From Leptothermofonsia sichuanensis E412 (GTDB lineage: Bacteria > Cyanobacteriota > Cyanobacteriia > Leptolyngbyales > Leptolyngbyaceae): a stretch of DNA of 64,000 bases. This document shows, piece after piece, positions 1-64,000 of this stretch. The translations under genes were made by a program, and so were the position numbers. The first letter of the stretch is position 1, and each line of letters begins with the position of its first letter. The stretch covers positions 5,084,001-5,148,000 of the forward strand of contig NZ_CP072600.1 in NCBI RefSeq assembly GCF_019891175.1, given 5' to 3'. The notes under the pieces were generated by a model. That model worked only from the letters and a program-made list of their open reading frames with translations, was not told the origin of the DNA and made no database searches.

Positions 1-1799
1 TCGCGGTCACTGTGGTACCAACCGCCACTTCTCGCCTGTTGGCCATTCCCTGGTCTACGGGAATCAACCACTTCTGGTTGCTGCGTCAGTTTAATCAGCG
101 CTTTGAAGCGGGTACCCGGGGCTATCGCCATCTGCTGAGTTGGGTACTCGATCATCGGCTGCTGGTGATTGCCTGCACGGTGGTCATCTTTGGTAGCAGC
201 GGGCTGTTCATGGTCAGCCGGATCCCCCAGGAAATTTTGCCCCGCATCAGCACCGGCCAGGCAAACCTGGTTGCCCAGTTTCCTCCGGGCACGCCCCTGG
301 ACGACAACCGGCGAGTGATGGCAGAGGTAGACAAAATTTTGCAGGCACAACCAGAAACGGAGTATGTGTTTTCGACCACTGGTGGCTTTTTGTTTGGCAG
401 CAATACCAATGAAAACCCGCTGCGCAGTTCCAGCAATATCACGCTGAAACCCGGTACCAATGTGGATCAGTATATTTCCCGGGTGATGCGAGCGTTCAAC
501 AGCCTCAACCTGGTCGATGTCCGTCTGCGGCTCAGCCCTGGTCAGGTGCGGGGACTGGTGCTGAACAACTCTCCTGTGCGGGGAGCTGAGGTAGACGTGA
601 TCCTGCAAGGGGAAAACGAGCGCGTCCTGACTCAGGCAGGCAGGCAGGTGCTGCAAGAACTGGAAGAACGGGCAACAATGGTTAACTTCCGTCCCGATGC
701 CGACCCCCGCCAGCCAGAGGTCCAAATTCGCCGCGATCGCGAACGACTGGCTGCCCTTAATCTCACTGTTCAAGACATTGGAGATACCCTCGCTACCGCC
801 GTTCAGGGCAGGGTAGCAACCCAGATTCAGCGGGGCAACCGCCTGGTAGATGTGCGGGTGGAACTGGATAAGAACGCGATTCGTCGCCCCTCCCAGCTTG
901 CCGATTTACCCTTATTTGTCTCCGGGAACCGGCCCATTCGCCTGGGGGATGTGGCCCAACTGACGGAAGGGGAAGCCCCCGGACAGATCCAGCGCATTAA
1001 TCAGCGTCAGGTGTTCCTGATTGCGGGGAACCTGGCTGAGGGAGCCAGTCTGGGCGATGCCCTGCAACAGGTGGATGATGTTATCCGAGGTATTGAACTG
1101 CCCCAGGGGGTGAGCTTTCTGCCCAGTACGGCAGCGGAAAGTAATCGCCAATTACAGTCTTCCCTGCCCATCCTGGGGGGACTCGCCGCCTTCCTGGTGT
1201 TTGTGGTGATGGCAGTACAGTACAACTCCCTGGTTGACCCACTGGTGATCATGTTCACCATCCCTCTGGCACTGGTGGGCGGTATTTTTGGACTGTTCAT
1301 TACCCAGACGGCGATCGGGGCTACGGTGATTGTGGGTGCGGTGCTGCTGGTCGGGATTGTGGTCAACAATGCCATTGTCATGGTGGAACTGGCAAACCAG
1401 ATCCGGGAACGGGAAGCGGCAACCAGCAATGCCCATCCCCAGGAAATTCGCCGCTTTGCCATTCTGAAAGCTGCCCCCCAGCGCCTGCGGCCCATCCTGA
1501 TGACCACCATCACCACGGTACTGGGGATGTTTCCCCTGGCACTGGGACAGGGACAGGGAGGGGAGTTTCTCCAACCCCTGGGTGTGGTCGTGTTTTCTGG
1601 TCTATCCCTGGCAACTCTGCTGACGCTATTTATCATCCCCTGCTTTTACCTGCTGCTGCACGACCTGTTTGGTGGCAGATGGCTGGGAGGCAGAAAGAAA
1701 CGGCGCAGGATAGTCGAGGAAGATGTGGCGATCGCCCCTCCTCCTAGAGAACTGGTTGGGGGACCGAGCCAGAAGTACAGCCCACTGGTGGATGAATAA
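1..1799 (+). CDS. RND-family efflux permease, C-terminal part (5' end outside window)
   Basis: This is the carboxy-terminal ~598 residues of an RND (AcrB/HAE1-like) inner-membrane, proton-driven drug or metabolite exporter. The frame is already open at base 3, before the first GTG at 12, so the gene begins upstream of the window. Visible parts are a membrane segment near residues 50-70 (TM7 by analogy), a periplasmic porter loop of roughly 300 residues, then five hydrophobic segments that include GIVVNNAIVMVE, a typical RND membrane stretch. The tail is basic (KKRRR) and cytoplasmic. RND pumps normally work with a periplasmic adaptor and an outer-membrane channel; neither is visible here, so they may lie upstream. 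Substrate cannot be judged from the sequence. The family call is firm. Confidence 0.93.
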   Translation, partial: AVTVVPTATSRLLAIPWSTGINHFWLLRQFNQRFEAGTRGYRHLLSWVLDHRLLVIACTVVIFGSSGLFMVSRIPQEILPRISTGQANLVAQFPPGTPLDDNRRVMAEVDKILQAQPETEYVFSTTGGFLFGSNTNENPLRSSSNITLKPGTNVDQYISRVMRAFNSLNLVDVRLRLSPGQVRGLVLNNSPVRGAEVDVILQGENERVLTQAGRQVLQELEERATMVNFRPDADPRQPEVQIRRDRERLAALNLTVQDIGDTLATAVQGRVATQIQRGNRLVDVRVELDKNAIRRPSQLADLPLFVSGNRPIRLGDVAQLTEGEAPGQIQRINQRQVFLIAGNLAEGASLGDALQQVDDVIRGIELPQGVSFLPSTAAESNRQLQSSLPILGGLAAFLVFVVMAVQYNSLVDPLVIMFTIPLALVGGIFGLFITQTAIGATVIVGAVLLVGIVVNNAIVMVELANQIREREAATSNAHPQEIRRFAILKAAPQRLRPILMTTITTVLGMFPLALGQGQGGEFLQPLGVVVFSGLSLATLLTLFIIPCFYLLLHDLFGGRWLGGRKKRRRIVEEDVAIAPPPRELVGGPSQKYSPLVDE

Positions 1800-1842
1800 A
1801 CCAGGGTGAAGGGTTGTCAGGGGTTGTCTAATCACGCTTTCC

Positions 1843-2235
1843 TTACCGTTCACCCCGGACGTTGTTTCCTTTCTCTCCAAACCAGTAACCCAACCAGATT
1901 CCGGCAAAGCTGGCAATCAGATCTATGCCATCAAAGGAGCGATTGGGGGAAAGCGCCTGCAAAAACTCCTCCACAACAGTAAAAATCCCGAATAGCAGGG
2001 GAAACAGGGGGATTGGAAAAGTCAACAGATTTACCCGTCGATAGTTCAGAACCCGGTGCCCCAGGTAAGTTGCCAGAAAATACAGAACCAGATGCCCCAA
2101 CTTATCGTTTCCCGACAGGAAGGATGGCAGCCTGCCTGTGTATGCCAGTACCAGAATCGTCAGGAAGATGCCAGCGTAGAGAATCGTTAAAATTCCCCAC
2201 CCCAGGCGAAATGCGCTTTGCTCCCGCAGTTTCAT
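1843..2235 (-). CDS. VanZ-like small membrane protein
   Basis: The protein has about 130 residues and four hydrophobic segments. The C-terminal pattern VVEEFLQ..P.RSFDGIDLIASFAGIWLG is typical of the VanZ-like family: a conserved Glu before a Gln/Pro stretch, then an Asp in a D-x-x-A context. VanZ homologues influence glycopeptide or lipopeptide sensitivity in Firmicutes, but the role of cyanobacterial versions is unknown. I chose the ATG at 2235; a TTG six codons upstream also opens the frame. It converges on the RND gene, with only 43 bases between the two stops. No obvious operon partner is visible. Confidence 0.8.
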   Translation of the reverse strand: MKLREQSAFRLGWGILTILYAGIFLTILVLAYTGRLPSFLSGNDKLGHLVLYFLATYLGHRVLNYRRVNLLTFPIPLFPLLFGIFTVVEEFLQALSPNRSFDGIDLIASFAGIWLGYWFGEKGNNVRGER

Positions 2236-2701
2236 AGGTTGAATAAGACGCAAACATCCTTGCCTTCTACACGGCTTCTGTAAATCATTTCGGTCGCTTC
2301 ACAAACACTTGATGGCTGAACCGAACGGATTGGTTGGGAGATTGATTGATTGGCAGGTAAGTGGGATAGCCGGGAACAGGGAACCGTACTTCTTTTTCGG
2401 GCTTCCGCTCTATACATCGCTATTTACTTCCTGGATAATAATGAGGGAAACATGAAGATTAATTTTTTCATAGATTAATCCCCCAGTTTATCTCTCTGAA
2501 CCACGAGCGTCAGAAGGCAGAAAAGAGAAGAGAGAAAAGAGAAGAGTATTTCGCCAGGTGATCAATTAAGATTCTGCCACTTTCTTAATTACCGATACCT
2601 GTTATCAGTTGTCCTTCATATCTACCCATTCCTATCTTTATCCCTTACCTGTATCCACGCTTACTTTAAACATTGCCTGCATTTAAGGAGAACTTTAAGC
2701 G
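2236..2701. other. Gene-free spacer with polypurine tract
   Basis: This spacer of 466 bases separates the VanZ-like gene from htpX, which are transcribed divergently. It holds an A/G-only run at about 2516-2546 (units such as AGAGAA), a type of simple sequence that recurs at 21.6 kb and elsewhere in the window. The promoters of both flanking genes should lie here, but I could not pick convincing -35/-10 pairs. No small gene with a good ribosome site was seen. Confidence 0.6.
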
Positions 2702-3574
2702 ATGAACCAGTTTAAAACGGTGGCTCTACTTGGATTGTTATCTGGACTGCTGGTCGCGATCGGCTACTACGTGATTGGCGGTACCAGTGGGATCATTCTT
2801 GGCATTGTACTGGCGGCTGTCATGAACCTGGGTTCCTGGTTCTTCTCAGACAAAATTGCCCTGTCTGCCTACGGTGCTCAGCCGGTCAGTCGTGACCAGG
2901 CTCCTGGTCTGTATGCCATGCTGGAGCGGCTGAGCCAGCGGGGGAATGTGCCGGTTCCTGCCCTGTATGTGATTCCCAGTCCGGCGGCAAATGCCTTTGC
3001 GACGGGGCGCGATCCTGAACATGCGGCAGTTGCCGTTACGGAAGGCATTGTCAGGATGCTGTCGGAGGAAGAGTTGGAGGGGGTGATTGGGCACGAACTG
3101 ACCCATGTGATTAACCGTGATACGTTGACTCAGGCGGTGGCAGCAACCATTGGTGGGGCAATTTCCCAGTTGGCTTATATGGCCCAGTGGGCGAGTTTAG
3201 GGGTAGGGTATAGCGATCGCGACAACCGGCAGGGTCCCAACCCGATTGGACTGCTATTAGCCGTCGTTCTGGCTCCGCTGGCTGCCACCATTATTCAAAT
3301 GGCGATTTCACGCACACGGGAATTTTCCGCGGATGAAGGGGCTGCTCGCCTGACAGGGAATCCCCGTGCGCTCGCCAGTGCGCTACAAAAGTTAGAGATG
3401 GGTGCCCGTCAGGTGCCCATGCAGGGCAATCCCTCCTTTGAACCATTGCTTATCATTAACGCTTTTTCCGGGCAGGGATTTGCTAATCTATTTTCTACCC
3501 ATCCCTCGACGGAAGCACGGGTTGAACGGTTGCTTCAGCTTGAACAACAGATGTTAACGACAGGGGCGATTTAG
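2702..3574 (+). CDS. htpX: Zinc metalloprotease HtpX
   Basis: HtpX is a membrane-bound M48 zinc protease that degrades misfolded membrane proteins together with FtsH. The 290-residue length is normal. Two hydrophobic segments lie at residues 5-45. The zinc motif HELTH is at residues 131-135, with NRD following as in the family, and the downstream SRTREFSAD stretch supplies the third ligand, a Glu. Two more hydrophobic segments lie around residues 142-200. The ATG at 2702 follows a strong ribosome site (AAGGAG at 2685-2690). It stands alone as a transcription unit. In many bacteria htpX is induced by envelope stress; no regulatory site is evident here. Confidence 0.95.
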   Translation: MNQFKTVALLGLLSGLLVAIGYYVIGGTSGIILGIVLAAVMNLGSWFFSDKIALSAYGAQPVSRDQAPGLYAMLERLSQRGNVPVPALYVIPSPAANAFATGRDPEHAAVAVTEGIVRMLSEEELEGVIGHELTHVINRDTLTQAVAATIGGAISQLAYMAQWASLGVGYSDRDNRQGPNPIGLLLAVVLAPLAATIIQMAISRTREFSADEGAARLTGNPRALASALQKLEMGARQVPMQGNPSFEPLLIINAFSGQGFANLFSTHPSTEARVERLLQLEQQMLTTGAI

Positions 3575-3670
3575 GAAGATGTACGGCTCTGCTGTTCTCG
3601 AAGGGTGGTGAGGGGTGAAGGATGACTACTAATTTCTCTGAGAATCCAGAATGTAATCACCTGTAAGACT

Positions 3671-3731
3671 CACCACAAAGGCACAATGGACACAAAGCAG
3701 GCTCCGGGTATTCTGGTGTCTTTGTAGTTCT
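3671..3731. repeat. CCACAAAG-family palindrome, copy 1
   Basis: An imperfect inverted repeat: CACCACAAAGGCACAATGG on the left and TGGTGTCTTTGTAG on the right. It belongs to a family of about 60-bp palindromes seen six more times in this window. It sits in the short spacer between htpX and the next gene and could form a long hairpin in RNA. Confidence 0.7.
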
Positions 3732-3779
3732 GTTTCAAGATGACATCTCAATTAATTCACATTCCTGAGGAGGTACCCC

Positions 3780-4178
3780 ATGACGGCTGATTCCAATACT
3801 GAGCCTACGGTTGTTGTTGTAAGTCCTGAGGAGAATGATTTGGTAGAGACTAATTTATCCGGTAAGAGCAAAGAGATTCAACTGGAAACGCAGGCATTAA
3901 TTGATGCCATCAAACGGCGGGCACAGGCAGAGATCCAGGCAGCAGGTGATTTGACCCGTGAAGCTTATTTGAACGCGGTGCGGCAGGCACGGGAGGCGAT
4001 TGAACAAAATAAGCTGATTGAGCGCGATCGCATTGAGCAATCGGTTCACCAGATTCAGCATGAAGCGGAAAAGAGCTGGCACACTGTCCTAAGTGAAATT
4101 GAATCATTGGGTACCCGGCTGGCAGATGCCGCAAGGGCCGCCTGGGATACCTTGAATCAACCAAAGGATTCCCGGTGA
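3780..4178 (+). CDS. Conserved coiled-coil protein of unknown function
   Basis: A 132-residue soluble protein that I cannot assign to a characterised family. It is acidic at the N-terminus. From about residue 28 to 115 it is strongly helical with regular Ala/Gln/Glu/Arg heptads, suggesting a single long coiled coil. There is no signal peptide or membrane segment. The ATG is preceded by a near-perfect ribosome site (GAGGAGG at 3767-3773), so translation is likely to be strong. The HIP1 octamer occurs within the coding region, as in neighbouring genes. It is followed by a palindrome-rich spacer. Similar short Ala/Glu-rich proteins are common hypotheticals in cyanobacteria; I infer a structural or scaffolding role only from the coiled coil. 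Confidence 0.75.
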   Translation: MTADSNTEPTVVVVSPEENDLVETNLSGKSKEIQLETQALIDAIKRRAQAEIQAAGDLTREAYLNAVRQAREAIEQNKLIERDRIEQSVHQIQHEAEKSWHTVLSEIESLGTRLADAARAAWDTLNQPKDSR

Positions 4179-4280
4179 CAGGATAGGTATCCTGGGACTG
4201 CTCTCCCCAGGTTCCTGGCGGATATGTTTTGATTGACTCAAATCTCTGGTCGGAAACCGGGGATCTGGAAATAGGAGCCT

Positions 4281-4303
4281 ACCCAATTGCGTCGCAATTG
4301 GGT
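4281..4303. repeat. Perfect 23-bp palindrome
   Basis: The arms ACCCAATTGCG and CGCAATTGGGT are exact reverse complements around a single central T. It lies in the spacer upstream of aspS. It could be a protein-binding site or a short hairpin. The 372-base spacer 4179-4550 contains this, a second larger inverted repeat, and nothing that looks like a gene. Confidence 0.7.
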
Positions 4304-4332
4304 AAAGCCATTTATATCTTTGCAGGCACAAA

Positions 4333-4383
4333 AGCATTTGGGAAAGATCTGCGCCACGGCTGTTAGATCCTTTTCCAAATGCT
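4333..4383. repeat. Imperfect inverted repeat upstream of aspS
   Basis: The left arm AGCATTTGGGAAAGATCT pairs with AGATCCTTTTCCAAATGCT, allowing one bulge and a few mismatches, with a loop of about 14 bases. A third partial copy of the arm (CATTTGGGAAATAAGG) follows within 20 bases. This is likely a cyanobacterial palindromic repeat; a role in aspS expression is possible but unproven. Confidence 0.6.
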
Positions 4384-4550
4384 TCGTTCATTTGGGAAAT
4401 AAGGCAATCCTCGATCGCTCCCCCGCCCTCTGCCATGCCAATCTGTTCACGGGGCGTGCAATGCTAGATAATAGATAGGTTTTGGTGGAATCGGCTATCA
4501 GTTCCAATTTCACGCACGCTTAAGGTTGTTCATCGTTATTGTCGAAAGCT

Positions 4551-6338
4551 ATGAGAACCCACTATTGCGGTCAGCTCCGGGCGGAGCATATTGGAGAGAC
4601 GGTTACCCTGTGCGGCTGGGTGGATCGTCGCCGCGATCATGGTGGGGTGATTTTTATTGACCTGCGCGATCGCAGCGGGATTGTCCAAATCGTCAGTGAC
4701 CCCGAACGGACCCCCGCTTCCTATTCCCAGGCAGAAGCACTGCGGAATGAGTATGTCGTGAAGATTTCTGGACGGGTGAGTCAGCGTCCGGAGGAGTCCC
4801 TGAACCCCAAATTGGGAACAGGGGAGGTCGAAATTTACGCTGACCAGATTGAGATTCTCAATGCCGTGCGGAAACAACTGCCGTTCCAGGTGTCTGCGGC
4901 TGAGACTGAGTCTGTGCGGGAAGAATTACGGCTGAAGTATCGCTATCTGGACTTGCGACGAGAGCGCATGAGCCAGAATTTGCAGTTACGCCATCAGGTG
5001 ATTAAGACCCTGCGTCGCTATCTGGAAGACAGCCAGGGCTTTATGGAAGTGGAAACGCCTGTCCTGACCAGGTCCACTCCAGAAGGGGCGAGGGATTATC
5101 TGGTACCCTCCAGGGTCAATCCGGGGGAGTGGTTTGCCCTGCCTCAGTCGCCCCAGCTCTTCAAGCAACTGCTGATGGTGGCGGGGTGCGATCGCTACTA
5201 TCAAATCGCCCACTGCTTTCGGGATGAAGACCTGCGGGCAGACCGGCAACCAGAATTCACCCAACTGGACATGGAAATGAGTTTCATGACCCAGGATGAA
5301 ATTCTGGCTCTCAACGAAGCGATGATCCACCATCTGATTAAAGTGGTGAAGGGGATCGATGTTCCCGTTCCCTTTCCCCGCCTGACCTATGCTGAAGCCA
5401 TGGAGCGCTACGGTTCCGATAAACCGGATACCCGTTTTGGCCTGGAACTGGTCAACGTTTCCGATGTCGTAAAAACCTCCGGCTTTAAGGTCTTTTCTGA
5501 CTCGGTGGCAAAGGGTGGGATCGTCAAAATCCTGCCCATCCCCAATGGCAATGATTTGATCTCTAATGTGCGGATCAAACCTGGTGGGGATTTATTTAAA
5601 GAGGCGGAAACCTGCGGAGCCAAAGGACTGGCCTATATCCGGGTGCGGGATGATGGGGCGATCGACACTATCGGTGCCATCAAAGACAATTTGACTGATG
5701 AGCAGAAACAGGAAATTCTCACCCGCACCGGGGCACAACCGGGACATCTGCTGCTGTTTGGGGCGGGTGCCGCTGAGATTGTGAACAAAACCCTAGATCG
5801 ACTGCGCCAGGTCATCGCCCGCGAACAGGGACTCATTGATCCCGATCGCATTCATCTGCTCTGGATTACCGACTTTCCCATGTTTGAGTGGAACGCCGAT
5901 GAAAAGCGGCTGGAAGCACTGCACCATCCCTTTACTGCTCCCTTCCCGGAAGACCTGTCAGATCTGAAAACTGCCCGTGCCCAGGCCTATGACCTGGTTT
6001 ACAACGGCTTTGAAGTCGGGGGGGGGAGCCTCCGGATTTACCAGCCCGACATTCAGCAGCAGGTCTTTGAAACCATTGGGCTGTCTCCCGAAGAGGCCCA
6101 TGCCAAGTTTGGGTTCCTGCTGGAGGCATTTGAGTATGGTGCTCCTCCCCACGGAGGTATTGCCTACGGGGTCGATCGCCTGGTCATGTTACTGGCCGGG
6201 GAAGAGTCGATTCGGGATGTGATTGGGTTTCCGAAGACCCAACAGGCTCGCTGTCTGCTGACGGGTGCTCCTTCTGGAGTGGACAATCGGCAATTGAAGG
6301 AACTGCATGTGGCGTCAACCTTCAAGCCCAAGAGCTAA
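4551..6338 (+). CDS. aspS: Aspartate--tRNA ligase
   Basis: A class II aminoacyl-tRNA synthetase that charges tRNA-Asp (bacterial type, and in cyanobacteria probably also tRNA-Asn for the transamidation route). Order of parts: N-terminal OB-fold anticodon-binding domain (residues 1-105, [19 protein letters not shown]), the catalytic core with motif 2 ([18 protein letters not shown]), a GAD insertion domain (about 290-410), and motif 3 near the C-terminus ([16 protein letters not shown]). The length of 595 residues is normal for the bacterial enzyme. The frame also opens at a TTG 12 bases earlier, but the ATG at 4551 gives the usual start [11 protein letters not shown] strong hairpin follows the stop. 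Confidence 0.97.
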
Positions 6339-6346
6339 CAAACCCC

Positions 6347-6379
6347 AGACCTCCGAGGTTTGCAAAACCTCGGAGGTCT
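6347..6379. terminator. Hairpin after aspS
   Basis: Perfect 15-bp arms (AGACCTCCGAGGTTT and AAACCTCGGAGGTCT) enclose a 3-base loop, 8 bases after the aspS stop. The T run is weak, so it may stabilise the 3' end of the mRNA rather than act as a classical terminator. The same kind of hairpin is common as a dispersed repeat in cyanobacteria. Confidence 0.65.
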
Positions 6380-6557
6380 AAGTCTTTGCTTGAGAAAACC
6401 CTTGCCATCCCTTGTCAGACTTGCTTACAGTGACATCAGGTACTCTTTAAGTAAGGGCAGGACTGTGAAGTTGAAACGAATCATCATTAGCGATGACCGT
6501 TTCATTTGCTGCCCTGCTGCTTCAAGGTCTTGTGCTGTGATGTGAGGACGCATTGGA

Positions 6558-8222
6558 ATGACTGCGACATTGAAGGATTTTGAGAAACCCGTTCCCGAAA
6601 GTGCCCCTGGAAAACCACGTTACGTTCCAGTGAATCACCGCCGGATTCTGTGTGTGTTTCCCAGGTACAGTCCTTCTTTTGGGACGTTTAACAATTCCTA
6701 TCCCCTGCTGGGTCGAGTCAAGGCATTTATGCCTCCCCAGGGAATTCTGGTCGCAGCCAGCTATTTTCCCCAGGAGTGGGAAGTCCGCTTGATTGACGAG
6801 AATATTCGTCCAGCAAAACCTTCAGATTATCGGTGGGCAGATGCGGTAATTGTCAGTGGGATGCACATCCAGCGTCCCCAGATCAATCGCATCAACGAGA
6901 TGGCCCACCGATTCAACAAGCTTACTGCCCTGGGGGGGCCCTCCGTCTCCGGCTGTCCAGAGTATTACCCGGACTTTGATCTGCTCCACATTGGCGAACT
7001 GGGGGATGCGATGGATCGGATGATTGAATACATCGATTTGCATTCTGAGCGACCTGCCCGGCAGATCCGGTTTGAGACAAAGGAACGCCTGCCGCTGAAT
7101 GAGTTTCCCATCCCTGCCTACCATCTGATTGACCTGGATAAGTACTTTATTGGCAATGTGCAGTACTCCAGTGGATGTCCCTACCGCTGTGAATTTTGTG
7201 ATATTCCCGAACTGTACGGGCGTAACCCCCGCTTAAAGGAACCAGAGCAGATTGTTGCTGAACTGGATGCAATGTTAGCCTCCGGTAATCTACGAGCAGT
7301 TTATTTTGTGGATGACAACTTCGTTGGCGATCGCCGCGCTGCCCTGAAACTGCTACCCTACCTGATCGACTGGCAAAAGCGGCATGGCTACCCCGTTCAG
7401 TTTGCCTGTGAAGCGACCCTCAACCTGGCCCAAAACAGGGAACTGCTGGCAATGATGCGAGAAGCATACTTCTGTACCGTCTTCTGTGGCATTGAAACGC
7501 CGGAAACTGATGCGCTCAAGTCCATCTCCAAGCAGCAGAATTTGATGGGCGGCATGTCAATTCTGGATGCCATTAAAACCCTGAACAGCTACGGGATGGA
7601 AGTGGTTTCAGGCATCATCATGGGGTTGGACACCGATACCCCCGATACGGGCGATCGCATCCTGGAATTCATCCGCCTTTCCCAGATGCCCATGCTCACC
7701 ATCAACCTGCTCCACGCCCTGCCCAAAACCCCCCTCTGGCGCAGACTGGAAGCAGAAGGACGCCTGAACTTTGATGAAGACCGCGAATCCAATGTAGACT
7801 TTCTGCTGCCCTACGAACAGGTTCTGGAAATGTGGCGGAAGGTGATTACCACTGCCTACGAACCGGAGTTTCTCTACGAACGGTTCGCCTACAACATGGA
7901 GCATACCTACCCCAATCGGATTAAGCCCCCCCTGAGTCCGGCACGGGTTTCCAAAAAGAATATTCGTAAAGGGCTGTGGATTCTGGCTAACCTGATTATT
8001 CGGATTGGGCTGTTCAGTAACTACCGCAAAACCTTCTGGAAGATGGCAGGCCCCAAACTGAAGGCGGGTAAAATTGAAAACCTGATTCACATTGGGCTGG
8101 TCGGGCATCACCTGATCACCTTTTCTCAGGAATGTGCCCAGGGTAAACAGGCGGCCTCCTTCTATTCCCAGAAAGTGCGCGCTCCCCTCGGTTCCCGTAT
8201 GAAAGCCCTGTTTGCGCGTTAA
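6558..8222 (+). CDS. B12-binding-domain radical SAM protein with DUF4070
   Basis: A 554-residue radical SAM enzyme. Residues 30-165 look like the Rossmann-like cobalamin-binding domain usual in this class. The radical SAM cluster motif C-x3-C-x2-C is at Cys207, Cys211 and Cys214, followed by the barrel (EATLNLAQNRELL, FCGIETPE). The C-terminal ~150 residues correspond to DUF4070. A cobalamin-dependent radical methylase or C-C bond-forming enzyme is possible; the substrate cannot be told from sequence, and the neighbours (aspS, TPR-CHAT) give no clue. Related proteins in cyanobacteria include ones implicated in hopanoid and bacteriochlorophyll modification, but nothing here allows a specific choice. 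The ATG at 6558 is preceded by GAGGA at 6543-6547. Confidence 0.85.
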   Translation: MTATLKDFEKPVPESAPGKPRYVPVNHRRILCVFPRYSPSFGTFNNSYPLLGRVKAFMPPQGILVAASYFPQEWEVRLIDENIRPAKPSDYRWADAVIVSGMHIQRPQINRINEMAHRFNKLTALGGPSVSGCPEYYPDFDLLHIGELGDAMDRMIEYIDLHSERPARQIRFETKERLPLNEFPIPAYHLIDLDKYFIGNVQYSSGCPYRCEFCDIPELYGRNPRLKEPEQIVAELDAMLASGNLRAVYFVDDNFVGDRRAALKLLPYLIDWQKRHGYPVQFACEATLNLAQNRELLAMMREAYFCTVFCGIETPETDALKSISKQQNLMGGMSILDAIKTLNSYGMEVVSGIIMGLDTDTPDTGDRILEFIRLSQMPMLTINLLHALPKTPLWRRLEAEGRLNFDEDRESNVDFLLPYEQVLEMWRKVITTAYEPEFLYERFAYNMEHTYPNRIKPPLSPARVSKKNIRKGLWILANLIIRIGLFSNYRKTFWKMAGPKLKAGKIENLIHIGLVGHHLITFSQECAQGKQAASFYSQKVRAPLGSRMKALFAR

Positions 8223-8328
8223 TCTCTTCTCTGCCAGTCCATCTTTCAGGTCGGCCACCAGGCACTGGAGAATAGGCTTCCAGTTTTTCCGGTTCCAGAT
8301 CCAGTCTGGCTTCGTCTGGTGGCTGATT

Positions 8329-8420
8329 ATAGCCCTTTTCAAGGGTGTGAAGTACAGTGGGGTGCTCCGCACCCCACTGTACTTCACATTCCCGTACTTT
8401 ACTCAATTGAAAAACGCTAT
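8329..8420. mobile_element. MITE-like element, ATAGC family, copy 1
   Basis: A 92-bp element with inverted ends ATAGCCCTTTTCAA and TTGAAAAACGCTAT. Its centre is an 18-bp perfect inverted repeat (GTGAAGTACAGTGGGGTG and complement, loop CTCCG). A diverged copy lies at 44129-44218. It has no coding capacity, so it would need a transposase supplied elsewhere; the ends flanked by TA resemble IS630/Tc1-type elements (inference). It starts 106 bases after the radical SAM gene. Confidence 0.65.
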
Positions 8421-8442
8421 ATCTGGAATGGGCTGATTATTC

Positions 8443-8567
8443 GGTGTTGCTGAATAGCAGGATAAATTACAAAGTCTCCAATCATCCAAACAGCCTATCC
8501 AAAAAGCTTCAACGGCCAAAGACCAAACCCAGATTGAAGAACTTTGCGGATAGGCTTTGAAGGATTG
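8443..8567. mobile_element. Partial GG..TTGCTGAA element with long imperfect hairpin
   Basis: It begins with GGTGTTGCTGAAT and GCAGGATAAATT, closely matching the left end of the 55961 element, but no matching right end is visible. It then runs into a long inverted repeat: 8479-8512 pairs imperfectly with 8534-8567 (shared core GCCTATCC/GGATAGGC). I read it as a decayed or rearranged relative of the 80-bp family. Confidence 0.45.
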
Positions 8568-8626
8568 TGGATTAAATAAGGCGATCGCCGTCAAGCTGCT
8601 CGCCCCACCTTTAAGGGGGTTGAATT

Positions 8627-11281
8627 ATGGTTCCCACCTCCATACCCATCAGGCTTTTAATCAGCATTGCAGGACTTCCCTTGCTGGCAGGTACGGGGCT
8701 GGCACAGGAACTCCGACCCTTCGCTTCCAGTCTTCCGGTTCCAGGTCATCCAGCTCAAATCCTGCTGCAATCGGCGACTCCGTCTACTGCATCCCAGGAG
8801 CGCGTCCATCAGGGGCAGGTGCTTTACGAGGCAGGACGGTATGCAGACGCTGTTCAGCTTTTGCAGCAAGCCGTTCAGGACTATCGATCCCAGGCAGATG
8901 ATCTCAGACAGGCGGCCACCTTGAGTAACCTTTCACTGGCGTACCAGCAGCTTGGTGCCTGGGAAAAAGCTCGGCAGGCCGTGGAAACGAGTCTGTCATT
9001 GCTGGGGGGGCAACTGGCAACGGGCGATCGCCAGCAGATGTCGGTGATGGCCCAAACCCTGGATATTCAGGGACGACTGCAACTGGAAACGGGGCAGGCA
9101 GAGCAGGCGTTAGCGACCTGGCAACAGTCAACCGCCCTTTATGCTAGAGCGGGAGACTGGGCAGGGGAAGTGCGGAGTCGTCTTAACCAGGCGCAAGCCT
9201 GGCAGGCAATGGGATTCTATCGCCGATTGCTGGATAAACTGACGGAACTCAGGCAGAGTTTGCATCCCCAGCCTGACTCCCTGGTGAAAGCGGTGAGTTT
9301 GCGATCGCTGGGGAATGCGCTGCAACTGATTGGTGATCTGGAGCAGTCTCGCCAGGTCCTGGAACAAAGTCTGAGCCTCTCCCGTAAACTGCAATCTACC
9401 GCTGAAGAGAGTGCAGCGCTGTTTAGCCTGGGTAATACTGCCCGCGCCCAACAGGAGATGGAGTCAGCGATCGCCTTTTATCGACAGGCTGCCCAACGCT
9501 CTCCTTCCCCCCTCTTGCAGGCACAAGCCCACTTGAACTGGCTCAGTCTGTTAGTGCAGTCAAATCGACGAACAGAGGCAGAGGCCCTGCTGCCCCAGAC
9601 AATGACATTGGTTGCAGCCCTGCCTCCCAGCCGTTCTGCCATCTATGCCCGGATCAGTCTGGCAGACACGATGACCAGACTCTGGAGCCAGGAAGCAGAT
9701 TCAACCCGGAATGGAAATTCAACCCGGAACTATGAGCAGGTGGCAACATTCCTTGCAGCAACCGTGCGGCAGGCACAGCATTTGGGCGATCGCCGGGCGG
9801 AGTCCTTTGTCCTGGGTAACTTAGGTGGCTTGTATGAGCAAACCCGCCAGTGGGCAGAGGCACAACGATTGACAGAACAAGCTTTGCTGCTGGCGCAATC
9901 CGTGAATGCGGGGGATATTTCCTATCGCTGGCAGTGGCAACTTGGGCGTTTACTGAAGCACCAGGGGAATATTCCTGGGGCTACCGCTGCTTACGAGGCG
10001 GCCATCAACACACTCCAGTCCCTTCGCAGTGATCTGGTGGCTGTTAACCGGGATGTGCAGTTTACCTTTCGGGACAGCATTGAACCCGTCTATCGCCAGA
10101 CAGTAGAACTGCTATTGTCCTCCAATCAGGGAAACCCAGGGGAAGCGACGTTAGACAGAGTCCGGCGCTTAATTGAATCCCTCCAACTGGCTGAATTGGA
10201 TAATTTCTTCCGGGAAGCCTGCCTGAATGCCCGGTCCGTTGTACTGGATCAGGTGGTGGATCAGGATAATCCGACAGCGGCTGTCTTTTATCCCATCCTG
10301 CTGGAGAGCCAGTTAGCCGTTATCCTTAAAATTCCCCGCCAACCCCTGCGCTATTATGCGGTTCCCCTACCCCAGGCAACGGTAGAAGATACCCTGGCTC
10401 AGTTACAACAGGCGATGAAAGAACCAGATGCCGCCCTGAAGCTGCGATCGCTCTCCCAACAGGTCTATCGCTGGCTGATTCAGCCGGTCGAAACGGATCT
10501 GCAACGAAGTAAGGTGGACACCTTAGTCTTTGTCCAGGATGGGCTGCTGCGTAACATTCCAATGGCGGCACTGTTTGATGGCCATCAATACCTGGTTGAA
10601 AAGTATGCCGTTGCCCTCAGCCCTGGACTGCAACTCCTGGCCCCTCAACCCCTGGTGCGGACAAAACTGACTGCCCTCACTGCCGGGTTGACCCAACCCC
10701 CCCCTGCCTATTCCCAATTTGCCCCCCTACCAGAGGTCAGAGCAGAACTGAACCTGATTGAGCAGACCGGGATCAACACCACAACCCTTCTGGATCAGGC
10801 ATTCACCAGTAAAGCCCTGGAGCAACAGATCAGTGCACTCCCGTTTCAGATTGTCCATCTGGCAACCCACGGTCAGTTCAGTTCTCAGGCAAAGGACACC
10901 TACATCCTGGCAGCAGATGGACCCATCCAGGTCAGCCAGTTTGATGGACTGCTGCGGAAGCGTAGCCAGTCTGCCTCAGAGGCAATTGAATTATTGGTTC
11001 TGAGTGCCTGTCAGACGGCTGCTGGCGATAATCGAGCAACGCTGGGATTGGCCGGTATTGCCATCAAAGCCGGTGCCCGCAGTACAGTGGCATCTCTCTG
11101 GCATATCGACGATCGCTCCACCGCAATCTTTATTGGCGAATTTTACCGCGAACTGGCAACTGCAAACGTCACCAAGGTCGAAGCCCTGCGCCGCGCTCAA
11201 CTGGTGCTGTTAAAGGATTATCCCCAATACAGCCGCCCCAGCTACTGGGCACCCTATGTGCTCATCGGCAACTGGCTGTAG
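8627..11281 (+). CDS. Secreted TPR-CHAT domain protein
   Basis: An 884-residue protein with a signal peptide (residues 1-26, hydrophobic core then GTGLAQE). About ten TPR-like helical repeats follow (roughly 55-470), then a C-terminal CHAT domain (about 590-884). CHAT is a caspase-like fold: the catalytic pair is visible as His748 in HLATHGQ and Cys795 in LSACQTAAG, followed by the usual GLAGIAIKAGA..V..LW.IDD pattern. TPRs probably bind a partner that controls proteolysis. Export would place it in the periplasm or outside the cell, unlike the cytosolic CHAT proteases of defence systems. ATG 8627 follows AAGGGGG. Downstream on the same strand is a short frame that looks like a decayed DUF928 gene, the usual CHAT companion in cyanobacteria. 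Substrate unknown. Confidence 0.9.
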   Translation: MVPTSIPIRLLISIAGLPLLAGTGLAQELRPFASSLPVPGHPAQILLQSATPSTASQERVHQGQVLYEAGRYADAVQLLQQAVQDYRSQADDLRQAATLSNLSLAYQQLGAWEKARQAVETSLSLLGGQLATGDRQQMSVMAQTLDIQGRLQLETGQAEQALATWQQSTALYARAGDWAGEVRSRLNQAQAWQAMGFYRRLLDKLTELRQSLHPQPDSLVKAVSLRSLGNALQLIGDLEQSRQVLEQSLSLSRKLQSTAEESAALFSLGNTARAQQEMESAIAFYRQAAQRSPSPLLQAQAHLNWLSLLVQSNRRTEAEALLPQTMTLVAALPPSRSAIYARISLADTMTRLWSQEADSTRNGNSTRNYEQVATFLAATVRQAQHLGDRRAESFVLGNLGGLYEQTRQWAEAQRLTEQALLLAQSVNAGDISYRWQWQLGRLLKHQGNIPGATAAYEAAINTLQSLRSDLVAVNRDVQFTFRDSIEPVYRQTVELLLSSNQGNPGEATLDRVRRLIESLQLAELDNFFREACLNARSVVLDQVVDQDNPTAAVFYPILLESQLAVILKIPRQPLRYYAVPLPQATVEDTLAQLQQAMKEPDAALKLRSLSQQVYRWLIQPVETDLQRSKVDTLVFVQDGLLRNIPMAALFDGHQYLVEKYAVALSPGLQLLAPQPLVRTKLTALTAGLTQPPPAYSQFAPLPEVRAELNLIEQTGINTTTLLDQAFTSKALEQQISALPFQIVHLATHGQFSSQAKDTYILAADGPIQVSQFDGLLRKRSQSASEAIELLVLSACQTAAGDNRATLGLAGIAIKAGARSTVASLWHIDDRSTAIFIGEFYRELATANVTKVEALRRAQLVLLKDYPQYSRPSYWAPYVLIGNWL

Positions 11282-11444
11282 CAGGGGACAGGGGAAAGGA
11301 GACATCTATACCCCGTCCCCTGCCCCATGCCATAAATCCTCTGGGGAGTACTCCGAGATTATGCGGAATTTCACTTGTAAGGACTTGTAAAGTCTGCGTA
11401 ATTTCCCCGATCTGGGACAGATAAATCCATAGATGAGTGGCACC

Positions 11445-11503
11445 GAATTAAGTCAGATGCGATCGCTCAGATCTCCAACTTCTCGAAGAAGTTGGAGATC
11501 TTT
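11445..11503. repeat. 59-bp hairpin repeat, copy 1
   Basis: It contains perfect 15-bp arms (AGATCTCCAACTTCT and complement) around CGA, preceded by a HIP1 octamer. It matches 27310-27368 at 57 of 59 bases, with weaker similarity continuing about 30 bases upstream. It lies between the TPR-CHAT gene and the DUF928 remnant. Confidence 0.85.
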
Positions 11504-11578
11504 AACCCCTTACGTCAGTGCCATTCATCCATAGATACTTCCCATGACTATCTGCCCCCTATTGAGAGGAATAAAATT

Positions 11579-11820
11579 GTGTGCTCTAAAACGATTGCCC
11601 TATCTATCAGAGATATTTTCGCCCTGGCCTTTACGTTTGTTCTGATGCTTCCAATTCAGAATCCTGGAGTTCCATCCCCAGGCAAAGGAGTGTCCATCGA
11701 ACGGAATAGGCCAGCGGTCATAGCCCCTGCCAGAGAGAATCACCAGGATTACCTGGTTGCCCAGTCCCGTAAGGGCATTCCCAGAGCCGGGTTGGGGGTG
11801 GTACGCGCTACACGGCCTGA
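11579..11820 (+). pseudogene. Probable remnant of a DUF928 gene
   Basis: A GTG at 11579, 8 bases after GAGAGGA, starts a frame with a basic N-terminus and a hydrophobic segment (FALAFTFVLMLPIQ), i.e. a likely signal peptide. Then comes QSRKGIP. From about 11782 the frame that continues the family pattern is shifted: it reads SRVGGGTRYTA and stops at 11820. DUF928 proteins typically carry a G-x-P-..-R-x-GGG-(S/T)R stretch just after the signal peptide, so I read this as the 5' piece of a DUF928 gene with a frameshift and a lost 3' part. It follows the TPR-CHAT gene on the same strand, matching the CHAT/DUF928 pairing at 27.4-30.7 kb. The unshifted frame runs to 11947, overlapping the hydrolase gene, and could instead encode a small unrelated secreted protein. 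Confidence 0.4.
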
Positions 11821-11846
11821 TACTGGTAGCAACCACCGTTACCGGG

Positions 11847-12740
11847 TTAACAAAACCCAGTCAAAATCCAGTCCTGGATTAACTGGTTCACCTGATCTGG
11901 AATTTCATCATGGGGACAGTGCCCTGCCCGCAAATAGTACTCAGTGAGGTTTGGATGATAGCGGCGAAACCTGGCACCCCGCTCTCTGGCATTAATCCAG
12001 GGGTCTGCTTCTCCCCACAGCATCAGGAGCGGGCAATTCAATTGTTTCAGTAATACGTCTACCTTGTCCCCCTGGGGAGTGCGAAACACTGAGGCAAACA
12101 CTCTGGCTGCTCCTGGATCGCAGGAGGGGCGATAGACATCCTCAACCAGTTGCTCAGTCACCGCGCTCTGGTCAAGGTAAACCTGCTCCAGCGTCCGACG
12201 AATGACCGATTTTTGTCGGATGTATTGAAATAGCAAAAAACTTGCCCAATCCTGGCGAAAAAGCGTTTGCACAAACTTACCCATCACCTCTCGTACCGGG
12301 TCGGGTCGGGTCGTACCCTGGATGTCAGTAAAGGGTCCAGCGCTATTAATTAAAACGATGCCTGCGGCGGATTGAGGGCGTTGAGCCGCAACACACAGGG
12401 CCGCATACCCCCCCAGAGAGTTACCGGCCAGCACGGCTGGCTGACCAATGACCTGTTCAATAAAGTCATGCAGTTGATCTCGCCAGAGGTTGCCGCTGTA
12501 CTGCCAGTCAGGTTTTGCTGATCGCCCAAATCCCAACAGGTCGATCGCCCACACCTCGAATGTCTGACTCAGCCCGGCAATATTTTTACGCCAGTGGTCT
12601 GTGGAAGCTCCAAACCCGTGAATTAACAGTAGCGGCGGTCGCTGGAGGTGTTGTTTGCCAGCCCTGACGTAATAAATTGGCTGCTGCCGCCACTGCCAGT
12701 ACTGACCCGGAACCGGGGCAACGGTCGAAACTACCTGCAT
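11847..12740 (-). CDS. Alpha/beta-fold hydrolase
   Basis: A 297-residue soluble alpha/beta hydrolase. The oxyanion region HGFGAS is at residues 41-46 and the nucleophile elbow GNSLGG places the catalytic serine at residue 108. The acid is probably the Asp in GEADPW and the base is the His in AGHCPHDE near the C-terminus, so the triad is intact. The lid region (about 135-215) is helical. In cyanobacteria and chloroplasts close relatives are often annotated as haloalkane dehalogenase-like or pheophytinase-like hydrolases; the substrate is not decidable here. Single-gene unit, convergent with the CHAT/DUF928-remnant locus and divergent from panC-cmk. Confidence 0.88.
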   Translation of the reverse strand: MQVVSTVAPVPGQYWQWRQQPIYYVRAGKQHLQRPPLLLIHGFGASTDHWRKNIAGLSQTFEVWAIDLLGFGRSAKPDWQYSGNLWRDQLHDFIEQVIGQPAVLAGNSLGGYAALCVAAQRPQSAAGIVLINSAGPFTDIQGTTRPDPVREVMGKFVQTLFRQDWASFLLFQYIRQKSVIRRTLEQVYLDQSAVTEQLVEDVYRPSCDPGAARVFASVFRTPQGDKVDVLLKQLNCPLLMLWGEADPWINARERGARFRRYHPNLTEYYLRAGHCPHDEIPDQVNQLIQDWILTGFC

Positions 12741-13009
12741 AGACTTCTCAAGATGTCAAATCACCTCTGTTATTTTAACCTGATGGCATGGGCTTTCCGG
12801 GCTATGACAAAGCTAATAATAGTGCCGGATAGCAGTACATCAAACGATGGTGACGGGTGGCATTAAATCTTATGGTTTCAGTAAATCTCAGCCACTCTCC
12901 GGGATTTGGAATTTAGACTATGGACTGTGGACTCTGTTAAAGATAAAGTTTTTCAGGCGGAGGCATCGACTACGACAGCCTTGACCTGATGCTACTTTTG
13001 GGGGTTGCG

Positions 13010-14743
13010 GTGCGCCTGTTTACTACGATCGCAGGATTACGATGTTATCTAGACTTACACCGACCGGGTAATTTTCTGGCAGAGGGGGCTGCACAGTATG
13101 CAGCATCTCCAATTGGAGCTGTTCCAGATGTAGGGTTAGTTCCCACAATGGGCGCACTCCATGCGGGACATCTGAGTCTGATTCAACGGGCACGGCGAGA
13201 AAACAAAATTGTGGTTGTCAGCATCTTTGTGAATCCCCTCCAGTTTGGACCCCATGAAGACTTGCAGCGATATCCGCGATCGCTGGAACGCGATCGATTA
13301 CTTTGTGAGGAAGCTGGCGTTGATGTCCTGTTTGTCCCAGATCCAGAGGAAATGGGAATTGCAGGCAGCATGGAGCAGTCCAGAGGCAGCAACCCGGCAA
13401 CGGAGCCAGCAACCACAAAGCTTGACCTTCTGACCCAGGTGGTTCCACCCGCTGCCATGACTTCTATTCTCTGTGGTCAGAGTCGGATCAATCACTTTCA
13501 GGGGGTGGCAACTATCGTCACAAAACTGCTGAACCTGGTACAGCCCAACCGGGCTTATTTCGGGCGCAAGGACGCCCAACAACTCGTGATTATTCAACAA
13601 ATGGTGAAAGACTTAAACATGCCTGTAGAAATCATTCCCTGTACAACGGTAAGAGAGGAAAGTGGACTGGCGATGAGTTCCCGAAATCAATATTTGTCAG
13701 AGGTGGAACGAGAACAGGCAGGTGCCCTTTATCGGGGGCTGAAACAGGCAGAGCAGGCATTTCAGTCTGGGGAGCGCTCCAGCGTTGCCCTGATCAGCAC
13801 CGTTAAGGCTGAGTTGGAGACGGTGCCTGCGATCGCCCCTGAATACATTGAACTTGTCCACCCCACTACCCTGGCACCTCTGGAAACAGTAGAAGAGGCG
13901 GGACTGCTGGCGATCGCAGCCCGGCTCGGCACCACCCGTCTGATTGACAATATTCTGCTTTGCAACCGTCAACCGATTGTGGCGATCGATGGTCCGGCTG
14001 GGGCTGGAAAGTCTACCGTTGCCCGTAAGGTCGCTGAGACACTTCACCTCCTCTACCTGGACACTGGAGCAATGTATCGCGCCCTCACCTGGCTGGTATT
14101 GCAATCTGGTGTTGCCATTAACGACGAACCCGCCGTCGCAGAACTGGTCAGCCAGTGCCAGATTGAGGTCAGAAGCGAGGAAGCCGGTGTAAGGAGTGAA
14201 GGGATCAGAGAGATCGAGGCTGGTTTTCAGTCCGCATCCGATACCCACTCCTCTGCACCCACTTCCCCTCCCCCGCGCCCTACCCTCCAGATCCTCATCA
14301 ATGGTCAGGAGGTGACTCAGGAGATTCGCAGCCTGGAAGTGACCTCCCAGGTTTCTGTGATCGCAGCCCAGCCTGCGGTGCGAGAAGAACTGGTCAAACA
14401 GCAGCGCCGTTATGGCAAAAATGGCGGCATTGTGATTGAAGGGCGTGATATTGGAACGCACGTCTTTCCCGATGCTGAAGTCAAAATTTATCTGACGGCC
14501 TCTGTACAGGAACGTGCCCGCCGTCGGCAACAGGATTTGAAAACCCAGGGCAAGGACGAAATTAGCCTGGATCTGCTTGAGCAGGCAATTTACGAGCGCG
14601 ATCGCAAAGACAGTACCCGTGCCCTGGCACCGCTACGGAAGGCCGCAGATGCCATTGAGATCCAGAGCGACCACCTGACGATTGACGAGGTGGTTGACCG
14701 GATTGTTCAGATCTATCAGGAACGCTCCAGGTTGGGTAAGTAA
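13010..14743 (+). CDS. panC/cmk: Bifunctional pantothenate synthetase / cytidylate kinase
   Basis: A fused enzyme typical of cyanobacteria. Residues 1-~315 are PanC, which joins pantoate and beta-alanine using ATP; the nucleotide motif PTMGALHAGH is at about 45-54 and SSRNQYLS follows. Residues ~325-577 are CMP kinase, with the P-loop GPAGAGKST at about 328 and EGRDIGTHVFPDA later. I chose the GTG at 13010, which gives the usual N-terminus (M)RLFTTIAGLRCYLD; an ATG 21 bases upstream is also in frame. Two family-atypical low-complexity insertions occur: about 15 residues in PanC before LTQVVPP, and about 40 Ser/Pro/Glu-rich residues in the kinase (14168-14290), whose DNA resembles the window's intergenic simple-sequence tracts. 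It overlaps comF convergently by 28 bases. Confidence 0.95.
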   Translation: MRLFTTIAGLRCYLDLHRPGNFLAEGAAQYAASPIGAVPDVGLVPTMGALHAGHLSLIQRARRENKIVVVSIFVNPLQFGPHEDLQRYPRSLERDRLLCEEAGVDVLFVPDPEEMGIAGSMEQSRGSNPATEPATTKLDLLTQVVPPAAMTSILCGQSRINHFQGVATIVTKLLNLVQPNRAYFGRKDAQQLVIIQQMVKDLNMPVEIIPCTTVREESGLAMSSRNQYLSEVEREQAGALYRGLKQAEQAFQSGERSSVALISTVKAELETVPAIAPEYIELVHPTTLAPLETVEEAGLLAIAARLGTTRLIDNILLCNRQPIVAIDGPAGAGKSTVARKVAETLHLLYLDTGAMYRALTWLVLQSGVAINDEPAVAELVSQCQIEVRSEEAGVRSEGIREIEAGFQSASDTHSSAPTSPPPRPTLQILINGQEVTQEIRSLEVTSQVSVIAAQPAVREELVKQQRRYGKNGGIVIEGRDIGTHVFPDAEVKIYLTASVQERARRRQQDLKTQGKDEISLDLLEQAIYERDRKDSTRALAPLRKAADAIEIQSDHLTIDEVVDRIVQIYQERSRLGK

Positions 14744-15405
14744 CTCATTGTCCTCGCTACAACCGCTACACCATAAACACGGATGCCATGTTGCCTCAGG
14801 GTTTGAGCAGCAGAGCGGGCAGTCGCTCCAGTGGTGTAAATATCATCCAGCAAAAGAACGGGGCTGGCGGGTGGCTTTTTGCGGAAGGCGGGGCCAGGGG
14901 TGAAGGCATTTGCCAGATTCTGTTCCCGTTCAGCGGCAGAGAGGGTGAACTGGGCAGTGGTTGCCTGCGATCGCTCCAATCCCTGACGTTCCAGGGGCAA
15001 GCGAGAAAATTCACAAAAACTTTCGGCAAGCAAATCTGCCTGGTTAAATCCCCGTTGTTTTCGCTTGCTGACATGAATGGGAATCGGGACAACGGTTAAA
15101 CGACCGGGACGGGAATGGGAAAGCCAGGACTGTGCCAGCCAGTGAGCCAGTGGACGGGCAAGCTGGGGATTATTTTCATATTTGAGACAGGCGATCGCTC
15201 GCTTTAAGCTGCCACTGTAGCTGCCCCAGGCAAAGACCGGCAATGTTCCTGGCTGCCACTGCGCCGCAGGTGCCAACTGGCACCGGTGTAACCGCCGGGA
15301 ACAGTCCAGACAAAATGCCTGATTGGCTGAACGCTGGCACAGTGGACAGCAGGTTTTCAGAACCAGCCCTGTCAACTCACGTAGATGCCAACCCAAACGT
15401 CTCAT
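14716..15405 (-). CDS. comF: ComF-family phosphoribosyltransferase-like protein
   Basis: A 229-residue protein with an N-terminal zinc-ribbon-like segment (CPLCQRSANQAFCLDCSRRL, residues 20-39) and a C-terminal PRTase fold, including the family stretch KRKQRGFNQADLLAE and the PRPP loop LLLDDIYTTGAT. ComF proteins take part in DNA uptake in naturally competent bacteria, including cyanobacteria; the enzymatic reaction, if any, is not established. Start ATG at 15405. It converges on panC-cmk with overlapping 3' ends. A perfect 17-bp hairpin lies just upstream. Confidence 0.9.
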   Translation of the reverse strand: MRRLGWHLRELTGLVLKTCCPLCQRSANQAFCLDCSRRLHRCQLAPAAQWQPGTLPVFAWGSYSGSLKRAIACLKYENNPQLARPLAHWLAQSWLSHSRPGRLTVVPIPIHVSKRKQRGFNQADLLAESFCEFSRLPLERQGLERSQATTAQFTLSAAEREQNLANAFTPGPAFRKKPPASPVLLLDDIYTTGATARSAAQTLRQHGIRVYGVAVVARTMSYLPNLERS

Positions 15406-15441
15406 ATAACAGTCCTAAATCAGTTGTGAGAGTGAGAGGCT

Positions 15442-15478
15442 TTGTGAGAAAGGATTCCTGGGGAATCCTTTCTCACAA
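15442..15478. repeat. Perfect 17-bp inverted repeat
   Basis: TTGTGAGAAAGGATTCC and its exact complement surround a 3-base loop (TGG). It lies between divergent genes comF and the hybrid kinase, so it is not a terminator for either. A dispersed repeat or operator is possible. GTGAGAG units just upstream (15425-15436) look like partial copies of the arm. Confidence 0.7.
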
Positions 15479-15624
15479 TCCAGATAGGATCGCTACATAG
15501 CAGTCCTGAATCCATATAGGTTTTTCTTATCAACTATGCCAATCTATCCTGCTGGACAAATCCCATCCCCAACGGATTGTGCCCAACTGTAGACTGGAAA
15601 AAACATCCAGAGGAGTTGTCGTTA

Positions 15625-18510
15625 GTGCCATCCTGGAGCAACACCCGCTTTCCCCGTCTGTCTTACCAGGGGATACCCCACACGATCGCCAAGCTTGAGC
15701 ATTCTCGCTGGGTCCGTTATGGGGTTGCCGTTTTGGCAGTATTGCTGGGGTTAGTGCTGATGCTGCTGCTAAACCTCTGGGTGCCCATGAGCGGTTCGCC
15801 CTTCGTCATCTTTTTTGCGTCTGTGATGGCAAGTGCCTGGTATGGTGGCTTTGGTCCTGGCATCTTTGCCACTGCCCTGAGTACCATTGCCGCCAAATAT
15901 TTTTTTATTCCCTGGACTCAATCCTGGCAGATTGAAGATCCGGTTGACTATTGGCGTCTGATCAGTTTCATTCTGGTCTCCCTGCTGCTCTGTTCTCTCA
16001 GCGCAGCGCGGCGACGGTTAGTCAAAGCCCTGCAAATAGAGCGTGATCTGGTTGCAGCCGTTGTCAGTACTGCGGGTAATTTGATTGTGGTGCTGGATCG
16101 CCAGGGCAAAATTGTTGAATTTAACCAGGCGTGCGAACAGGCTACAGGCTATTCCTTCGAGGCTGTCCAGGGGAAGCACCCGTGGGATTTATTTCTGCCA
16201 GTTGAAGAGGTGGAGGCGGCTCAGGAAAATTTTCGCAAGTTGCGGGCAGGTATTTTCCCCAGTGAGTATGAGGGAACCTGGATGACCCAGACGGGAGATC
16301 GCCGCCGGATTGTCTGGTCCAACACCGTCCTGCTGGATGATAAGGGATTTGTCCGGTTTGTGATCAGTGCCGGGATTGATATCACAGAGCGTAAACAGGC
16401 AGAGAATCGGCTGCAAGAGGCTAACGAGGCATTGCAGACACTCATTCAGTCTTCTCCGCTGGCAATTGTGGTGCTGGATCGGGTGGGGCGGGTCAAATTA
16501 TGGAATCCAGGCGCAGAGCGGCTGTTTGGCTGGCATCAGGATGACGTGAAAGGGCAGGTGCTGCCAACGGTTTCCAGCGATCGCTGGCCTGAATTTCAAG
16601 AGAATCTGGCCTCCACGTTACGCGGAGCCGTGTTACACGGGCAGGAAACCTGCCACCAGCGGCGGGATGGCAGCCTGATTGAAATTGGGCTTTGGACAGC
16701 CGTACTGCGAGGGAGGAGCACTCAAGACGACAGTATTATGACGATCATGGCAGACTTGAGCGATCGCAAACGGGCAGAGGCCGCTCTAAAACTGAGCCAG
16801 GAACGTCTAACCAGTTTTTTTGAGGGAAATATCATTGGCATTATCTTTGGGCATCTTGATGGCAGGATTGAGCAGGCAAATGATGCCTTCCTCCAGATGA
16901 TTGGCTACGACCGCCAGGACGTGGAAACAGGACAGCTATCCTGGGTCGCCATTACTCCGCCTGAATACCAGGAATCCGATCAAAACTACATCGCTGAAGC
17001 CAGAGTCAGTGGTGCCTGCACGCCGTTCGAGAAGGAATACCTCCACAAGAACGGGAGCCGGGTTCCGGTTTTGCTAGGGTTTACGCTCTTAGGAGATGAT
17101 CGGCAGGAGTTTATTGCTTTCGTACTCGACCTGACAGAACGTAAACGGCTGGAGCATACCCTGCGGCGACAGGCAGAGGAACTGGCGGAAGCCAACCGGA
17201 TGAAAGATGAATTTCTGGCAGTGCTCTCCCACGAGTTACGGACTCCCCTCAATTCCATGCTGGGCTGGTCACGCCTGTTGCGCCTTCGTCAACTGGATAG
17301 TGAAATGACCGCCCGGGCACTGGAAACGATTGAACGCAACGCTCGCCTGCAAGCCCAGTTGATTGAAGATATTTTGGATGTCTCCAAATTGATTCGGGGC
17401 AAACTGCGACTACAACCCCGCCTGATCGAGTTGGAACCTGTGATCGCCGCTGCCATTGATGCGATGCGTCCGGCAGCCGAAGCAAAGGAGATTGAGATCA
17501 GGTGCCACCTCAACTCTGAACCGGGCAGGTTATTAGGAGACCCGGATCGCTTGCAGCAGGTATTTTGGAATTTGCTATCAAACGCAATTAAATTTACCCC
17601 CGAAGGTGGCCAGGTTGAAATCTGGTTATCGAAGGTGAAGGGCTATGGGGCAGCGGAAGGTAGCAGCCACAGCCATGTCCCCGTGGAGTATGCCCAGGTT
17701 CAGGTGATTGATTCTGGAAAAGGCATTAGCGCCGATTTTCTGCCGTTCGTATTTGACCGCTTCCGGCAGGCAGATTCCTCCATTACCCGTGCCGATGGAG
17801 GACTGGGATTGGGCCTGGCGATTGTCCGTCATCTGGTTGAATTACACGGCGGTAGCGTCCGGGCGGATAGTCCGGGGCTGGGGCAGGGAGCCACATTTAC
17901 CGTCAGACTTCCCCTGCTGGGCGATCGCCAGCCCGACCTGGCAGGCATCATGCCTGATAGAAGAAATCCAGGCAATAATCACCCTGTCCAGGGGCAGCCA
18001 GCATCTGTCAGATTGAATGCCACTCTGGTAGCCGACGCAGGCAGGTCCAACCCTTTACCGCTGGGACAAATCTCCTCAGACCTGTTAACCGGTTTGCACA
18101 TTTTGCTGGTAGACGACGAAGCCGATGCCCGCGACTTCTTAAAAGCTGCCCTGGAACAGTACGGGGCAACCATCATTGTTGCCGCATCAGCCGCCGAGGC
18201 ATTGAGTCTGCTCATGCCTGCATCAGAAGGTACTTCACCAGAGTTCTGGAAGCCAGATGTTTTGGTCAGTGATATTGCCATGCCCCACGAAGATGGCTAT
18301 TCCTTCATCCGCAAGCTCCGTCACTGGGAGACAGGGCAGGGCACCTTTACCCCTGCCCTGGCACTCACCGCCTATGCCCGCCGGGAAGACTATGACAGGG
18401 CATTGCAGGAGGGATTTCAAATGTACTTATCCAAACCGATTGAACCAACTGCCCTGGTCACGGCCATTTTGGAACTGGCAGGACGGACGGGCGGGCGGGG
18501 TGAGGGGTGA
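15625..18510 (+). CDS. Membrane-anchored hybrid sensor histidine kinase (DUF4118-PAS-PAS-PAS-HisKA-HATPase-REC)
   Basis: About 961 residues. The N-terminus has four hydrophobic segments (about 30-140) of the KdpD/DUF4118 type. Three PAS domains follow (about 155-265, 275-385, 395-510), each ending in a DLSDRKRAE- or DITERKQAE-like coil. The HisKA box SHELRTPLN places the phospho-acceptor His at residue 536; N, G1 and G2 boxes of the ATPase follow (LLSNAIKF, DSGKGI, GLGLGLAIV). The C-terminal receiver domain has the acceptor Asp at residue 883 (LVSDIAMP) and the conserved Lys in YLSKPIEP. I chose GTG 15625 because AGAGGAG sits 9 bases upstream; a TTG at 15577 also opens the frame. Ligand and target are unknown; no partner regulator is adjacent. 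Confidence 0.92.
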   Translation: MPSWSNTRFPRLSYQGIPHTIAKLEHSRWVRYGVAVLAVLLGLVLMLLLNLWVPMSGSPFVIFFASVMASAWYGGFGPGIFATALSTIAAKYFFIPWTQSWQIEDPVDYWRLISFILVSLLLCSLSAARRRLVKALQIERDLVAAVVSTAGNLIVVLDRQGKIVEFNQACEQATGYSFEAVQGKHPWDLFLPVEEVEAAQENFRKLRAGIFPSEYEGTWMTQTGDRRRIVWSNTVLLDDKGFVRFVISAGIDITERKQAENRLQEANEALQTLIQSSPLAIVVLDRVGRVKLWNPGAERLFGWHQDDVKGQVLPTVSSDRWPEFQENLASTLRGAVLHGQETCHQRRDGSLIEIGLWTAVLRGRSTQDDSIMTIMADLSDRKRAEAALKLSQERLTSFFEGNIIGIIFGHLDGRIEQANDAFLQMIGYDRQDVETGQLSWVAITPPEYQESDQNYIAEARVSGACTPFEKEYLHKNGSRVPVLLGFTLLGDDRQEFIAFVLDLTERKRLEHTLRRQAEELAEANRMKDEFLAVLSHELRTPLNSMLGWSRLLRLRQLDSEMTARALETIERNARLQAQLIEDILDVSKLIRGKLRLQPRLIELEPVIAAAIDAMRPAAEAKEIEIRCHLNSEPGRLLGDPDRLQQVFWNLLSNAIKFTPEGGQVEIWLSKVKGYGAAEGSSHSHVPVEYAQVQVIDSGKGISADFLPFVFDRFRQADSSITRADGGLGLGLAIVRHLVELHGGSVRADSPGLGQGATFTVRLPLLGDRQPDLAGIMPDRRNPGNNHPVQGQPASVRLNATLVADAGRSNPLPLGQISSDLLTGLHILLVDDEADARDFLKAALEQYGATIIVAASAAEALSLLMPASEGTSPEFWKPDVLVSDIAMPHEDGYSFIRKLRHWETGQGTFTPALALTAYARREDYDRALQEGFQMYLSKPIEPTALVTAILELAGRTGGRGEG

Positions 18511-18547
18511 TGAGTGAGGAGTGAGGAGAGGGGTTGTTAGTTATCCC

Positions 18548-18769
18548 TTACAACGTTGAAAAATTGACTGAAAACGTTTCCCCCATAGTAGAAACGCGAT
18601 CGCCGGTCACCAACTTTCGCCCCCGACGAGTTTCCACAGCCCCATTGACCCTGACCTCACCTGCCTGGATGAGTAATTTAGCCTGTCCACCCGTCTGGAC
18701 TACTCCAATCCGCTTCAAAAATTGTTCCAACTTGATGGTGTTGGTGTTAATCGTATCAGTCTCAGTCAT
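18548..18769 (-). CDS. S4-domain RNA-binding protein
   Basis: About 73 residues, essentially a lone S4 domain (IKLEQFLKRIGVVQTGGQAK and GEVRVNG..ETRRGRKL), as in the YaaA/RlbA-like small proteins that bind RNA and are often linked to ribosome quality control or replication loci. I chose the ATG at 18769; an upstream ATG at 18805 would add 12 atypical residues. It is divergent from the ABC-class ATPase gene and convergent with the hybrid kinase. Confidence 0.85.
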   Translation of the reverse strand: MTETDTINTNTIKLEQFLKRIGVVQTGGQAKLLIQAGEVRVNGAVETRRGRKLVTGDRVSTMGETFSVNFSTL

Positions 18770-18907
18770 TCCCTGTCCTCCTGGCTCCCAGATGCCTCCC
18801 GTCACAATCCTACGACCTGCACCAACCCAGCCTATACTTTTACCCTAACACCTCCTGATTTCTGGCTTCTCTCTCCTCCCTCCTCTTTTCTCTCTTCTCC
18901 CCTCCCA

Positions 18908-20617
18908 ATGGCCAACCACACAGACCTGCGTCGGCTTCTCCGGCAGCTTGATCAGCAAAGCTACAAAGCCTACAAAGACCTGAAGGGTCGCTACGCATTC
19001 CCCGATTTTGTCCTCATTGTTGACCGGGTCCAGGGCGATCCGTTCGCATCACCCAGCCAGTGTCGGGTCAAAATTCAACAAAATCAGGCAGGGTTTCCTC
19101 AACCTCTTTACCATAATCGTAGTCGAGAGATTGCCCTGCGGGATTACCTGACACGGCAGTTTGACCGGGCAGCCTACACAGCACGTCAACGGCGTGGTAG
19201 TGGTAGCAGCGGGTTGATTGCCATTACCCAACCGGGACAGACCGTTCTGGAACGCACCTCGGTCTTTGTCAGCGAAGCAGAGGTTGAAGCCCGTTTTGTG
19301 GTCGGACTGCCCGCCTTTGGACGGCGGGTGGCAGGGTTTCAGGCCGCAGAAATGTTATGTGATGACCTGCCAGAAGTGGTTGATCGGGCGCTGAAATACC
19401 AGTCTCTCAATGCCAGGGCACTCCAACAGCATGTGGAAACGGCTGAAGATGCTGACTGGATTCGAGAGCAACTTACAGAGAGGAACCTGGTTGCCTTCAT
19501 AGCCGATGGTGCAATCCTTCCCCGACAAAGTGGTGTAGATGAGCGTCCGTTGACAGAAGACAGTATTCCGTTTCAGTCACCGGAATCCCTCAGGGTTGAG
19601 TTCACCTGCCCCAATCGGGGCAAGATTACGGGGATGGGACTGCCAGCAGGAGTGACCCTGATTGTGGGGGGTGGTTATCATGGCAAATCGACCCTGCTCC
19701 GGGCAATTGAGTTGGGTGTTTACAACCACATTCCCGGTGATGGACGAGAGTTTGTCATTACCCATCCCGCGGCGGTGAAGATTCGGGCAGAAGATGGGCG
19801 CAGCATTGCCGGAGTCGATATTTCACCCTTCATTAATCACCTGCCTCAGGGACGTTCTACAACCCAGTTTTCGACCCCAAATGCGAGTGGTAGCACTTCC
19901 CAGGCAGCAAACATTGTGGAAGCCCTGGAAGCCGGGGCAACCTTGTTACTGATCGATGAAGACACCGCTGCCACCAATTTCATGATCCGCGATCGCCGGA
20001 TGCAAGCCCTGGTGGCTAAAGATAAGGAACCCATCACGCCTTTTATTGATAAAGTGTGCCAGCTTCATAAGGATTACGGGGTCTCTACCATTCTGGTGAT
20101 GGGTGGCAGTGGTGACTACTTTGATGTGGCTGACACTGTGATTGCCATGCAGGACTTTCAGCCCCAGGATGTAACCGCACAGGCAAGGGCGATCGCCCAG
20201 CAATATCGCACTGAACGCAGCCCAGAAGGCGGTCAACAGTTTGGTCTGCTGACCCCCCGTCGGTTGCGCCTGGGAAATCCCTCCTCAGCGGAGGATCGTC
20301 TGCCTAAACGCAAGGTGCGGGACCTGGACACCATTGTTCTGGGTAAGGAAGAAATTGATCTGTCAGCGGTGGAGCAAATTGTGGAAACGGCTCAATTGAG
20401 AGCGATCGCAGCTACCATGCTTTACCTCCAGCAGCATGACCTGGATGGGCAACAAACATTACCCGAAACCCTCAACCACATCATGAAAATGATTGAAACA
20501 AAAGGGTTTGACGCTCTCACATTCCTGCCAGAAGGTGACTTTGCCAGGTTTCGCCGGTTTGAGCTGGCAGCCGCAATCAACCGTTGGCGTTCTGTCAGCG
20601 TTGCCCTATCCCGGTAA
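18908..20617 (+). CDS. Predicted ATPase of the ABC class
   Basis: A 569-residue soluble protein of the family described as predicted ABC-class ATPase. The P-loop is unusual, [13 protein letters not shown] (residues ~255), and the stretch [17 protein letters not shown] carries the Walker B acid and switch. It has one ATPase core flanked by family-specific N- and C-terminal regions and no membrane segments, so it is not a transporter subunit. Its biological role is uncharacterised. I chose the ATG at 18908 ([11 protein letters not shown]), though there is only a polypyrimidine tract and no Shine-Dalgarno sequence ahead; an in-frame extension upstream is low-complexity. It overlaps cysK convergently by 12 bases. 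Confidence 0.85.
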
Positions 20618-21568
20618 AGAGGGTGCGTTCAGTTCTGGATCCTGGAAGAGGGGGGTGCTGAGGTAGCGTTCGCCAAAGCTGGGCTGGACCATCACAATCA
20701 GTTTGCTAGCGTTTTCGGGGCGGCGTCCGACCTGAATTGCCGCATAGAGGGCGGCACCACTGGAGATCCCAGACAGCAACCCTTCCTCGCGAGCCAGGCG
20801 GCGTCCATAAGCGATCGCATCATCATCCGATACCGCAATCACTTCATCAATCAGGCTGACATTCAGTACCGGCGGCACAAATCCGGCACCAATCCCCTGA
20901 ATTTTGTGAGGTCCAGGAGTTCCCCCCGACAGAATGGCGCTGTTAGAAGGTTCCACGGCGATCGCCTGAAACCCAGGCTTCCGTTGCTTGATCACCTCCG
21001 CCACCCCCGTAATCGTACCCCCTGTACCCACACCAGCAACGATGAAATCAACCTGACCTTCCGTATCGGTCCAGATTTCCTCAGCCGTTGTATTCCGGTG
21101 AATTTCAGGGTTAGCCGGGTTACGAAACTGTTGCAGCATATAGGCATTTGGCAAGGTTTCCACAATTTGCTGTGCCCGCTGGATACAGCCACTCATCCCT
21201 TCAATACCTGGGGTCAGCTCCAGTTCTGCTCCATAAGCCCGCAGCATTGCCCGCCGCTCCGCACTCATGGTTTCTGGCATGGTCAGAATCAGACGATAGC
21301 CCTTGGCGGCGGCGGCCATTGCCAGAGCAATCCCCGTATTTCCAGAAGTTGGCTCCACCAGAACTGTTTTACCCGGTGCAATCAGCCCTTCTCGCTCTGC
21401 GGCATTAATCATGCTGATGCCAATCCGGTCTTTGACCGATGCCGAAGGGTTCAGCCCTTCCAGTTTGGCAACAATCTGGGCTACACAACCCTCCTCCTGG
21501 GGAATACGGTTTAGCTGCACCAGAGGGGTGTGTCCAATCAATTCGGTAATGTTTTGAGCAATGTGCAT
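20606..21568 (-). CDS. cysK: Cysteine synthase A
   Basis: A PLP-dependent O-acetylserine sulfhydrylase making L-cysteine from O-acetylserine and sulfide. The 320-residue length is normal. PLP Lys46 is in [11 protein letters not shown], the substrate loop is PTSGNTG, and the phosphate-binding glycine loop is [10 protein letters not shown]. The ATG at 21568 gives the typical start [17 protein letters not shown]; the frame extends 42 codons upstream through a polypurine tract that is surely not translated. An Rrf2-type regulator gene lies upstream on the same strand, which suggests cysteine- or Fe-S-linked control, as with CymR in Firmicutes (inference). Confidence 0.96.
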
Positions 21569-21582
21569 GACAAGGGCAAAAG

Positions 21583-21673
21583 GGAGAAGGGACGAGAAAG
21601 AAGGCAGAAGAGAGAAAAGAGAAGAGAGAAGACAGAAGGGAGAAGAGAGAAAAGAGAAGGGAGAACCACTAAC
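21583..21673. repeat. Polypurine (A/G) tract
   Basis: About 90 bases made almost wholly of A and G, with quasi-repeats of AGAAGAGAG and AAAAGAG. It lies between the Rrf2 gene and cysK, immediately upstream of the cysK start on the pyrimidine-rich sense strand. Related tracts occur at 2516, 18850-18905 and 48430 in this window. It could form a triplex-type structure, and might affect transcription into cysK. Confidence 0.75.
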
Positions 21674-21795
21674 CACATCAACCCTTTCTCTCATTCCTCA
21701 CCCCACCCTGTGGGAATGCTAAAGGCGAACACTCCTCTCTAACAACTAACTAACAACCCTTCCCCTTACTCTTCGATAACCAACAACCTCTGGGA

Positions 21796-22233
21796 TCAGA
21801 TGTAATACATAATGTCTAACTGGCGTCTGGCATCTCTTTTCTCACAGAGATCCTGTAAAGTATATCGCTGGAGAATAGCATTTGCAGCCTCATGGGCCTC
21901 TTTCCAGATTTCCAAAATCACAGCCGCTTCCACGGTATTGGTACCATCCTTCTGGTCGTCAGGTTGAGCATCCGCTCCATCCAGACAGGTCATTACTTCC
22001 AGTAAATTAATTTTCCAGGGTTCCCGTGCCAGAATATACCCTCCTTTTGCCCCCCGTTGAGAACGAACCAGTCCACACCGCCTGAGGGTCGCAAGCAACT
22101 GTTCTAAGTAGCGATCAGGGATCTGCTGCTGGGCTGAAATTTGCCGGATCTGGAGAGGATCACCAGTGCTGTAATTGACTGCCAGTTCGATTAACGCGAG
22201 GAGAGCGTATTCATTCTTACAGGAAAGTTCCAC
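21796..22233 (-). CDS. Rrf2-family transcriptional regulator
   Basis: A winged-helix regulator of about 145 residues. The N-terminus VELSCKNEYALLALIELA, recognition region IPDRYLEQLLATLRRCGLVRSQRGAKGGY and wing are typical of Rrf2 (IscR, CymR, NsrR, RirA). Only one cysteine occurs in the region where IscR/NsrR ligate an Fe-S cluster, near LQDLCEKRDARRQ; the three-cysteine cluster motif is not complete, so it resembles CymR more than IscR. I prefer the GTG at 22233, which gives the usual family start; a TTG at 22257 is an alternative. Its position directly upstream of cysK suggests it regulates cysteine synthesis (inference). Confidence 0.88.
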   Translation of the reverse strand: MELSCKNEYALLALIELAVNYSTGDPLQIRQISAQQQIPDRYLEQLLATLRRCGLVRSQRGAKGGYILAREPWKINLLEVMTCLDGADAQPDDQKDGTNTVEAAVILEIWKEAHEAANAILQRYTLQDLCEKRDARRQLDIMYYI

Positions 22234-22490
22234 GGGCAAAGGTTTAAGGAGAGACAACTATTCCTGATTATACTACGGTTAATCCCTAGGGTTTTGCAGG
22301 ATTTAGAAATAATCAGGGGGCAGGGGCAGGAGTCATTTTTGTTCCTTGCTAGCGCCAGGGGCAACTTTTTTAGAAACAAATCCCTGGAAGCCAAAATCTC
22401 CAGTTTTTCCCGGACTTCAATCGAATTGACTGGCTGACCTCCCCAGACATCGGGGATCTGAAGTTGTCGCACTTCGCGTTACAGTGTCCC

Positions 22491-22520
22491 AAAACAAAAA
22501 AGCCCCAGAATTCTGGGGCT
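22491..22520 (-). terminator. Rho-independent terminator of the porin gene
   Basis: The perfect 20-bp palindrome AGCCCCAGAATTCTGGGGCT (22501-22520) is followed, on the minus strand, by a T-rich run (TTTTTGTTTT). It starts 30 bases after the stop of the SLH porin gene. Confidence 0.9.
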
Positions 22521-22549
22521 AAACCAAAGTTACAGTCGGTTCCTACCTG

Positions 22550-24232
22550 TTAGAACGTAAAAGTAGTCCGCAATGTTCCCACAAATTGGGTGGCATTGTC
22601 ATTGTTGTGCTCTGGGTTGATCAGCACAATTACGCCAGGGGTAATGAAAATACCATCCGTGATACGGAAACGATATAACCCTTCAATGTGAATCGTGGTG
22701 TCGTTATCCCGTCGGGCGGCGATGTCATTGCGGGTGACTTTAGGCGGCACTCCAACCATAATGCCACCCAGGTTCCCCTTCTTACCCAGGTCAGGGAAAG
22801 CCAGGAAAGCCATCCCGTTCAGGATGGTGGCATCATTGTTGGGCCCCACTTTCTGGTCGGCAAACATGGCTCCAAACCAGCCACCAACGATGAAGGCGGG
22901 GCTGACCTTAAACTGCAACTGGGCAGAAACCGCGTTGGAAGCTGTGGCAAAAGCATTGGTGAATGGCTGAGTTGCATAGGCACTGCCGGTGCTCCCCGTC
23001 AGGTTGACGCTACCAGCGGGGAAGTAGGCGCGGGCATAGGTCAGCCCCAGCCCCAGCTTGGGACCGTTGTAGACCAACTGGGCGATCGCCCCATAGTTTC
23101 CATTAAACAGGCCGTTTTTCGCCCCAGGGTCGTTGCTGGCTGTGTCACCTGTGTAGCCTGCCTGAAAGTAAAAATCCTTGCCAAAGTTGTACTGGGCCGT
23201 GATCCCGGCTGAACCTGGTGTACCGGGGTTCCCGGTCCGAAAGATAGGATTATAGCGTCCAAACCGGGAAAGGGCACCGTTACTACTACTCTCGAAGGGG
23301 CTGAGGGTGGTGATCAAACCATCCCCGGTAAATTCGTTGTTGGTGGCGTCAATCTGAATCCGGAAGTTATCCCCAATTGGGAACCGATAGTTCACTTTGT
23401 CCACCACGACGGCGTTAGCATTGTTGCCATCAAAACCCAGGCGGGTCATGTTGGTGCCCGTGAACGCTCCACTGAACGGAGTGATATTCCCCGCGTTGAG
23501 ACGGGTGCGCAGACGGTCTTTGCCGCTGAAACTGGTATTCAGGGTCAACCGGACACGATTGCCAAAGATTGGTTCGGTCTGGTCATCTTTTAAGCGACCT
23601 TCGTTGTTGGCATTAATCCCACCCAGGAAAAGACCACTGCCAGTTCGGGTAGCGCGATCGCCAAAAGTATCAGTCAGCGCAAAGATTACCTCACCAGAAA
23701 GCTTGGTGGTAGTGGAAAACTGTTGCCGTTCCAGGGTAGCGGTGCGCACTTCCAGGGCATCTACCCGACCCCGCAGGACTGCCAGCTCGGCGGCGAACTC
23801 TTCCTGGAGTCGTTGCAGCGCCAGCAGGTCTTCCTTCCGAACCAGGTCAGCCGTGGCGGCAGTAATCAACTCATTGATCCGGTCAAGACAGGCGTTGACT
23901 CCAGCCGCAAATTCGTAACGGCTGAGGGCACGGTTGCCGCGATAGGTGCGATCAGGATAGCCCACAATACAGCCGTAGCGCTCAACCAGGGATTGCAATG
24001 CCTGGAACGCCCAGTCCGTGGGTCTGACATCGGTTAGCTGGGAGACAGAGGTCACCTGATCCAGCGCTTCAGAATCATTTGCGCTGTAAGCCGCTACCTG
24101 TTCAAAGGAGCTAACAGCAGGCATAGACTCGTCGGCAGAGACGACATCAGCAGCGATCGTGGAGGTTACCAGAGTCGCACCCAGGAGTGCGGGAGTGGTA
24201 GTAAGAAACCTCCAACGTGTACTTGAATTCAT
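22550..24232 (-). CDS. SLH-domain outer-membrane porin (OprB/iron-uptake porin type), paralogue 1
   Basis: An outer-membrane beta-barrel of about 560 residues. Order: signal peptide (residues 1-~28); SLH module (DVRPTDWAFQALQSLVERYG to about residue 125) that anchors to peptidoglycan-linked polymer; a coiled coil (LQRLQEEFAAELAVLRGRV); then an OprB-like barrel with alternating strands ending in a terminal Phe (TLRTTFTF), as expected for BAM recognition. Cyanobacterial relatives (SomA/SomB, Slr1908 type) carry inorganic ions and iron. ATG 24232 follows GAGGAAG. The SLH and coiled-coil part is nearly identical in protein sequence to the porin at 42183. It ends at a clear terminator. Confidence 0.92.
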   Translation of the reverse strand: MNSSTRWRFLTTTPALLGATLVTSTIAADVVSADESMPAVSSFEQVAAYSANDSEALDQVTSVSQLTDVRPTDWAFQALQSLVERYGCIVGYPDRTYRGNRALSRYEFAAGVNACLDRINELITAATADLVRKEDLLALQRLQEEFAAELAVLRGRVDALEVRTATLERQQFSTTTKLSGEVIFALTDTFGDRATRTGSGLFLGGINANNEGRLKDDQTEPIFGNRVRLTLNTSFSGKDRLRTRLNAGNITPFSGAFTGTNMTRLGFDGNNANAVVVDKVNYRFPIGDNFRIQIDATNNEFTGDGLITTLSPFESSSNGALSRFGRYNPIFRTGNPGTPGSAGITAQYNFGKDFYFQAGYTGDTASNDPGAKNGLFNGNYGAIAQLVYNGPKLGLGLTYARAYFPAGSVNLTGSTGSAYATQPFTNAFATASNAVSAQLQFKVSPAFIVGGWFGAMFADQKVGPNNDATILNGMAFLAFPDLGKKGNLGGIMVGVPPKVTRNDIAARRDNDTTIHIEGLYRFRITDGIFITPGVIVLINPEHNNDNATQFVGTLRTTFTF

Positions 24233-24461
24233 TTTTTCTTCCTCACACCTGAGTTTCAAAGAAGCTTAGGACAATAGCTCAGACTGAGATTTCAGTTCAC
24301 GCTATTGAACGAATCCAGGAGTTGTACCAGATTTTTACTTCATAGAACTTCAAAATTATACATCGATGCGTTTTTTTTGTACAGAGTAGTGCTAAAGCGC
24401 ATGGCTACTCATACCATTTTCGATCCTCCTGTACTCCGTCCGCTGTCCCCTGCTACGTAAT

Positions 24462-24555
24462 CTGAAACTTCACCACAGAGGCACGGAGAACACAGAGTGA
24501 TTCCTCTGTGCCCTCTGTGTCTTTGTGGTAGTTCAACTGTACGGTGAAGTTTTCG
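24462..24555. repeat. CCACAGAG-family palindrome, copy 2
   Basis: It runs from CTGAAACTTCACCACAGAGG to GTGAAGTTTTCGG, with an extended imperfect hairpin (CACCACAGAGGCACGGAG pairing with CTCTGTGTCTTTGTGGTA). The outer parts match copies at 36025 (inverted) and 54041, so the full unit is about 90 bp. It sits directly downstream of the transketolase stop, where it may define the mRNA 3' end. The rest of the 332-base porin-transketolase spacer shows no gene. Confidence 0.75.
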
Positions 24556-24564
24556 GATAGCCCT

Positions 24565-26574
24565 TTACAACGCTTTTGCCTTTGCCACTACGTTATCAAC
24601 GGTGTAGCCAAACTTCTCCAGACAAACATTGCCGGGAGCGGATGCCCCAAAGCGATCGATGCTGATGGAATCCCCTTCCGTACCAATGTACTTGCACCAG
24701 CCGAAGGAGGTGCCTGCTTCCACAGCAAGTCGCTTGGTAACCGCTTTGGGTAGAACCGATTCTTTGTAAGCAGCGTCCTGGGCTTCAAACAGTTCCCAGG
24801 AAGGCATGGAAACTACCCGCACTTTTTTACCTTCACCAGTCAGTTTTTCGGCTGCCTGAACGCACAAACCCACCTCGGAGCCAGTCCCAATGAGAATTAA
24901 ATCGGGGGTACCTTCACAGTCCACCACAGCATAAGCGCCTTTCGCCACACCTTCGATGGAACTGCCTGCCAGATTGGGCAGGTTTTGGCGGGAAAGTGCC
25001 AGCAGAGTAGGACGATGACGATTAGCATTTTCAATTGCCACCTTATACGCGCCTGAGGTTTCTGTTCCATCCGCCGGGCGCAAAACTGTCAACTGGGGAA
25101 TTGCCCGCAGGGAGGCAATGGTTTCAACGGGTTGGTGAGTAGGACCATCTTCACCCAATGCCACAGAGTCGTGGGTCATTACCCAGATCACACCACAATG
25201 GGACAGGGCAGACAGGCGAATGGCAGCTCGCATGTAGTCGGTAAAGACCAGAAAAGTTGCTCCGTAGGGAATTAAGCCAGAACCATGCAGGGCAATTCCG
25301 TTACAGATGGCTCCCATGCCGTGCTCCCGCACACCAAAGCGGAGGTTTCGGTTCTGGTACTGTCCTTTCTGGAAGTCGCCATAGCCTTTTAGTTCGGTCA
25401 GGTTGGAGTGGGTCAGGTCAGCAGAGCCGCCAAATAGCTCAGGTAAAACCGGGGCAAGGGCATTCAGACAAATTTCTGAGTGTTTCCGGGAGGCAACGGC
25501 TTTGTCTTCTGGTTTGTAAGTGGGCAACACCCGCTCCCAGCCCTCTGGCAACCTGCCACTCAACAGGCGCTCAAACTCAGCCGCTTCCTGGGGATACTTG
25601 GTTTTGTACTGCGCCCAGGTTTCATTCCACTCGGCTTCCAGGCTGGCACCACGTTCTACCGCCTTGCGCATATGGGCCAGTGCATCATCGGGCACGACAA
25701 ACGGTTCATAGTCCCAACCCAGGTTCTCTCGAGTCAGCTTGATTTCATCGGAACCCAGAGCGGCACCATGAACACCGGCAGTATTGGCTTTGTTGGGAGA
25801 GCCGTAACCAATCGTAGTGGTGATTTTAATCAGAGAGGGTTTGTCTGTAACCGCTTTGGCGGCTTCGATCGCCCTTGCAATCCCCTCCAGATCAGTGTTG
25901 CCATCGGCTACGTGCTGAACATGCCAGCCGTAGGCTTCAAAGCGTTTTGCCACATCTTCAGTGAAGGCGATACTGGTCGAACCATCAATGGAGATGTGAT
26001 TATCGTCGTAGAGGGCAATCAATTTACCCAGCCCCAGGTGTCCTGCCAGAGAGCAGGCTTCACCAGAAATCCCTTCCATATTGCAACCATCACCCAGAAT
26101 CACGTAGGTATAGTGATCCACCAGGGTAATGTCGGGCTTATTAAACCTGGCTGCCAGATGGGCTTCCGCGATCGCCAGTCCGACTCCATTCGCAATCCCC
26201 TGACCGAGAGGACCTGTGGTGACTTCAACTCCTTCAGTTTCAAAGTTTTCCGGGTGACCAGGAGTGCGAGAACCCCACTGGCGGAAGTTCTTGATTTCAT
26301 CCAGGGTGACACTGTCGTAGCCAGTCAGGTACATGAGAGCGTATTGCAGCATACAGCCATGACCGGCGGATAGGACAAAGCGATCGCGGTTAAACCATTT
26401 AGGATTCTTCGGGTTGACCCGCATGAACCTGTCCCACAGGACAAATGCCATGGGAGCCGCCCCCATGGGCAGCCCAGGGTGACCAGACTTGGCTTTCTCA
26501 ACAGCGTCGATCGCCAGAAAGCGGATGGAATTAATACAGAGTTCTTCTAACGATTGGGTGGTTGCAACAGCCAT
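24565..26574 (-). CDS. tkt: Transketolase
   Basis: A ThDP-dependent transketolase of the Calvin-Benson and pentose phosphate cycles, moving two-carbon units between sugar phosphates. The 669-residue length is normal. The ThDP/metal motif [19 protein letters not shown]...YDDN is present at about 155-190, and the second half has the family stretch [46 protein letters not shown] is intact. ATG 26574 follows GAGGAAG. It is a single-gene unit with an 857-base spacer upstream, which fits a strongly and separately regulated Calvin-cycle gene. Confidence 0.97.
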
Positions 26575-26913
26575 GACTTCCTCTACTCAAAAACGGGTCG
26601 CTTGGATGGACAGGGATGGGAACGGGAGCGCAAGCGCTGATCAATGACAACCGTTAACAGATTTGCAATCGGGGAACCAGTCCCTCTGCCCGTCATTCAG
26701 TCAGGCAATGGTCTAAATCTGCATCGCGATCGCTTGATCCAGTTCGTGTGAGCAGCTTACGCGAAGGAGTAGGCAAGTATACCTACCGCCTACTCCTACA
26801 GTCTATCGTCTAAATGGGCAATGATCTATCCCGATAGGTAAAAACTCCTACTGAATCCCGATTGAATTAACCGGTCATCCCGTTCCAAGGGATAACTGCT
26901 CAGTTTTGATGGT

Positions 26914-26955
26914 ACTTGATTGTGTTTCCCAGTTGAATAGGGGACACAATCAAGT
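26914..26955. repeat. 12-bp inverted repeat
   Basis: ACTTGATTGTGT and ACACAATCAAGT are perfect complements separated by 18 bases. It lies upstream of tkt and just beyond the 3' end of the small-RNA candidate. It has no T run. Nothing else in 26575-26913 looks like a gene; that part holds a second inverted repeat (GGAGTAGGC/GCCTACTCC, about 26766-26798). Confidence 0.6.
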
Positions 26956-27021
26956 GCAGGGTCGCCAGAATCCTCTATTAAATTAAATATAGCGCCGTGG
27001 GTAGTGCTCGAAGTAGAGGTC

Positions 27022-27147
27022 AAAAAAAGACCAGCCGTAAGGGCTGGTCCATTGAAGTCAATTACGTTGTTCTCTCATATTGGAGGAACCCCAACTGCGC
27101 GTTCCCAAACTTGCAGCGGGTTACTACTCAAAGTACTCCCCCATTCA
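27022..27147 (-). ncRNA. Candidate small regulatory RNA (about 125 nt)
   Basis: Read on the minus strand, a TACAAT -10 box (27153-27158) is followed by about 125 bases without an open frame, ending in a textbook terminator. The stem GACCAGCC/GGGCTGGTC (27029-27049, loop TTAC) is followed by seven T. Inside, a CTGC..GCAG hairpin and a small TTGG..CCAA hairpin exposing GGTTCCT give a CU-rich TTCCTCC stretch that could pair with Shine-Dalgarno sequences. Size and the anti-SD loop recall high-light sRNAs such as PsrR1 (about 130 nt from memory), but I cannot confirm the family. It stands alone between the DUF928 gene and tkt. Confidence 0.5.
27029..27049 (-). terminator. Rho-independent terminator of the sRNA candidate
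   Basis: An 8-bp GC-rich stem plus one closing pair (GGACCAGCC/GGGCTGGTC) with a 4-base loop; on the minus strand seven consecutive T follow. No minus-strand protein gene ends within 380 bases, which is why a separate short transcript is inferred. Confidence 0.85.
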
Positions 27148-27152
27148 GATGT

Positions 27153-27238
27153 ATTGTAACAAGATACACAAAGTTTTTGACATGAATCTTCACAGTTTCC
27201 TGACATAGATCTTTAATATTTACGGTTTCCTGATATAG
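27153..27238 (-). promoter_or_regulatory. Putative promoter and direct repeats ahead of the sRNA
   Basis: On the minus strand, TACAAT (27153-27158) forms a good -10 box, with a weak GTCAAA 17 bases upstream. Two near-identical 14-mers, CTATGTCAGGAAAC and CTATATCAGGAAAC (27195-27208 and 27225-27238), lie upstream with a 30-base period, about three helical turns. A weaker third copy (TCATGTCAAAAAC) overlaps the -35 region. This resembles an activator array. The activator is unknown. Confidence 0.45.
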
Positions 27239-27309
27239 GGCAGGGGATAGGGGAGACATTGCTCATTCTGGGGATAAATTTAGAGTTGAATGTCATTGAA
27301 TTAAGCCAG

Positions 27310-27368
27310 GAATTAAGCCAGATGCGATCGCTCAGATCTTCAACTTCTCGAAGAAGTTGGAGATCTTT
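27310..27368. repeat. 59-bp hairpin repeat, copy 2
   Basis: It matches 11445-11503 at 57 of 59 bases, including the HIP1 octamer and the CAACTTCT/AGAAGTTG hairpin. Here the hairpin is followed by a T run (AGATCTTTTTT), so on the plus strand it looks like a terminator. It lies 64 bases beyond the DUF928 stop. Confidence 0.85.
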
Positions 27369-27431
27369 TTTCCCAGCACAAAACATGGATCAGCCGTTCT
27401 ACAGTACCCTCAGGGATACTCTTGATACCAT

Positions 27432-28256
27432 CTACCGCTTTTTTCCTTTGATATCCGCAGTTTGTAGGGCTTTGCAGCATTCAGTCAGCGGCGCATCAGC
27501 CACGTCTGATAGTTGGATTGATTCCAGCAGACTATGCCAATCGGCCGTCAGGGCAGGATCCTCAGGTTTGGCGGAGCGCAGGTCTGCCAGGGTCGTAACC
27601 GTGTCGTACCAGAGGTGATTTTCGGCATAGAGAGCCACTTTTTGCAGGGGGGTGGCAGATTCGATCTGCTTCTGCAATGCCCTATCTGGGGTGACCCGCA
27701 GCACAACCCCTTCTACCTGTATGGGAACGCCCTGCTGCTTTTGGGCACAGTAGACTTTGAAGTACCAGTGGTAAACCTGTCCAGCTTCGAGGGCGGGAAC
27801 AGTTGATGGCAGTGTAACCCTGACAATTCCTGGTTTTGTTGGAAGGTCTACGCCAGTCCGATAAACGTCATTGCCATCTTCATCCTGGAGGGCAAACTCG
27901 ACCGGAAACCCCAGGCGGTTGTCGTAGGGCATGTAAAACCAGAAAGTGGGGTGGGATGCACTGGTCAACCCCCATACTCTGGCAATGGTTTCTGGTCCGA
28001 TCGCCCGGATCAGGGTTTCCTCCTTAAAAGGCACCAAGGCGGTTAGTTCTGGGTTGGTTTTGGGGCAAACACCCCGACTGGCTCCTCCCCGATAGCGTCC
28101 GGCAGGAATCCCTCTGGAGGGAGGGGCGGGCATTCTGAACTGTAAGGAACCAGCTGTTTTTGCCTGGGCAGTCAACCCCAGCGGGGAACTGGCAGCACTC
28201 AACAGGGTGAAGACAACCGCAACGGTTAGTTTGAACGGTTGAAAGGGGCATTTCAT
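27432..28256 (-). CDS. DUF928 protein, exported
   Basis: A 274-residue protein of the cyanobacterial DUF928 family. A signal peptide ends near AQAKTAG (about residue 33). Next comes the family hallmark PSRGIPAGRYRGGASRG with a Cys, then LTALVP and a beta-sandwich-like core (HPTFWFYMPYD, GIVRVTLP, YHWYFKVYC). The C-terminus is helical. The function is unknown. ATG 28256 has AGGAG ahead and starts only 4 bases beyond the CHAT-CHASE2 stop, so the two are translationally coupled. Last gene of the four-gene unit from 32446. I infer a periplasmic partner of the CHAT-CHASE2 sensor. Confidence 0.88.
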   Translation of the reverse strand: MKCPFQPFKLTVAVVFTLLSAASSPLGLTAQAKTAGSLQFRMPAPPSRGIPAGRYRGGASRGVCPKTNPELTALVPFKEETLIRAIGPETIARVWGLTSASHPTFWFYMPYDNRLGFPVEFALQDEDGNDVYRTGVDLPTKPGIVRVTLPSTVPALEAGQVYHWYFKVYCAQKQQGVPIQVEGVVLRVTPDRALQKQIESATPLQKVALYAENHLWYDTVTTLADLRSAKPEDPALTADWHSLLESIQLSDVADAPLTECCKALQTADIKGKKR

Positions 28257-28260
28257 AGAA

Positions 28261-30675
28261 CTACTCCTGATGAAGGGCAGGATCGGGCGATCGCAGGGGG
28301 CGACCCTGTGGGTAGCGTCCCATCTGGTAAAGTCCTGCTGTGCTGGCTGTCGCTGCGATTGCCAGAATGGGTGGCAGCAATGGCACCCACCCTCCCTGGG
28401 TCAGCACACCAAAGCACACCAGATAGAGCACACTAGCAGATACAACCACAACCACGACCATTCGGGAAACAGCCTGATTGAAGGATCTGCTGCGCAGCCA
28501 TACCCACCCGCACAATAGCCCACTAGTGAGAGCCCAGAACCCGATCCAGGCAATGTCTGCGCCCACTGGCCAGACCCACAGCAGCGGACGCTGATCTAAA
28601 ACCGCACTGAGGATTTGACTGGTCATTTCCGCCTGCACCACCACACCTGCCTTCTTGTCAGCCGGACCCGTGCCATAGGGGGTAGACCAGTAATCCCCAA
28701 AGCTTCTGGCAGTCACCCCAATCACCACAATTCGATCCTTAACAGCGTCGGCATTAATTTGCCCACTCAAAACCTGGCTCAGGCTGACCTGGTTCACCGG
28801 GCGGCGGCTTGCCCGGTAATTGAGCAGGATCTGGTGGCCCCAGGCATCAATCCCCTGATAGCCACCTGTGCGGGAGTGGATAGCAGGGAAGACGGTTTTG
28901 CCGAACTGCAAGTTTCCATTCTCCGTAAAGGCAGGCTCAATTCCTTCGGCTGCCAGGTAACGAGCCGCCAGATGCACATTAAAGGCATAGGGCGTGGTGC
29001 AAAGGGAAGCTGGTGGCACGTCCATAAACAACACCTGACGGCGAAGGACCCCATCCGGGTCTTCCAGAAAATCGCTAAACCCGACGCGATCGCCCGGCAC
29101 CTCTGGCGGCGGAGCAATTCCAACCACATTACTGTCCGGGTCACTCACCTTGCAGATGGCAATCAGCTTCCCATCCTGCTTCAGCCGCTCTGCCAGAAAT
29201 GGATGCTCTGGCTTGACCGGGTAATCCCGGTAAATATCCAGCCCAATCACTCGCGGTTGATAGCGGTCCAGTTGTTTGAGTAACTGGCTAAAGGCTCCAT
29301 CCGAAAGGGAACCCCGGTCTGGTTGGGGCTGCTTCTGGATATCCTCATCATCAATGGTGACCACCAGCAAACGAGAATCGGTGCCCTCCTCCGGTCGCAG
29401 CCGCATCAGTTGGTCAAATGCATGGAGTTCGACGGGTTGCAGCCATCCCAGATAGCGAACTCCCGTGATCAGGGCAGTGATGGCAAGACTGGTGGCGATC
29501 GCCCAGCGAAAGGGATGGGAAGGGTGAGGAGAGAGAGGAGAGGGAAGGGAGGGCGGAGCGGAAGGAGATACCCGGTTCCCGATAGCCGGTTCCCGGCTCC
29601 CCGTTAACTCTGCCCACGTTGGCGGCACCTCCGCCGGATTCTGATAGATCACAGGGAGCCAGGTAGCGCAGGGGAACTGGTCTTCGATTGCCTGCAACCG
29701 TTCTCGCGCCTGCCTGACTGCCTGGTAGAGGGGTTCACCGCTGGCAAAGGCTTGCAGGAAGTATTTCAAAAACGCCTGGGCTACCTGATCGGGTACCGGT
29801 TCGCGCATGACGATTACCTGGGGAATGTGCAGATCTGCCAGTTCCCGCGCCAGCCCCAATCCATCGCAGGAGTTGAAGATTGCCAGTTTTAAGCCTCGCT
29901 CCAGGGCTTTTTTAAGCGCATACCTCAACTGGCTGAAAGTCAGGCTGTCGGTTTGATTAATGTAAATTCGTCCAGTTTCCCCATTCTCCTGGCTGGAACT
30001 GTGTCCCGCAAAGAAGAGGATATCCCAGGGATGCTCCCAGAGGCGATCGCTGACCTGCTGACGGGATGGCTCCACCAGCAGCCGCACCGCCGCATCCGGT
30101 AAACTTTCCAGAAGTGCTCGGTCTGCCTGGGTATCAATGCCTTTGCTGTTGCCCAGAATGGCCAGAACGGAAACCGTTCCCGCTGGGGTTGGGATGGGAG
30201 CCACCCGGTCATAGACCGGAGCACTCAGGGCAAGCTCCGTATTGGGATAGCGCTCCAGCAGATCCCAGAGATGCCAGGGGAGTTTTTGCAACGCAGGGTC
30301 GGCAGTTTGCACGATCACCCGGATTGGATCGGAGGGGTGCAGTTTTTCCAGCCATTTTTCCCGCACAGGACGCAGGAATTCTGCCCGGAGCCAGGCATTG
30401 AGGCGATCGCGCAGTTGTTCTGCGGCTTGATGACAGTCCTGCACCAGTGACACATTCTTTTGCTGCCCATCGGGAGCCGAAAGCCGGGAACGCAGCCCCA
30501 GTCCCCGATAGGTTGATTGCCATTGCTGGTAGACCCCCAGCAGCTCAGGCTCAGCCGGTAGCGTTCCTGTGATCTCCGTCGTTGGGCGGGCATTCTCTTC
30601 CCCAACCTGAAGCGTCACAGGGAACCCCTGGGCAAAACTACCTTCACCAATTTTCAGGATGACTAATTTACTCAC
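28261..30675 (-). CDS. CHAT-CHASE2 membrane protein
   Basis: About 804 residues. The N-terminal ~350 residues are a CHAT domain with His225 (FFAGHSSS) and Cys270 (AIFNSCDGLGLA) as the likely caspase-type dyad. A Ser/Pro linker (about 360-388) and a membrane segment (391-410) follow. Then comes a CHASE2 extracytoplasmic sensor domain (about 415-700, LLVVTIDDEDIQ..., FVFMDVPPA-like core, VVIGVTARSFGDYWSTP) and three C-terminal membrane segments. This predicts an external signal read by CHASE2 and an internal protease output. I chose GTG 30675, preceded by GGAGG, over an upstream ATG that adds low-complexity sequence. The linker DNA (29516-29600) resembles the intergenic simple-sequence tracts. 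Confidence 0.9.
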   Translation of the reverse strand: MSKLVILKIGEGSFAQGFPVTLQVGEENARPTTEITGTLPAEPELLGVYQQWQSTYRGLGLRSRLSAPDGQQKNVSLVQDCHQAAEQLRDRLNAWLRAEFLRPVREKWLEKLHPSDPIRVIVQTADPALQKLPWHLWDLLERYPNTELALSAPVYDRVAPIPTPAGTVSVLAILGNSKGIDTQADRALLESLPDAAVRLLVEPSRQQVSDRLWEHPWDILFFAGHSSSQENGETGRIYINQTDSLTFSQLRYALKKALERGLKLAIFNSCDGLGLARELADLHIPQVIVMREPVPDQVAQAFLKYFLQAFASGEPLYQAVRQARERLQAIEDQFPCATWLPVIYQNPAEVPPTWAELTGSREPAIGNRVSPSAPPSLPSPLSPHPSHPFRWAIATSLAITALITGVRYLGWLQPVELHAFDQLMRLRPEEGTDSRLLVVTIDDEDIQKQPQPDRGSLSDGAFSQLLKQLDRYQPRVIGLDIYRDYPVKPEHPFLAERLKQDGKLIAICKVSDPDSNVVGIAPPPEVPGDRVGFSDFLEDPDGVLRRQVLFMDVPPASLCTTPYAFNVHLAARYLAAEGIEPAFTENGNLQFGKTVFPAIHSRTGGYQGIDAWGHQILLNYRASRRPVNQVSLSQVLSGQINADAVKDRIVVIGVTARSFGDYWSTPYGTGPADKKAGVVVQAEMTSQILSAVLDQRPLLWVWPVGADIAWIGFWALTSGLLCGWVWLRSRSFNQAVSRMVVVVVVSASVLYLVCFGVLTQGGWVPLLPPILAIAATASTAGLYQMGRYPQGRPLRSPDPALHQE

Positions 30676-30780
30676 GGTTCCTCCAGGGAGGGGAAAAGGA
30701 AGGGGAGAAAGGCAAAAGGCAGGGGGAAGCGTTGATGAGACGAAAAGGTGAGAGTTTTGATCACTCCTCACTCCTCACTC

Positions 30781-31773
30781 CTAAATCACAAACGCTTCCA
30801 CCACCCTCACTTCACCCAGCGCTACCTGGACACTAAAAACTTCGCCCGGAGTGCCGCTGAATTGTAATTGGATAAAGTTGTCTATTGGTCTTGATTCCGC
30901 TTCCAGGAAAGTGGTTCCGGTTTCATCCAGGACAATCAGTTGGACACCGGCTGGCAGTTGAGGCTGGCTGATAGGGTGTAGCTGTAGTTGAATGTCGATG
31001 GGTGAATCAGAAGTTTCTGCTGTTGTCTGGATCGTAACAATCAGAATGACGGATGTTTCACCCGGTTGCCCTCCCAGATGCAGCAATTTCAGCCGCCGGA
31101 TCCCCGTTTGTACATCCCGGAAGGCGATCGCATCCTCGCCCCGAAAGGCATAGGCGGGAACAAATTCTGGCTGGTTTAGCAAAGAATCGATGGTTTGCCA
31201 GCCCGCTTCAACCACCCCTTCAAACCACTGGCTCAGGTTAATGCGAGGGGCAGGTGTGGGTTGAGGGCTGGGTTGGGCAACGGTGGACTGCCTCAGTTGG
31301 AACAGATGATCAATCAGGTCTTCGGGCGATCGCAACTGGTTCAGAGGCAATTCTTCTACGGCGGCAGTGGGAACAAATCCCAACAGTTTAGCTTCCTGGA
31401 AGTTATCTGCCACTTCCACCACAACATAGCCCACTCGTTCTTGCCAGACTTCAGGTGGAATGGGGCAGGTCTGAGCCTGGGCATCAACTGGGCGGCATTC
31501 CAACTGTCCAATCCCCGGCAGGATCAGGTCAGCCACATCCGCACAGAGGCGCATCACCGGATTCCAACTGTCGCTGGCATCCCGATCAGTGGGAACCCCC
31601 ATCATTTGCAAATAATCATTGACCACCCACACTGCCAGAGTGTTGCGGCGCACCTGTTCAGCTTTGACAGGCGTGGGTTGCGCCCGGGCAAATTGTTCGG
31701 CAATTTCGCGAGCCGCCTGGGCGATCGGCAAAGGTAGCGAAAATTCATCAGTCCCATAGGTACGGTAAGTCAT
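30781..31773 (-). CDS. DUF1822 family protein
   Basis: A 330-residue soluble protein of the cyanobacterial DUF1822 family. N-terminal FSLPLPIAQAAREIAEQFA and LAVWVVNDYLQMMGVPTD are typical. The middle has EVADNFQEAKLLGFVPT and the C-terminal ~110 residues look beta-rich. No catalytic motif, signal peptide or membrane segment is visible. ATG 31773 lies 22 bases after the sigma-like gene stop, with GGAAGGA ahead, so they are co-transcribed. DUF1822 genes commonly accompany such sigma-like factors and CHASE2 or CHAT genes in cyanobacteria. The function is unknown; a regulator of the sigma-like protein is a reasonable guess. Confidence 0.88.
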   Translation of the reverse strand: MTYRTYGTDEFSLPLPIAQAAREIAEQFARAQPTPVKAEQVRRNTLAVWVVNDYLQMMGVPTDRDASDSWNPVMRLCADVADLILPGIGQLECRPVDAQAQTCPIPPEVWQERVGYVVVEVADNFQEAKLLGFVPTAAVEELPLNQLRSPEDLIDHLFQLRQSTVAQPSPQPTPAPRINLSQWFEGVVEAGWQTIDSLLNQPEFVPAYAFRGEDAIAFRDVQTGIRRLKLLHLGGQPGETSVILIVTIQTTAETSDSPIDIQLQLHPISQPQLPAGVQLIVLDETGTTFLEAESRPIDNFIQLQFSGTPGEVFSVQVALGEVRVVEAFVI

Positions 31774-31795
31774 AGTTGGGAGTCCTTCCTGTTCT

Positions 31796-32446
31796 TTAGA
31801 TATATCCTTGTGACTCGCCAAATTTACGCAAACGGGGCATACACTGCCGTTGATAGAAGCTACTCAACGTTGACACAGTTAGTCCAAACTCCTCTGCCAG
31901 TTCCTTCCAACTGGTTTCCGGGGGAAGTCGCCGCAAAATGAGTTCCCGGCAGTTGACCTGGGGATGTCCCTCAATATGGATACGCCGCAGCTCACCGCTG
32001 GCATCTGCCTCTACCCAGGCGCGCACCTCATCCAGAATGGGGGGCACATCGGGTCGGGCAGGCAGACTGTCCACGGGATCAAGCACATCGTTGGCGTCGC
32101 CAGAACGGGAACTGCGAACCTGGGGGGAGACAAGCTGGGCCTGCTGTTTCTGGGTCCTGTGATAAAAGTCTTGCAACCGCCGCCGCAAGTAGTAATTAAG
32201 CCAGGTAGTGACCGTGCTGCGATCCGGGTTATACCGTTCCCCCGTAGCGGCTTCACACAAATTCTGGCAAAAGTAAACCCATGTTTGCTGGAGCGCATCC
32301 TGATAGTAGGGAACATTTTCCTTCCAGAGCTTACCCGACACCATCCGAATAATCTGAGTCATGCGCTTCTGGCGATCGGGACTACCGGCAGGATGCTGAC
32401 AGGCATCCTCCACTAACTGGCGCAACTGTTGGTCCAGGTGACTCAC
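31796..32446 (-). CDS. Sigma-70-like factor (cyanobacterial, atypical)
   Basis: A 216-residue protein resembling ECF/group 3 sigma factors. The N-terminal half has a region-2-like segment (YYQDALQQTWVYFCQNL, STVTTWLNYYLRRRLQDFY). The C-terminal part has a helix-turn-helix like region 4 (SWKELAEEFGLTVSTLSSFYQRQCMPRLRKF). The linker is long and polar. Start GTG 32446 with GAGGG ahead. It is the first gene of a minus-strand unit with DUF1822, CHAT-CHASE2 and DUF928, so it may direct transcription of that unit or of a wider regulon (inference). Core-polymerase binding is not proven from sequence. Confidence 0.8.
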   Translation of the reverse strand: MSHLDQQLRQLVEDACQHPAGSPDRQKRMTQIIRMVSGKLWKENVPYYQDALQQTWVYFCQNLCEAATGERYNPDRSTVTTWLNYYLRRRLQDFYHRTQKQQAQLVSPQVRSSRSGDANDVLDPVDSLPARPDVPPILDEVRAWVEADASGELRRIHIEGHPQVNCRELILRRLPPETSWKELAEEFGLTVSTLSSFYQRQCMPRLRKFGESQGYI

Positions 32447-32686
32447 AATTCCCTCAGAGAAAATGGCTGATTTGTCGTAAGTATTGCGTTTACCTGCACG
32501 TTTGAGAAGTCCCCAGACAGGTAAAGCTTAAAAATGATACCGACTTATAGCGATTTTCAGATGAGTAAGCCGCAATTTCTGGGTGTTGGGTACTGGGTAC
32601 CGGGTATTGGGCGTGGCGGAATCGATTAGTAACCGCTGTAATATCGCTATACGATCTAAAATCGCAAACTCCAAATCCAAAATGAT

Positions 32687-32766
32687 GGCATTGCTGAATC
32701 TGGGGATGAAAAAGATGCTGGATGCCTGAAACTTTGTTTCAAGTCATCCAGCTTTTCAGCAACACC
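32687..32766. mobile_element. MITE-like element, GG..TTGCTGAA family, copy 1
   Basis: An 80-bp element with inverted ends GGCATTGCTGAA and TTCAGCAACACC. It is flanked by a perfect 11-bp direct repeat TCCAAAATGAT (32676-32686 and 32767-32777), a target-site duplication. An internal hairpin (GCTGGATG..GAAAC/GTTTC..CATCCAGC) fills most of it. No coding capacity. The rest of the 470-base spacer holds GGGTACTGGGTACC-like simple sequence at 32580-32615 and no gene. Confidence 0.85.
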
Positions 32767-32797
32767 TCCAAAATGATTGATGGCAGGAGTTGTTTTC

Positions 32798-32821
32798 AAA
32801 AAAAGGTGGGCACTGCCCACC
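32798..32821 (-). terminator. Rho-independent terminator of the ABC exporter gene
   Basis: GGTGGGCA/TGCCCACC is a perfect 8-bp stem around one base (32805-32821), followed on the minus strand by seven T. It is about 95 bases after the ABC exporter stop. Confidence 0.9.
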
Positions 32822-32916
32822 CTTATAGTTGCTCAGGAATCCAAACTTAACAGACCTGCGTATGGGCGGGGTTAACCCGACATCCTGGTCTGACAGGTTC
32901 CGGGGCTACCCCCTAC

Positions 32917-34728
32917 TTATGCCAGCAACTCACCGGTTTCTTGCAGGGAGTGCAGGCGCTGGTAGATGCCACCGTGGGTCAGCAATGCTTCGTGGTTGCC
33001 CACTTCCACAATTCGACCCTGCTCCAGCACCACAATCTTGTCTGCTTCCCGGACTGTACTCAGCCGGTGGGCAATGATGATCAGGGTGCGGGTGCCCAGA
33101 ATGGTACGCATTGCCAGTTGGATCGATCGCTCCGATTCATAGTCCAGGCTGGACGTTGCCTCATCAAACACCAGGACATCGGGTTCCATAATCAACGCGC
33201 GGGCAATCCCGACGCGCTGACGCTGACCACCGGAGAGCCGAACTCCCCGTTCCCCTACCACGGTCGCATATCCTTTTGGCATCTGACGAATAAAATCATC
33301 TGCCTGGGCAATGCGGCAGGCTTCCTTCACCTGCTCAAACGTGGCATTGGGGTTGCCATAGGTCAGGTTATCCAGCAGGGTACCATTGAAGATATCCACT
33401 TCCTGGTGCACGATCGCCAACCGTTTCCGGTAGCCTGCAACATCCAGTCGCCGGATATCCTGACCATCGATTAATATCCCGCCCTGATCTGGCTCGAAGT
33501 AACGGAACAGCAGTTTCACCAGGGTTGACTTTCCCGAACCCGACCGTCCCACCAGGGCGACGGTCTGATAGGGTTCAACCAGCAAATTGACATCTTGCAG
33601 CACAGGGCGCTCCGGATCATACCCAAAGGTCAGGTGAGAGAACTCCACCTTCCCCGTGAACTGATAGGAAGGCACCCTGTCCAGAACCAGATTGCCCGCA
33701 TCCTTGCCACTCGGAAGCTGCATGAACTCATGGAAGTGAATCATGGAGGCATAACGACGGGCTACCATTTCGGTGATATCGCTGATCGGCTCTATTTCGG
33801 CATAGGCCATGCTGGAAACCGTCAGTGTGGTAACGAAATGTCCCAACGAGATCTGACCCTGCACGGTGGCAATCAATGTAAACATCAGCACCAGAAATAC
33901 ACAGGTTTGCACAATTGTGCGCTGCCGCATACCAAGCATGACAAACCCCCGGTGAATCCGGTAATCCAGCACCTTAAATTCGCGGTTGAACCGCTGTTGC
34001 TGGCGGGCTAACTCTGTTGCCTCGGTGGCAAAAGCTTTCACCGTTTTGATGTTGGTGATCACCTCAGATGTTCGGCTTTCGGTATCCTCCATGTACCTGT
34101 CCAGTTTCTTGTCCCGCTCCATCAGCGGTGCCAGCCCTGACAGATTCAACCAGAGAATCACAATGAACGAGACCATCGTTAGCAGTGCAATGCGCCACTC
34201 AATCAGCCAGATGAGGGCAAAAATCCCCACCAGCCGCAGCATCTTGGGAATCATCTGCCCCACCACAATCGGGTAGCTCCACATGTGGTTAGACAATCCT
34301 TTTGCTACCCGTGCCGCAATCCGTCCAGAGTTGTTTTCGTCATAGAACTCCAGGGGCAGGGTCAACACCTTTTCCAGGGATTTACGGGCGTGGTCACGGT
34401 GAGCGCGAAATGCGGTGTCCCAGGTGAACCAGGGTCCCACCCAGGGCTGAATTGGAGCACGTCCAACGGACACCAGACCCACCAGTGTCAACAACACAAT
34501 CAGTGAGAGGGTTGAGGTCTGGGGTTGACCTGTGAAACGGGCAACATGGGCAATCAGACTTTGAAGGGGAGTGTCCAGAGGTTGATGGGATAGAACATTT
34601 AAAATTTGCCCGATCGCGTAGGGAACAAACAAGTCAATAACTTCGAAGGCACTCATCATTGCAATGGTGAACACAGTCACCCGCCAGTACCGGCGGTAAT
34701 AGCGGATGATGTCCTGAAATTTCGCCAT
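32917..34728 (-). CDS. ABC exporter (fused membrane and ATPase domains)
   Basis: A 603-residue half-transporter. An exporter-type membrane domain with six helices occupies residues 1-~320 and a nucleotide-binding domain lies at ~365-600: Walker A GRSGSGKST, signature LSGGQRQR, Walker B VLVFDEATSSLD and switch AHRLSTV. It would work as a dimer in the inner membrane exporting a lipid, peptide or drug; the substrate is unclear. ATG 34728 follows GGAAGGA. A palindromic site and AT-rich promoter-like sequence lie about 85 bases upstream, and a strong terminator follows, so it is a single-gene unit. Confidence 0.93.
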   Translation of the reverse strand: MAKFQDIIRYYRRYWRVTVFTIAMMSAFEVIDLFVPYAIGQILNVLSHQPLDTPLQSLIAHVARFTGQPQTSTLSLIVLLTLVGLVSVGRAPIQPWVGPWFTWDTAFRAHRDHARKSLEKVLTLPLEFYDENNSGRIAARVAKGLSNHMWSYPIVVGQMIPKMLRLVGIFALIWLIEWRIALLTMVSFIVILWLNLSGLAPLMERDKKLDRYMEDTESRTSEVITNIKTVKAFATEATELARQQQRFNREFKVLDYRIHRGFVMLGMRQRTIVQTCVFLVLMFTLIATVQGQISLGHFVTTLTVSSMAYAEIEPISDITEMVARRYASMIHFHEFMQLPSGKDAGNLVLDRVPSYQFTGKVEFSHLTFGYDPERPVLQDVNLLVEPYQTVALVGRSGSGKSTLVKLLFRYFEPDQGGILIDGQDIRRLDVAGYRKRLAIVHQEVDIFNGTLLDNLTYGNPNATFEQVKEACRIAQADDFIRQMPKGYATVVGERGVRLSGGQRQRVGIARALIMEPDVLVFDEATSSLDYESERSIQLAMRTILGTRTLIIIAHRLSTVREADKIVVLEQGRIVEVGNHEALLTHGGIYQRLHSLQETGELLA

Positions 34729-35269
34729 AATTCATCCTTCCAGGGAAAAATTGGCAGTAGAATCACTTGCCAGCGGCTGGTCAGCCTGATTGGGCAACCC
34801 ACCCAGCGATACTACGGAAGTAGTATTGTAATACAAATACAATTCTCCTGGGGAAATTCCAGATGGCTGGGAACTTTCTACGAACACAACGGCTCAATGA
34901 CTTCGTAAGGTTACTGTTAGCCCTGCGTCTGTTTTGTTTTGTCTTGATAAAGTCTCTGTAATTTCCCTGGGCGATCGCCCATATCCTCCGCTAGGCTGGC
35001 AACGACATGCCTGTATTGCTTACAGGCAAAATGGGTGGCATCTCTGTTGTGTAGTTTCTTTTGTGTAGTTTTTTTGGGGAGTTCCCTGAATTTGCGATCG
35101 CCCTGAACAGACTTTTCTCCGGAAGTCCCCTTCCACTTCACGGATAGAGAATTGTCAGGGCAGTCCAGCCCCCTTCCAGGCCATTTTGGGATAGCAGCCC
35201 TGTCACTTGCTATCGCTGCAAGCCTTTATTCGCCAATTTACTCACCGTTCCTGCCCATACGGGGAAATC
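34729..35269. other. Spacer between divergent ABC exporter and PEP-CTERM genes
   Basis: A 541-base spacer. It holds the operator-like palindrome at 34809-34834 and a short tandem repeat TTGTGTAGTTT at 35047-35072. A 74-codon minus frame at 34917-35141 has no good ribosome site and no recognisable features, so I do not call it a gene. Confidence 0.55.
34809..34834. promoter_or_regulatory. Operator-like palindromes upstream of the ABC exporter
   Basis: ATACTAC-GGAA-GTAGTAT (34809-34826) is a perfect 7-bp inverted repeat. It overlaps a second dyad, GTATTGTAATAC (34823-34834), next to TACAAATACAAT. The position about 80-120 bases ahead of the exporter start fits a repressor site. The regulator is unknown. 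Confidence 0.4.
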
Positions 35270-35998
35270 ATGATCAAGTCTGCGCTTAAAACCCTTTTTG
35301 TCACCACCCTGGGAACAACTGCCCTGAGCCTGACTGTGGCTATTGCACCCGGCTACGCCGCCAGAGTGACTTACGACTTTTCTATCGATGTTCCGACTGG
35401 TGATTACACGGGTACTTATAATGGCAGGTTTAGTTTTGACGATTCCCAATTTGCTGGAAGAGATCTTGAATTTGCCGCTCCTTCCACCGAAGCAGGTAGT
35501 CTGACTGTGGAATTTAACTTTCTGGGCAACGTGTTCACGGCTGCCAATGATTTAGACTTTCCTGAATTTCCTCGAGTCTATTTCTTTAATGGAGAACTGC
35601 TGGGACTGAGTTTTCTGGTTATGGCATCTGGCACAAACCCAGGCTTTTTGATTAATCCAAGAACGACGCCTGGATTTGAGGAAGGCTTATATGTCGGCAG
35701 TCCCAATCCCCTTAATGGCACACTTGTTAGTTCCGCTATCCGATATCGGCTTGCTGCCGGGGATCCCGATCCAGAACCCACGCCGACCCCGACTCCGACT
35801 CCGACTCCGACCCCGACTCCGACTCCGACCCCCACTCCCACTCCGTATCCCACTCCCACGCCCGACCCAGACGGACCAGTTGAAGCAATTCCAGAACCGT
35901 CAGAAATTGCAGGTACCCTGCTCGCCCTTGGTCTGCTGGGGCTGGGCTTAAAGATGCGGAGAAAATCAATTTCTGGGATCGATCAACGGGACTCGTGA
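35270..35998 (+). CDS. PEP-CTERM sorting-domain protein
   Basis: A 242-residue exported protein. A signal peptide (residues 1-~30, ends PGYAA) is followed by a beta-rich domain of about 140 residues (VTYDFSIDVPTGDYTGTYNG, FNFLGNVFTA). Then comes a Pro-Thr repeat of about 30 residues and a C-terminal PEP-CTERM signal: IPEPSEIAG, a hydrophobic helix, then KMRRK. PEP-CTERM proteins are processed by exosortase and are linked to extracellular polymers. No exosortase gene is in the window. I chose ATG 35270, which gives a clean signal peptide; the frame opens 63 bases earlier. Confidence 0.85.
   Translation: MIKSALKTLFVTTLGTTALSLTVAIAPGYAARVTYDFSIDVPTGDYTGTYNGRFSFDDSQFAGRDLEFAAPSTEAGSLTVEFNFLGNVFTAANDLDFPEFPRVYFFNGELLGLSFLVMASGTNPGFLINPRTTPGFEEGLYVGSPNPLNGTLVSSAIRYRLAAGDPDPEPTPTPTPTPTPTPTPTPTPTPTPYPTPTPDPDGPVEAIPEPSEIAGTLLALGLLGLGLKMRRKSISGIDQRDS
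35781..35862 (+). repeat. Tandem CCGACT repeat encoding Pro-Thr
   Basis: About 80 bases of 6-bp units (CCGACT, with CCGACC and CCCACT variants) within the PEP-CTERM gene encode roughly 14 Pro-Thr pairs. Such a stretch can change length by slippage in whole codon pairs. It makes an extended, likely glycosylated stalk before the sorting signal. Confidence 0.9.
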
Positions 35999-36024
35999 GT
36001 TATCAGCCGAAAAACTGGGGATTT

Positions 36025-36086
36025 TACCACGGAACACGGAGGGCACAGAGGAGTTGTTCTCTGTTTTCTGTGGTGAGGTTTCAGAT
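36025..36086. repeat. CCACAGAG-family palindrome, copy 3 (inverted)
   Basis: TACCACGGAACACGGAGGGC pairs with CTGTTTTCTGTGGTGAGG. Its reverse complement starts CTGAAACCTCACCACAGA, matching the outer part of the copy at 24462. It lies between the convergent PEP-CTERM and cax genes, followed by a TAACAACTAACAACCCC motif also seen at 21736 and 57320. Confidence 0.7.
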
Positions 36087-36116
36087 AACAACTAACAACC
36101 CCTCTTTTCTCTTCTC

Positions 36117-37202
36117 TCAGGCTGGATGAAAATAGAACGCGGCTCCCAGAACCGTGTAAGTTGCCAGTAGCAAAACTCCTTCCAACCAGTTTGAGCGACC
36201 GTCCAGGCTGATCAGGTTGGCGATCGCCACGGCCAGGGTGACGGCGACCACCTCAAACAGGTTGAAGTTCAAGTCCATTGGTTGTCCAATTACCTGCCCC
36301 ACGATGACCAGGATGGGAGCGACCAGCAGTGCCACCAGCAGGCTGGAACCCATGGCAACGGAAACGGACAGATCCATATTGTTTTTCATGGCTACCCGCA
36401 CTGCCGTGACATACTCGGCAGCACCCCCGACTAATGGCAGCAAAATCACTCCGGTAAACAGGGGGGTTAACCCCAGCCCCCTGGTGGCTTCCTCAACGGC
36501 ACCGACAAAGATTTCGGACTCGAAGGCAACGGCGATCGTTGCCACCAGCAAAACCCCAACCCAGAGCCAGAGGTTGGGCTTGTGTTCGGTGTCATGCTCT
36601 GCCCCGGTTAGTTGCTCCTCCAGATCAGCCTCTGCCACTTCGTACAGATAGGTATGGGTATTGAGGGAGAAGAATACGGTCAGGGCGTAAACCACAATCA
36701 GGACAGCGGCAACCGTTACAGATAGCCCTTCAATTGCCGATGGTTCTACTCCGTTTGATGTTGAAATCACCATTGCCGGGACAACAATGGCGCTCACGGC
36801 CAGAGTCATGGTGGAACCATTGACCCGCGCCACAACGGGTTGAAATTCCTGCTCCTTATAGCGTAACCCGCCCAGAAACATTGACAGCCCCATCACCAGT
36901 AGCAGATTGCTGATAATGGTGCCGGTGATGCTGGCTTTGACAATATCGACCAGCCCCTCTTTCAAGGCAACCAGGGCAATAATCAGTTCAGTGGCATTCC
37001 CAAATACTGCATTCAGCAAGCCCCCCACCGATGGACCCGCAATCACTGCCACTTCTTCGGTGGCTGTACTGAGCCAGATTGCCAGTGGGACGATCGCGAT
37101 TGCAGACGTAATAAAAACCGTTAAGGCTCCCCACTCCAGGTATTCAGCCGCGACTGAAATCGGAATAAAAACCAGTAACCCAATCGAAATAAGGTTTTTC
37201 AC
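36117..37202 (-). CDS. cax: Calcium/proton antiporter (CaxA family)
   Basis: A 361-residue integral membrane protein with about 11 helices in two homologous halves. The family motif GNATELIIALVALKEG is present in the first half and GGAAEYVTAVRVAMKNNMDLS in the second, each with the ion-binding Glu. An acidic loop (LEEQLTGAEHDTEH) separates them. It exports Ca2+ in exchange for H+, supporting salt tolerance and pH homeostasis in cyanobacteria. GTG 37202 overlaps the stop of the upstream gene by 4 bases, so the two are translationally coupled. Confidence 0.93.
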   Translation of the reverse strand: MKNLISIGLLVFIPISVAAEYLEWGALTVFITSAIAIVPLAIWLSTATEEVAVIAGPSVGGLLNAVFGNATELIIALVALKEGLVDIVKASITGTIISNLLLVMGLSMFLGGLRYKEQEFQPVVARVNGSTMTLAVSAIVVPAMVISTSNGVEPSAIEGLSVTVAAVLIVVYALTVFFSLNTHTYLYEVAEADLEEQLTGAEHDTEHKPNLWLWVGVLLVATIAVAFESEIFVGAVEEATRGLGLTPLFTGVILLPLVGGAAEYVTAVRVAMKNNMDLSVSVAMGSSLLVALLVAPILVIVGQVIGQPMDLNFNLFEVVAVTLAVAIANLISLDGRSNWLEGVLLLATYTVLGAAFYFHPA

Positions 37203-37585
37203 TTTGAGGCTTCTCCATCACGCCGGCCCAGTTCATAGATGCCAGTGCTTATACAAGCCAGCATTCCCATACTGATTGACCAACTGCGCCCCAGACCCAG
37301 TTCTACTCCGTAGTTGCAGAGCGTACCAACGAACAGAAAGGGTACGATGCTGAAAATGGATGCATAGAAGCTGTTGAGGGCTTCTCTGGCATGACGGGTA
37401 CGCTCAAATTCCTCGATTGAGGTATAGAGCGATCGCTCCGCAAAATTAAACCAGCGGTTGAGTTGCACCGTTACCCAGTCACTCACAGGAGTTAACCCCA
37501 GGTACAACGCCAGAGACCACAACCCCACTCCTGCAATCGCAATTGGGTCAATTTCTAGATCGAACTGCAAAAAATCACTCAGCAT
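37199..37585 (-). CDS. Small membrane protein coupled to cax
   Basis: A 128-residue protein with three hydrophobic segments (about 14-33, 75-93, 98-116) separated by a charged amphipathic part (WFNFAERSLYTSIEEFERTRHAREAL). I do not recognise the family. Its stop overlaps the cax start, so it is made together with the Ca2+/H+ antiporter and may assist or regulate it (inference). Start ATG 37585. Confidence 0.75.
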   Translation of the reverse strand: MLSDFLQFDLEIDPIAIAGVGLWSLALYLGLTPVSDWVTVQLNRWFNFAERSLYTSIEEFERTRHAREALNSFYASIFSIVPFLFVGTLCNYGVELGLGRSWSISMGMLACISTGIYELGRRDGEASK

Positions 37586-37793
37586 GGTAATCCCGTGTCA
37601 AATCGTCCGGTGTGCAAGACTCCCCCAACCAGAGGCACCCCGCACCCTCCGTCCAAAACTCGTCTGGTTAGCATCTTAACGAAAATTAAACACTCAGGAA
37701 ACAAATCATGTCACTGGTGGCTTGTCAACTTTTGTAGGCGTGAGTCCGGGATCAGGAAAGGGGTTTTATTTTGGGGTTTCAGCCCACAAAAAA

Positions 37794-37912
37794 TTCCTGA
37801 CAGACCCCTGGGGTTCCGTCAGGAAAATCTTGACGGGTCGCAGACTCTCAAAATTTAACTCTAATCAGCTTTTCAGTATCCAGTTACCCGTCAAATTTAA
37901 TTTGACAGACCC
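37794..37912. repeat. Nested inverted repeats between the cax operon and a glycosyltransferase gene
   Basis: TTCCTGAC/GTCAGGAA (37794-37825) encloses CCCCTGGGG. Further on, TTGACGGGT pairs with ACCCGTCAA across about 60 bases, followed by the dyad GTCAAATTTAATTTGAC. The motif GACAGACCCCT occurs twice. This looks like a decayed small repeat element in a 327-base gene-free spacer. Confidence 0.5.
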
Positions 37913-39103
37913 CTAGGACCAGACAACCTGTGATCGCTCGTGGATCACTCGCCCATAAACGGCATCCGTTTGCTGTGCCAGCTTGTCCCAGCGGAAGCGG
38001 CGATCCAGATCTTCATAGGCATTGTTAACCAGCCACTGGGCATAGCTGGGATTTCTTAACACCTCCAGGATGCCCCAGGCAAGGGAATCCGGGTTATTGG
38101 TCCAGGTAACAATACCAGTTTTGCCGTGACGGACAACCTCTGGAAAGCCCCCCGTATCAGAAACCACCACTGGCACCCGGGCCGCAAAACTTTCCAGCGC
38201 AACAATGCCAAAGGGTTCATAAAGGCTGGGAAACACCGCACAGTCAGCAATGGTTTGAAACCGGTCCAGATCGGCTTCAGGCATAAACCCGGTGAAGTAG
38301 CACTTCTCCCAGATGCCCAGATCCCATGCCTGGCGTTTAAGCGGATTGGCATTCCCGCCCCCAATCAGAATAAATTTAACCTGGTCTCCCATTGCCCAGA
38401 TCACCCTGGGGGCAGCACTCAGCAACACTGAAACCCCTTTTTCATGGGTCATGCGTCCCACATAGTAGACAATTCTTTCATCATCGCGGGCAAAGCGACG
38501 GCGAAAATTTGAGTAATCAAAGTTTGGATCCCGGTGTTTTTTCTCAGCCCGGATACCGTTGTAAACCACATCAATTTTGTCCCAGGGGGCTTGCAGTGCC
38601 CGCTCGACTTCCAGACGCATATAGTTTGTGCATACAATAATGCGCCAGGCGTTATAGGCTAACAGAATCTCCTTGCCATGAATGTAGTGCTGTTGCTCTG
38701 TATAAACCCCGTTGTGGCGACCATATTCAGTCGCATGAATGGTTGCCACCAGCGGCGTTTTGAAGATATGTTTGAGAGCGATCGCCGCATCTGCAACCAG
38801 CCAATCGTGTGCATGGATAATGTCAAACGGACCTTCTTCTGTCAGAAGTTTGCCACCGTGGCGTCCCATGCTTTCATTCATGTTGGCGACCCAGTGGAAG
38901 AAGTCCTGACTGGACGCAACTTCTACCCGATGCACCCGGATTCCATCTACCACTTCGTAGCGGGGAGCCTGACCAAACTCCACCGTAATTAAATGGATTT
39001 CATGCCCACGCCTGACTAATTCTGGGTAAAGTTCTGCCACATGCCGGGCAATACCGCCCACAATACGAGGAGGAAACTCCCATGCCAGTACCAGAATTTT
39101 CAT
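37913..39103 (-). CDS. Family 4 glycosyltransferase
   Basis: A 396-residue GT-B enzyme. The N-terminus MKILVLAWEFPPRIVGGIARH is typical of glycogen-synthase-like GT4 proteins, with the Gly-rich donor loop early, HAHDWL in the first domain, and the nucleotide-sugar motif FPSLYEPFGIVALESFA with the conserved E-x7-E. It probably transfers a sugar from a nucleotide donor to a glycan, lipid or small solute; sucrose synthesis, glycogen or cell-surface glycan are all possible. It is a single gene, not in the 46-51 kb polysaccharide cluster. Confidence 0.88.
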   Translation of the reverse strand: MKILVLAWEFPPRIVGGIARHVAELYPELVRRGHEIHLITVEFGQAPRYEVVDGIRVHRVEVASSQDFFHWVANMNESMGRHGGKLLTEEGPFDIIHAHDWLVADAAIALKHIFKTPLVATIHATEYGRHNGVYTEQQHYIHGKEILLAYNAWRIIVCTNYMRLEVERALQAPWDKIDVVYNGIRAEKKHRDPNFDYSNFRRRFARDDERIVYYVGRMTHEKGVSVLLSAAPRVIWAMGDQVKFILIGGGNANPLKRQAWDLGIWEKCYFTGFMPEADLDRFQTIADCAVFPSLYEPFGIVALESFAARVPVVVSDTGGFPEVVRHGKTGIVTWTNNPDSLAWGILEVLRNPSYAQWLVNNAYEDLDRRFRWDKLAQQTDAVYGRVIHERSQVVWS

Positions 39104-39479
39104 CGGCGCTTGTTTCGATACTTAACCTATTTTTACTCTATTCAGCCCATCCCCAGCGGATCCATGGAATTGTCTTAATTAGCCGGTTGATTTTGGCCTG
39201 GAGCAGTCCCAGGTTCTCCCAGAAAGGGGGCTTACAGGGGGTGCTGATTTGGATACGAATTGAGCGTTGCATAGATTGTAGACGTTCAATTCATCCGGCT
39301 ATTCAGAGCATTACCGGGTTTATCCATGTCTGTCCGGTGTAACTTCCGGAAGCATTGATGGTGCATCAAATGGTTTTGGGAAGAGAGATCTCCCTATCGG
39401 TATGGGCGATCGCTTAAGTTAGTAGTATGAAGTTGGAAAAAATGGGTTGGCGGCATGGTCAGGATTGGAGATTAAAGTA
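39104..39479. other. Spacer between divergent glycosyltransferase and universal stress genes
   Basis: A 376-base spacer with one HIP1 octamer near 39406 and no convincing gene, hairpin or repeat. Promoters for both divergent genes should lie here. Confidence 0.5.
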
Positions 39480-40583
39480 ATGGATTCAGCCGCATCTCCC
39501 ATTTTGTTTCCACCATTGCTGATGGCAACGGACGGTTCCCCCAGTGCTCGCCTGGCTCAGAAATGGCTGTATTTGATTGCTCAAACGCTCCAGCCATCAG
39601 GGGCAGAACTCAATGGGCAACCACTGGTCACTGCCCTGACCATACAACCCCGCCGTTCCAGCCGGTCTAACCGATTGCTGAGACGCATTCGACGGGTGCC
39701 AGCCGGGTCACCGGACCATACGTCCGATCGCCCTGTCGCAATAGATACCGTGGCAGAAAGCCTGCTATTAGAAGATCACCTGGCAGAACTGCTCCATGCC
39801 GATTTCCCGGCGGATTTTCCCCTCTCGATGCAGGTTCGCTCTGGACGCCCCGCCACCGAGATTTTGAACTGTGCCCGTACCCTTGGAGCAGGACTCATTG
39901 CCGTCGGGTCCCGTGGAACTGGGGGAATGCGTGAATTATTATTGGGGAGTATTTCCGCCGTCGTTGCTCGCTACGCTTCCTGTAGCGTTTTAGTCGCCAG
40001 AGGTCCCTCCGATACTGCCGTCAGCCTGAATCATGTGCTGGTGGTCGTCGGTGCCTCCATTGCAACCCAGGCGGCGATCTCCGCCACCCGACAACTGATT
40101 CCGGCTGGCATTCAGCAGGTTACGATCCTTTACATTCAGCCTTTCCTGAATACGGGCTACCTGTTTGGTCCTTTTGCAGCACCCACCCCAAGCTGGCAAC
40201 TCAACCAATCCCTCCAGAAGGTTCAGAAAGAGCAGGGGGAACACATTTTGAATCTGGCTAAAGCTGCCCTGGAAGCTCCCAGCCTCCAGATTCAGACGCT
40301 ACTGCAAACCAGCGAACCCGGTCCTTTAATTTGCCAGGTGGCCCAACAGCAGGGAGTTAATCTGGTCATTCTGGGGAGTGATAGGAAGCGGCGATCGCTA
40401 CTACCGCCCCTGCCAACCCGGCACAAACCAAAAAACAGAGATGCCACCCAGGAGGAACTGCGGCCAGTCTTACGCAATGCCCGTCTCAACCCAACTGAAG
40501 ACTTTGTGATTCACCACGCTCTTTGTCCAGTCCTTCTCTGCCGTCCCGCTCAACCCATGACAGGATCCAGCGGAACGGAGTAG
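39480..40583 (+). CDS. Tandem universal stress protein
   Basis: A 367-residue cytosolic protein with two UspA-like domains (about 10-175 and 180-360). The first begins PPLLMATDGSPSAR and ends GAGLIAVGSRGTGGMRELLLGSISAVVARYASCSVLVAR, which contains the ATP-binding G-2x-G-9x-G(S/T) pattern. The second has NLVILGSDRKRRSLL with a long insertion. Both are linked to stress survival in other bacteria; the specific role is unknown. I chose ATG 39480, 9 bases after GGAG; the frame opens 33 bases earlier. The next gene, sasA, follows after about 100 bases on the same strand. Confidence 0.9.
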   Translation: MDSAASPILFPPLLMATDGSPSARLAQKWLYLIAQTLQPSGAELNGQPLVTALTIQPRRSSRSNRLLRRIRRVPAGSPDHTSDRPVAIDTVAESLLLEDHLAELLHADFPADFPLSMQVRSGRPATEILNCARTLGAGLIAVGSRGTGGMRELLLGSISAVVARYASCSVLVARGPSDTAVSLNHVLVVVGASIATQAAISATRQLIPAGIQQVTILYIQPFLNTGYLFGPFAAPTPSWQLNQSLQKVQKEQGEHILNLAKAALEAPSLQIQTLLQTSEPGPLICQVAQQQGVNLVILGSDRKRRSLLPPLPTRHKPKNRDATQEELRPVLRNARLNPTEDFVIHHALCPVLLCRPAQPMTGSSGTE

Positions 40584-40685
40584 GCTATAGGAAGGGGATC
40601 AATCCAGGTTTTCACCCAACGCTGACCAGGTACCTTAGCCAGGAACCCCCTGAGTCATTCCTACCGAGTTTTGGAAGCTGTTGAC

Positions 40686-42038
40686 ATGCCGGCATTTCCC
40701 GAAAAATCTGCTGATGCCGAAATGCCTTTACAACTTTTACTGTTTGTGGATAAACGCCCCAGTTCCCGGGAACAAATTCGCCATGTGCGCGAAACGCTCA
40801 AAGACCTGCGGGCAACCTACCCGTTTGAGCTTCAGATCGTAGATGTGGGAGAGCAGCCCTATCTGGCTGAACACTTTAAACTGATTGCAACGCCTACCCT
40901 GATTAAAATTCACCCGGAACCCCGACAAACTCTGGCAGGCAGTAATCTGGTTGAGCAGTTGCAGCACTGGTGGACTTACTGGCAACGTTCCGTAGAAGAT
41001 TATCTGGAGGATCTGGGCTACTCCAGAGATCGTTTAGACCAGATAGAAGAAGATAAAACTACTCCCACGTCAGAAAAACTATCTCTCATTGCCCGCTCTG
41101 ATTCTTTACCGCCTGCTTCTGCCAGAACTACGGACTTAACAGAAGCAACCCCATCCCATCAAGCATTAAGTTCATCAGGGGTCTCCGGAACGGCGGGGGC
41201 GTCTGGAACTTCAACCATTCACAAAGTGATTAGCTCGATCGCCCGTTCGGCTGAATTGATTCAACTTTCGGACGAAATTTTTCGCTTGAAACGTGAAAAA
41301 GAAGAACTGGAGCATCAGCTTCAGTTCAAGGACCAGATTCTGGGGATGCTGGCTCATGATTTGCGGAATCCCCTGACAGCCACCTCGATCGCTCTGGAAA
41401 CCCTGGAAATGGGGCATGATCCTGAGGAAGGCTGGTCATCTCGCATGACTCCCGCATTAACAGCACAACTGCTGAAACATGCCCGCACCCAAACACGGGC
41501 GATCGACCGGATGATCACGGATATTTTGCAAGCAGCCCGAGGTGCCAGCGCAGAACTGCGGATTCAACCCCAAAGGTTGGACATTGGCAGCCTGTGCCTG
41601 GAAGTGATTAAAGACTTGCAGGGTCGCTTTAATGCAAAGTCACAGAAGGTTGAACAGGATATCCCGTCTGACCTTCCACCCGTCCTTGCCGATGGAGAGC
41701 GGGTGCGTCAGGTCATTGTCAATCTGTTAGACAATGCCATCAAATACACGCCTGTGCAGGGAACGATTTCCCTGTCGATCCTCCATCGCACAACCCAAAA
41801 AGTGCAGATCAGCGTCTGTGATAATGGTCCCGGAATTCCAGAAGAGAATCGAGAACGCATTTTTGAAGACCACTTCCGTCTGGAACGGGATGAGCAGAAG
41901 GAAGGTTACGGAATTGGACTTTCTCTTTGCCAACGAATTATCCGGGCACATTACGGGCAGATTTGGGTGGAATCCACACCCAATCAAGGGAGTTGTTTTC
42001 ATTTCACTCTACCCGTCTTTAGAAGTTGGGGGGGGTAG
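40686..42038 (+). CDS. sasA: Circadian output sensor kinase SasA
   Basis: A histidine kinase of about 450 residues. The N-terminal ~95 residues are the KaiB-like thioredoxin fold ([38 protein letters not shown]) that binds KaiC. A Ser/Thr-rich linker of about 80 residues is longer than I would expect. The HisKA box [11 protein letters not shown] puts the acceptor His at residue 224, and N, G1, F and G2 boxes follow ([24 protein letters not shown]). SasA reads the Kai clock and phosphorylates RpaA. No kaiABC or rpaA genes are in the window, as is usual. Start ATG 40686; ATG 40722 is also possible. Confidence 0.92.
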
Positions 42039-42182
42039 GCAATTTCCAGATAAATGATCGTGGTCATATGATAAATGTGGCAAAAATTACATCTCCTCGC
42101 CAGGATGTCGAGTATGCTTTACCATTGCGTATTTACTCTCGACTACTTACTATCGACATTGGTGTGAGGATCGGTGTTTAAG

Positions 42183-44075
42183 ATGTTTAATACTACCTGT
42201 AAATGGAAGTCGCTATTGACAGCTCCTGTCGGTTTTTGGGCAGCGATGTTTGTTTTGGGTACCGCAGCAACGCTACCAGGAACTGGGGCATCTGCGGCTG
42301 AGGTTTCCCACCCTCCGCAACCCCTGCAAACGGCAGACCTACAAAATTCATCTGACTCAGTTTTATCCGACTCGATTTCAATCGATCAAATCTCTACAAT
42401 TGCCAGCTTTGACAGTGGGACAGCAGAGGATGGGACTGCGGCTGATCAGGTTACTTCCGTGTCTCAACTTACGGATGTTCGACCAACAGACTGGGCATTT
42501 CAAGCCTTACAATCCCTGGTTGAGCGCTATGGCTGTATTGTTGGCTACCCCGACAGAACCTACCGGGGAAACCGTGCCCTCAGCCGTTATGAGTTTGCGG
42601 CTGGTGTCAACGCCTGCCTCGACCGGATTACCGAATTGATATCGGCAGCGACCAGCGATCTGGTCAGGAAAGAAGATCTGTTGGCGTTGCAAAGGCTCCA
42701 GGAAGAATTCGCTGCGGAGTTGGCAGTTTTGCGGGGCAGAGTTGACCAACTGGAAGTTCGTACCGCCACGCTGGAAAAACAACAGTTTTCTACAACTACC
42801 AAGCTGAATGGTCTGGTCTGGTTTAATGTCACAGGTGCCACGGCTGGTCGTAATGTTCTCTATGAAGGTGTTCCCGGTGCCCCTGCCCAGGCAAGGTTTG
42901 CTGGTGCCCGTTTAGCTCTCACAGGTGCTCCCATCGTCCTGTCAACGGGAGATCCGGAAATCACGTTTGGCTTCCTGACCTGGTTGACCCTCAACACGTC
43001 GTTTTCCGGTAAGGACCTGTTAGTTACTCAACTATCAGCAGGCAACAGCATTTCGCCGGCAAACCAGTTCGCTTCTGCCGGTTTCTTTAACAGCTACGGG
43101 GTGCCCTTTACCGATCAGACCGCCGGTACCTTCAATGGTCGCAGTGATTTTGTCATCCACGATCTGTTCTACAGCTTCCCATTGAATGACTCGATGAAAA
43201 TCACCGTGGGTCCCCGGGTCAACTGGTACCGTCATTTTGACTTCAACCGCTATACCTTTTTCCTGACGGGTGCCAGCAGTTTTGACTCCATTGGTAGCAC
43301 GCAGACGAATGCGATTGACCGGGGGTCTGGTCTGGTGTTTGAGTGGAATATCAGCAAACAGTTCCGGTTTGCCGCCGCCTATCTGGGTGAAAACACTGAG
43401 TTTCTACCCAGTCAGTTTGGCTTCAATACTTCCAGTAACCCAACCTTTGGTTTGTTTGGTGGTACCAATACCTCAACGGCGGAACTGACTTTTTCACCTA
43501 CCGACACCATCAATCTCCGCTTCCTGTATAACCATTCCAGAATTCAGGCTTACGGTGGTCAGGTGGGGGGAGCGATCGGGGAACCCATTCCCTATGGCTA
43601 TCTGGATGCAGGTCCTGGCTTTTCAGTATTTAATCCCCTGACAGGTGCTGTATCTGATGGCGGACTCAAGTATGCCTATGCCAACACCTTTTCAGTCAAT
43701 TTTGACTGGGCAATTACCCCTGGGTTTGGTATTTTTGGGCGATATAACTACGCCACCACCCGCCTGAAACCCATCGATGGAACCGTGAGAACCCAATCCT
43801 TCCAGGTGGGGCTTGGCTTCCCGGATCTTTTAAAGAAGGGTGCTCTGGCGGTGGTCACCTACCTGGTGCCAATGGATATTTTGAGGGGTGAACGGTTTTT
43901 TGCCTCTGGTGCAGGGAATGGCGGCACCATGTCTGAGTTTGAAGCCAGCTATTACTTTCCAATTACGAACAACATTGCTCTTGTGCCAGCGTTCTACGTG
44001 ATTTTCAACGCCAATAATTTCAGTAATAATCCCAACATCTATGTGGGAAATGTGCGGGCGCAGTTTAGTTTCTAG
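42183..44075 (+). CDS. SLH-domain outer-membrane porin (OprB type), paralogue 2
   Basis: A 630-residue beta-barrel porin. Signal peptide about 1-38 (ends TGASAAE), a 50-residue linker, SLH module (DVRPTDWAFQALQSLVERYG and on), coiled coil, then an OprB barrel ending in Phe (RAQFSF). The SLH and coiled-coil part (about 115 residues) is almost identical to the 22550-24232 porin, but the DNA has many synonymous differences and the barrels diverge, with a longer loop here (ATAGRNVLYEGVPGAPAQA). I chose ATG 42183; a GTG at 42174 with GAGGA close by is also possible. Likely takes up ions or small solutes across the outer membrane. Confidence 0.9.
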   Translation: MFNTTCKWKSLLTAPVGFWAAMFVLGTAATLPGTGASAAEVSHPPQPLQTADLQNSSDSVLSDSISIDQISTIASFDSGTAEDGTAADQVTSVSQLTDVRPTDWAFQALQSLVERYGCIVGYPDRTYRGNRALSRYEFAAGVNACLDRITELISAATSDLVRKEDLLALQRLQEEFAAELAVLRGRVDQLEVRTATLEKQQFSTTTKLNGLVWFNVTGATAGRNVLYEGVPGAPAQARFAGARLALTGAPIVLSTGDPEITFGFLTWLTLNTSFSGKDLLVTQLSAGNSISPANQFASAGFFNSYGVPFTDQTAGTFNGRSDFVIHDLFYSFPLNDSMKITVGPRVNWYRHFDFNRYTFFLTGASSFDSIGSTQTNAIDRGSGLVFEWNISKQFRFAAAYLGENTEFLPSQFGFNTSSNPTFGLFGGTNTSTAELTFSPTDTINLRFLYNHSRIQAYGGQVGGAIGEPIPYGYLDAGPGFSVFNPLTGAVSDGGLKYAYANTFSVNFDWAITPGFGIFGRYNYATTRLKPIDGTVRTQSFQVGLGFPDLLKKGALAVVTYLVPMDILRGERFFASGAGNGGTMSEFEASYYFPITNNIALVPAFYVIFNANNFSNNPNIYVGNVRAQFSF

Positions 44076-44128
44076 AACCTGGTCAGTAACTGGTGGTCTG
44101 TCGAGATCAAACAAAACTGTGTACGACG

Positions 44129-44218
44129 ATAGCCCTTTTCAAGGGTGGGAGACACAGTGGGGTGCAGAGTATCTCACTGTGTCTCGTGTTCCCGTATCTC
44201 GCTCAATTGAGAAACGTA
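44129..44218. mobile_element. MITE-like element, ATAGC family, copy 2
   Basis: A 90-bp relative of 8329-8420. The left end ATAGCCCTTTTCAAGGGTG is identical, and the right part (TTCCCGTAT..CTCAATTGAGAAACG) matches with substitutions. The central hairpin differs in sequence (GAGACACAGTG/CACTGTGTCTC) but is at the same place, showing compensated change. It lies 53 bases after the porin stop. Confidence 0.65.
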
Positions 44219-44327
44219 TGTATAGCAGGGGACGGAAGACAGGGTGAAAAAGACCGGATGACCAGGGTTCGCGTCGGCTAATTTGTCCTGAGGTTCATGG
44301 CGATAGCTATAATTCGGTTAAAAAACA

Positions 44328-44690
44328 ATGGTGAATTTTGTCCTGGTAGCCAATGGAATAATCGGGTTAGTTTGTTTGCTGATTGCCTGGAAACTTTGGA
44401 AACTCAAGTGCTATCTGGCTCACGCAGCAGACAAACTCACCACGGCTGAACGCAATGTTCACCGGGTACTGTATCCTGCACCAGAATTTATTTTGAGGGG
44501 GCAGTCGGGCACTTCCCATCTACGGCGAAATCTGGCAGATCTGGAGTCTCAGATCCAGCGCATTCAGCAGTTAATGAGCCTTTTAAGTATGGGACAGCTA
44601 CTCTGGCAGCGGCGCTTGATGTTTACTCAACGCCCTAAATCGGATAGGAAGCGTTCTAGGCAACGATTTGATGCCTTTACTCATTATTGA
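44328..44690 (+). CDS. Conserved cyanobacterial protein with N-terminal membrane anchor
   Basis: A 120-residue protein with one N-terminal membrane helix (about 3-24, FVLVANGIIGLVCLLIAW), then a basic cytosolic region with a helical stretch (LRRNLADLESQIQRIQQLM) and a very basic C-terminus (KSDRKRSRQRF). The family is not recognised. It heads a plus-strand group with the YtxH-like and the next membrane-anchored gene, each a small protein with an N-terminal hydrophobic segment and a helical tail. A shared envelope role is inferred from this arrangement only. Confidence 0.75.
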   Translation: MVNFVLVANGIIGLVCLLIAWKLWKLKCYLAHAADKLTTAERNVHRVLYPAPEFILRGQSGTSHLRRNLADLESQIQRIQQLMSLLSMGQLLWQRRLMFTQRPKSDRKRSRQRFDAFTHY

Positions 44691-44842
44691 TATAACCTGA
44701 CTGCGGCGGCTGGCTGACCTGTGAGGAGGATAGGTTTATAGATTCTCTTGATTTCCAGAGACTGAGTTAGGATCATTGCGTCAGAATGGTGAGGTAGAGT
44801 TAGATGGTGTAGTAGCCAGTTTGTAAAGGATAAAACTGGAAG

Positions 44843-45196
44843 ATGTCGAACAATCGTTCTGGGGCATTCATTGGGGGGTTGATTGTGGGGGCGGCTGTTG
44901 GTGCAGTCGCCGGGATTTTGGCGGCTCCCCGTGCCGGTCGGGAAACCCGACAGTTGTTGAGAAAATCTGCCGATGCTCTGCCAGAATTGGCGGAGGATCT
45001 CTCCAGTAGTGTTCAATTTCAGGCAGATCGGCTTTCTGAATCTGCTCTCCGCAACTGGGACAGCACACTTGTTCGGTTACGGGAGGCGATCGCAGCAGGG
45101 ATTGAAGCTACTCAGCGAGAACGCCAGGTGATCGAAACATCGGACACCCAGGGAACCTCCCAGGTTGATCAACCGGTCCACGATAATTTGGTGTAA
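44843..45196 (+). CDS. YtxH-domain protein
   Basis: A 117-residue protein. The N-terminus SGAFIGGLIVGAAVGAVAGI-LAAPRAGRETRQ is the YtxH/gas-vesicle-like Gly/Ala membrane segment followed by the conserved APxxGxxxR motif. The rest is a helical, charged tail (ELAEDLSSSVQFQADRL). YtxH-type proteins are linked to stress in Firmicutes; the cyanobacterial role is unknown. ATG 44843 with GGAAG immediately ahead. The next gene starts 37 bases after its stop. Confidence 0.85.
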   Translation: MSNNRSGAFIGGLIVGAAVGAVAGILAAPRAGRETRQLLRKSADALPELAEDLSSSVQFQADRLSESALRNWDSTLVRLREAIAAGIEATQRERQVIETSDTQGTSQVDQPVHDNLV

Positions 45197-45233
45197 ATAT
45201 TACTGATTAGCCATTGAATCTTGAACAACTGCT

Positions 45234-45902
45234 GTGACCGATCCCCTCTTCTGGCTAGTTTTGTCGCTCTTGTTTGTCACTGCCAGTTTGACTATTGTGC
45301 TGGCAGTGGCAATTCCAACCTTGAGGGAACTGTCCCGTGCTGCCCGTAGTGCTGAAAAACTGTTTGATACGTTGCGGCGGGAATTTCCTCCTACCCTGGA
45401 GGCAATCCGGTTGACGGGCCTGGAAATCAGTGAGTTAACGGATGATGTTAGCGAAGGCGTGCAGAGTGCTGGCAACGTGGTGAAGCAGGTTGATGACAGT
45501 CTCAACAGTGTGCGAAAGCAAGCCCAAAAAGTGCAATCAGGAACTCGCAGTGTGATGGTAGGGGTGAAGGTGGCATGGCGGACATTTATGCGATCGCAAA
45601 AACCTGATCGCCAGCGGCGATCACTGGACCGTTTACCGCCCCCCCGGCCAGAATTTGATCTGGGTAGCAATGCTCCAGTATCAGACAATTTTTCAACCCT
45701 GACCCAGGCAGATAACTCTCCGGCATCTGATAATTCTCCGGCGTCTACTGAAACCCGTCCAGTTCTTCCGCAGGAAGCGGCTCAGGAACTGGAGGATGTG
45801 GAGGATGAAGAGTTTGGGGATGGAGCGTTTGGTGATCAAGAGTTTAGTACCGAAGAATTTTCTACCGGGATCTCCTCCCAGAGTCACTCCTTCAATTCAT
45901 AA
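45234..45902 (+). CDS. DUF948-like membrane-anchored protein
   Basis: A 222-residue protein starting at a GTG. One N-terminal membrane helix (about 6-28) leads into a long helical region (LRELSRAARSAEKLFDTLRR, VSEGVQSAGNVVKQVDDSLN) of the type seen in DUF948 proteins. The C-terminal ~90 residues are acidic and low-complexity (EDVEDEEFGDGAFGDQEF) and probably disordered. Same strand and close spacing to the YtxH-like gene suggest co-transcription. The function is unknown. Confidence 0.78.
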   Translation: MTDPLFWLVLSLLFVTASLTIVLAVAIPTLRELSRAARSAEKLFDTLRREFPPTLEAIRLTGLEISELTDDVSEGVQSAGNVVKQVDDSLNSVRKQAQKVQSGTRSVMVGVKVAWRTFMRSQKPDRQRRSLDRLPPPRPEFDLGSNAPVSDNFSTLTQADNSPASDNSPASTETRPVLPQEAAQELEDVEDEEFGDGAFGDQEFSTEEFSTGISSQSHSFNS

Positions 45903-45975
45903 GATGGATTGTCTCCAAGATGCAATGGTAGAACGTTTGATTAGCTATAGAATCCTCATTTCCTGGCTGATAATT

Positions 45976-46902
45976 CTAACCCCGATAGGATATGCCTCCC
46001 CATTTAAGACGGAGCATTTCCCAAACATAAACATAGGAAACAAACCCCATAATTAGCGAAATCTGTAGTCTTTGTTTGAACGTCTTTAAACGTCTGTCCA
46101 GAAAGAGATTGAATCCCAACATTGGGATTGGTGCAAGACTGTATTTGATTAAAGTGATGGCAAAGATGCCATTTCGCTTGAAAAAAGAAGGTTCACTTTT
46201 TTGCTGCAAGTCATACCGTCCTCCCATGATGCGTCTGGCTCTCCCATAAAGCTGCCCTAGGGAGTGACGAGCCGGGTGAGTCACGCATACTGTTTCTGCA
46301 TACAACGGTCGGTATCCGGCTGCATAAACACGCTGTCCCCACTCCCGGTCTCCATTCGATTTCAACGTGCTGTCAAAGGCTCCTACCTTTGCCATGACAT
46401 GGGCAAAGGTGAACAGGTTTGCGGTGGCACCAAAATGGTGTTTTTCAATAAATTCTGCCTGGGACAGCGGGTACCATAGGCTTTCATACAGCTCGATCGC
46501 AGTTGGCTGATCCTGATTTTGAAAGGAAATTTGAATATTACCAGCCACCAACCCACAGTCAGGATTGTGAACCAGGGTTTGAACCCCCTGCTCAACCCAA
46601 TCAGGGGCGGGAATACAGTCCGCATCCGTAAACGCCAAAACACCGCCCTTTGCCAGAGCAATGCCTCGATTGCGAGCGGCATAGGAACCGGGTTGATTTT
46701 CATGGGCTAAAATAGCGTGCTTATGGAGCGCGACCACCCCCGCCACATCCTGCTCTGCCTGAGAGCCATTATCCACCACGATCACCTCATATAAATGTTT
46801 GGGATAGGTCTGCTGCTCCAGGGCTGCCAGACATCGCTTTAACCCAATGGCATCATTAAAAACGGGAATAATGATGGAAACAAAAGGCTGTGGTTGAGTC
46901 AT
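45976..46902 (-). CDS. Family 2 glycosyltransferase (polysaccharide cluster)
   Basis: A 308-residue GT-A enzyme: FVSIIIPVFND at the N-terminus, VVDNGS, FTDADC (the metal-binding D-x-D equivalent), then a C-terminal hydrophobic region (about 240-295) likely membrane-associated. It would add a sugar to a lipid-linked intermediate at the cytoplasmic face. Its start overlaps the flippase stop by 4 bases (ATGA), so the two genes are translationally coupled. Last gene of the cluster. Confidence 0.9.
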   Translation of the reverse strand: MTQPQPFVSIIIPVFNDAIGLKRCLAALEQQTYPKHLYEVIVVDNGSQAEQDVAGVVALHKHAILAHENQPGSYAARNRGIALAKGGVLAFTDADCIPAPDWVEQGVQTLVHNPDCGLVAGNIQISFQNQDQPTAIELYESLWYPLSQAEFIEKHHFGATANLFTFAHVMAKVGAFDSTLKSNGDREWGQRVYAAGYRPLYAETVCVTHPARHSLGQLYGRARRIMGGRYDLQQKSEPSFFKRNGIFAITLIKYSLAPIPMLGFNLFLDRRLKTFKQRLQISLIMGFVSYVYVWEMLRLKWGGISYRG

Positions 46903-48353
46903 GGGCGTTGGCTGGGGCGGTGGTTTCTGGAAAAATATCCGTAAGCTGAACGAGCCGTGGCTTGAATTCGCTCCAGTTCGCGATCGCTAAATTCACCCAG
47001 GACTAAAAACCCGGACGGAATCAGTAAACCGACAAGCAAAAGTTTCAGCCCAAGTAACCAGCCGGGAGTTACCCACAGGCTGGCAACGCCATAAGCCAGC
47101 CCTGCCAGTAGCAGACTGCGTCCCAGAGAAGAAAGCGGTGGCAGAATCTTCCAGAGATAGTAGACGGCCAGAATGGTTGCCAGGGCACCTGAACTGGCAA
47201 CCGTGGTTGTGACCAGGGTGGCTCCCAGGGGGCCGAAACGGGGAATCATCCATAGATGAGCCGCGATTGCCACAGGGATCATGGGGCCCGTCAGAGCGAT
47301 CGTCCAGTTGGGTTTACTGGCGGCGGTCAGAATGCAGGTGGTGACGGCAATCATTGCCATGGCGATCGCGGCAAATATTAGAACCGCAAACAGCGGGGCA
47401 GCGGGTAAAAAGACGGGGCTAAACATCAGTTGAATAATGTCTGAGGCGGCCCCCGCCCCCAACCCGGCAAAGGGCAACAGCATCAATACCAGCCGCATGG
47501 CGTCTCGACTGAGTTGTTTAGCTTTTGTCAGCCCCCCGGCACTGATTGTGCGAGTCAATGTTGCCAGCAGCAACGGCACAAACGATAGGGTAAACAGACT
47601 GGGGATCAACGACAAATTTTGTGCTGTGCCATAAAATCCTGCCTCTGCGGCGGTTCCGCCCAACAGCTTCAGCATCAACAGGTCAAGCTTGTCATACAGT
47701 CGCAGACTGATCGCCAGTAAAAACAGGGGCACCGCATAGCCCCAGAGTTGCTGCATCGGGAACCGGGAGCGACTCATCAGGGGGGGATGGACGAACGACC
47801 GGCAGACCAGGAGTTCAACCAGGGCAGCACTCAGACTGCCAAGAATTGCCCCCCAGAGTGACAGTCCAGCGGCAACCAGGGCAACCATTAACAGGGCGCG
47901 GGCAATCCAGCGGATGGCGGTAGCAACTGCTCGCTGGGAAAACCTGCCCAGCCCCACCAATACACTGCGATGGGCATAGGTGAGGCAGAAGATGGGCACC
48001 TCCAGGATAAAGAGCCGCAGATAGTTTGCCATCGCTGGTTCACCCAGGGCATGGGCGATGGGATGGGCGATCGCCCAGATGACTGCCACAGCAACCATGC
48101 CCAGCAGTAGATGTAACTGGAGAACCGTTGTGGCAACGGTCTGCCAGTCCTCTGTTTCTCCGACAAACTTAATCGTTGTGCGGGTGAAAGCAGAGGTAAT
48201 ACTCCAACCAATCCAGGAAACGAGGGTGGTTGTCAGCATCAGCAAGCCATAGCCATCTGGTCCCAGTTGCCGCGTCAAAAATGCAGCCGTCAACAGTCCC
48301 GTTGGCAGCAGGAGTGACTCCGCCAGAAACACCTGAATCGTTCCAGATGCCAT
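46899..48353 (-). CDS. Oligosaccharide flippase (MATE/Wzx-like)
   Basis: A 484-residue membrane protein with about 14 hydrophobic segments, of the polysaccharide-transporter type: RQLGPDGYGLLMLTTTLVSW near the N-terminus and paired helices throughout. It probably flips lipid-linked glycans to the periplasm. I chose ATG 48353, with GGGAG just upstream; an ATG 39 bases earlier (48392) is in frame but lacks a ribosome site. It is flanked by the FAD-dependent enzyme gene and a GT2, consistent with an exopolysaccharide or O-antigen-like pathway. Confidence 0.88.
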   Translation of the reverse strand: MASGTIQVFLAESLLLPTGLLTAAFLTRQLGPDGYGLLMLTTTLVSWIGWSITSAFTRTTIKFVGETEDWQTVATTVLQLHLLLGMVAVAVIWAIAHPIAHALGEPAMANYLRLFILEVPIFCLTYAHRSVLVGLGRFSQRAVATAIRWIARALLMVALVAAGLSLWGAILGSLSAALVELLVCRSFVHPPLMSRSRFPMQQLWGYAVPLFLLAISLRLYDKLDLLMLKLLGGTAAEAGFYGTAQNLSLIPSLFTLSFVPLLLATLTRTISAGGLTKAKQLSRDAMRLVLMLLPFAGLGAGAASDIIQLMFSPVFLPAAPLFAVLIFAAIAMAMIAVTTCILTAASKPNWTIALTGPMIPVAIAAHLWMIPRFGPLGATLVTTTVASSGALATILAVYYLWKILPPLSSLGRSLLLAGLAYGVASLWVTPGWLLGLKLLLVGLLIPSGFLVLGEFSDRELERIQATARSAYGYFSRNHRPSQRP

Positions 48354-48482
48354 CTGGCTCCCAGAAGGCACAGAATTGTTTACACATCCCATTATTGACG
48401 CAACCTGCCTGTACAGATGAAAGTGGTGAACCCTCTCCTCTTTTCTTTCTCCTCTTTTTCCTCACTCCTCACTCCTCACTCC

Positions 48483-50072
48483 CTATCCCTGATGAAGTTG
48501 TTCACTTCTATGGGAGGGCGACATCACTGGCATGGTCTCGCTCGCATCCTGGGACAGGAACTTGGGAATGGGAGTGGATGATGGTTCGGATGGCAGTACA
48601 CAAATGGACGGATGCAGTACTGGCGTTTCTACCAGTTGGGAAGGTGCCGGTTTCTGGACAGTGAACTCTTCGTGGTAGGACCGTTCTGTATTGACCGCCC
48701 AGAGGTCATGCTTTTCACCAAAGATATTACGAACCGCCAGCATAGCTGTCAGCATCGAGTGATCCTGGTTGTTGTAACGGTGCATTCCGTTCCGCCCAAC
48801 GGTTTGTAGATTATCAAAGGTTTCCAGATAATCCTGAATCACCTGAAGATGCTGACGATATTCCGCGTCATAAACCGGATATGCTTTGCGCTGACGAATG
48901 ACCACACCATCTTCCACATCGCCCTCACGCACCCCTAAGCCGAGAGCGATCGCCTCCCGACTTGCCAGTTCAATCAACTCAGATTCAGCCATCTCCCAGA
49001 GCGGATCGCCCTGACTGCAAAAATATTCCATTCCCAAACAGGTCTTGCTGGGGTCAGGCACCATGGCTGAACTCCAGTTTTTGAAGTTCTGAATTCGCCC
49101 CACTTTGAATTCTGGGTTGTGGATATAGATCCAGTTATCTGGAAAGAGGTGTTCCCGGTTAACAATCAGCGACACAATCAGGAAATCTCGATACTTCAGC
49201 CCCTGCGCCGCCTGCAAAACCTCCGGCGGCGGCAATGGATCCAGGCAACGGAGCAAGGCGGTTACGGGCATTGTGGAGATAACATGGTCGGCGCTTAACT
49301 GGAAGGTGCTATTGCCCTGTTGCACAGTCACCCCTTTAATCCGCATTCCACAGCGTTCAATTCTTGTCACCGTCGCGTTCAGATGAACTGGCGTCCCGTG
49401 GTGCTCCAGCTTTTCCTGGCAGCGTTCCCACATCATGCCAGGTCCCAACCGGGGATAGTCAAACTCCTTAATCAGGCTTTTCGCATTCTGGCTGCCAAAC
49501 AGCGCGTTCAGCACGGCACTCTTCAGCGACATCCCCTGAATTCGCTGGGCTGCCCAATCTGCCCGGATTTTGTTACATGGAATCCCCCACACTTTTTCTG
49601 TATAAGTTTTGAAGAACATGCGATAGAGCCGCTCACCAAAACGTTCGGTCACCCATTCCTCAAAGGTTTCTGCCTCCTGCCCGGGATTCAACCTTGCTTT
49701 CAAACGCACCTGTAAGTAGCTCAGCAAAATCAGAACACTGGGAGCAATACCCAAATTGGACAGGGTATTCAGAAGCGACAGGGGATAGTTATAAAACTTT
49801 CCCTGATAGTAGATCCGTGACAGGCGAGGGACTTTGATAAAGTCGTCTCCTAAAATCTCCTTCCAGAACTGTTGGACTTCGTCAACTTTGGTGAAAAAAC
49901 GATGCCCACCAATGTCGAAGCGATAGCCCTTATACACCTCTGTACGAGAAATGCCACCGACTTTATCCCCGTGTTCTAAAACAATTGAGCGAGTCCCTCG
50001 CTTCATCAATTCATAGGCGGCTGTTAATCCTGCAGGACCAGCACCAATAACCACAACGGGACAATGTTCCAC
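48483..50072 (-). CDS. FAD-dependent oxidoreductase (UDP-galactopyranose mutase / amine oxidase-like)
   Basis: A 529-residue flavoprotein. The dinucleotide-binding fold GAGPAGLTAAYELMKRG (about 10-26) and the second motif DIGGHRFFTKVDEVQQFW are typical of the amine oxidase/UDP-galactopyranose mutase-like enzymes found in cell-surface sugar clusters. The C-terminal ~50 residues are Pro/Ser-rich and probably disordered. Its location between glycosyltransferase and flippase genes supports a role in sugar or lipid-carrier modification, but the reaction is not deducible. It lies 90 bases upstream of the flippase gene; the spacer is pyrimidine-rich with repeated CACTCCT units. Confidence 0.85.
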   Translation of the reverse strand: MEHCPVVVIGAGPAGLTAAYELMKRGTRSIVLEHGDKVGGISRTEVYKGYRFDIGGHRFFTKVDEVQQFWKEILGDDFIKVPRLSRIYYQGKFYNYPLSLLNTLSNLGIAPSVLILLSYLQVRLKARLNPGQEAETFEEWVTERFGERLYRMFFKTYTEKVWGIPCNKIRADWAAQRIQGMSLKSAVLNALFGSQNAKSLIKEFDYPRLGPGMMWERCQEKLEHHGTPVHLNATVTRIERCGMRIKGVTVQQGNSTFQLSADHVISTMPVTALLRCLDPLPPPEVLQAAQGLKYRDFLIVSLIVNREHLFPDNWIYIHNPEFKVGRIQNFKNWSSAMVPDPSKTCLGMEYFCSQGDPLWEMAESELIELASREAIALGLGVREGDVEDGVVIRQRKAYPVYDAEYRQHLQVIQDYLETFDNLQTVGRNGMHRYNNQDHSMLTAMLAVRNIFGEKHDLWAVNTERSYHEEFTVQKPAPSQLVETPVLHPSICVLPSEPSSTPIPKFLSQDASETMPVMSPSHRSEQLHQG

Positions 50073-50138
50073 TTTTCACCCCTCAGTTAGATTGTCTCAA
50101 GTCAGCGACTTTCACCACACTCCGTGGGTATGACTCTA

Positions 50139-50262
50139 CTAGTGCAGGTTGCCGAAAATAACTCGCCAGTTTTAGCTTGAACCACAAAGACACAAAGCGC
50201 ACTAAGAAACTTTGTGTCCCTTTGTGCCTTTGTGGTGAGAAATTTCTGCCGCAATGCACTAG
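50139..50262. mobile_element. 124-bp MITE-like element (CTAGTGCA ends), copy 1
   Basis: It begins CTAGTGCAGG and ends AATGCACTAG; its middle is a CCACAAAGACACAAAG palindrome of the scattered family. Its reverse complement aligns without gaps to 51451-51574 at about 109 of 124 bases. CTAG at each end may be a target duplication with TGCA as the true tip. Together the two copies bracket the glycosyltransferase gene at 50304. Confidence 0.85.
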
Positions 50263-50303
50263 CTCTGAGCCTGCCCCATCTGGAATAATTAATTTCTCAT
50301 CCC

Positions 50304-51347
50304 TTAATGGTAAAGGTGATAGCGAATTGTGCCAATCACAAATGCCAAACCGCCGTAGAGGAAATATAGCCAGTGCCAGGGAATCACCCGCAGGGTAAAT
50401 AACAATCCCCGCTTCTGATAGAAAAATCGGTACACTGACCAGTTTAGCCCCAACAGGATGAGGCTGATGCCAATGCCAGCCCACCAGGCGGATACCCACC
50501 ACCAACCTGCCATGAAGCAAATCACAAGAGCATAGGTCAAAATCAGGCTGAGGCGACTGGAGTGGCTGAGATTGAGATCATTTTTGAACTGGCGATCGCG
50601 CCACAGCAATTCTGTCCAGGGCAGGGCACGATAAAAGATTTCTGCCCGGAGCAGAGAACCAACCTCCCATCGCTTCAGGTGCTTAACCTGGATTTGCTTA
50701 CAGAGTTGAATGGAGTACCCCGCCCGTTTCAGCCGATAGCCAAGTTCAATATCTTCTACAGAAGGATGTCGGTAGCTTTCATCAAACCCCCCCACTGCCC
50801 CAAAAACCTCACGCCGAATGGCACCACAGGCTCCCCAGAAGGTGGACGCTTCTTCCCAGCCAGTTTGATGGGTATAGTGGTGAAATAAATTCTTGTATTG
50901 GGATAAAAAATTGGCTGAACCGGGGGCATCGTCGTAGGAGCCAATCAGGGCTGCCAGATGGGGGCGATCGCGAAATGTCGCCACCACCTGTTCAATGGTA
51001 TCAACGGTAAGGGTAACATCCGCATCAATGAACAACAGGATGTCTCCTCTGGCAACCTGGGCACCCTGATTTCTGGCGCGGGCAGGTCCACCGGACAGGG
51101 GCAGGCGAATCACCCTGGCACCCATCTGCGCTGCTAACTTGCTCGAATCGTCTGTTCCCCCATCATCCACCACAATAATTTCCAATACCTTAGAAGCTAC
51201 CGTAGACAGGCTATGCAAGCACTGGCGAAAAGGCTCACCACCGTTATGGACTGGCACAATGATGGAGAGGGTTGGTGGCAGTGAATCAGCTTGCCTGGAG
51301 TTTGGATGGGCTGTATGCTCTATGCTGTTTTCGAAAGAGGACTGCAT
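50304..51347 (-). CDS. Family 2 glycosyltransferase with membrane C-terminus
   Basis: A 347-residue GT-A enzyme: LSIIVPVHNGGEPFRQCL, VVDDGGTDDSS, FIDADVTL (D-x-D), and a WGACGAIRREVF acceptor region. The C-terminal ~100 residues contain three hydrophobic segments. It is the first gene of the minus-strand polysaccharide group (then the FAD enzyme, flippase and GT2), but is separated from the next gene by a 232-base spacer. It sits exactly between two inverted copies of a 124-bp element. Confidence 0.9.
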   Translation of the reverse strand: MQSSFENSIEHTAHPNSRQADSLPPTLSIIVPVHNGGEPFRQCLHSLSTVASKVLEIIVVDDGGTDDSSKLAAQMGARVIRLPLSGGPARARNQGAQVARGDILLFIDADVTLTVDTIEQVVATFRDRPHLAALIGSYDDAPGSANFLSQYKNLFHHYTHQTGWEEASTFWGACGAIRREVFGAVGGFDESYRHPSVEDIELGYRLKRAGYSIQLCKQIQVKHLKRWEVGSLLRAEIFYRALPWTELLWRDRQFKNDLNLSHSSRLSLILTYALVICFMAGWWWVSAWWAGIGISLILLGLNWSVYRFFYQKRGLLFTLRVIPWHWLYFLYGGLAFVIGTIRYHLYH

Positions 51348-51450
51348 GGGAACTGGCTGGTTATGCTGTTCGGAACAGATACCACACTACCGTTTCTGTG
51401 CTCCTTCTGCGTTGATTCTGGTAGACTGTCAACTTTGATTTTGTAAGTTT

Positions 51451-51574
51451 CTAGTGCATCGCGGCATAAGGTTTTTACCACAAAGACACGAAGGGACACA
51501 ATTTTTCTTAGTGCGCTTTGTGTCTTCGTGGTTCAACCTAAACCTGGCGGGTTATTTTCGCCAACCTGCACTAG
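51451..51574. mobile_element. 124-bp MITE-like element (CTAGTGCA ends), copy 2 (inverted)
   Basis: Same length as 50139-50262, in opposite orientation, ungapped and about 88 percent identical. It starts CTAGTGCATC and ends CCTGCACTAG. It abuts the broken 5' end of the pseudogene at 51575, so its insertion may have removed that gene's start. Confidence 0.85.
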
Positions 51575-52147
51575 TGCATTTATGAGCATCGAGTCAAACT
51601 GATTTTACAAAAGGCAAACGCTACTGCTACTGCCTACCTGAGGCTTGACTTACTAGCTTGACTTACTACCAGAGGACGCTCAAGATAAGTTGCGTCCACT
51701 TTACAGGGAGTATACTCAATCTCGCATCAATGTATCTGAATATTGGCAACTATCTAATTCTTACTTCCAGCAAAGTCTAAAATTACAAAGTCAAATTTGG
51801 GAAACTACTAATGCTGCTGTTCTAACAGATAAAAAACCTGGAATCATTACCCTGGTTCTAAGCTCTACCAATGACATGATTGATATTGCCAATGAATGGC
51901 TACAAGCGACTCGTACTCATCTACCGACGATTGTTTACATTTTGTTATTTGCTCTTGCCTCAGGTTCAGCTTTCCTGGTGGTCAGGATATGTCCGTTATG
52001 GTTTTAACCATCCTTCCCTTTTCAAACAACCTCTTGAACCCTGGAGAGCCAAGATCTATCCCTGGTAAGATTCAACAATCCAATCCTGGCTATTTTAATC
52101 TTAATAGATCAATATTCAGGACAGTCCTTCTGCCCCAGATCTGGTGA
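51575..52147 (+). pseudogene. Broken gene for a DUF4239-like membrane protein
   Basis: The reading frame is decayed but its parts match a known hypothetical membrane family. From 51575 it reads EHRVKLILQKANATATAYLRLDLL; the 13-bp unit GCTTGACTTACTA is then duplicated in tandem (51643-51668), which shifts the frame. The next frame gives PEDAQDKLRPLYREY and ATRTHLPTIVYILLFALASGSAFLV, and a further shift near 51977 leads to GQDMSVMVL and NPGYFNLNRSIFRTV. DUF4239-like proteins usually carry AxAYLRLDLLP, RTHPPxIxxxLLFxLAL and PRxGLIRxDxFD. The N-terminus is missing and the 5' side abuts a 124-bp repeat. Confidence 0.65.
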
Positions 52148-52452
52148 TAGGGCTGAATCCCCTGTTATAAAAGGGTTTGACGAACTCAGTGAGCAATTCT
52201 CCCCTGCTTAAAAGTTGCGCAAACATCCCATCCAGGGACATGAACACAGATAAATTGCAGATCATCCACTCTATATTGGAACATCCTACATTTGAAACAG
52301 TTTCTCTGAATTTTGAACCAATCTAGAACAAGCCCAGTCTAACCTCATCAAGTGTTCTCTTTCAGTGGAGTCTTGCTCCCGATAGGACCACTGATTCCTT
52401 GCTTGATTTGCTGAAAGGTTTTTTCAGCATTCATTTACCTGGAGGTAATGTC
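52148..52452. other. Gene-free spacer
   Basis: A 305-base spacer with no hairpin, repeat or small gene that I can support. It should hold the promoter of the small secreted protein. Confidence 0.5.
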
Positions 52453-52773
52453 GTGAAGCACAAGCTTTTAATGAGCCTGTTTTTAGGCACCCACGCCAGT
52501 TTATTGATTCCGTTTATGTCGGAATCTGCCGTTGCCAGACCAACCAAGCTGGATATTCGCCGTCCAGTAGAGGTTCAGGTGATTGATCGCAGCCGCAGAC
52601 CTGTCGCCAATCCACGGGTGCGGGGAAATGATTCCACATTCAATCGCCCGATCAAGCCGGGGGCACGGTTCGATAACAGCTTCTTTAACCGCCGAAATAA
52701 TAACTTTGACCAGAGGCAACGCGATGTAGACGCTGATTCTGGACGGGGACGGCGCGAATTGATTCGCTTCTAA
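52453..52773 (+). CDS. Small secreted Arg/Asn-rich protein
   Basis: A 106-residue protein starting at GTG 52453, 7 bases after GGAGG. A signal peptide ends near ESAVA. The mature part is short and polar, rich in Arg, Asn, Phe and Asp (RRPVEVQVIDRSRRPVANPR, FNRRNNNFDQRQRD) with no cysteines or predicted fold. I do not recognise a family. The JmjC-type oxygenase gene follows after 79 bases on the same strand. Link to that enzyme is possible but unproven. Confidence 0.7.
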   Translation: MKHKLLMSLFLGTHASLLIPFMSESAVARPTKLDIRRPVEVQVIDRSRRPVANPRVRGNDSTFNRPIKPGARFDNSFFNRRNNNFDQRQRDVDADSGRGRRELIRF

Positions 52774-52852
52774 AATTCATTGATTAACAGTTTGAGTCTC
52801 CTCCAGTTCAACATAACCTGGGGGAGTTCTCTGGTTAGCTTTTTCTAAGATA

Positions 52853-54010
52853 ATGAACACGTTTGAACGACTTCTTTCACCCTACCCGGTCGAGCAGTTT
52901 TTGACGCAAAACTGGACGCGGCAGGCAATCCATATTCCAGCCGAAGATCGGCAAAAGTTTCAATCCCTCTTTTCCTGGAAAACGCTGAATCATTTACTCA
53001 ATTTCCATCGAATTTCCTATCCTGCCCTCCGCTTTTCCCAGGATGGGAAGTCGTTACCTGCGGCTGATCGCCAGGAATGGCGCGATCGCCTGCAACAGGG
53101 CGCCACGCTGATCATTGACCGTATCCATGAACTGGTTCCAGAGGTGGCTTCCCTGGCAGCTTCCCTGCACCATGAAATTGGACACCGTACCCAGGTCAAT
53201 CTGTATTGTTCACCAGCAGAGCAACAGGGATTTGATTGTCACTATGACACTCATGATGTGCTGATTTTGCAGATTGATGGTGAGAAAGAATGGTTTATCT
53301 TTGGTGCAACAGTACCCTATCCCGTAGCGGATATTCGATCTGATGACCAGTTGCCGCCGGATGAGCCAGCCTACCTGACAGGCGTTCTGAAGCCGGGAGA
53401 TGTGCTTTATATCCCCCGCGGACACTGGCATTATGCCATTTCCTGCGATCGCCCATCCTTACATTTAACCCTGGGCATTGACTGCCAGACCGGACTGGAT
53501 TGGTTGGATTGGGTGGTTGGTGAATTGCACCACCAGCCGGAATGGCGAAAAAGCTTGCCGTTAGTGAGAAATGGTAATTCACAGGCATTGCAACAACAAT
53601 TATTGAATTTAAGCAATCATCTAAGTCAATATCTACTACAATCGGAGTTAACTCAAAAGAATATCGAAGAATTAGCCATTAGAGAGCAAACAGTTGCACC
53701 TTTTTCCCTACCCTTTCAGCTCGGTTTTGACATTTTTGAGCATGGGCTGGAATCTCGTTTCAGTCGTTCCGTTGAGCAACCAATACAAATTGATGTATTG
53801 GATAATGAGCAATATCAAATCACAATCGGTTCTAAACAAATAATCCTCAAAAATGTTCCTCTGGAACTGATTGAGAATATGTTTAATCGCGATCGCTTCA
53901 GCATTTTGGAAATGGCAGACTGGGCACCGGATCTGGATCTAGAAGCAGATGTTCTGCCCTTATTAACTCAACTCGTCACCACTGGCGTACTCTTTGTTGA
54001 AGATAGCTGA
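52853..54010 (+). CDS. JmjC/cupin-4 oxygenase (ROXA-like)
   Basis: A 385-residue protein of the ribosomal-oxygenase-like group of 2-oxoglutarate/Fe(II) dioxygenases. The iron facial triad is visible: His130-x-Asp132 (DCHYDTHD) and a C-terminal His in YIPRGHWHYA (His193). LTGVLKPGDVLYIPRG is typical. The C-terminal ~190 residues form the dimerisation and winged-helix-like part. E. coli YcfD hydroxylates Arg81 of ribosomal protein L16; the target here may be ribosomal, or conceivably the Arg-rich neighbour. Start ATG 52853. Confidence 0.88.
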   Translation: MNTFERLLSPYPVEQFLTQNWTRQAIHIPAEDRQKFQSLFSWKTLNHLLNFHRISYPALRFSQDGKSLPAADRQEWRDRLQQGATLIIDRIHELVPEVASLAASLHHEIGHRTQVNLYCSPAEQQGFDCHYDTHDVLILQIDGEKEWFIFGATVPYPVADIRSDDQLPPDEPAYLTGVLKPGDVLYIPRGHWHYAISCDRPSLHLTLGIDCQTGLDWLDWVVGELHHQPEWRKSLPLVRNGNSQALQQQLLNLSNHLSQYLLQSELTQKNIEELAIREQTVAPFSLPFQLGFDIFEHGLESRFSRSVEQPIQIDVLDNEQYQITIGSKQIILKNVPLELIENMFNRDRFSILEMADWAPDLDLEADVLPLLTQLVTTGVLFVEDS

Positions 54011-54040
54011 TCTTGAGGATGGGAATTTTATTTATGACCT

Positions 54041-54130
54041 GAAATCTTACCACAGAGGCACGGAGAACTCAGATAAATTGCGCTACGCCCTCTGTGGCTC
54101 TGGGGTAGGACGTTCAGTTTTTCGGTTTAT
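54041..54130. repeat. CCACAGAG-family palindrome, copy 6
   Basis: CTGAAATCTTACCACAGAGG starts the unit and TTCAGTTTTTCGG ends it, matching the 24462 unit in both flanks. The hairpin is CCACAGAGGCACGGAG with CTCTGTGGCTCTGGGGTA. It separates the oxygenase and nucleotidyltransferase stops. Confidence 0.75.
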
Positions 54131-54150
54131 TTAATCCACGATCCTTAGAG

Positions 54151-55014
54151 TTAAGACCCTTTGTCCCACTCCGCGGGAACGTCAGAGGCAACCATCCCTG
54201 CTTTCCCAAAGGTTTGCTGGCTCTGCTCCACCAGCCAGTGCCCAAAGTTGCTCAAGAACAGCAGCAGTCCATCCCGATTAGCAGACGGTTGAACAGCCAG
54301 TTCCAGTGCTTTCCGCATCTGGGGTTCCTGGGCTGGGAAATGGCGGGAGAAACCTTCATAGCAGGGATACAGGTCACGGGTAAAGGTTCCTTCGGCTTCC
54401 ATTACCAGTTCAAATCCAGTCCGCACCATACGCCGTGTAATCCAACCACACCAGGCTTTAACCTCCTCCTCAAACCTGGGGTGATCTGGCGACAGTTGTC
54501 GCAGGGCTGCCTGGGTTTCTGCCAGATCGTTTGCGAGTTCAAAGGCATGAATGACCAGGGCAATTCCCGGTTTGAATCGGGGTAACTCTGGTTGCAGGTT
54601 ATGACCATAGATGCAAAGACTTTGAGTCTGAAGAATTGCCTGCCAGAAGGATCCTGGTTTCCGAATCTCGGAAGCAGAAATCATCGCAATCTCAATCTTC
54701 TGGCAAAATGGATAGCGTTCTGTCAGCGATCGCGCCAGGGTATCTCTCCATTCTTCAGCGATTGTTGCCTCATGATTTTGAACAATAACCAGACTATCCA
54801 GATCAGAGATTCCCAAAATGGCACTGCCACGGGGAACTGAACCCCGTAAATATAGACTGTGGAGGCGATCGCCCAACGCCTCCAGACAACCATTTTTCAG
54901 GTCAATAACCATTTCTAACCAGGGCGACTGAATGTTTTTCCAATCACATTCATTCACTAAATAACCATTTGCATCTATTTCCAGTAATTTCCCTGACTTG
55001 CGAATTGGACTCAT
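54151..55014 (-). CDS. Nucleotidyltransferase-domain protein
   Basis: A 287-residue protein with a polymerase-beta-like nucleotidyltransferase core: LYLRGSVPRGSAILGISDLDSL gives the G-S motif (Gly58-Ser59) and the paired Asp71 and Asp73 that hold metal. The rest is helical and resembles the C-terminal part of streptomycin-adenylyltransferase-like proteins. It might modify an antibiotic, a protein or RNA; nothing decides. I chose ATG 55014 (MSPIRKSGKLL), the usual start of the family as far as I recall; a frame upstream to 55128 looks untranslated. Confidence 0.8.
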   Translation of the reverse strand: MSPIRKSGKLLEIDANGYLVNECDWKNIQSPWLEMVIDLKNGCLEALGDRLHSLYLRGSVPRGSAILGISDLDSLVIVQNHEATIAEEWRDTLARSLTERYPFCQKIEIAMISASEIRKPGSFWQAILQTQSLCIYGHNLQPELPRFKPGIALVIHAFELANDLAETQAALRQLSPDHPRFEEEVKAWCGWITRRMVRTGFELVMEAEGTFTRDLYPCYEGFSRHFPAQEPQMRKALELAVQPSANRDGLLLFLSNFGHWLVEQSQQTFGKAGMVASDVPAEWDKGS

Positions 55015-55140
55015 AACTATCTGTTTGATTGATTCTCTATTTGTCAACCGTTGCTCCGTCACGTTTCCGTCACATTTCTGATGTATTCTAATCTCTTTCG
55101 GATTCGCTTTGGATTGAGGATTTATCATCTGTAGAGTTGC

Positions 55141-55200
55141 CCACTAAGGCACAAAGGGCACAAAGTAACTTCCGGGGGATCGTTGTGTTCTGGTGGTTCT
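55141..55200. repeat. CCACAAAG-family palindrome, copy 7
   Basis: CCACTAAGGCACAAAGGGC on the left, GTTGTGTTCTGGTGG on the right. It is the most diverged copy. It lies in the 354-base spacer between divergent genes at 55014 and 55369. A 57-codon frame at 55220-55390 has no good ribosome site and overlaps the next gene, so it is not called. Confidence 0.6.
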
Positions 55201-55368
55201 GTCTCAGGGTTCTGTCTTGATGAATCCCCATTCCTTTGCTTCCAAAGCTAAATTTCTACACCAGAGAAATTTTTTTGATCATAAAGAAATCCTGTCTGGG
55301 TATCTTAAGAATATCCAATTCAGAATACGCGATTCGATCGCAGTTGCCGCTACCAACTTTATGAACGG

Positions 55369-55932
55369 ATGGTTGACAACACAAAATTAGTTTTAATGGT
55401 GCAACCCGTAGGTCGTCAGGGTCTTATCTGGCAGGCTATTCTGCGATCACAGGGAATCTCTGTCATCTGGGAATCGGCAGATGTCAACATTCCCAGTAGC
55501 ATTACTCACCTTCAGTCATCTGGAACTGGACTTCCTGATCTGTTGCTGATAGACACCCGCATACAGCCAATTAATCCCTATGGGATTTGCCGCTGGTGTC
55601 GTCAACATTGCCCTGACGTGAACGTCGTTTTGGTCAACGGAGCGCAGGAATCCGTGACCCCAGTTGAACAGGGATGGGCACTCTGCCAGGGAGCCGCTGA
55701 TTTGTTGCCCCGCTTCCGGGATGACCAGATGGCGAGCAGTGCCTGTGAACGAGCAAAAAAGATTCTGGATTTGTTGGGGCAACCTGGTCTGGATAGCGGT
55801 GCTCTGGTCAACGCCTTAATTCGAACCAGTAAACACTACAATCCCAGGAAACCCGTAGAGAACTCCATTGCTATGGCTGCCAGGCGTGAAACCGCAACCG
55901 TTTCCGACTGTCTCGTTCCGCCTATCCCCTGA
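55369..55932 (+). CDS. Receiver-like domain protein
   Basis: A 187-residue protein. Residues 1-~130 look like a degenerate receiver (CheY-like) fold: LVLMVQPVGRQGLIWQAIL, PDLLLIDTRI with the position of the phosphorylated Asp, VNVVLVNG. The expected Lys near the end of the fold is not clear, so phosphorylation is uncertain. The last ~40 residues are Arg-rich and disordered. No DNA-binding domain is present. The function is unknown. Confidence 0.6.
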   Translation: MVDNTKLVLMVQPVGRQGLIWQAILRSQGISVIWESADVNIPSSITHLQSSGTGLPDLLLIDTRIQPINPYGICRWCRQHCPDVNVVLVNGAQESVTPVEQGWALCQGAADLLPRFRDDQMASSACERAKKILDLLGQPGLDSGALVNALIRTSKHYNPRKPVENSIAMAARRETATVSDCLVPPIP

Positions 55933-55960
55933 TCAGGAAAATCCGAGTGCCCTGAATTAT

Positions 55961-56041
55961 GGCATTGCTGAAACGCAGGATGAATTGAAACTTCGCTTCA
56001 ATTCATCCTGCACTTTTTTCATCTCCAGATTGAGCAATGCC
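55961..56041. mobile_element. MITE-like element, GG..TTGCTGAA family, copy 2
   Basis: An 81-bp element: GGCATTGCTGAA on the left, TTGAGCAATGCC on the right, flanked by a perfect 7-bp direct repeat GAATTAT (55954-55960 and 56042-56048). A 15-bp perfect hairpin (GCAGGATGAATTGAA and complement, loop ACTTCGC) fills the left half. The right repeat includes the stop codon of the aldolase gene. Confidence 0.85.
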
Positions 56042-56044
56042 GAA

Positions 56045-57127
56045 TTATGCGATCGTTACATCCGGGGACAAATACACATCCTGAATGGCATGGAATAGCT
56101 TTACACCTTCCTCAAACGGACGCTGAAAGGTTTTGCGACCCGAAATTAAGCCGCAACCTCCGGCCCGTTTGTTAATCACGGCAGTGCGCACCGCTTCAGC
56201 AAAGTCGTTTTTGCCGGAAGCTCCCCCAGAGTTAATCAAACCTGCCCGGCCACAGTAGCAGTTCAATACCTGGTATCGGGTTAAGTCAATGGGATGATCA
56301 CTGGTCAAATCACTGTAGACCCGCTTATCCGTTTTGCCATAGCTTTCTCCGGTTGCCTGGGCGATCGCGCCATAGCCGTTATTCACTTCCGGCAACTTCT
56401 GTTTAATGATATCGGCTTCAATCGTCACTCCCAGGTGATTTGCCTGTCCCGTTAAATCGGCTGCCAGGTGATAGTCCTTATCCTGCTTGAATGCACTATT
56501 TCGCAGATAACACCAGAGAATTGTCACCATCCCCAGTTCGTGGGCACGTTCAAAGGCATGGCTAACTTCCTGGATCTGCCGGGTTGATTCGGGTGAACCG
56601 AAATAAATCGTGGCACCTACAGCAATCGCACCCAGATTCCATGCCTGTTCAACAGAACCAAACAAAACCTGGTCAAACTGATTTGGAAATGTGAGCAATT
56701 CGTTGTGGTTGAGCTTAACGATGAAGGGAATTTTGTGAGCATATTTGCGGGAGACACTGCCCAGGACACCTAAGGTAGTGGCAACCGCATTACAGCCCCC
56801 TTCTATCGCCAGTTTAATAATATTTTCGCCGTCAAAATAAATAGGATTGGGAGCAAAGGATGCGGCGGCTGAATGTTCAATTCCCTGATCCACGGGCAGA
56901 ATTGAAAGATAGCCGGTGTTTGCCAATCGTCCGTGGGAATATAGTTGCTGAAGATTGCGCAAAACCTGGGGATTGCGATCGGTCTGGACAAAAACGCGAT
57001 CAACAAAATCAGGACCCGGCAAATGAATCAGGTCTTTGGACACCTTGGCTGTGTAGTTCAGCAGGTAATCTGCCTCATCACCCAGCCAGGATTCAATCGA
57101 TTGAGGAGCCGTGAGTGTAGCGGTCAT
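56045..57127 (-). CDS. fbaB: Class I fructose-bisphosphate aldolase
   Basis: A 360-residue DhnA/FbaB-type class I aldolase, cleaving fructose-1,6-bisphosphate through a Schiff base. It has the family stretches [29 protein letters not shown] and [15 protein letters not shown]. Many cyanobacteria carry both class I and class II aldolases; class I is metal-independent. The stop codon lies inside the 7-bp target duplication of a MITE-like element. A strong hairpin lies upstream. Start ATG 57127. Confidence 0.94.
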
Positions 57128-57262
57128 AGGAATTCTTTCCCCACAATGGAATGGAACTGTTATCTAAAACACAGTTAACTTCTGAGCCAGACACCATGCC
57201 GGAGCTACATTTCCATTGTAAGAATCATTTTCTGATTCGGTCAGGTGCGGACTGATTTGAGT

Positions 57263-57297
57263 GGGACAGAGAACCCGTTAACCCGGTTCCCTGTCCC
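57263..57297. terminator. Hairpin between the amino-acid operon and the aldolase gene
   Basis: GGGACAGAGAACC pairs with GGTTCCCTGTCCC (one mismatch, 9-base loop). It lies 58 bases beyond the stop of the small membrane protein on the minus strand. There is no T run, so it may be a weak terminator or a repeat. Upstream (57285-57310) are CCCCTGTCCCCTG units found elsewhere in the window. Confidence 0.5.
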
Positions 57298-57354
57298 CTG
57301 TCCCCTGCCATATCACCGTCTAACAACTAAAAACCAGCAACCAATTGCTTTCTT

Positions 57355-57474
57355 TCAGTGCTTTCGTTGACTTCTGGTTAAAACCTGCCAGATGATGAAG
57401 GTGGCAAAACTCAGATAGCCCAAAACAACGAGCCAGTCTTGCCAGTTTGCCGGAAGGGTCAGAGTACTGTCCAT
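57355..57474 (-). CDS. 39-residue single-span membrane protein
   Basis: A short gene of 39 codons, with AAGGA 9 bases ahead of ATG 57474. The peptide begins MDSTLTLPANWQDWLVVL, continues as one membrane helix (WLVVLGYLSFATFIIWQVL, residues 14-32) and ends TRSQRKH, so the basic tail should be cytoplasmic. It starts 41 bases after the tryptophanase stop on the same strand, as the last gene of the operon. The ribosome site, Trp-rich helix and basic tail argue for a real gene. The function is unknown. Confidence 0.6.
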   Translation of the reverse strand: MDSTLTLPANWQDWLVVLGYLSFATFIIWQVLTRSQRKH

Positions 57475-57515
57475 TAGAGTTCGTCCTTGAAGATTAGTTC
57501 ATCCGCACCATTGGT

Positions 57516-58898
57516 TTAACCAGAAACTGGAATCCAATCAAACCGGGCACTGAAGTGTCTGAGATAGGGCGGTTCACTGACTATTTTGAGTCCACAAATG
57601 GATTCTCGTCGTTGCCAGATTTGGGCGATCGCCTCAATCACATAATCCATGTGGGACCGGGTATAGACCCGACGAGGAATGGCTAATCTCAATAAATCCC
57701 ACTTAGCTGGAGATTCTATTCCCGTATGGGCATCTCGCCCAAACATGACGGTACCCACCTCGACACTGCGAATTCCAGCCTCCAGGTACAGTTCAACCGC
57801 AAGGGACTGTCCCGGATACTGCAAGGGTTCGATGTGGGGAAGAAAACGGCGGGCATCAATGTAAACGGCATGTCCCCCAGCGGGACGCACAGTGGGAATG
57901 CCAATCTTGTGCAGTTGATCCGCCACATATTGGGTAGAACGGATGCGGTAACGCAGGTAGTCCTCATCCAGGACTTCCTGTAGACCTACGGCGATCGCCT
58001 CCAGATCTCGCCCGGCCAGTCCACCATAGGTGGGAAATCCTTCTGTCAGAATTAACAATCGCCGCCACTCTTCTGCCAGTTGTTCATCTCGGGTACACAA
58101 AAAGCCGCCAATATTGGCAAAGGCATCTTTTTTAGCAGACATCAAACAGCCATCAGCATAGTTGAACATTTCCTGGACAATTTCCCGCACTGACATGGCA
58201 TCATATCCAGCTTCCTGTTGTTGAATGAAGTAGGCATTTTCGGCAAAACGACAGGCATCAATATAGAAGGGAATTCTGTGAATGTGTGCCAGCTTACTGA
58301 CAGCCCGAATGTTTGCCATCGATACGGGCTGTCCACCCCCAGAATTGTTTGTGACCGTGAGCAGGATGACTGGAATCCGGTCTGCTCCAACATTGGCAAT
58401 CAGGTGTTCCAGGGCAGAAATATCCATATCCCCCTTAAAGGGAACTTCCAGGGCCAGGTCCCGTGCGTCAGCACAGGGTAAATCAACGGCTCGACCACCC
58501 ACCGCTTCGATGTTGGCGCGGGTGGTATCAAAGTGAGTGTTGTTGGGCACCACCAGGCCCGATCGCACCATTACACTGGCAAACAGCCGCTCGGCAGCAC
58601 GCCCCTGATGGGTGGGAATCACCTGGGGAAAGCCAAAAATTTCCTGAACCGCCCGTTCAAAGCGGTACCAGCTTCTGGCTCCCGCATAGGACTCATCCCC
58701 CCGCATTAAAGCTGCCCAAGCTTCGGCTGACATGGCTCCTGTACCGGAGTCGGTCAGCAGGTCGATAATTACATCTTCCGCTTTGAGCCGAAACAGATTC
58801 AGCCCGGCAGCCTGTAATCGCTGTTCGCGCTGGGAGCGATTGCTGAACTGAATCGGTTCCACCATCTTGATGCGGAAAGGTTCAATGACGGTTTTCAT
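57516..58898 (-). CDS. tnaA: Tryptophanase
   Basis: A 460-residue PLP-dependent beta-eliminating lyase, splitting L-tryptophan into indole, pyruvate and ammonia. It is shared with tyrosine phenol-lyase (TPL), so the choice matters. PLP Lys257 is in MSAKKDAF, at the same number as in TPL of Citrobacter. The TPL-specific Arg381 that binds the phenol is Val381 here (RSVEVG), as in tryptophanases, so I call tryptophanase. EPFRIK, DLLTDSGTGAMS, PTHQGR and SGGGQPVSMAN are intact. ATG 58898 overlaps the Rieske stop by 4 bases. Tryptophanases are uncommon in cyanobacteria; acquisition by transfer is possible but the base use looks normal. Confidence 0.88.
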   Translation of the reverse strand: MKTVIEPFRIKMVEPIQFSNRSQREQRLQAAGLNLFRLKAEDVIIDLLTDSGTGAMSAEAWAALMRGDESYAGARSWYRFERAVQEIFGFPQVIPTHQGRAAERLFASVMVRSGLVVPNNTHFDTTRANIEAVGGRAVDLPCADARDLALEVPFKGDMDISALEHLIANVGADRIPVILLTVTNNSGGGQPVSMANIRAVSKLAHIHRIPFYIDACRFAENAYFIQQQEAGYDAMSVREIVQEMFNYADGCLMSAKKDAFANIGGFLCTRDEQLAEEWRRLLILTEGFPTYGGLAGRDLEAIAVGLQEVLDEDYLRYRIRSTQYVADQLHKIGIPTVRPAGGHAVYIDARRFLPHIEPLQYPGQSLAVELYLEAGIRSVEVGTVMFGRDAHTGIESPAKWDLLRLAIPRRVYTRSHMDYVIEAIAQIWQRRESICGLKIVSEPPYLRHFSARFDWIPVSG

Positions 58899-60232
58899 TG
58901 TTCAAATCTGGTTTTAAGGTGATGGCTTAACGCTGCCAGAACCGCTGCCAGGAGGGAAGCAAAGGCGATTCTGAAGGTTTGGTGTGAATCCGGGGCGATC
59001 GCAATTGCCCAGATGATTAACAAGATGGCAATCCCGATCAGGCTTTGCCTCAGCCAACCCAGAGTGTGCCGGGCTTGCTGACAGGAGTGGCAGAGCCGGG
59101 TATGGCGCGAAAAGCGATCGCCAAGCTGGCGATCGGGGTTGGATGGAGACTCGGAAACCAGCTTTTCGGTCGAGTAACCCTGATAGTAAGGCAGGGCCAC
59201 CCCAAATTGATCCAGCCATTTGCGGTACTCAATGGCAAATAAATCCGAGGTTTTGAGGGGTAAGTAGAGATTTTTTAGATGATTGCCAGCATGAGCCACC
59301 TGTTCTTGCTGGCCCATGATCAGCGATAAATCCTGTTCAAAGGTTTTATTCATCTTCAGGTGTGTCAGCCAGCTCAGGCGGGTTGCCCATTTCCATAGCC
59401 AGACGTTGTGATAGCCCCGAACCAACACGCGACATCGCCCCTGATCCAGGGGCAGGGAATGAAAGGTAAGACCCACCAGCCAGCCTGGTTTTTCCAGATT
59501 AAAGGTATAGCTCACCAGGTTCGGAGCCGTAAACTCAAGACAATGCCAGGGTTCATTCCGCTGACGGGTGTATCGCCACCGTCCCTGAATTCCCGACGGC
59601 GAAGTCCGAATGATCTCCATTTCCAGGGGCTGGGCATGGTCTCGATGGCCCTGTGTCCCGTTGTGGCTGATATCTGCATGGGCGGGATCAATCAGATTTT
59701 CAATCAGGTAGGTCTGATCATAGGGCAGGTCAATCATAAAGTCTGAACAGACCCACCCCGGTTGATCCAGCACTGCCAGAGCTGGAATCTGTTGCTCATC
59801 GGCGGACTCTGCTTCACCTGCCCAGACCCAGACAATCCCCTGCCGTTCCTGGACCACGAGCGATCGCACACAGGCATTCCGTGGAATGGCTGTCCCTGCT
59901 GGCAGTTGGGGAATATGAACACACCTGCCCTGTCCGTCAAATTGCCAGCCGTGGTAAGCACATTCAAGCTGACCATTGACCATCTGTCCATCGGAAAGTT
60001 TAGCCGCCCGGTGAGCGCACTGGTCTACCAGACATGCCAGCTTTGCCCGGTCATCCCTGAACAAAACCAGGGATTCCCCATAGAGTGAAAAAAGGTGAGG
60101 CCGGTGCGGTGGTAAATCCTGCACAAAGGCGATAGGATACCAGCAGTGTCGCCAATCAAAAATTGCCGTCGAGTCAGGAACCGTCACTGGCAGCGCCCGC
60201 TTGACCGTGGTAATCGCGCAATCAATCGTCAT
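58895..60232 (-). CDS. Rieske-type ring-hydroxylating oxygenase (pheophorbide oxygenase-like)
   Basis: A 445-residue oxygenase. The [2Fe-2S] motif is C-x-H (Cys72, His74) and C-x2-H (Cys91, His94). The mononuclear iron site is N179..D182..H185 and H190 (ENLIDPAHADISHN). The C-terminal third has C-H-S-C and two hydrophobic segments (about 395-435), as in the pheophorbide a oxygenase/Tic55/Ptc52-like group, which is membrane-bound and oxygenates tetrapyrroles or other aromatic substrates. A ferredoxin partner is not in the window. Both ends overlap neighbours by 4 bases, making it strictly coupled to tnaA and the upstream gene. Confidence 0.88.
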   Translation of the reverse strand: MTIDCAITTVKRALPVTVPDSTAIFDWRHCWYPIAFVQDLPPHRPHLFSLYGESLVLFRDDRAKLACLVDQCAHRAAKLSDGQMVNGQLECAYHGWQFDGQGRCVHIPQLPAGTAIPRNACVRSLVVQERQGIVWVWAGEAESADEQQIPALAVLDQPGWVCSDFMIDLPYDQTYLIENLIDPAHADISHNGTQGHRDHAQPLEMEIIRTSPSGIQGRWRYTRQRNEPWHCLEFTAPNLVSYTFNLEKPGWLVGLTFHSLPLDQGRCRVLVRGYHNVWLWKWATRLSWLTHLKMNKTFEQDLSLIMGQQEQVAHAGNHLKNLYLPLKTSDLFAIEYRKWLDQFGVALPYYQGYSTEKLVSESPSNPDRQLGDRFSRHTRLCHSCQQARHTLGWLRQSLIGIAILLIIWAIAIAPDSHQTFRIAFASLLAAVLAALSHHLKTRFEQ

Positions 60233-61596
60233 CCCATCCTCCCTGCCACAACTGGCTCTCGTTTGCAGGGATGAAGCTTTTGCGCTGCTATCAATGCCAG
60301 ACCCTGTTGGGTCAGTACCTGTGCCGTGTGATTGACCGCATCGAATTTATCCAGAAAATTCAGGGTCAACTTGTCCCAGTCTCCGGAGGCAATAATTTCT
60401 GATTTACTCCGGAAGTAGTCCAGGATATCCGATGGATGCTGGCGCGTGGGTTCAATGTCGGGGTCCCCTCCCTCATGCTTGGCGGAAATGTTGGGAACGT
60501 GTCTGGCCAGCTCTATTAACTCCTCTCGCCGGTTGTAAGGTTGTCGCACAATGCTTTTCCAGGTTTCTGTAATATGATGTTCAAACCGGACAAGGGACTC
60601 CAGCCCCAGTTCCCGGCGAAACTGAGCCGTGATTGCAATTGTTTCGTTATTGACAGAATTGCTCCAGTTAAAGCCCACCAGGGGTGTGCTACCGTCTTCT
60701 CTGGCGAACAGTCTGGCACCCAGTAAGGTCCATAGGGCGGAGTAGGGATTGTCGTTCCCCATAAAAACCGAAATTTTAAATTCAATATCCACACCCAGAT
60801 GATGCAACAGATAGCCCAGCAAGACGGTACCAGGGTTCAGGTTCAAGACCTGGCGAATGCCGTAGTGGGTGTAGTAATAAAGGTACTCATCCAGCCATTG
60901 CAGCGCATGGTCATTCGGTTGCCCAACTCCCCCAAAGTATCCGGTCAGGGTGTCAGGTCCACCTAAATGGATATTGGAACCGTCCGTGCCTCTGGTATCC
61001 AGGGTGACTACAAAACTGGCACCAATGATTTGCATCGCGGCAATCAGTGCCAGCAGATCCCCATCGATTTCCTGCTCTTTCATCCGGCGTACCTGGATGA
61101 ACCGTCCTGGCACCAGCATCTGTTGGGCGATCGCCCGTTTCGCGATCGCCATCAACCAGGGAAAGTACTGACAGGCACTGATTTCAAGGGTAACGGCAAA
61201 CTCGTCTGCAAATGGTTTCTCGTTCATCTGATCGCCCAAAACAGCCCGACGATATTCTGCCATGCTGATAAATGCCCCTGACTCAGCCTGATCTTTGAGC
61301 CAGAGCAGATCCGCTAAATAGTCTGGTCGAATTTGCCCAACCTGTTTCAAGAGCCTGGAAACCTCGCCAGCGTGTTTTGCTTTCCGGTTGATTTCTTCAG
61401 GTGTCCCATATTTTTTTACAATCTCTAAAAAATCATTGACTACCTGCATATTGGGGCCGGTTAAAACCTGATTAATCGAATCTAATCGTTCAGGTGAAAT
61501 TTGAAGTCTTTCTCGAAGACTATTTGACTTTAAACTTTGATGATTTAAATTCATTGTTCCAGGTGATTTCCTGGATGGTTTTCTAGATGATTTCAT
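60229..61596 (-). CDS. Unrecognised 455-residue protein in the amino-acid operon
   Basis: A soluble protein of about 455 residues that I do not recognise. It contains ordered alpha/beta sequence: [57 protein letters not shown] and [20 protein letters not shown], consistent with a TIM-barrel-like enzyme. It has no signal peptide, cluster motif or clear cofactor site. The start is uncertain: ATG 61596 (GGGAAG ahead) overlaps the kbl stop; ATG 61554 and 61611 are also possible. The stop overlaps the Rieske start (ATGA). Its context between glycine C-acetyltransferase and a Rieske oxygenase suggests an enzyme acting on an amino-acid-derived intermediate. Confidence 0.75.
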
Positions 61597-62770
61597 ATCG
61601 CTTCCCAACATGGCTAAAAGCTTCTACACACCGATCCAGATGCTCATGGGTATGGGCAGCAGAAATCTGAACCCGGATTCGAGCAAGTCCCTGGGGCACG
61701 ACGGGATAACTGAATCCAATCACGTAAATTCCTTCTTCTAGCAAATCCTGTGCCATGCGAGTTGCCAGCTCAGCGTCGTAGAGCATGATCGGTACAATGG
61801 GATGGATTCCAGGTTTAATCTCAAATCCGCGATCGCCCATCTGTTTACGGAAGTATCGTGTATTGTCCATCAGGCGTTCGCGCGGTCCCTGGCTTTGCTG
61901 TAACAGGTCCAGCACTTTCAGGCTGGTATGGGCGATCGCTGGTGCCAGGGTATTGGAAAACAGATACGGACGCGATCGCTGGCGCAATAAATCCACAATC
62001 TCCTGTCGTGCGGCTGTAAAGCCTCCTGATGCACCTCCCAGGGCTTTTCCAAGCGTACTGGTGATGATATCCACTCGACCCATCACATCCCAGTGTTCAA
62101 TGGAGCCACGCCCTGTTTTGCCTAACACCCCGGTTGCATGGCTATCATCTACCATCACCAATGCCTGATATTTTTCAGCCAGATTGCAAATTTGTTTGAG
62201 GTGGGCAATCTCTCCATCCATACTAAAAACGCCATCAGTTGCTACCAGCCGGATTCTTGCCGATTGAGATTCCTGCAACGCATGTTCCAATTCCTGCATA
62301 TCGCTGTGGGTAAAGCGATAGCGCCTGGCTTTACACAACCGGATGCCGTCAATGATGCTGGCGTGATTGAGTGCATCACTGATCACAGCACAATCTGAAT
62401 CCAGCAGGGTTTCAAACAGCCCGGCATTCGCATCAAAACAGGATGTATAAAGAATGGCATCATCCATGCCCAGAAACTGAGCAATGGCGGTTTCCAGTTG
62501 TTTGTGAACCGTTTGGGTCCCACAAATGAAACGGACTGAAGCCAGTCCATAGCCATATCGGGCAATTCCCTCTTGCGCAGCCGCAATTACGGCTGGATGG
62601 TTGGCAAGCCCCAGGTAATTATTGGCGCAAAAGTTCAGCACGTCCTGCCCGGTCTGAAGCCTGATCTCGGCTCCCTGGGGAGATGCCAGCACGCGCTCCG
62701 GTTTGGTCAGACCGGACTGCTGGATTTCGTTCAGAATGGGTTGGAAAGCTGAAGGGGTGGCGGTGAGCAT
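61583..62770 (-). CDS. kbl: Glycine C-acetyltransferase (2-amino-3-ketobutyrate CoA ligase)
   Basis: A 395-residue PLP enzyme of the alpha-oxoamine synthase family, splitting 2-amino-3-ketobutyrate with CoA into glycine and acetyl-CoA. PLP Lys242 is in [34 protein letters not shown] and DDSHATG match Kbl. 8-amino-7-oxononanoate synthase and other acyl-condensing relatives are similar, but the adjoining Tdh gene makes Kbl the best call. ATG 62770 with GGAGG ahead. Its start lies inside the 3' end of tdh (40-base overlap). Confidence 0.9.
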
Positions 62771-63729
62771 GGCTGAGCCTCCGGGTGTAGCAGGGGATAG
62801 GGGGTAGGCGATAGCTTCGATACCATATCTTTCACGATGGCAGGCAAATCATAGGTCGGTTTCCAGCCCCAATCTGCCCGTGCCCTGGCATCATCTATCA
62901 CAGAAGGCCAGGAATCTGCGATCGCCTGCCGAAAATCTGGCTGGTAGTCACACTTAAAGTCAGGCAAATGGTTCTGAATTTCTGTGGCTAACTCTGCGGC
63001 TGAAAAACTGACGGCGGCTACGTTGTAGCTGGAACGAATGGTGATTGTCGCCGGGTCTGCCTGCATCAGCATCAGGATGGCCGCGATCGCATCCGGCATA
63101 TACATCATGGGTAGCCGGGTTTCGGGGCGAACAAAGCAGGTATAAGTTCTATGGTTGATAGCTGCCTTCAACATTTCGATGGCAAAATCCGTCGTGCCTC
63201 CCCCCGGTGGGGCACTGTAGCTGATGATGCCAGGTAAGCGAAGACTGCGGACATCCACCCCCCAGCGGTCGGCATAGTAGTGGCAGAGCAACTCTCCGGT
63301 GACTTTTGTTACACCGTACATCGTAGAAGGATCTTCAACTGTAATTTGAGGCGTATCTAATTTGGGGGTATGGGGGCCAAACACTGCAATGGAACTGGGA
63401 AAGAAGACCTTAATGTGATGGGATCTGGCAATTTCTAAAACATTTCTTAAGCCATTGATATTAATGTGCCAGCATTGATCGGGATTATGTTCCCCCCTAG
63501 CAGATAGCAGACTTGCCAGGTGATAGATCGTATCGATCTGGTACTGATCAACCACAGCCTGAAGTCGGTTGTGATCTGTCACATCCAGCACTTCATAGAG
63601 AAACGAGTTTTCTGATGGAGCAGAACGCCCACTTTCGATCACCCGGGTGGCTCCAAAACGATGACGCAGAGCCATAACCAGGTCACTTCCAAGCTGACCT
63701 CTGGCTCCCGTCACTAAAATTCTGTTCAT
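62731..63729 (-). CDS. tdh: L-threonine 3-dehydrogenase, short-chain (epimerase-like) type
   Basis: A 332-residue NAD-dependent enzyme of the epimerase/SDR fold, oxidising L-threonine to 2-amino-3-ketobutyrate, the substrate of Kbl. Visible: the NAD motif [11 protein letters not shown] near the start; the catalytic [12 protein letters not shown] with Tyr and Lys; and the substrate-specific [14 protein letters not shown]...[18 protein letters not shown]. The last ~25 residues are Pro/Leu-rich and run over the kbl start; they look like an extension rather than part of the fold. ATG 63729. Confidence 0.92.
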
Positions 63730-63815
63730 TGCGGTCGGTCCTTTTGACTGATCCGGAGACTGAAGTTGGAAACCAGAAACCTCGCGATCGCCCGGTCCAT
63801 TCTGGCTCCTGGCAC

Positions 63816-64000
63816 TTAAGTCATCTGGAGGGTTGGAGGGCGTGTCGATGCCCGTTGAGTCAGTTCATCTAACTGATTGAGGAGAAGATCAATTTCTGCC
63901 AGCGTGTTGTAATGGACTAATCCAATCCGCAACAGTCCACCGCTGGCTTCAATGCCCAGGGCTTCGGTTAGACCAGGAGCATAGAAGTTGCCGTTCCAGG
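63816..64000 (-). CDS. Class V aminotransferase / cysteine desulfurase-like, C-terminal 61 residues (5' end outside window)
   Basis: The minus-strand frame is open from the window edge to TAA at 63816-63818. It reads WNGNFYAPGLTEALGIEAS, GLLRIGLVHYNTLAEIDLLL and LDELTQRA. This is the C-terminal signature of cysteine desulfurase-like class V aminotransferases (G-x-LR-x-G-x-x-HYNT). It stands 87 bases upstream of tdh on the same strand, so it is probably in the same operon. The catalytic part lies outside the window. Confidence 0.85.
   Translation of the reverse strand, partial: WNGNFYAPGLTEALGIEASGGLLRIGLVHYNTLAEIDLLLNQLDELTQRASTRPPTLQMT

What the first reader, a model, noticed from the sequence alone, without database searches (positions are those of the whole stretch)
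27432..32446. Sigma-like factor, DUF1822, CHAT-CHASE2 and DUF928 as one signalling-protease unit
Four minus-strand genes with gaps of 22, 105 and 4 bases. The third has both an intracellular caspase-like CHAT domain (His225/Cys270 visible) and an external CHASE2 sensor. Its neighbours are an atypical sigma-like factor, a DUF1822 protein and an exported DUF928 protein. Known: CHAT peptidases act in programmed-death and defence systems such as TPR-CHAT with type III-E CRISPR and gasdermin activation. Inference: an outside signal may trigger CHAT cleavage of a target such as DUF1822 or the sigma-like protein, so changing transcription. I know of no experimental description of this set.
Basis: partly seen in the sequence, partly recalled or inferred. 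Interest (0 to 1): 0.72.

Follow-up and report, generated by a model that had tools for sequence, protein, structure and literature searches.

The report
Membrane sensor-protease operon with sigma factor
A cyanobacterial four-gene operon joins a transcription factor of the sigma type, a protein of unknown function, a membrane sensor fused to a caspase-like protease and an exported protein; the kind was predicted from genomes in 2021 but never tested, and the exported protein turns out to accompany this type of sensor generally.

Summary
In detail: four minus-strand genes, gaps 22, 105 and 4 bases, CHAT dyad His225/Cys270. It is not chance. In 29 related genomes, 62 of 78 DUF1822 genes are followed by the same CHAT protein, 4 more by a C14 caspase. 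The CHAT His/Cys is present in 64 of 64 proteins covering it. Cognate pairs co-vary beyond any of 5,000 within-genome shuffles.

It is not unprecedented. Kaur et al. 2021 (PMC8195603) predicted "EACC2-caspase" proteins with variable C-termini (CHASE2 included) encoded with an ECF sigma factor and DUF1822. The window is a member of that predicted, untested kind.

New here: (1) DUF928, not in that paper's main text, goes with the CHASE2 sensor. It follows 35 of 46 CHASE2 versions and 0 of 7 without CHASE2; 38 of 55 DUF928 genes outside such units lie within 1.5 kb of a CHASE2 gene. (2) Sensor and protease modules swap, the sigma/DUF1822 pair stays. (3) A conserved element lies about 40 bases upstream of the sigma gene.

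Best model: CHASE2 plus DUF928 sense the periplasm, CHAT is switched on, DUF1822 is cut or remodelled, and the sigma factor acts. The substrate is inferred, by analogy with Csx29/Csx30/CASP-sigma.

The parts
31796..32446 (-). Sigma-like factor, 216 aa: sigma2-like helices around aa 48-103, disordered linker aa 105-123, sigma4-like HTH at the C-terminus
   Evidence: TIGR02937 6e-6, below cut-off; AF2 model pLDDT 78.7; Foldseek best hits are ECF sigma factors; 37 of 44 strong relatives lie beside DUF1822
30781..31773 (-). DUF1822 protein, 330 aa: alpha+beta N-domain, flexible linkers, C-terminal beta-sandwich; proposed substrate / sigma regulator
   Evidence: PF08852 4e-75; AF2 model pLDDT 81.8; fold search matches only the beta-sandwich
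31108..31281 (-). DUF1822 aa 165-222: two low-confidence linkers (165-172, 203-222) flanking a conserved LSQW...GWQ segment; candidate protease-accessible stretch
   Evidence: pLDDT below 50 at 165-172 and 203-222; variable in length and sequence, no conserved site
28261..30675 (-). EACC2-like + CHAT + CHASE2 membrane sensor-protease, 804 aa, GTG start after GGAGGA
   Evidence: PF12770 8e-19 and PF05226 1.6e-65; candidate TM segments at aa 392-410, 698-716, 740-758, 764-782
30247..30675 (-). N-terminal constant domain of about 143 aa (EACC2-like by position and context)
   Evidence: HMM built from this segment finds 67 proteins, 66 of them with CHAT
29500..30315 (-). CHAT peptidase domain; His225 codon 30003-30001, Cys270 codon 29868-29866
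   Evidence: Pfam; dyad invariant in 64 of 64
28519..29478 (-). CHASE2 extracytoplasmic sensor domain
   Evidence: PF05226 1.6e-65
27432..28256 (-). DUF928 protein, 274 aa, hydrophobic N-terminal signal-peptide-like segment (aa 10-28); proposed periplasmic partner of CHASE2
   Evidence: PF06051 2e-63; hydropathy; CHASE2 linkage
32480..32508 (-). Candidate sigma-gene promoter element TTCTCAAA-N13-GCAATACT, its GCAATACT core about 40 nt upstream of the sigma start
   Evidence: Same element with unrelated spacer in L055 and L140; GYAATACT upstream of 50 of 110 sigma genes against about 0.01 expected per region
32805..32822 (-). GC hairpin with T7 tail between the upstream ABC transporter gene and the unit: probable terminator of the transporter
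   Evidence: terminator count in the region not above shuffles
27334..27366 (.). 15-bp hairpin downstream of the DUF928 gene, probable end of the unit; the T-run scored by the scan lies on the + strand

Best explanation
The four genes form one envelope-sensing pathway. The third protein is anchored in the inner membrane, with its CHAT protease inside the cell and CHASE2 outside; the exported DUF928 protein works with CHASE2 in the periplasm as ligand carrier, ligand or gate. A signal at CHASE2 switches on the CHAT Cys-His dyad. The most likely target is DUF1822, whose two folded domains are joined by flexible variable linkers; cutting or remodelling it frees or activates the sigma-like protein encoded just upstream, which then directs transcription, probably including its own gene. 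Shown: gene set, domains, conserved dyad, conserved order, module swapping, cognate co-variation, CHASE2-DUF928 linkage. Inferred: topology from hydropathy, protease activity, DUF1822 as substrate or anti-sigma, binding of core polymerase, the signal.
For: 62 of 78 DUF1822 loci followed by CHAT, 4 by a C14 caspase. Sensor slot can be CHASE2 or Peripla_BP_6. Dyad 64/64. Mantel correlations with within-genome shuffles: DUF1822-CHAT r 0.74, sigma-DUF1822 r 0.68, CHASE2-DUF928 r 0.80, none of 5,000 shuffles as high. DUF928 follows CHASE2 versions only: 35/46 against 0/7, Fisher p 2e-4. DUF928 beside CHASE2 proteins with other outputs: 38/55 within 1.5 kb, 34 on the same strand, examples with GGDEF, EAL or nucleotide cyclase. 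ECF-like fold of the sigma protein; a longer protein in the same slot, L061, passes the ECF cut-off with 88.6 bits. Precedents: Csx29 CHAT protease cleaves the sigma-factor inhibitor Csx30 (PMC10028731); HetF, a cyanobacterial protein whose NCBIfam model partly matches the window's CHAT region, can cleave the regulator PatU3 (PMC12288457).
Against: No cleavage, binding or transcription data exist. DUF1822 shows no structural match to a known anti-sigma factor and no conserved cut site. The window sigma protein is below the curated sigma-70 cut-off. In Nostocales-rich loci only 18 of 80 sigma orthologues are directly followed by DUF1822. Nine DUF1822 loci have no caspase-type gene within the stretch read. 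The genome shows no clear second copy of the promoter-like element.
Confidence: 0.5

Rival explanations
1. Autoproteolysis model (Kaur et al. 2021): the CHAT domain first cuts its own protein, releasing a cytoplasmic EACC2-CHAT part that signals to the sigma factor; DUF1822 is an adaptor, not a substrate.
For: Autopeptidase activation is proposed for this class (PMC8195603). CHAT and CHASE2 are joined by a low-complexity Pro/Ser-rich linker seen directly in the window protein (SAPPSLPSPLSPHPSHP before the first TM).
Against: DUF1822 is the most constant partner: it stays when the sensor, the sigma subtype or even the protease family changes.
Confidence: 0.2
2. The sigma-like protein itself is the substrate, or is not a functional sigma factor; DUF1822 holds it at the membrane protease and the output is degradation or release of a DNA-binding regulator.
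For: Weak sigma score; disordered linker aa 105-123 between its two domains.
Against: Fold search hits are overwhelmingly sigma factors; the slot in other units holds a clear ECF sigma (L061, 88.6 bits).
Confidence: 0.15
3. Anti-phage defence or programmed-death system in which the caspase-like protease kills the cell.
For: Related caspase-type systems of multicellular bacteria are read as conflict systems (PMC8195603); copy number varies from 0 to 17 DUF1822 hits per genome.
Against: No PADLOC match for any of the four proteins; neighbours look like housekeeping genes such as transketolase, porin and ABC transporter; a sensor outside the cell and a sigma factor fit envelope sensing better.
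Confidence: 0.1
4. Neighbours by chance or loose co-regulation, without a physical pathway.
For: Sigma orthologues stand apart from the rest in many Nostoc genomes.
Against: Conserved order in many genera, cognate co-variation inside genomes with several copies.
Confidence: 0.03

Closest known systems
EACC2-caspase systems with ECF sigma factor and DUF1822 (Kaur et al. 2021, PMC8195603; prediction only)
   Same: N-terminal constant domain plus caspase-type domain, variable C-terminus that can be CHASE2, ECF-like sigma gene, DUF1822 gene, proposed sensing-protease-transcription logic
   Different: DUF928 is not mentioned in that paper's main text; DUF1822 is called a TPR protein there, whereas the model here has no TPR array; C14-caspase replacement and CHASE2-DUF928 coupling are added here
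Craspase / CASP (Cas7-11, Csx29, Csx30, CASP-sigma)
   Same: CHAT peptidase, ECF-like sigma factor and a third protein in one locus; the protease controls transcription there
   Different: Membrane CHASE2 sensor instead of CRISPR RNA guide, no TPR in the protease; relation of DUF1822 to Csx30 was not tested directly
HetF-PatU3 of Anabaena
   Same: HetF can cleave a regulator in a cyanobacterium; its NCBIfam model gives a weak partial match over the window's CHAT region
   Different: HetF equivalog score 20 bits against a cut-off of 1200; no sigma factor, DUF1822 or DUF928
CHASE2 receptors with GGDEF, EAL, cyclase or kinase output (e.g. Dgc2 of Leptolyngbya, PMC10581220)
   Same: Same extracytoplasmic sensor domain; the same DUF928 companion is often found beside such proteins here
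   Different: Output here is a protease placed N-terminal to CHASE2

Membership tests
EACC2-caspase system | Constant N-terminal domain followed by caspase-type domain | tested here: inconclusive
   A constant ~143-aa N-domain precedes CHAT in 66 proteins, but no EACC2 profile was available to prove it is the same domain and its fold was not predicted
EACC2-caspase system | Variable C-terminus, extracellular or intracellular | tested here: met
   CHASE2 in most, Peripla_BP_6 in L054 and L116
EACC2-caspase system | ECF sigma factor and DUF1822 genes alongside | tested here: met
EACC2-caspase system | Autopeptidase activation | not testable with these tools
   No biochemistry available
CHAT peptidase (PF12770) | Score over the curated cut-off | tested here: met
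   68.6 bits against 24
CHAT peptidase (PF12770) | Catalytic His and Cys conserved | tested here: met
   64 of 64 covering sequences
ECF sigma factor | Curated sequence cut-off (TIGR02937) | tested here: not met
   25.9 bits against 42.9 for the window protein; another protein in the same slot passes, L061 with 88.6 bits
ECF sigma factor | Sigma2 + linker + sigma4 fold | tested here: inconclusive
   Best fold hits are ECF sigma factors (1or7 prob. 0.98), E 0.03, low overall TM-scores
Craspase (type III-E CRISPR) | TPR-CHAT protease | tested here: not met
   No TPR domain in the window protein; no PADLOC match
Craspase (type III-E CRISPR) | Cas7-11 and a CRISPR array in the locus | not tested
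   Flanking ORFs were read but no specific cas or CRISPR search was run
HetF | NCBIfam CellDiv_HetF equivalog cut-off | tested here: not met
   20.4 bits against 1200
Anti-sigma factor (for DUF1822) | Fold like a known anti-sigma domain, or binding to sigma | tested here: inconclusive
   PDB fold search matches only the generic beta-sandwich; binding not testable

The most novel reading that the evidence does not exclude
DUF928 is the general periplasmic partner of cyanobacterial CHASE2 receptors, and here it gates a transmembrane caspase-like protease that cuts DUF1822, an anti-sigma-like regulator, to release a sigma factor: a non-CRISPR, membrane-sensing counterpart of the Csx29/Csx30/CASP-sigma circuit with interchangeable sensors and proteases.
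Probability: 0.3. Interest if true: 0.8.

Novelty: new member of a known kind. Interest (0 to 1): 0.5.

Why it matters
The ligands of CHASE2 are unknown (PMC10581220), and I know of no tested function for DUF928 or DUF1822. If DUF928 is the CHASE2 partner, one biochemical assay could open a sensor family found in 19 places in this genome alone. If DUF1822 is cut to control a sigma factor, protease-controlled sigma switching by CHAT would not be a CRISPR peculiarity.

Tried and rejected
Looking for the window proteins in solved structures by sequence: nothing usable. Rfam on the window: nothing. Anti-phage library: nothing. Search for a regulon using the bipartite upstream element: one exact match, its own promoter, and four 2-mismatch matches against three in the reversed control, so no regulon claim. 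Consensus sigma-70 promoters: none in the region, shuffles give 3. Conserved cut site in DUF1822: none seen. The HetF primary paper was not held. Chance adjacency was rejected.
Full report
Observation. Starts consistent with the stated gaps are ATG 31773 for DUF1822 and GTG 30675 for the protease, the latter behind GGAGGA. Domain calls are solid for DUF1822, CHAT, CHASE2 and DUF928. The first protein is only weakly sigma-like by sequence, but an AlphaFold2 model built with 38 orthologues finds ECF sigma factors at nearly all top places of a PDB fold search, E. coli sigmaE with probability 0.98. E-values there are weak (0.02-0.4) and TM-scores low; a disordered linker between two domains may explain this. 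The window lies in a 6.43-Mb cyanobacterial genome whose closest named relative found is a Leptolyngbyaceae MAG.

Is it a unit? I took the DUF1822 hits of 29 related genomes (25 have the family), read the DNA around 80 stretches and annotated it with profiles started from the window's own proteins. Of 78 DUF1822 loci, 62 have a CHAT gene directly downstream on the same strand, 4 have a C14 orthocaspase there instead, 3 have CHAT elsewhere in the stretch, 9 have neither. From the other side, 37 of 44 strong sigma-like hits in these genomes adjoin DUF1822 (my count). The window's genome holds four DUF1822 units: the window; a complete second copy (L039); one with a long, 445-aa protein in the sigma slot, DUF1822, EACC2-CHAT-CHASE2 and a divergent exported-looking protein (L040); and one with a 658-aa sigma-like protein, DUF1822 and a C14 caspase (L041).

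Do the parts belong to each other? Many genomes hold several units, so partners can be shuffled within a genome. Distances of DUF1822 and EACC2-CHAT correlate with r 0.74, sigma and DUF1822 with 0.68, CHASE2 and DUF928 with 0.80; none of 5,000 within-genome shuffles reached any of these. For sigma-DUF1822 the largest shuffle (0.677) came close to the observed value (0.680), so that pair is the least secure.

The protease. The CHAT His and Cys are present in all 64 EACC2-CHAT proteins that cover them, within GHS and NSC motifs. In four loci a different caspase-type family (C14) takes the place. That points to proteolysis as the function that is kept.

The sensor and DUF928. Hydropathy gives candidate membrane segments at aa 392-410, 698-716, 740-758 and 764-782, which would put CHAT inside and CHASE2 outside (only the third is strong). 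In L054 and L116 a Peripla_BP_6 ligand-binding domain replaces CHASE2. DUF928 follows 35 of 46 CHASE2 versions and none of 7 without CHASE2 (Fisher p 2e-4); several of the 11 exceptions carry another small exported-looking protein in that place, which Pfam does not call DUF928. Outside such units, 38 of 55 sampled DUF928 genes lie within 1.5 kb of a CHASE2 gene, 34 on the same strand; in the window's own genome 8 of 11 do within 2.3 kb, against about 1.4% expected per gene. CHASE2 proteins checked there carry GGDEF, EAL or nucleotide-cyclase outputs. So DUF928 goes with the sensor, not with the protease. One earlier paper noted a single CHASE2-DUF928 neighbourhood, and cites a DUF928 protein (sll1891) as acid-stress responsive (PMC5587647). 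The 55 were drawn from the better-scoring DUF928 hits of a few genomes, so the fraction is an estimate.

DUF1822. The model shows a confident alpha+beta N-domain, low-confidence linkers at aa 165-172 and 203-222 around a conserved LSQW...GWQ motif, and a confident beta-sandwich. It has no TPR array, although PMC8195603 calls the family a TPR protein. Fold search matches only the beta-sandwich. Linker sequence and length vary and no cut site is conserved. In Csx30 too, no single residue was essential for cleavage, while loop size mattered (PMC10028731).

Regulation. The element TTCTCAAA-N13-GCAATACT lies upstream of the sigma gene in the window, L055 and L140 with unrelated spacers. GYAATACT occurs within 150 nt upstream of 50 of 110 sigma genes, mostly about 40 nt before the start, against about 0.01 expected per region. 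Most of these are related Nostoc sequences, so they are not independent. It may be an autoregulated promoter; no regulon was found.

Limits. Among the 80 loci of the genome scan, mostly Nostocales, the sigma orthologue is often unlinked: 18 are directly followed by DUF1822, 20 by an exported-looking TPR-CHAT gene, 6 by TamB, 3 by ShlB and 2 by an FHA-like protein, 29 by none of these, 2 reach a contig end. That again suggests an envelope or secretion theme but loosens the operon.

Mechanism. The best-supported reading is an envelope sensor-protease pathway ending in a sigma factor, with DUF1822 the likeliest substrate. The nearest tested circuit is Csx29/Csx30/CASP-sigma, where a CHAT protease cuts a sigma-factor inhibitor. 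The present system works like it in outline but is not a member: no TPR and no match in the defence library. By membership it fits the EACC2-caspase class predicted in 2021, with the reservation that the EACC2 domain could not be tested with its own profile.

Verdict. Real, conserved, mostly foreseen in a computational paper, experimentally open. The DUF928-CHASE2 link and the protease and sensor swaps are the new and readily testable parts.

Noticed in passing
L124-L138 and L219-L258 (own genome and relatives): DUF928 genes lie beside CHASE2 genes whatever the CHASE2 output (CHAT, GGDEF, EAL, nucleotide cyclase): 38 of 55 outside the units. Suggests a general CHASE2 partner.
   Followed up: partly
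L041:4316-11248, also L069, L099, L112: Units in which a C14 orthocaspase stands where CHAT normally follows DUF1822. The L041 caspase carries a tandem duplication of the stretch around its apparent catalytic Cys.
   Followed up: partly
L054:2208-4709, L116:7082-9577: EACC2-CHAT proteins with a Peripla_BP_6 ligand-binding domain in place of CHASE2, and no DUF928 gene.
   Followed up: partly
L164, L171, L173, L183, L193, L199, L208, L211, L216: In Nostocales relatives a ~900-aa TPR-CHAT protein with a signal-peptide-like start lies between the sigma-like gene and DUF1822.
   Followed up: partly
window 32480-32508 and upstream of 50 of 110 sigma genes: Conserved GYAATACT about 40 nt before the sigma start in Leptolyngbyaceae and Nostocaceae.
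   Followed up: partly
L119:5963-6643 (own genome near 5.68 Mb): A third sigma-like paralogue without DUF1822, next to a 252-aa protein with an N-terminal membrane segment and no Pfam family.
   Followed up: no
own genome 5.830-5.853 Mb (L039, L126): Cluster of CHAT, DUF928 and CHASE2 genes: the second complete unit, then a large exported-looking protein, TPR-CHAT, DUF928 and CHASE2-GGDEF genes.
   Followed up: no
window 8627-11281 (+): Another CHAT protein (about 885 aa) with a signal-peptide-like N-terminus lies in the same window.
   Followed up: no
window 35207-35998 (+): Exported-looking protein with a long Pro-Thr repeat and a C-terminal anchor like PEP-CTERM proteins.
   Followed up: no
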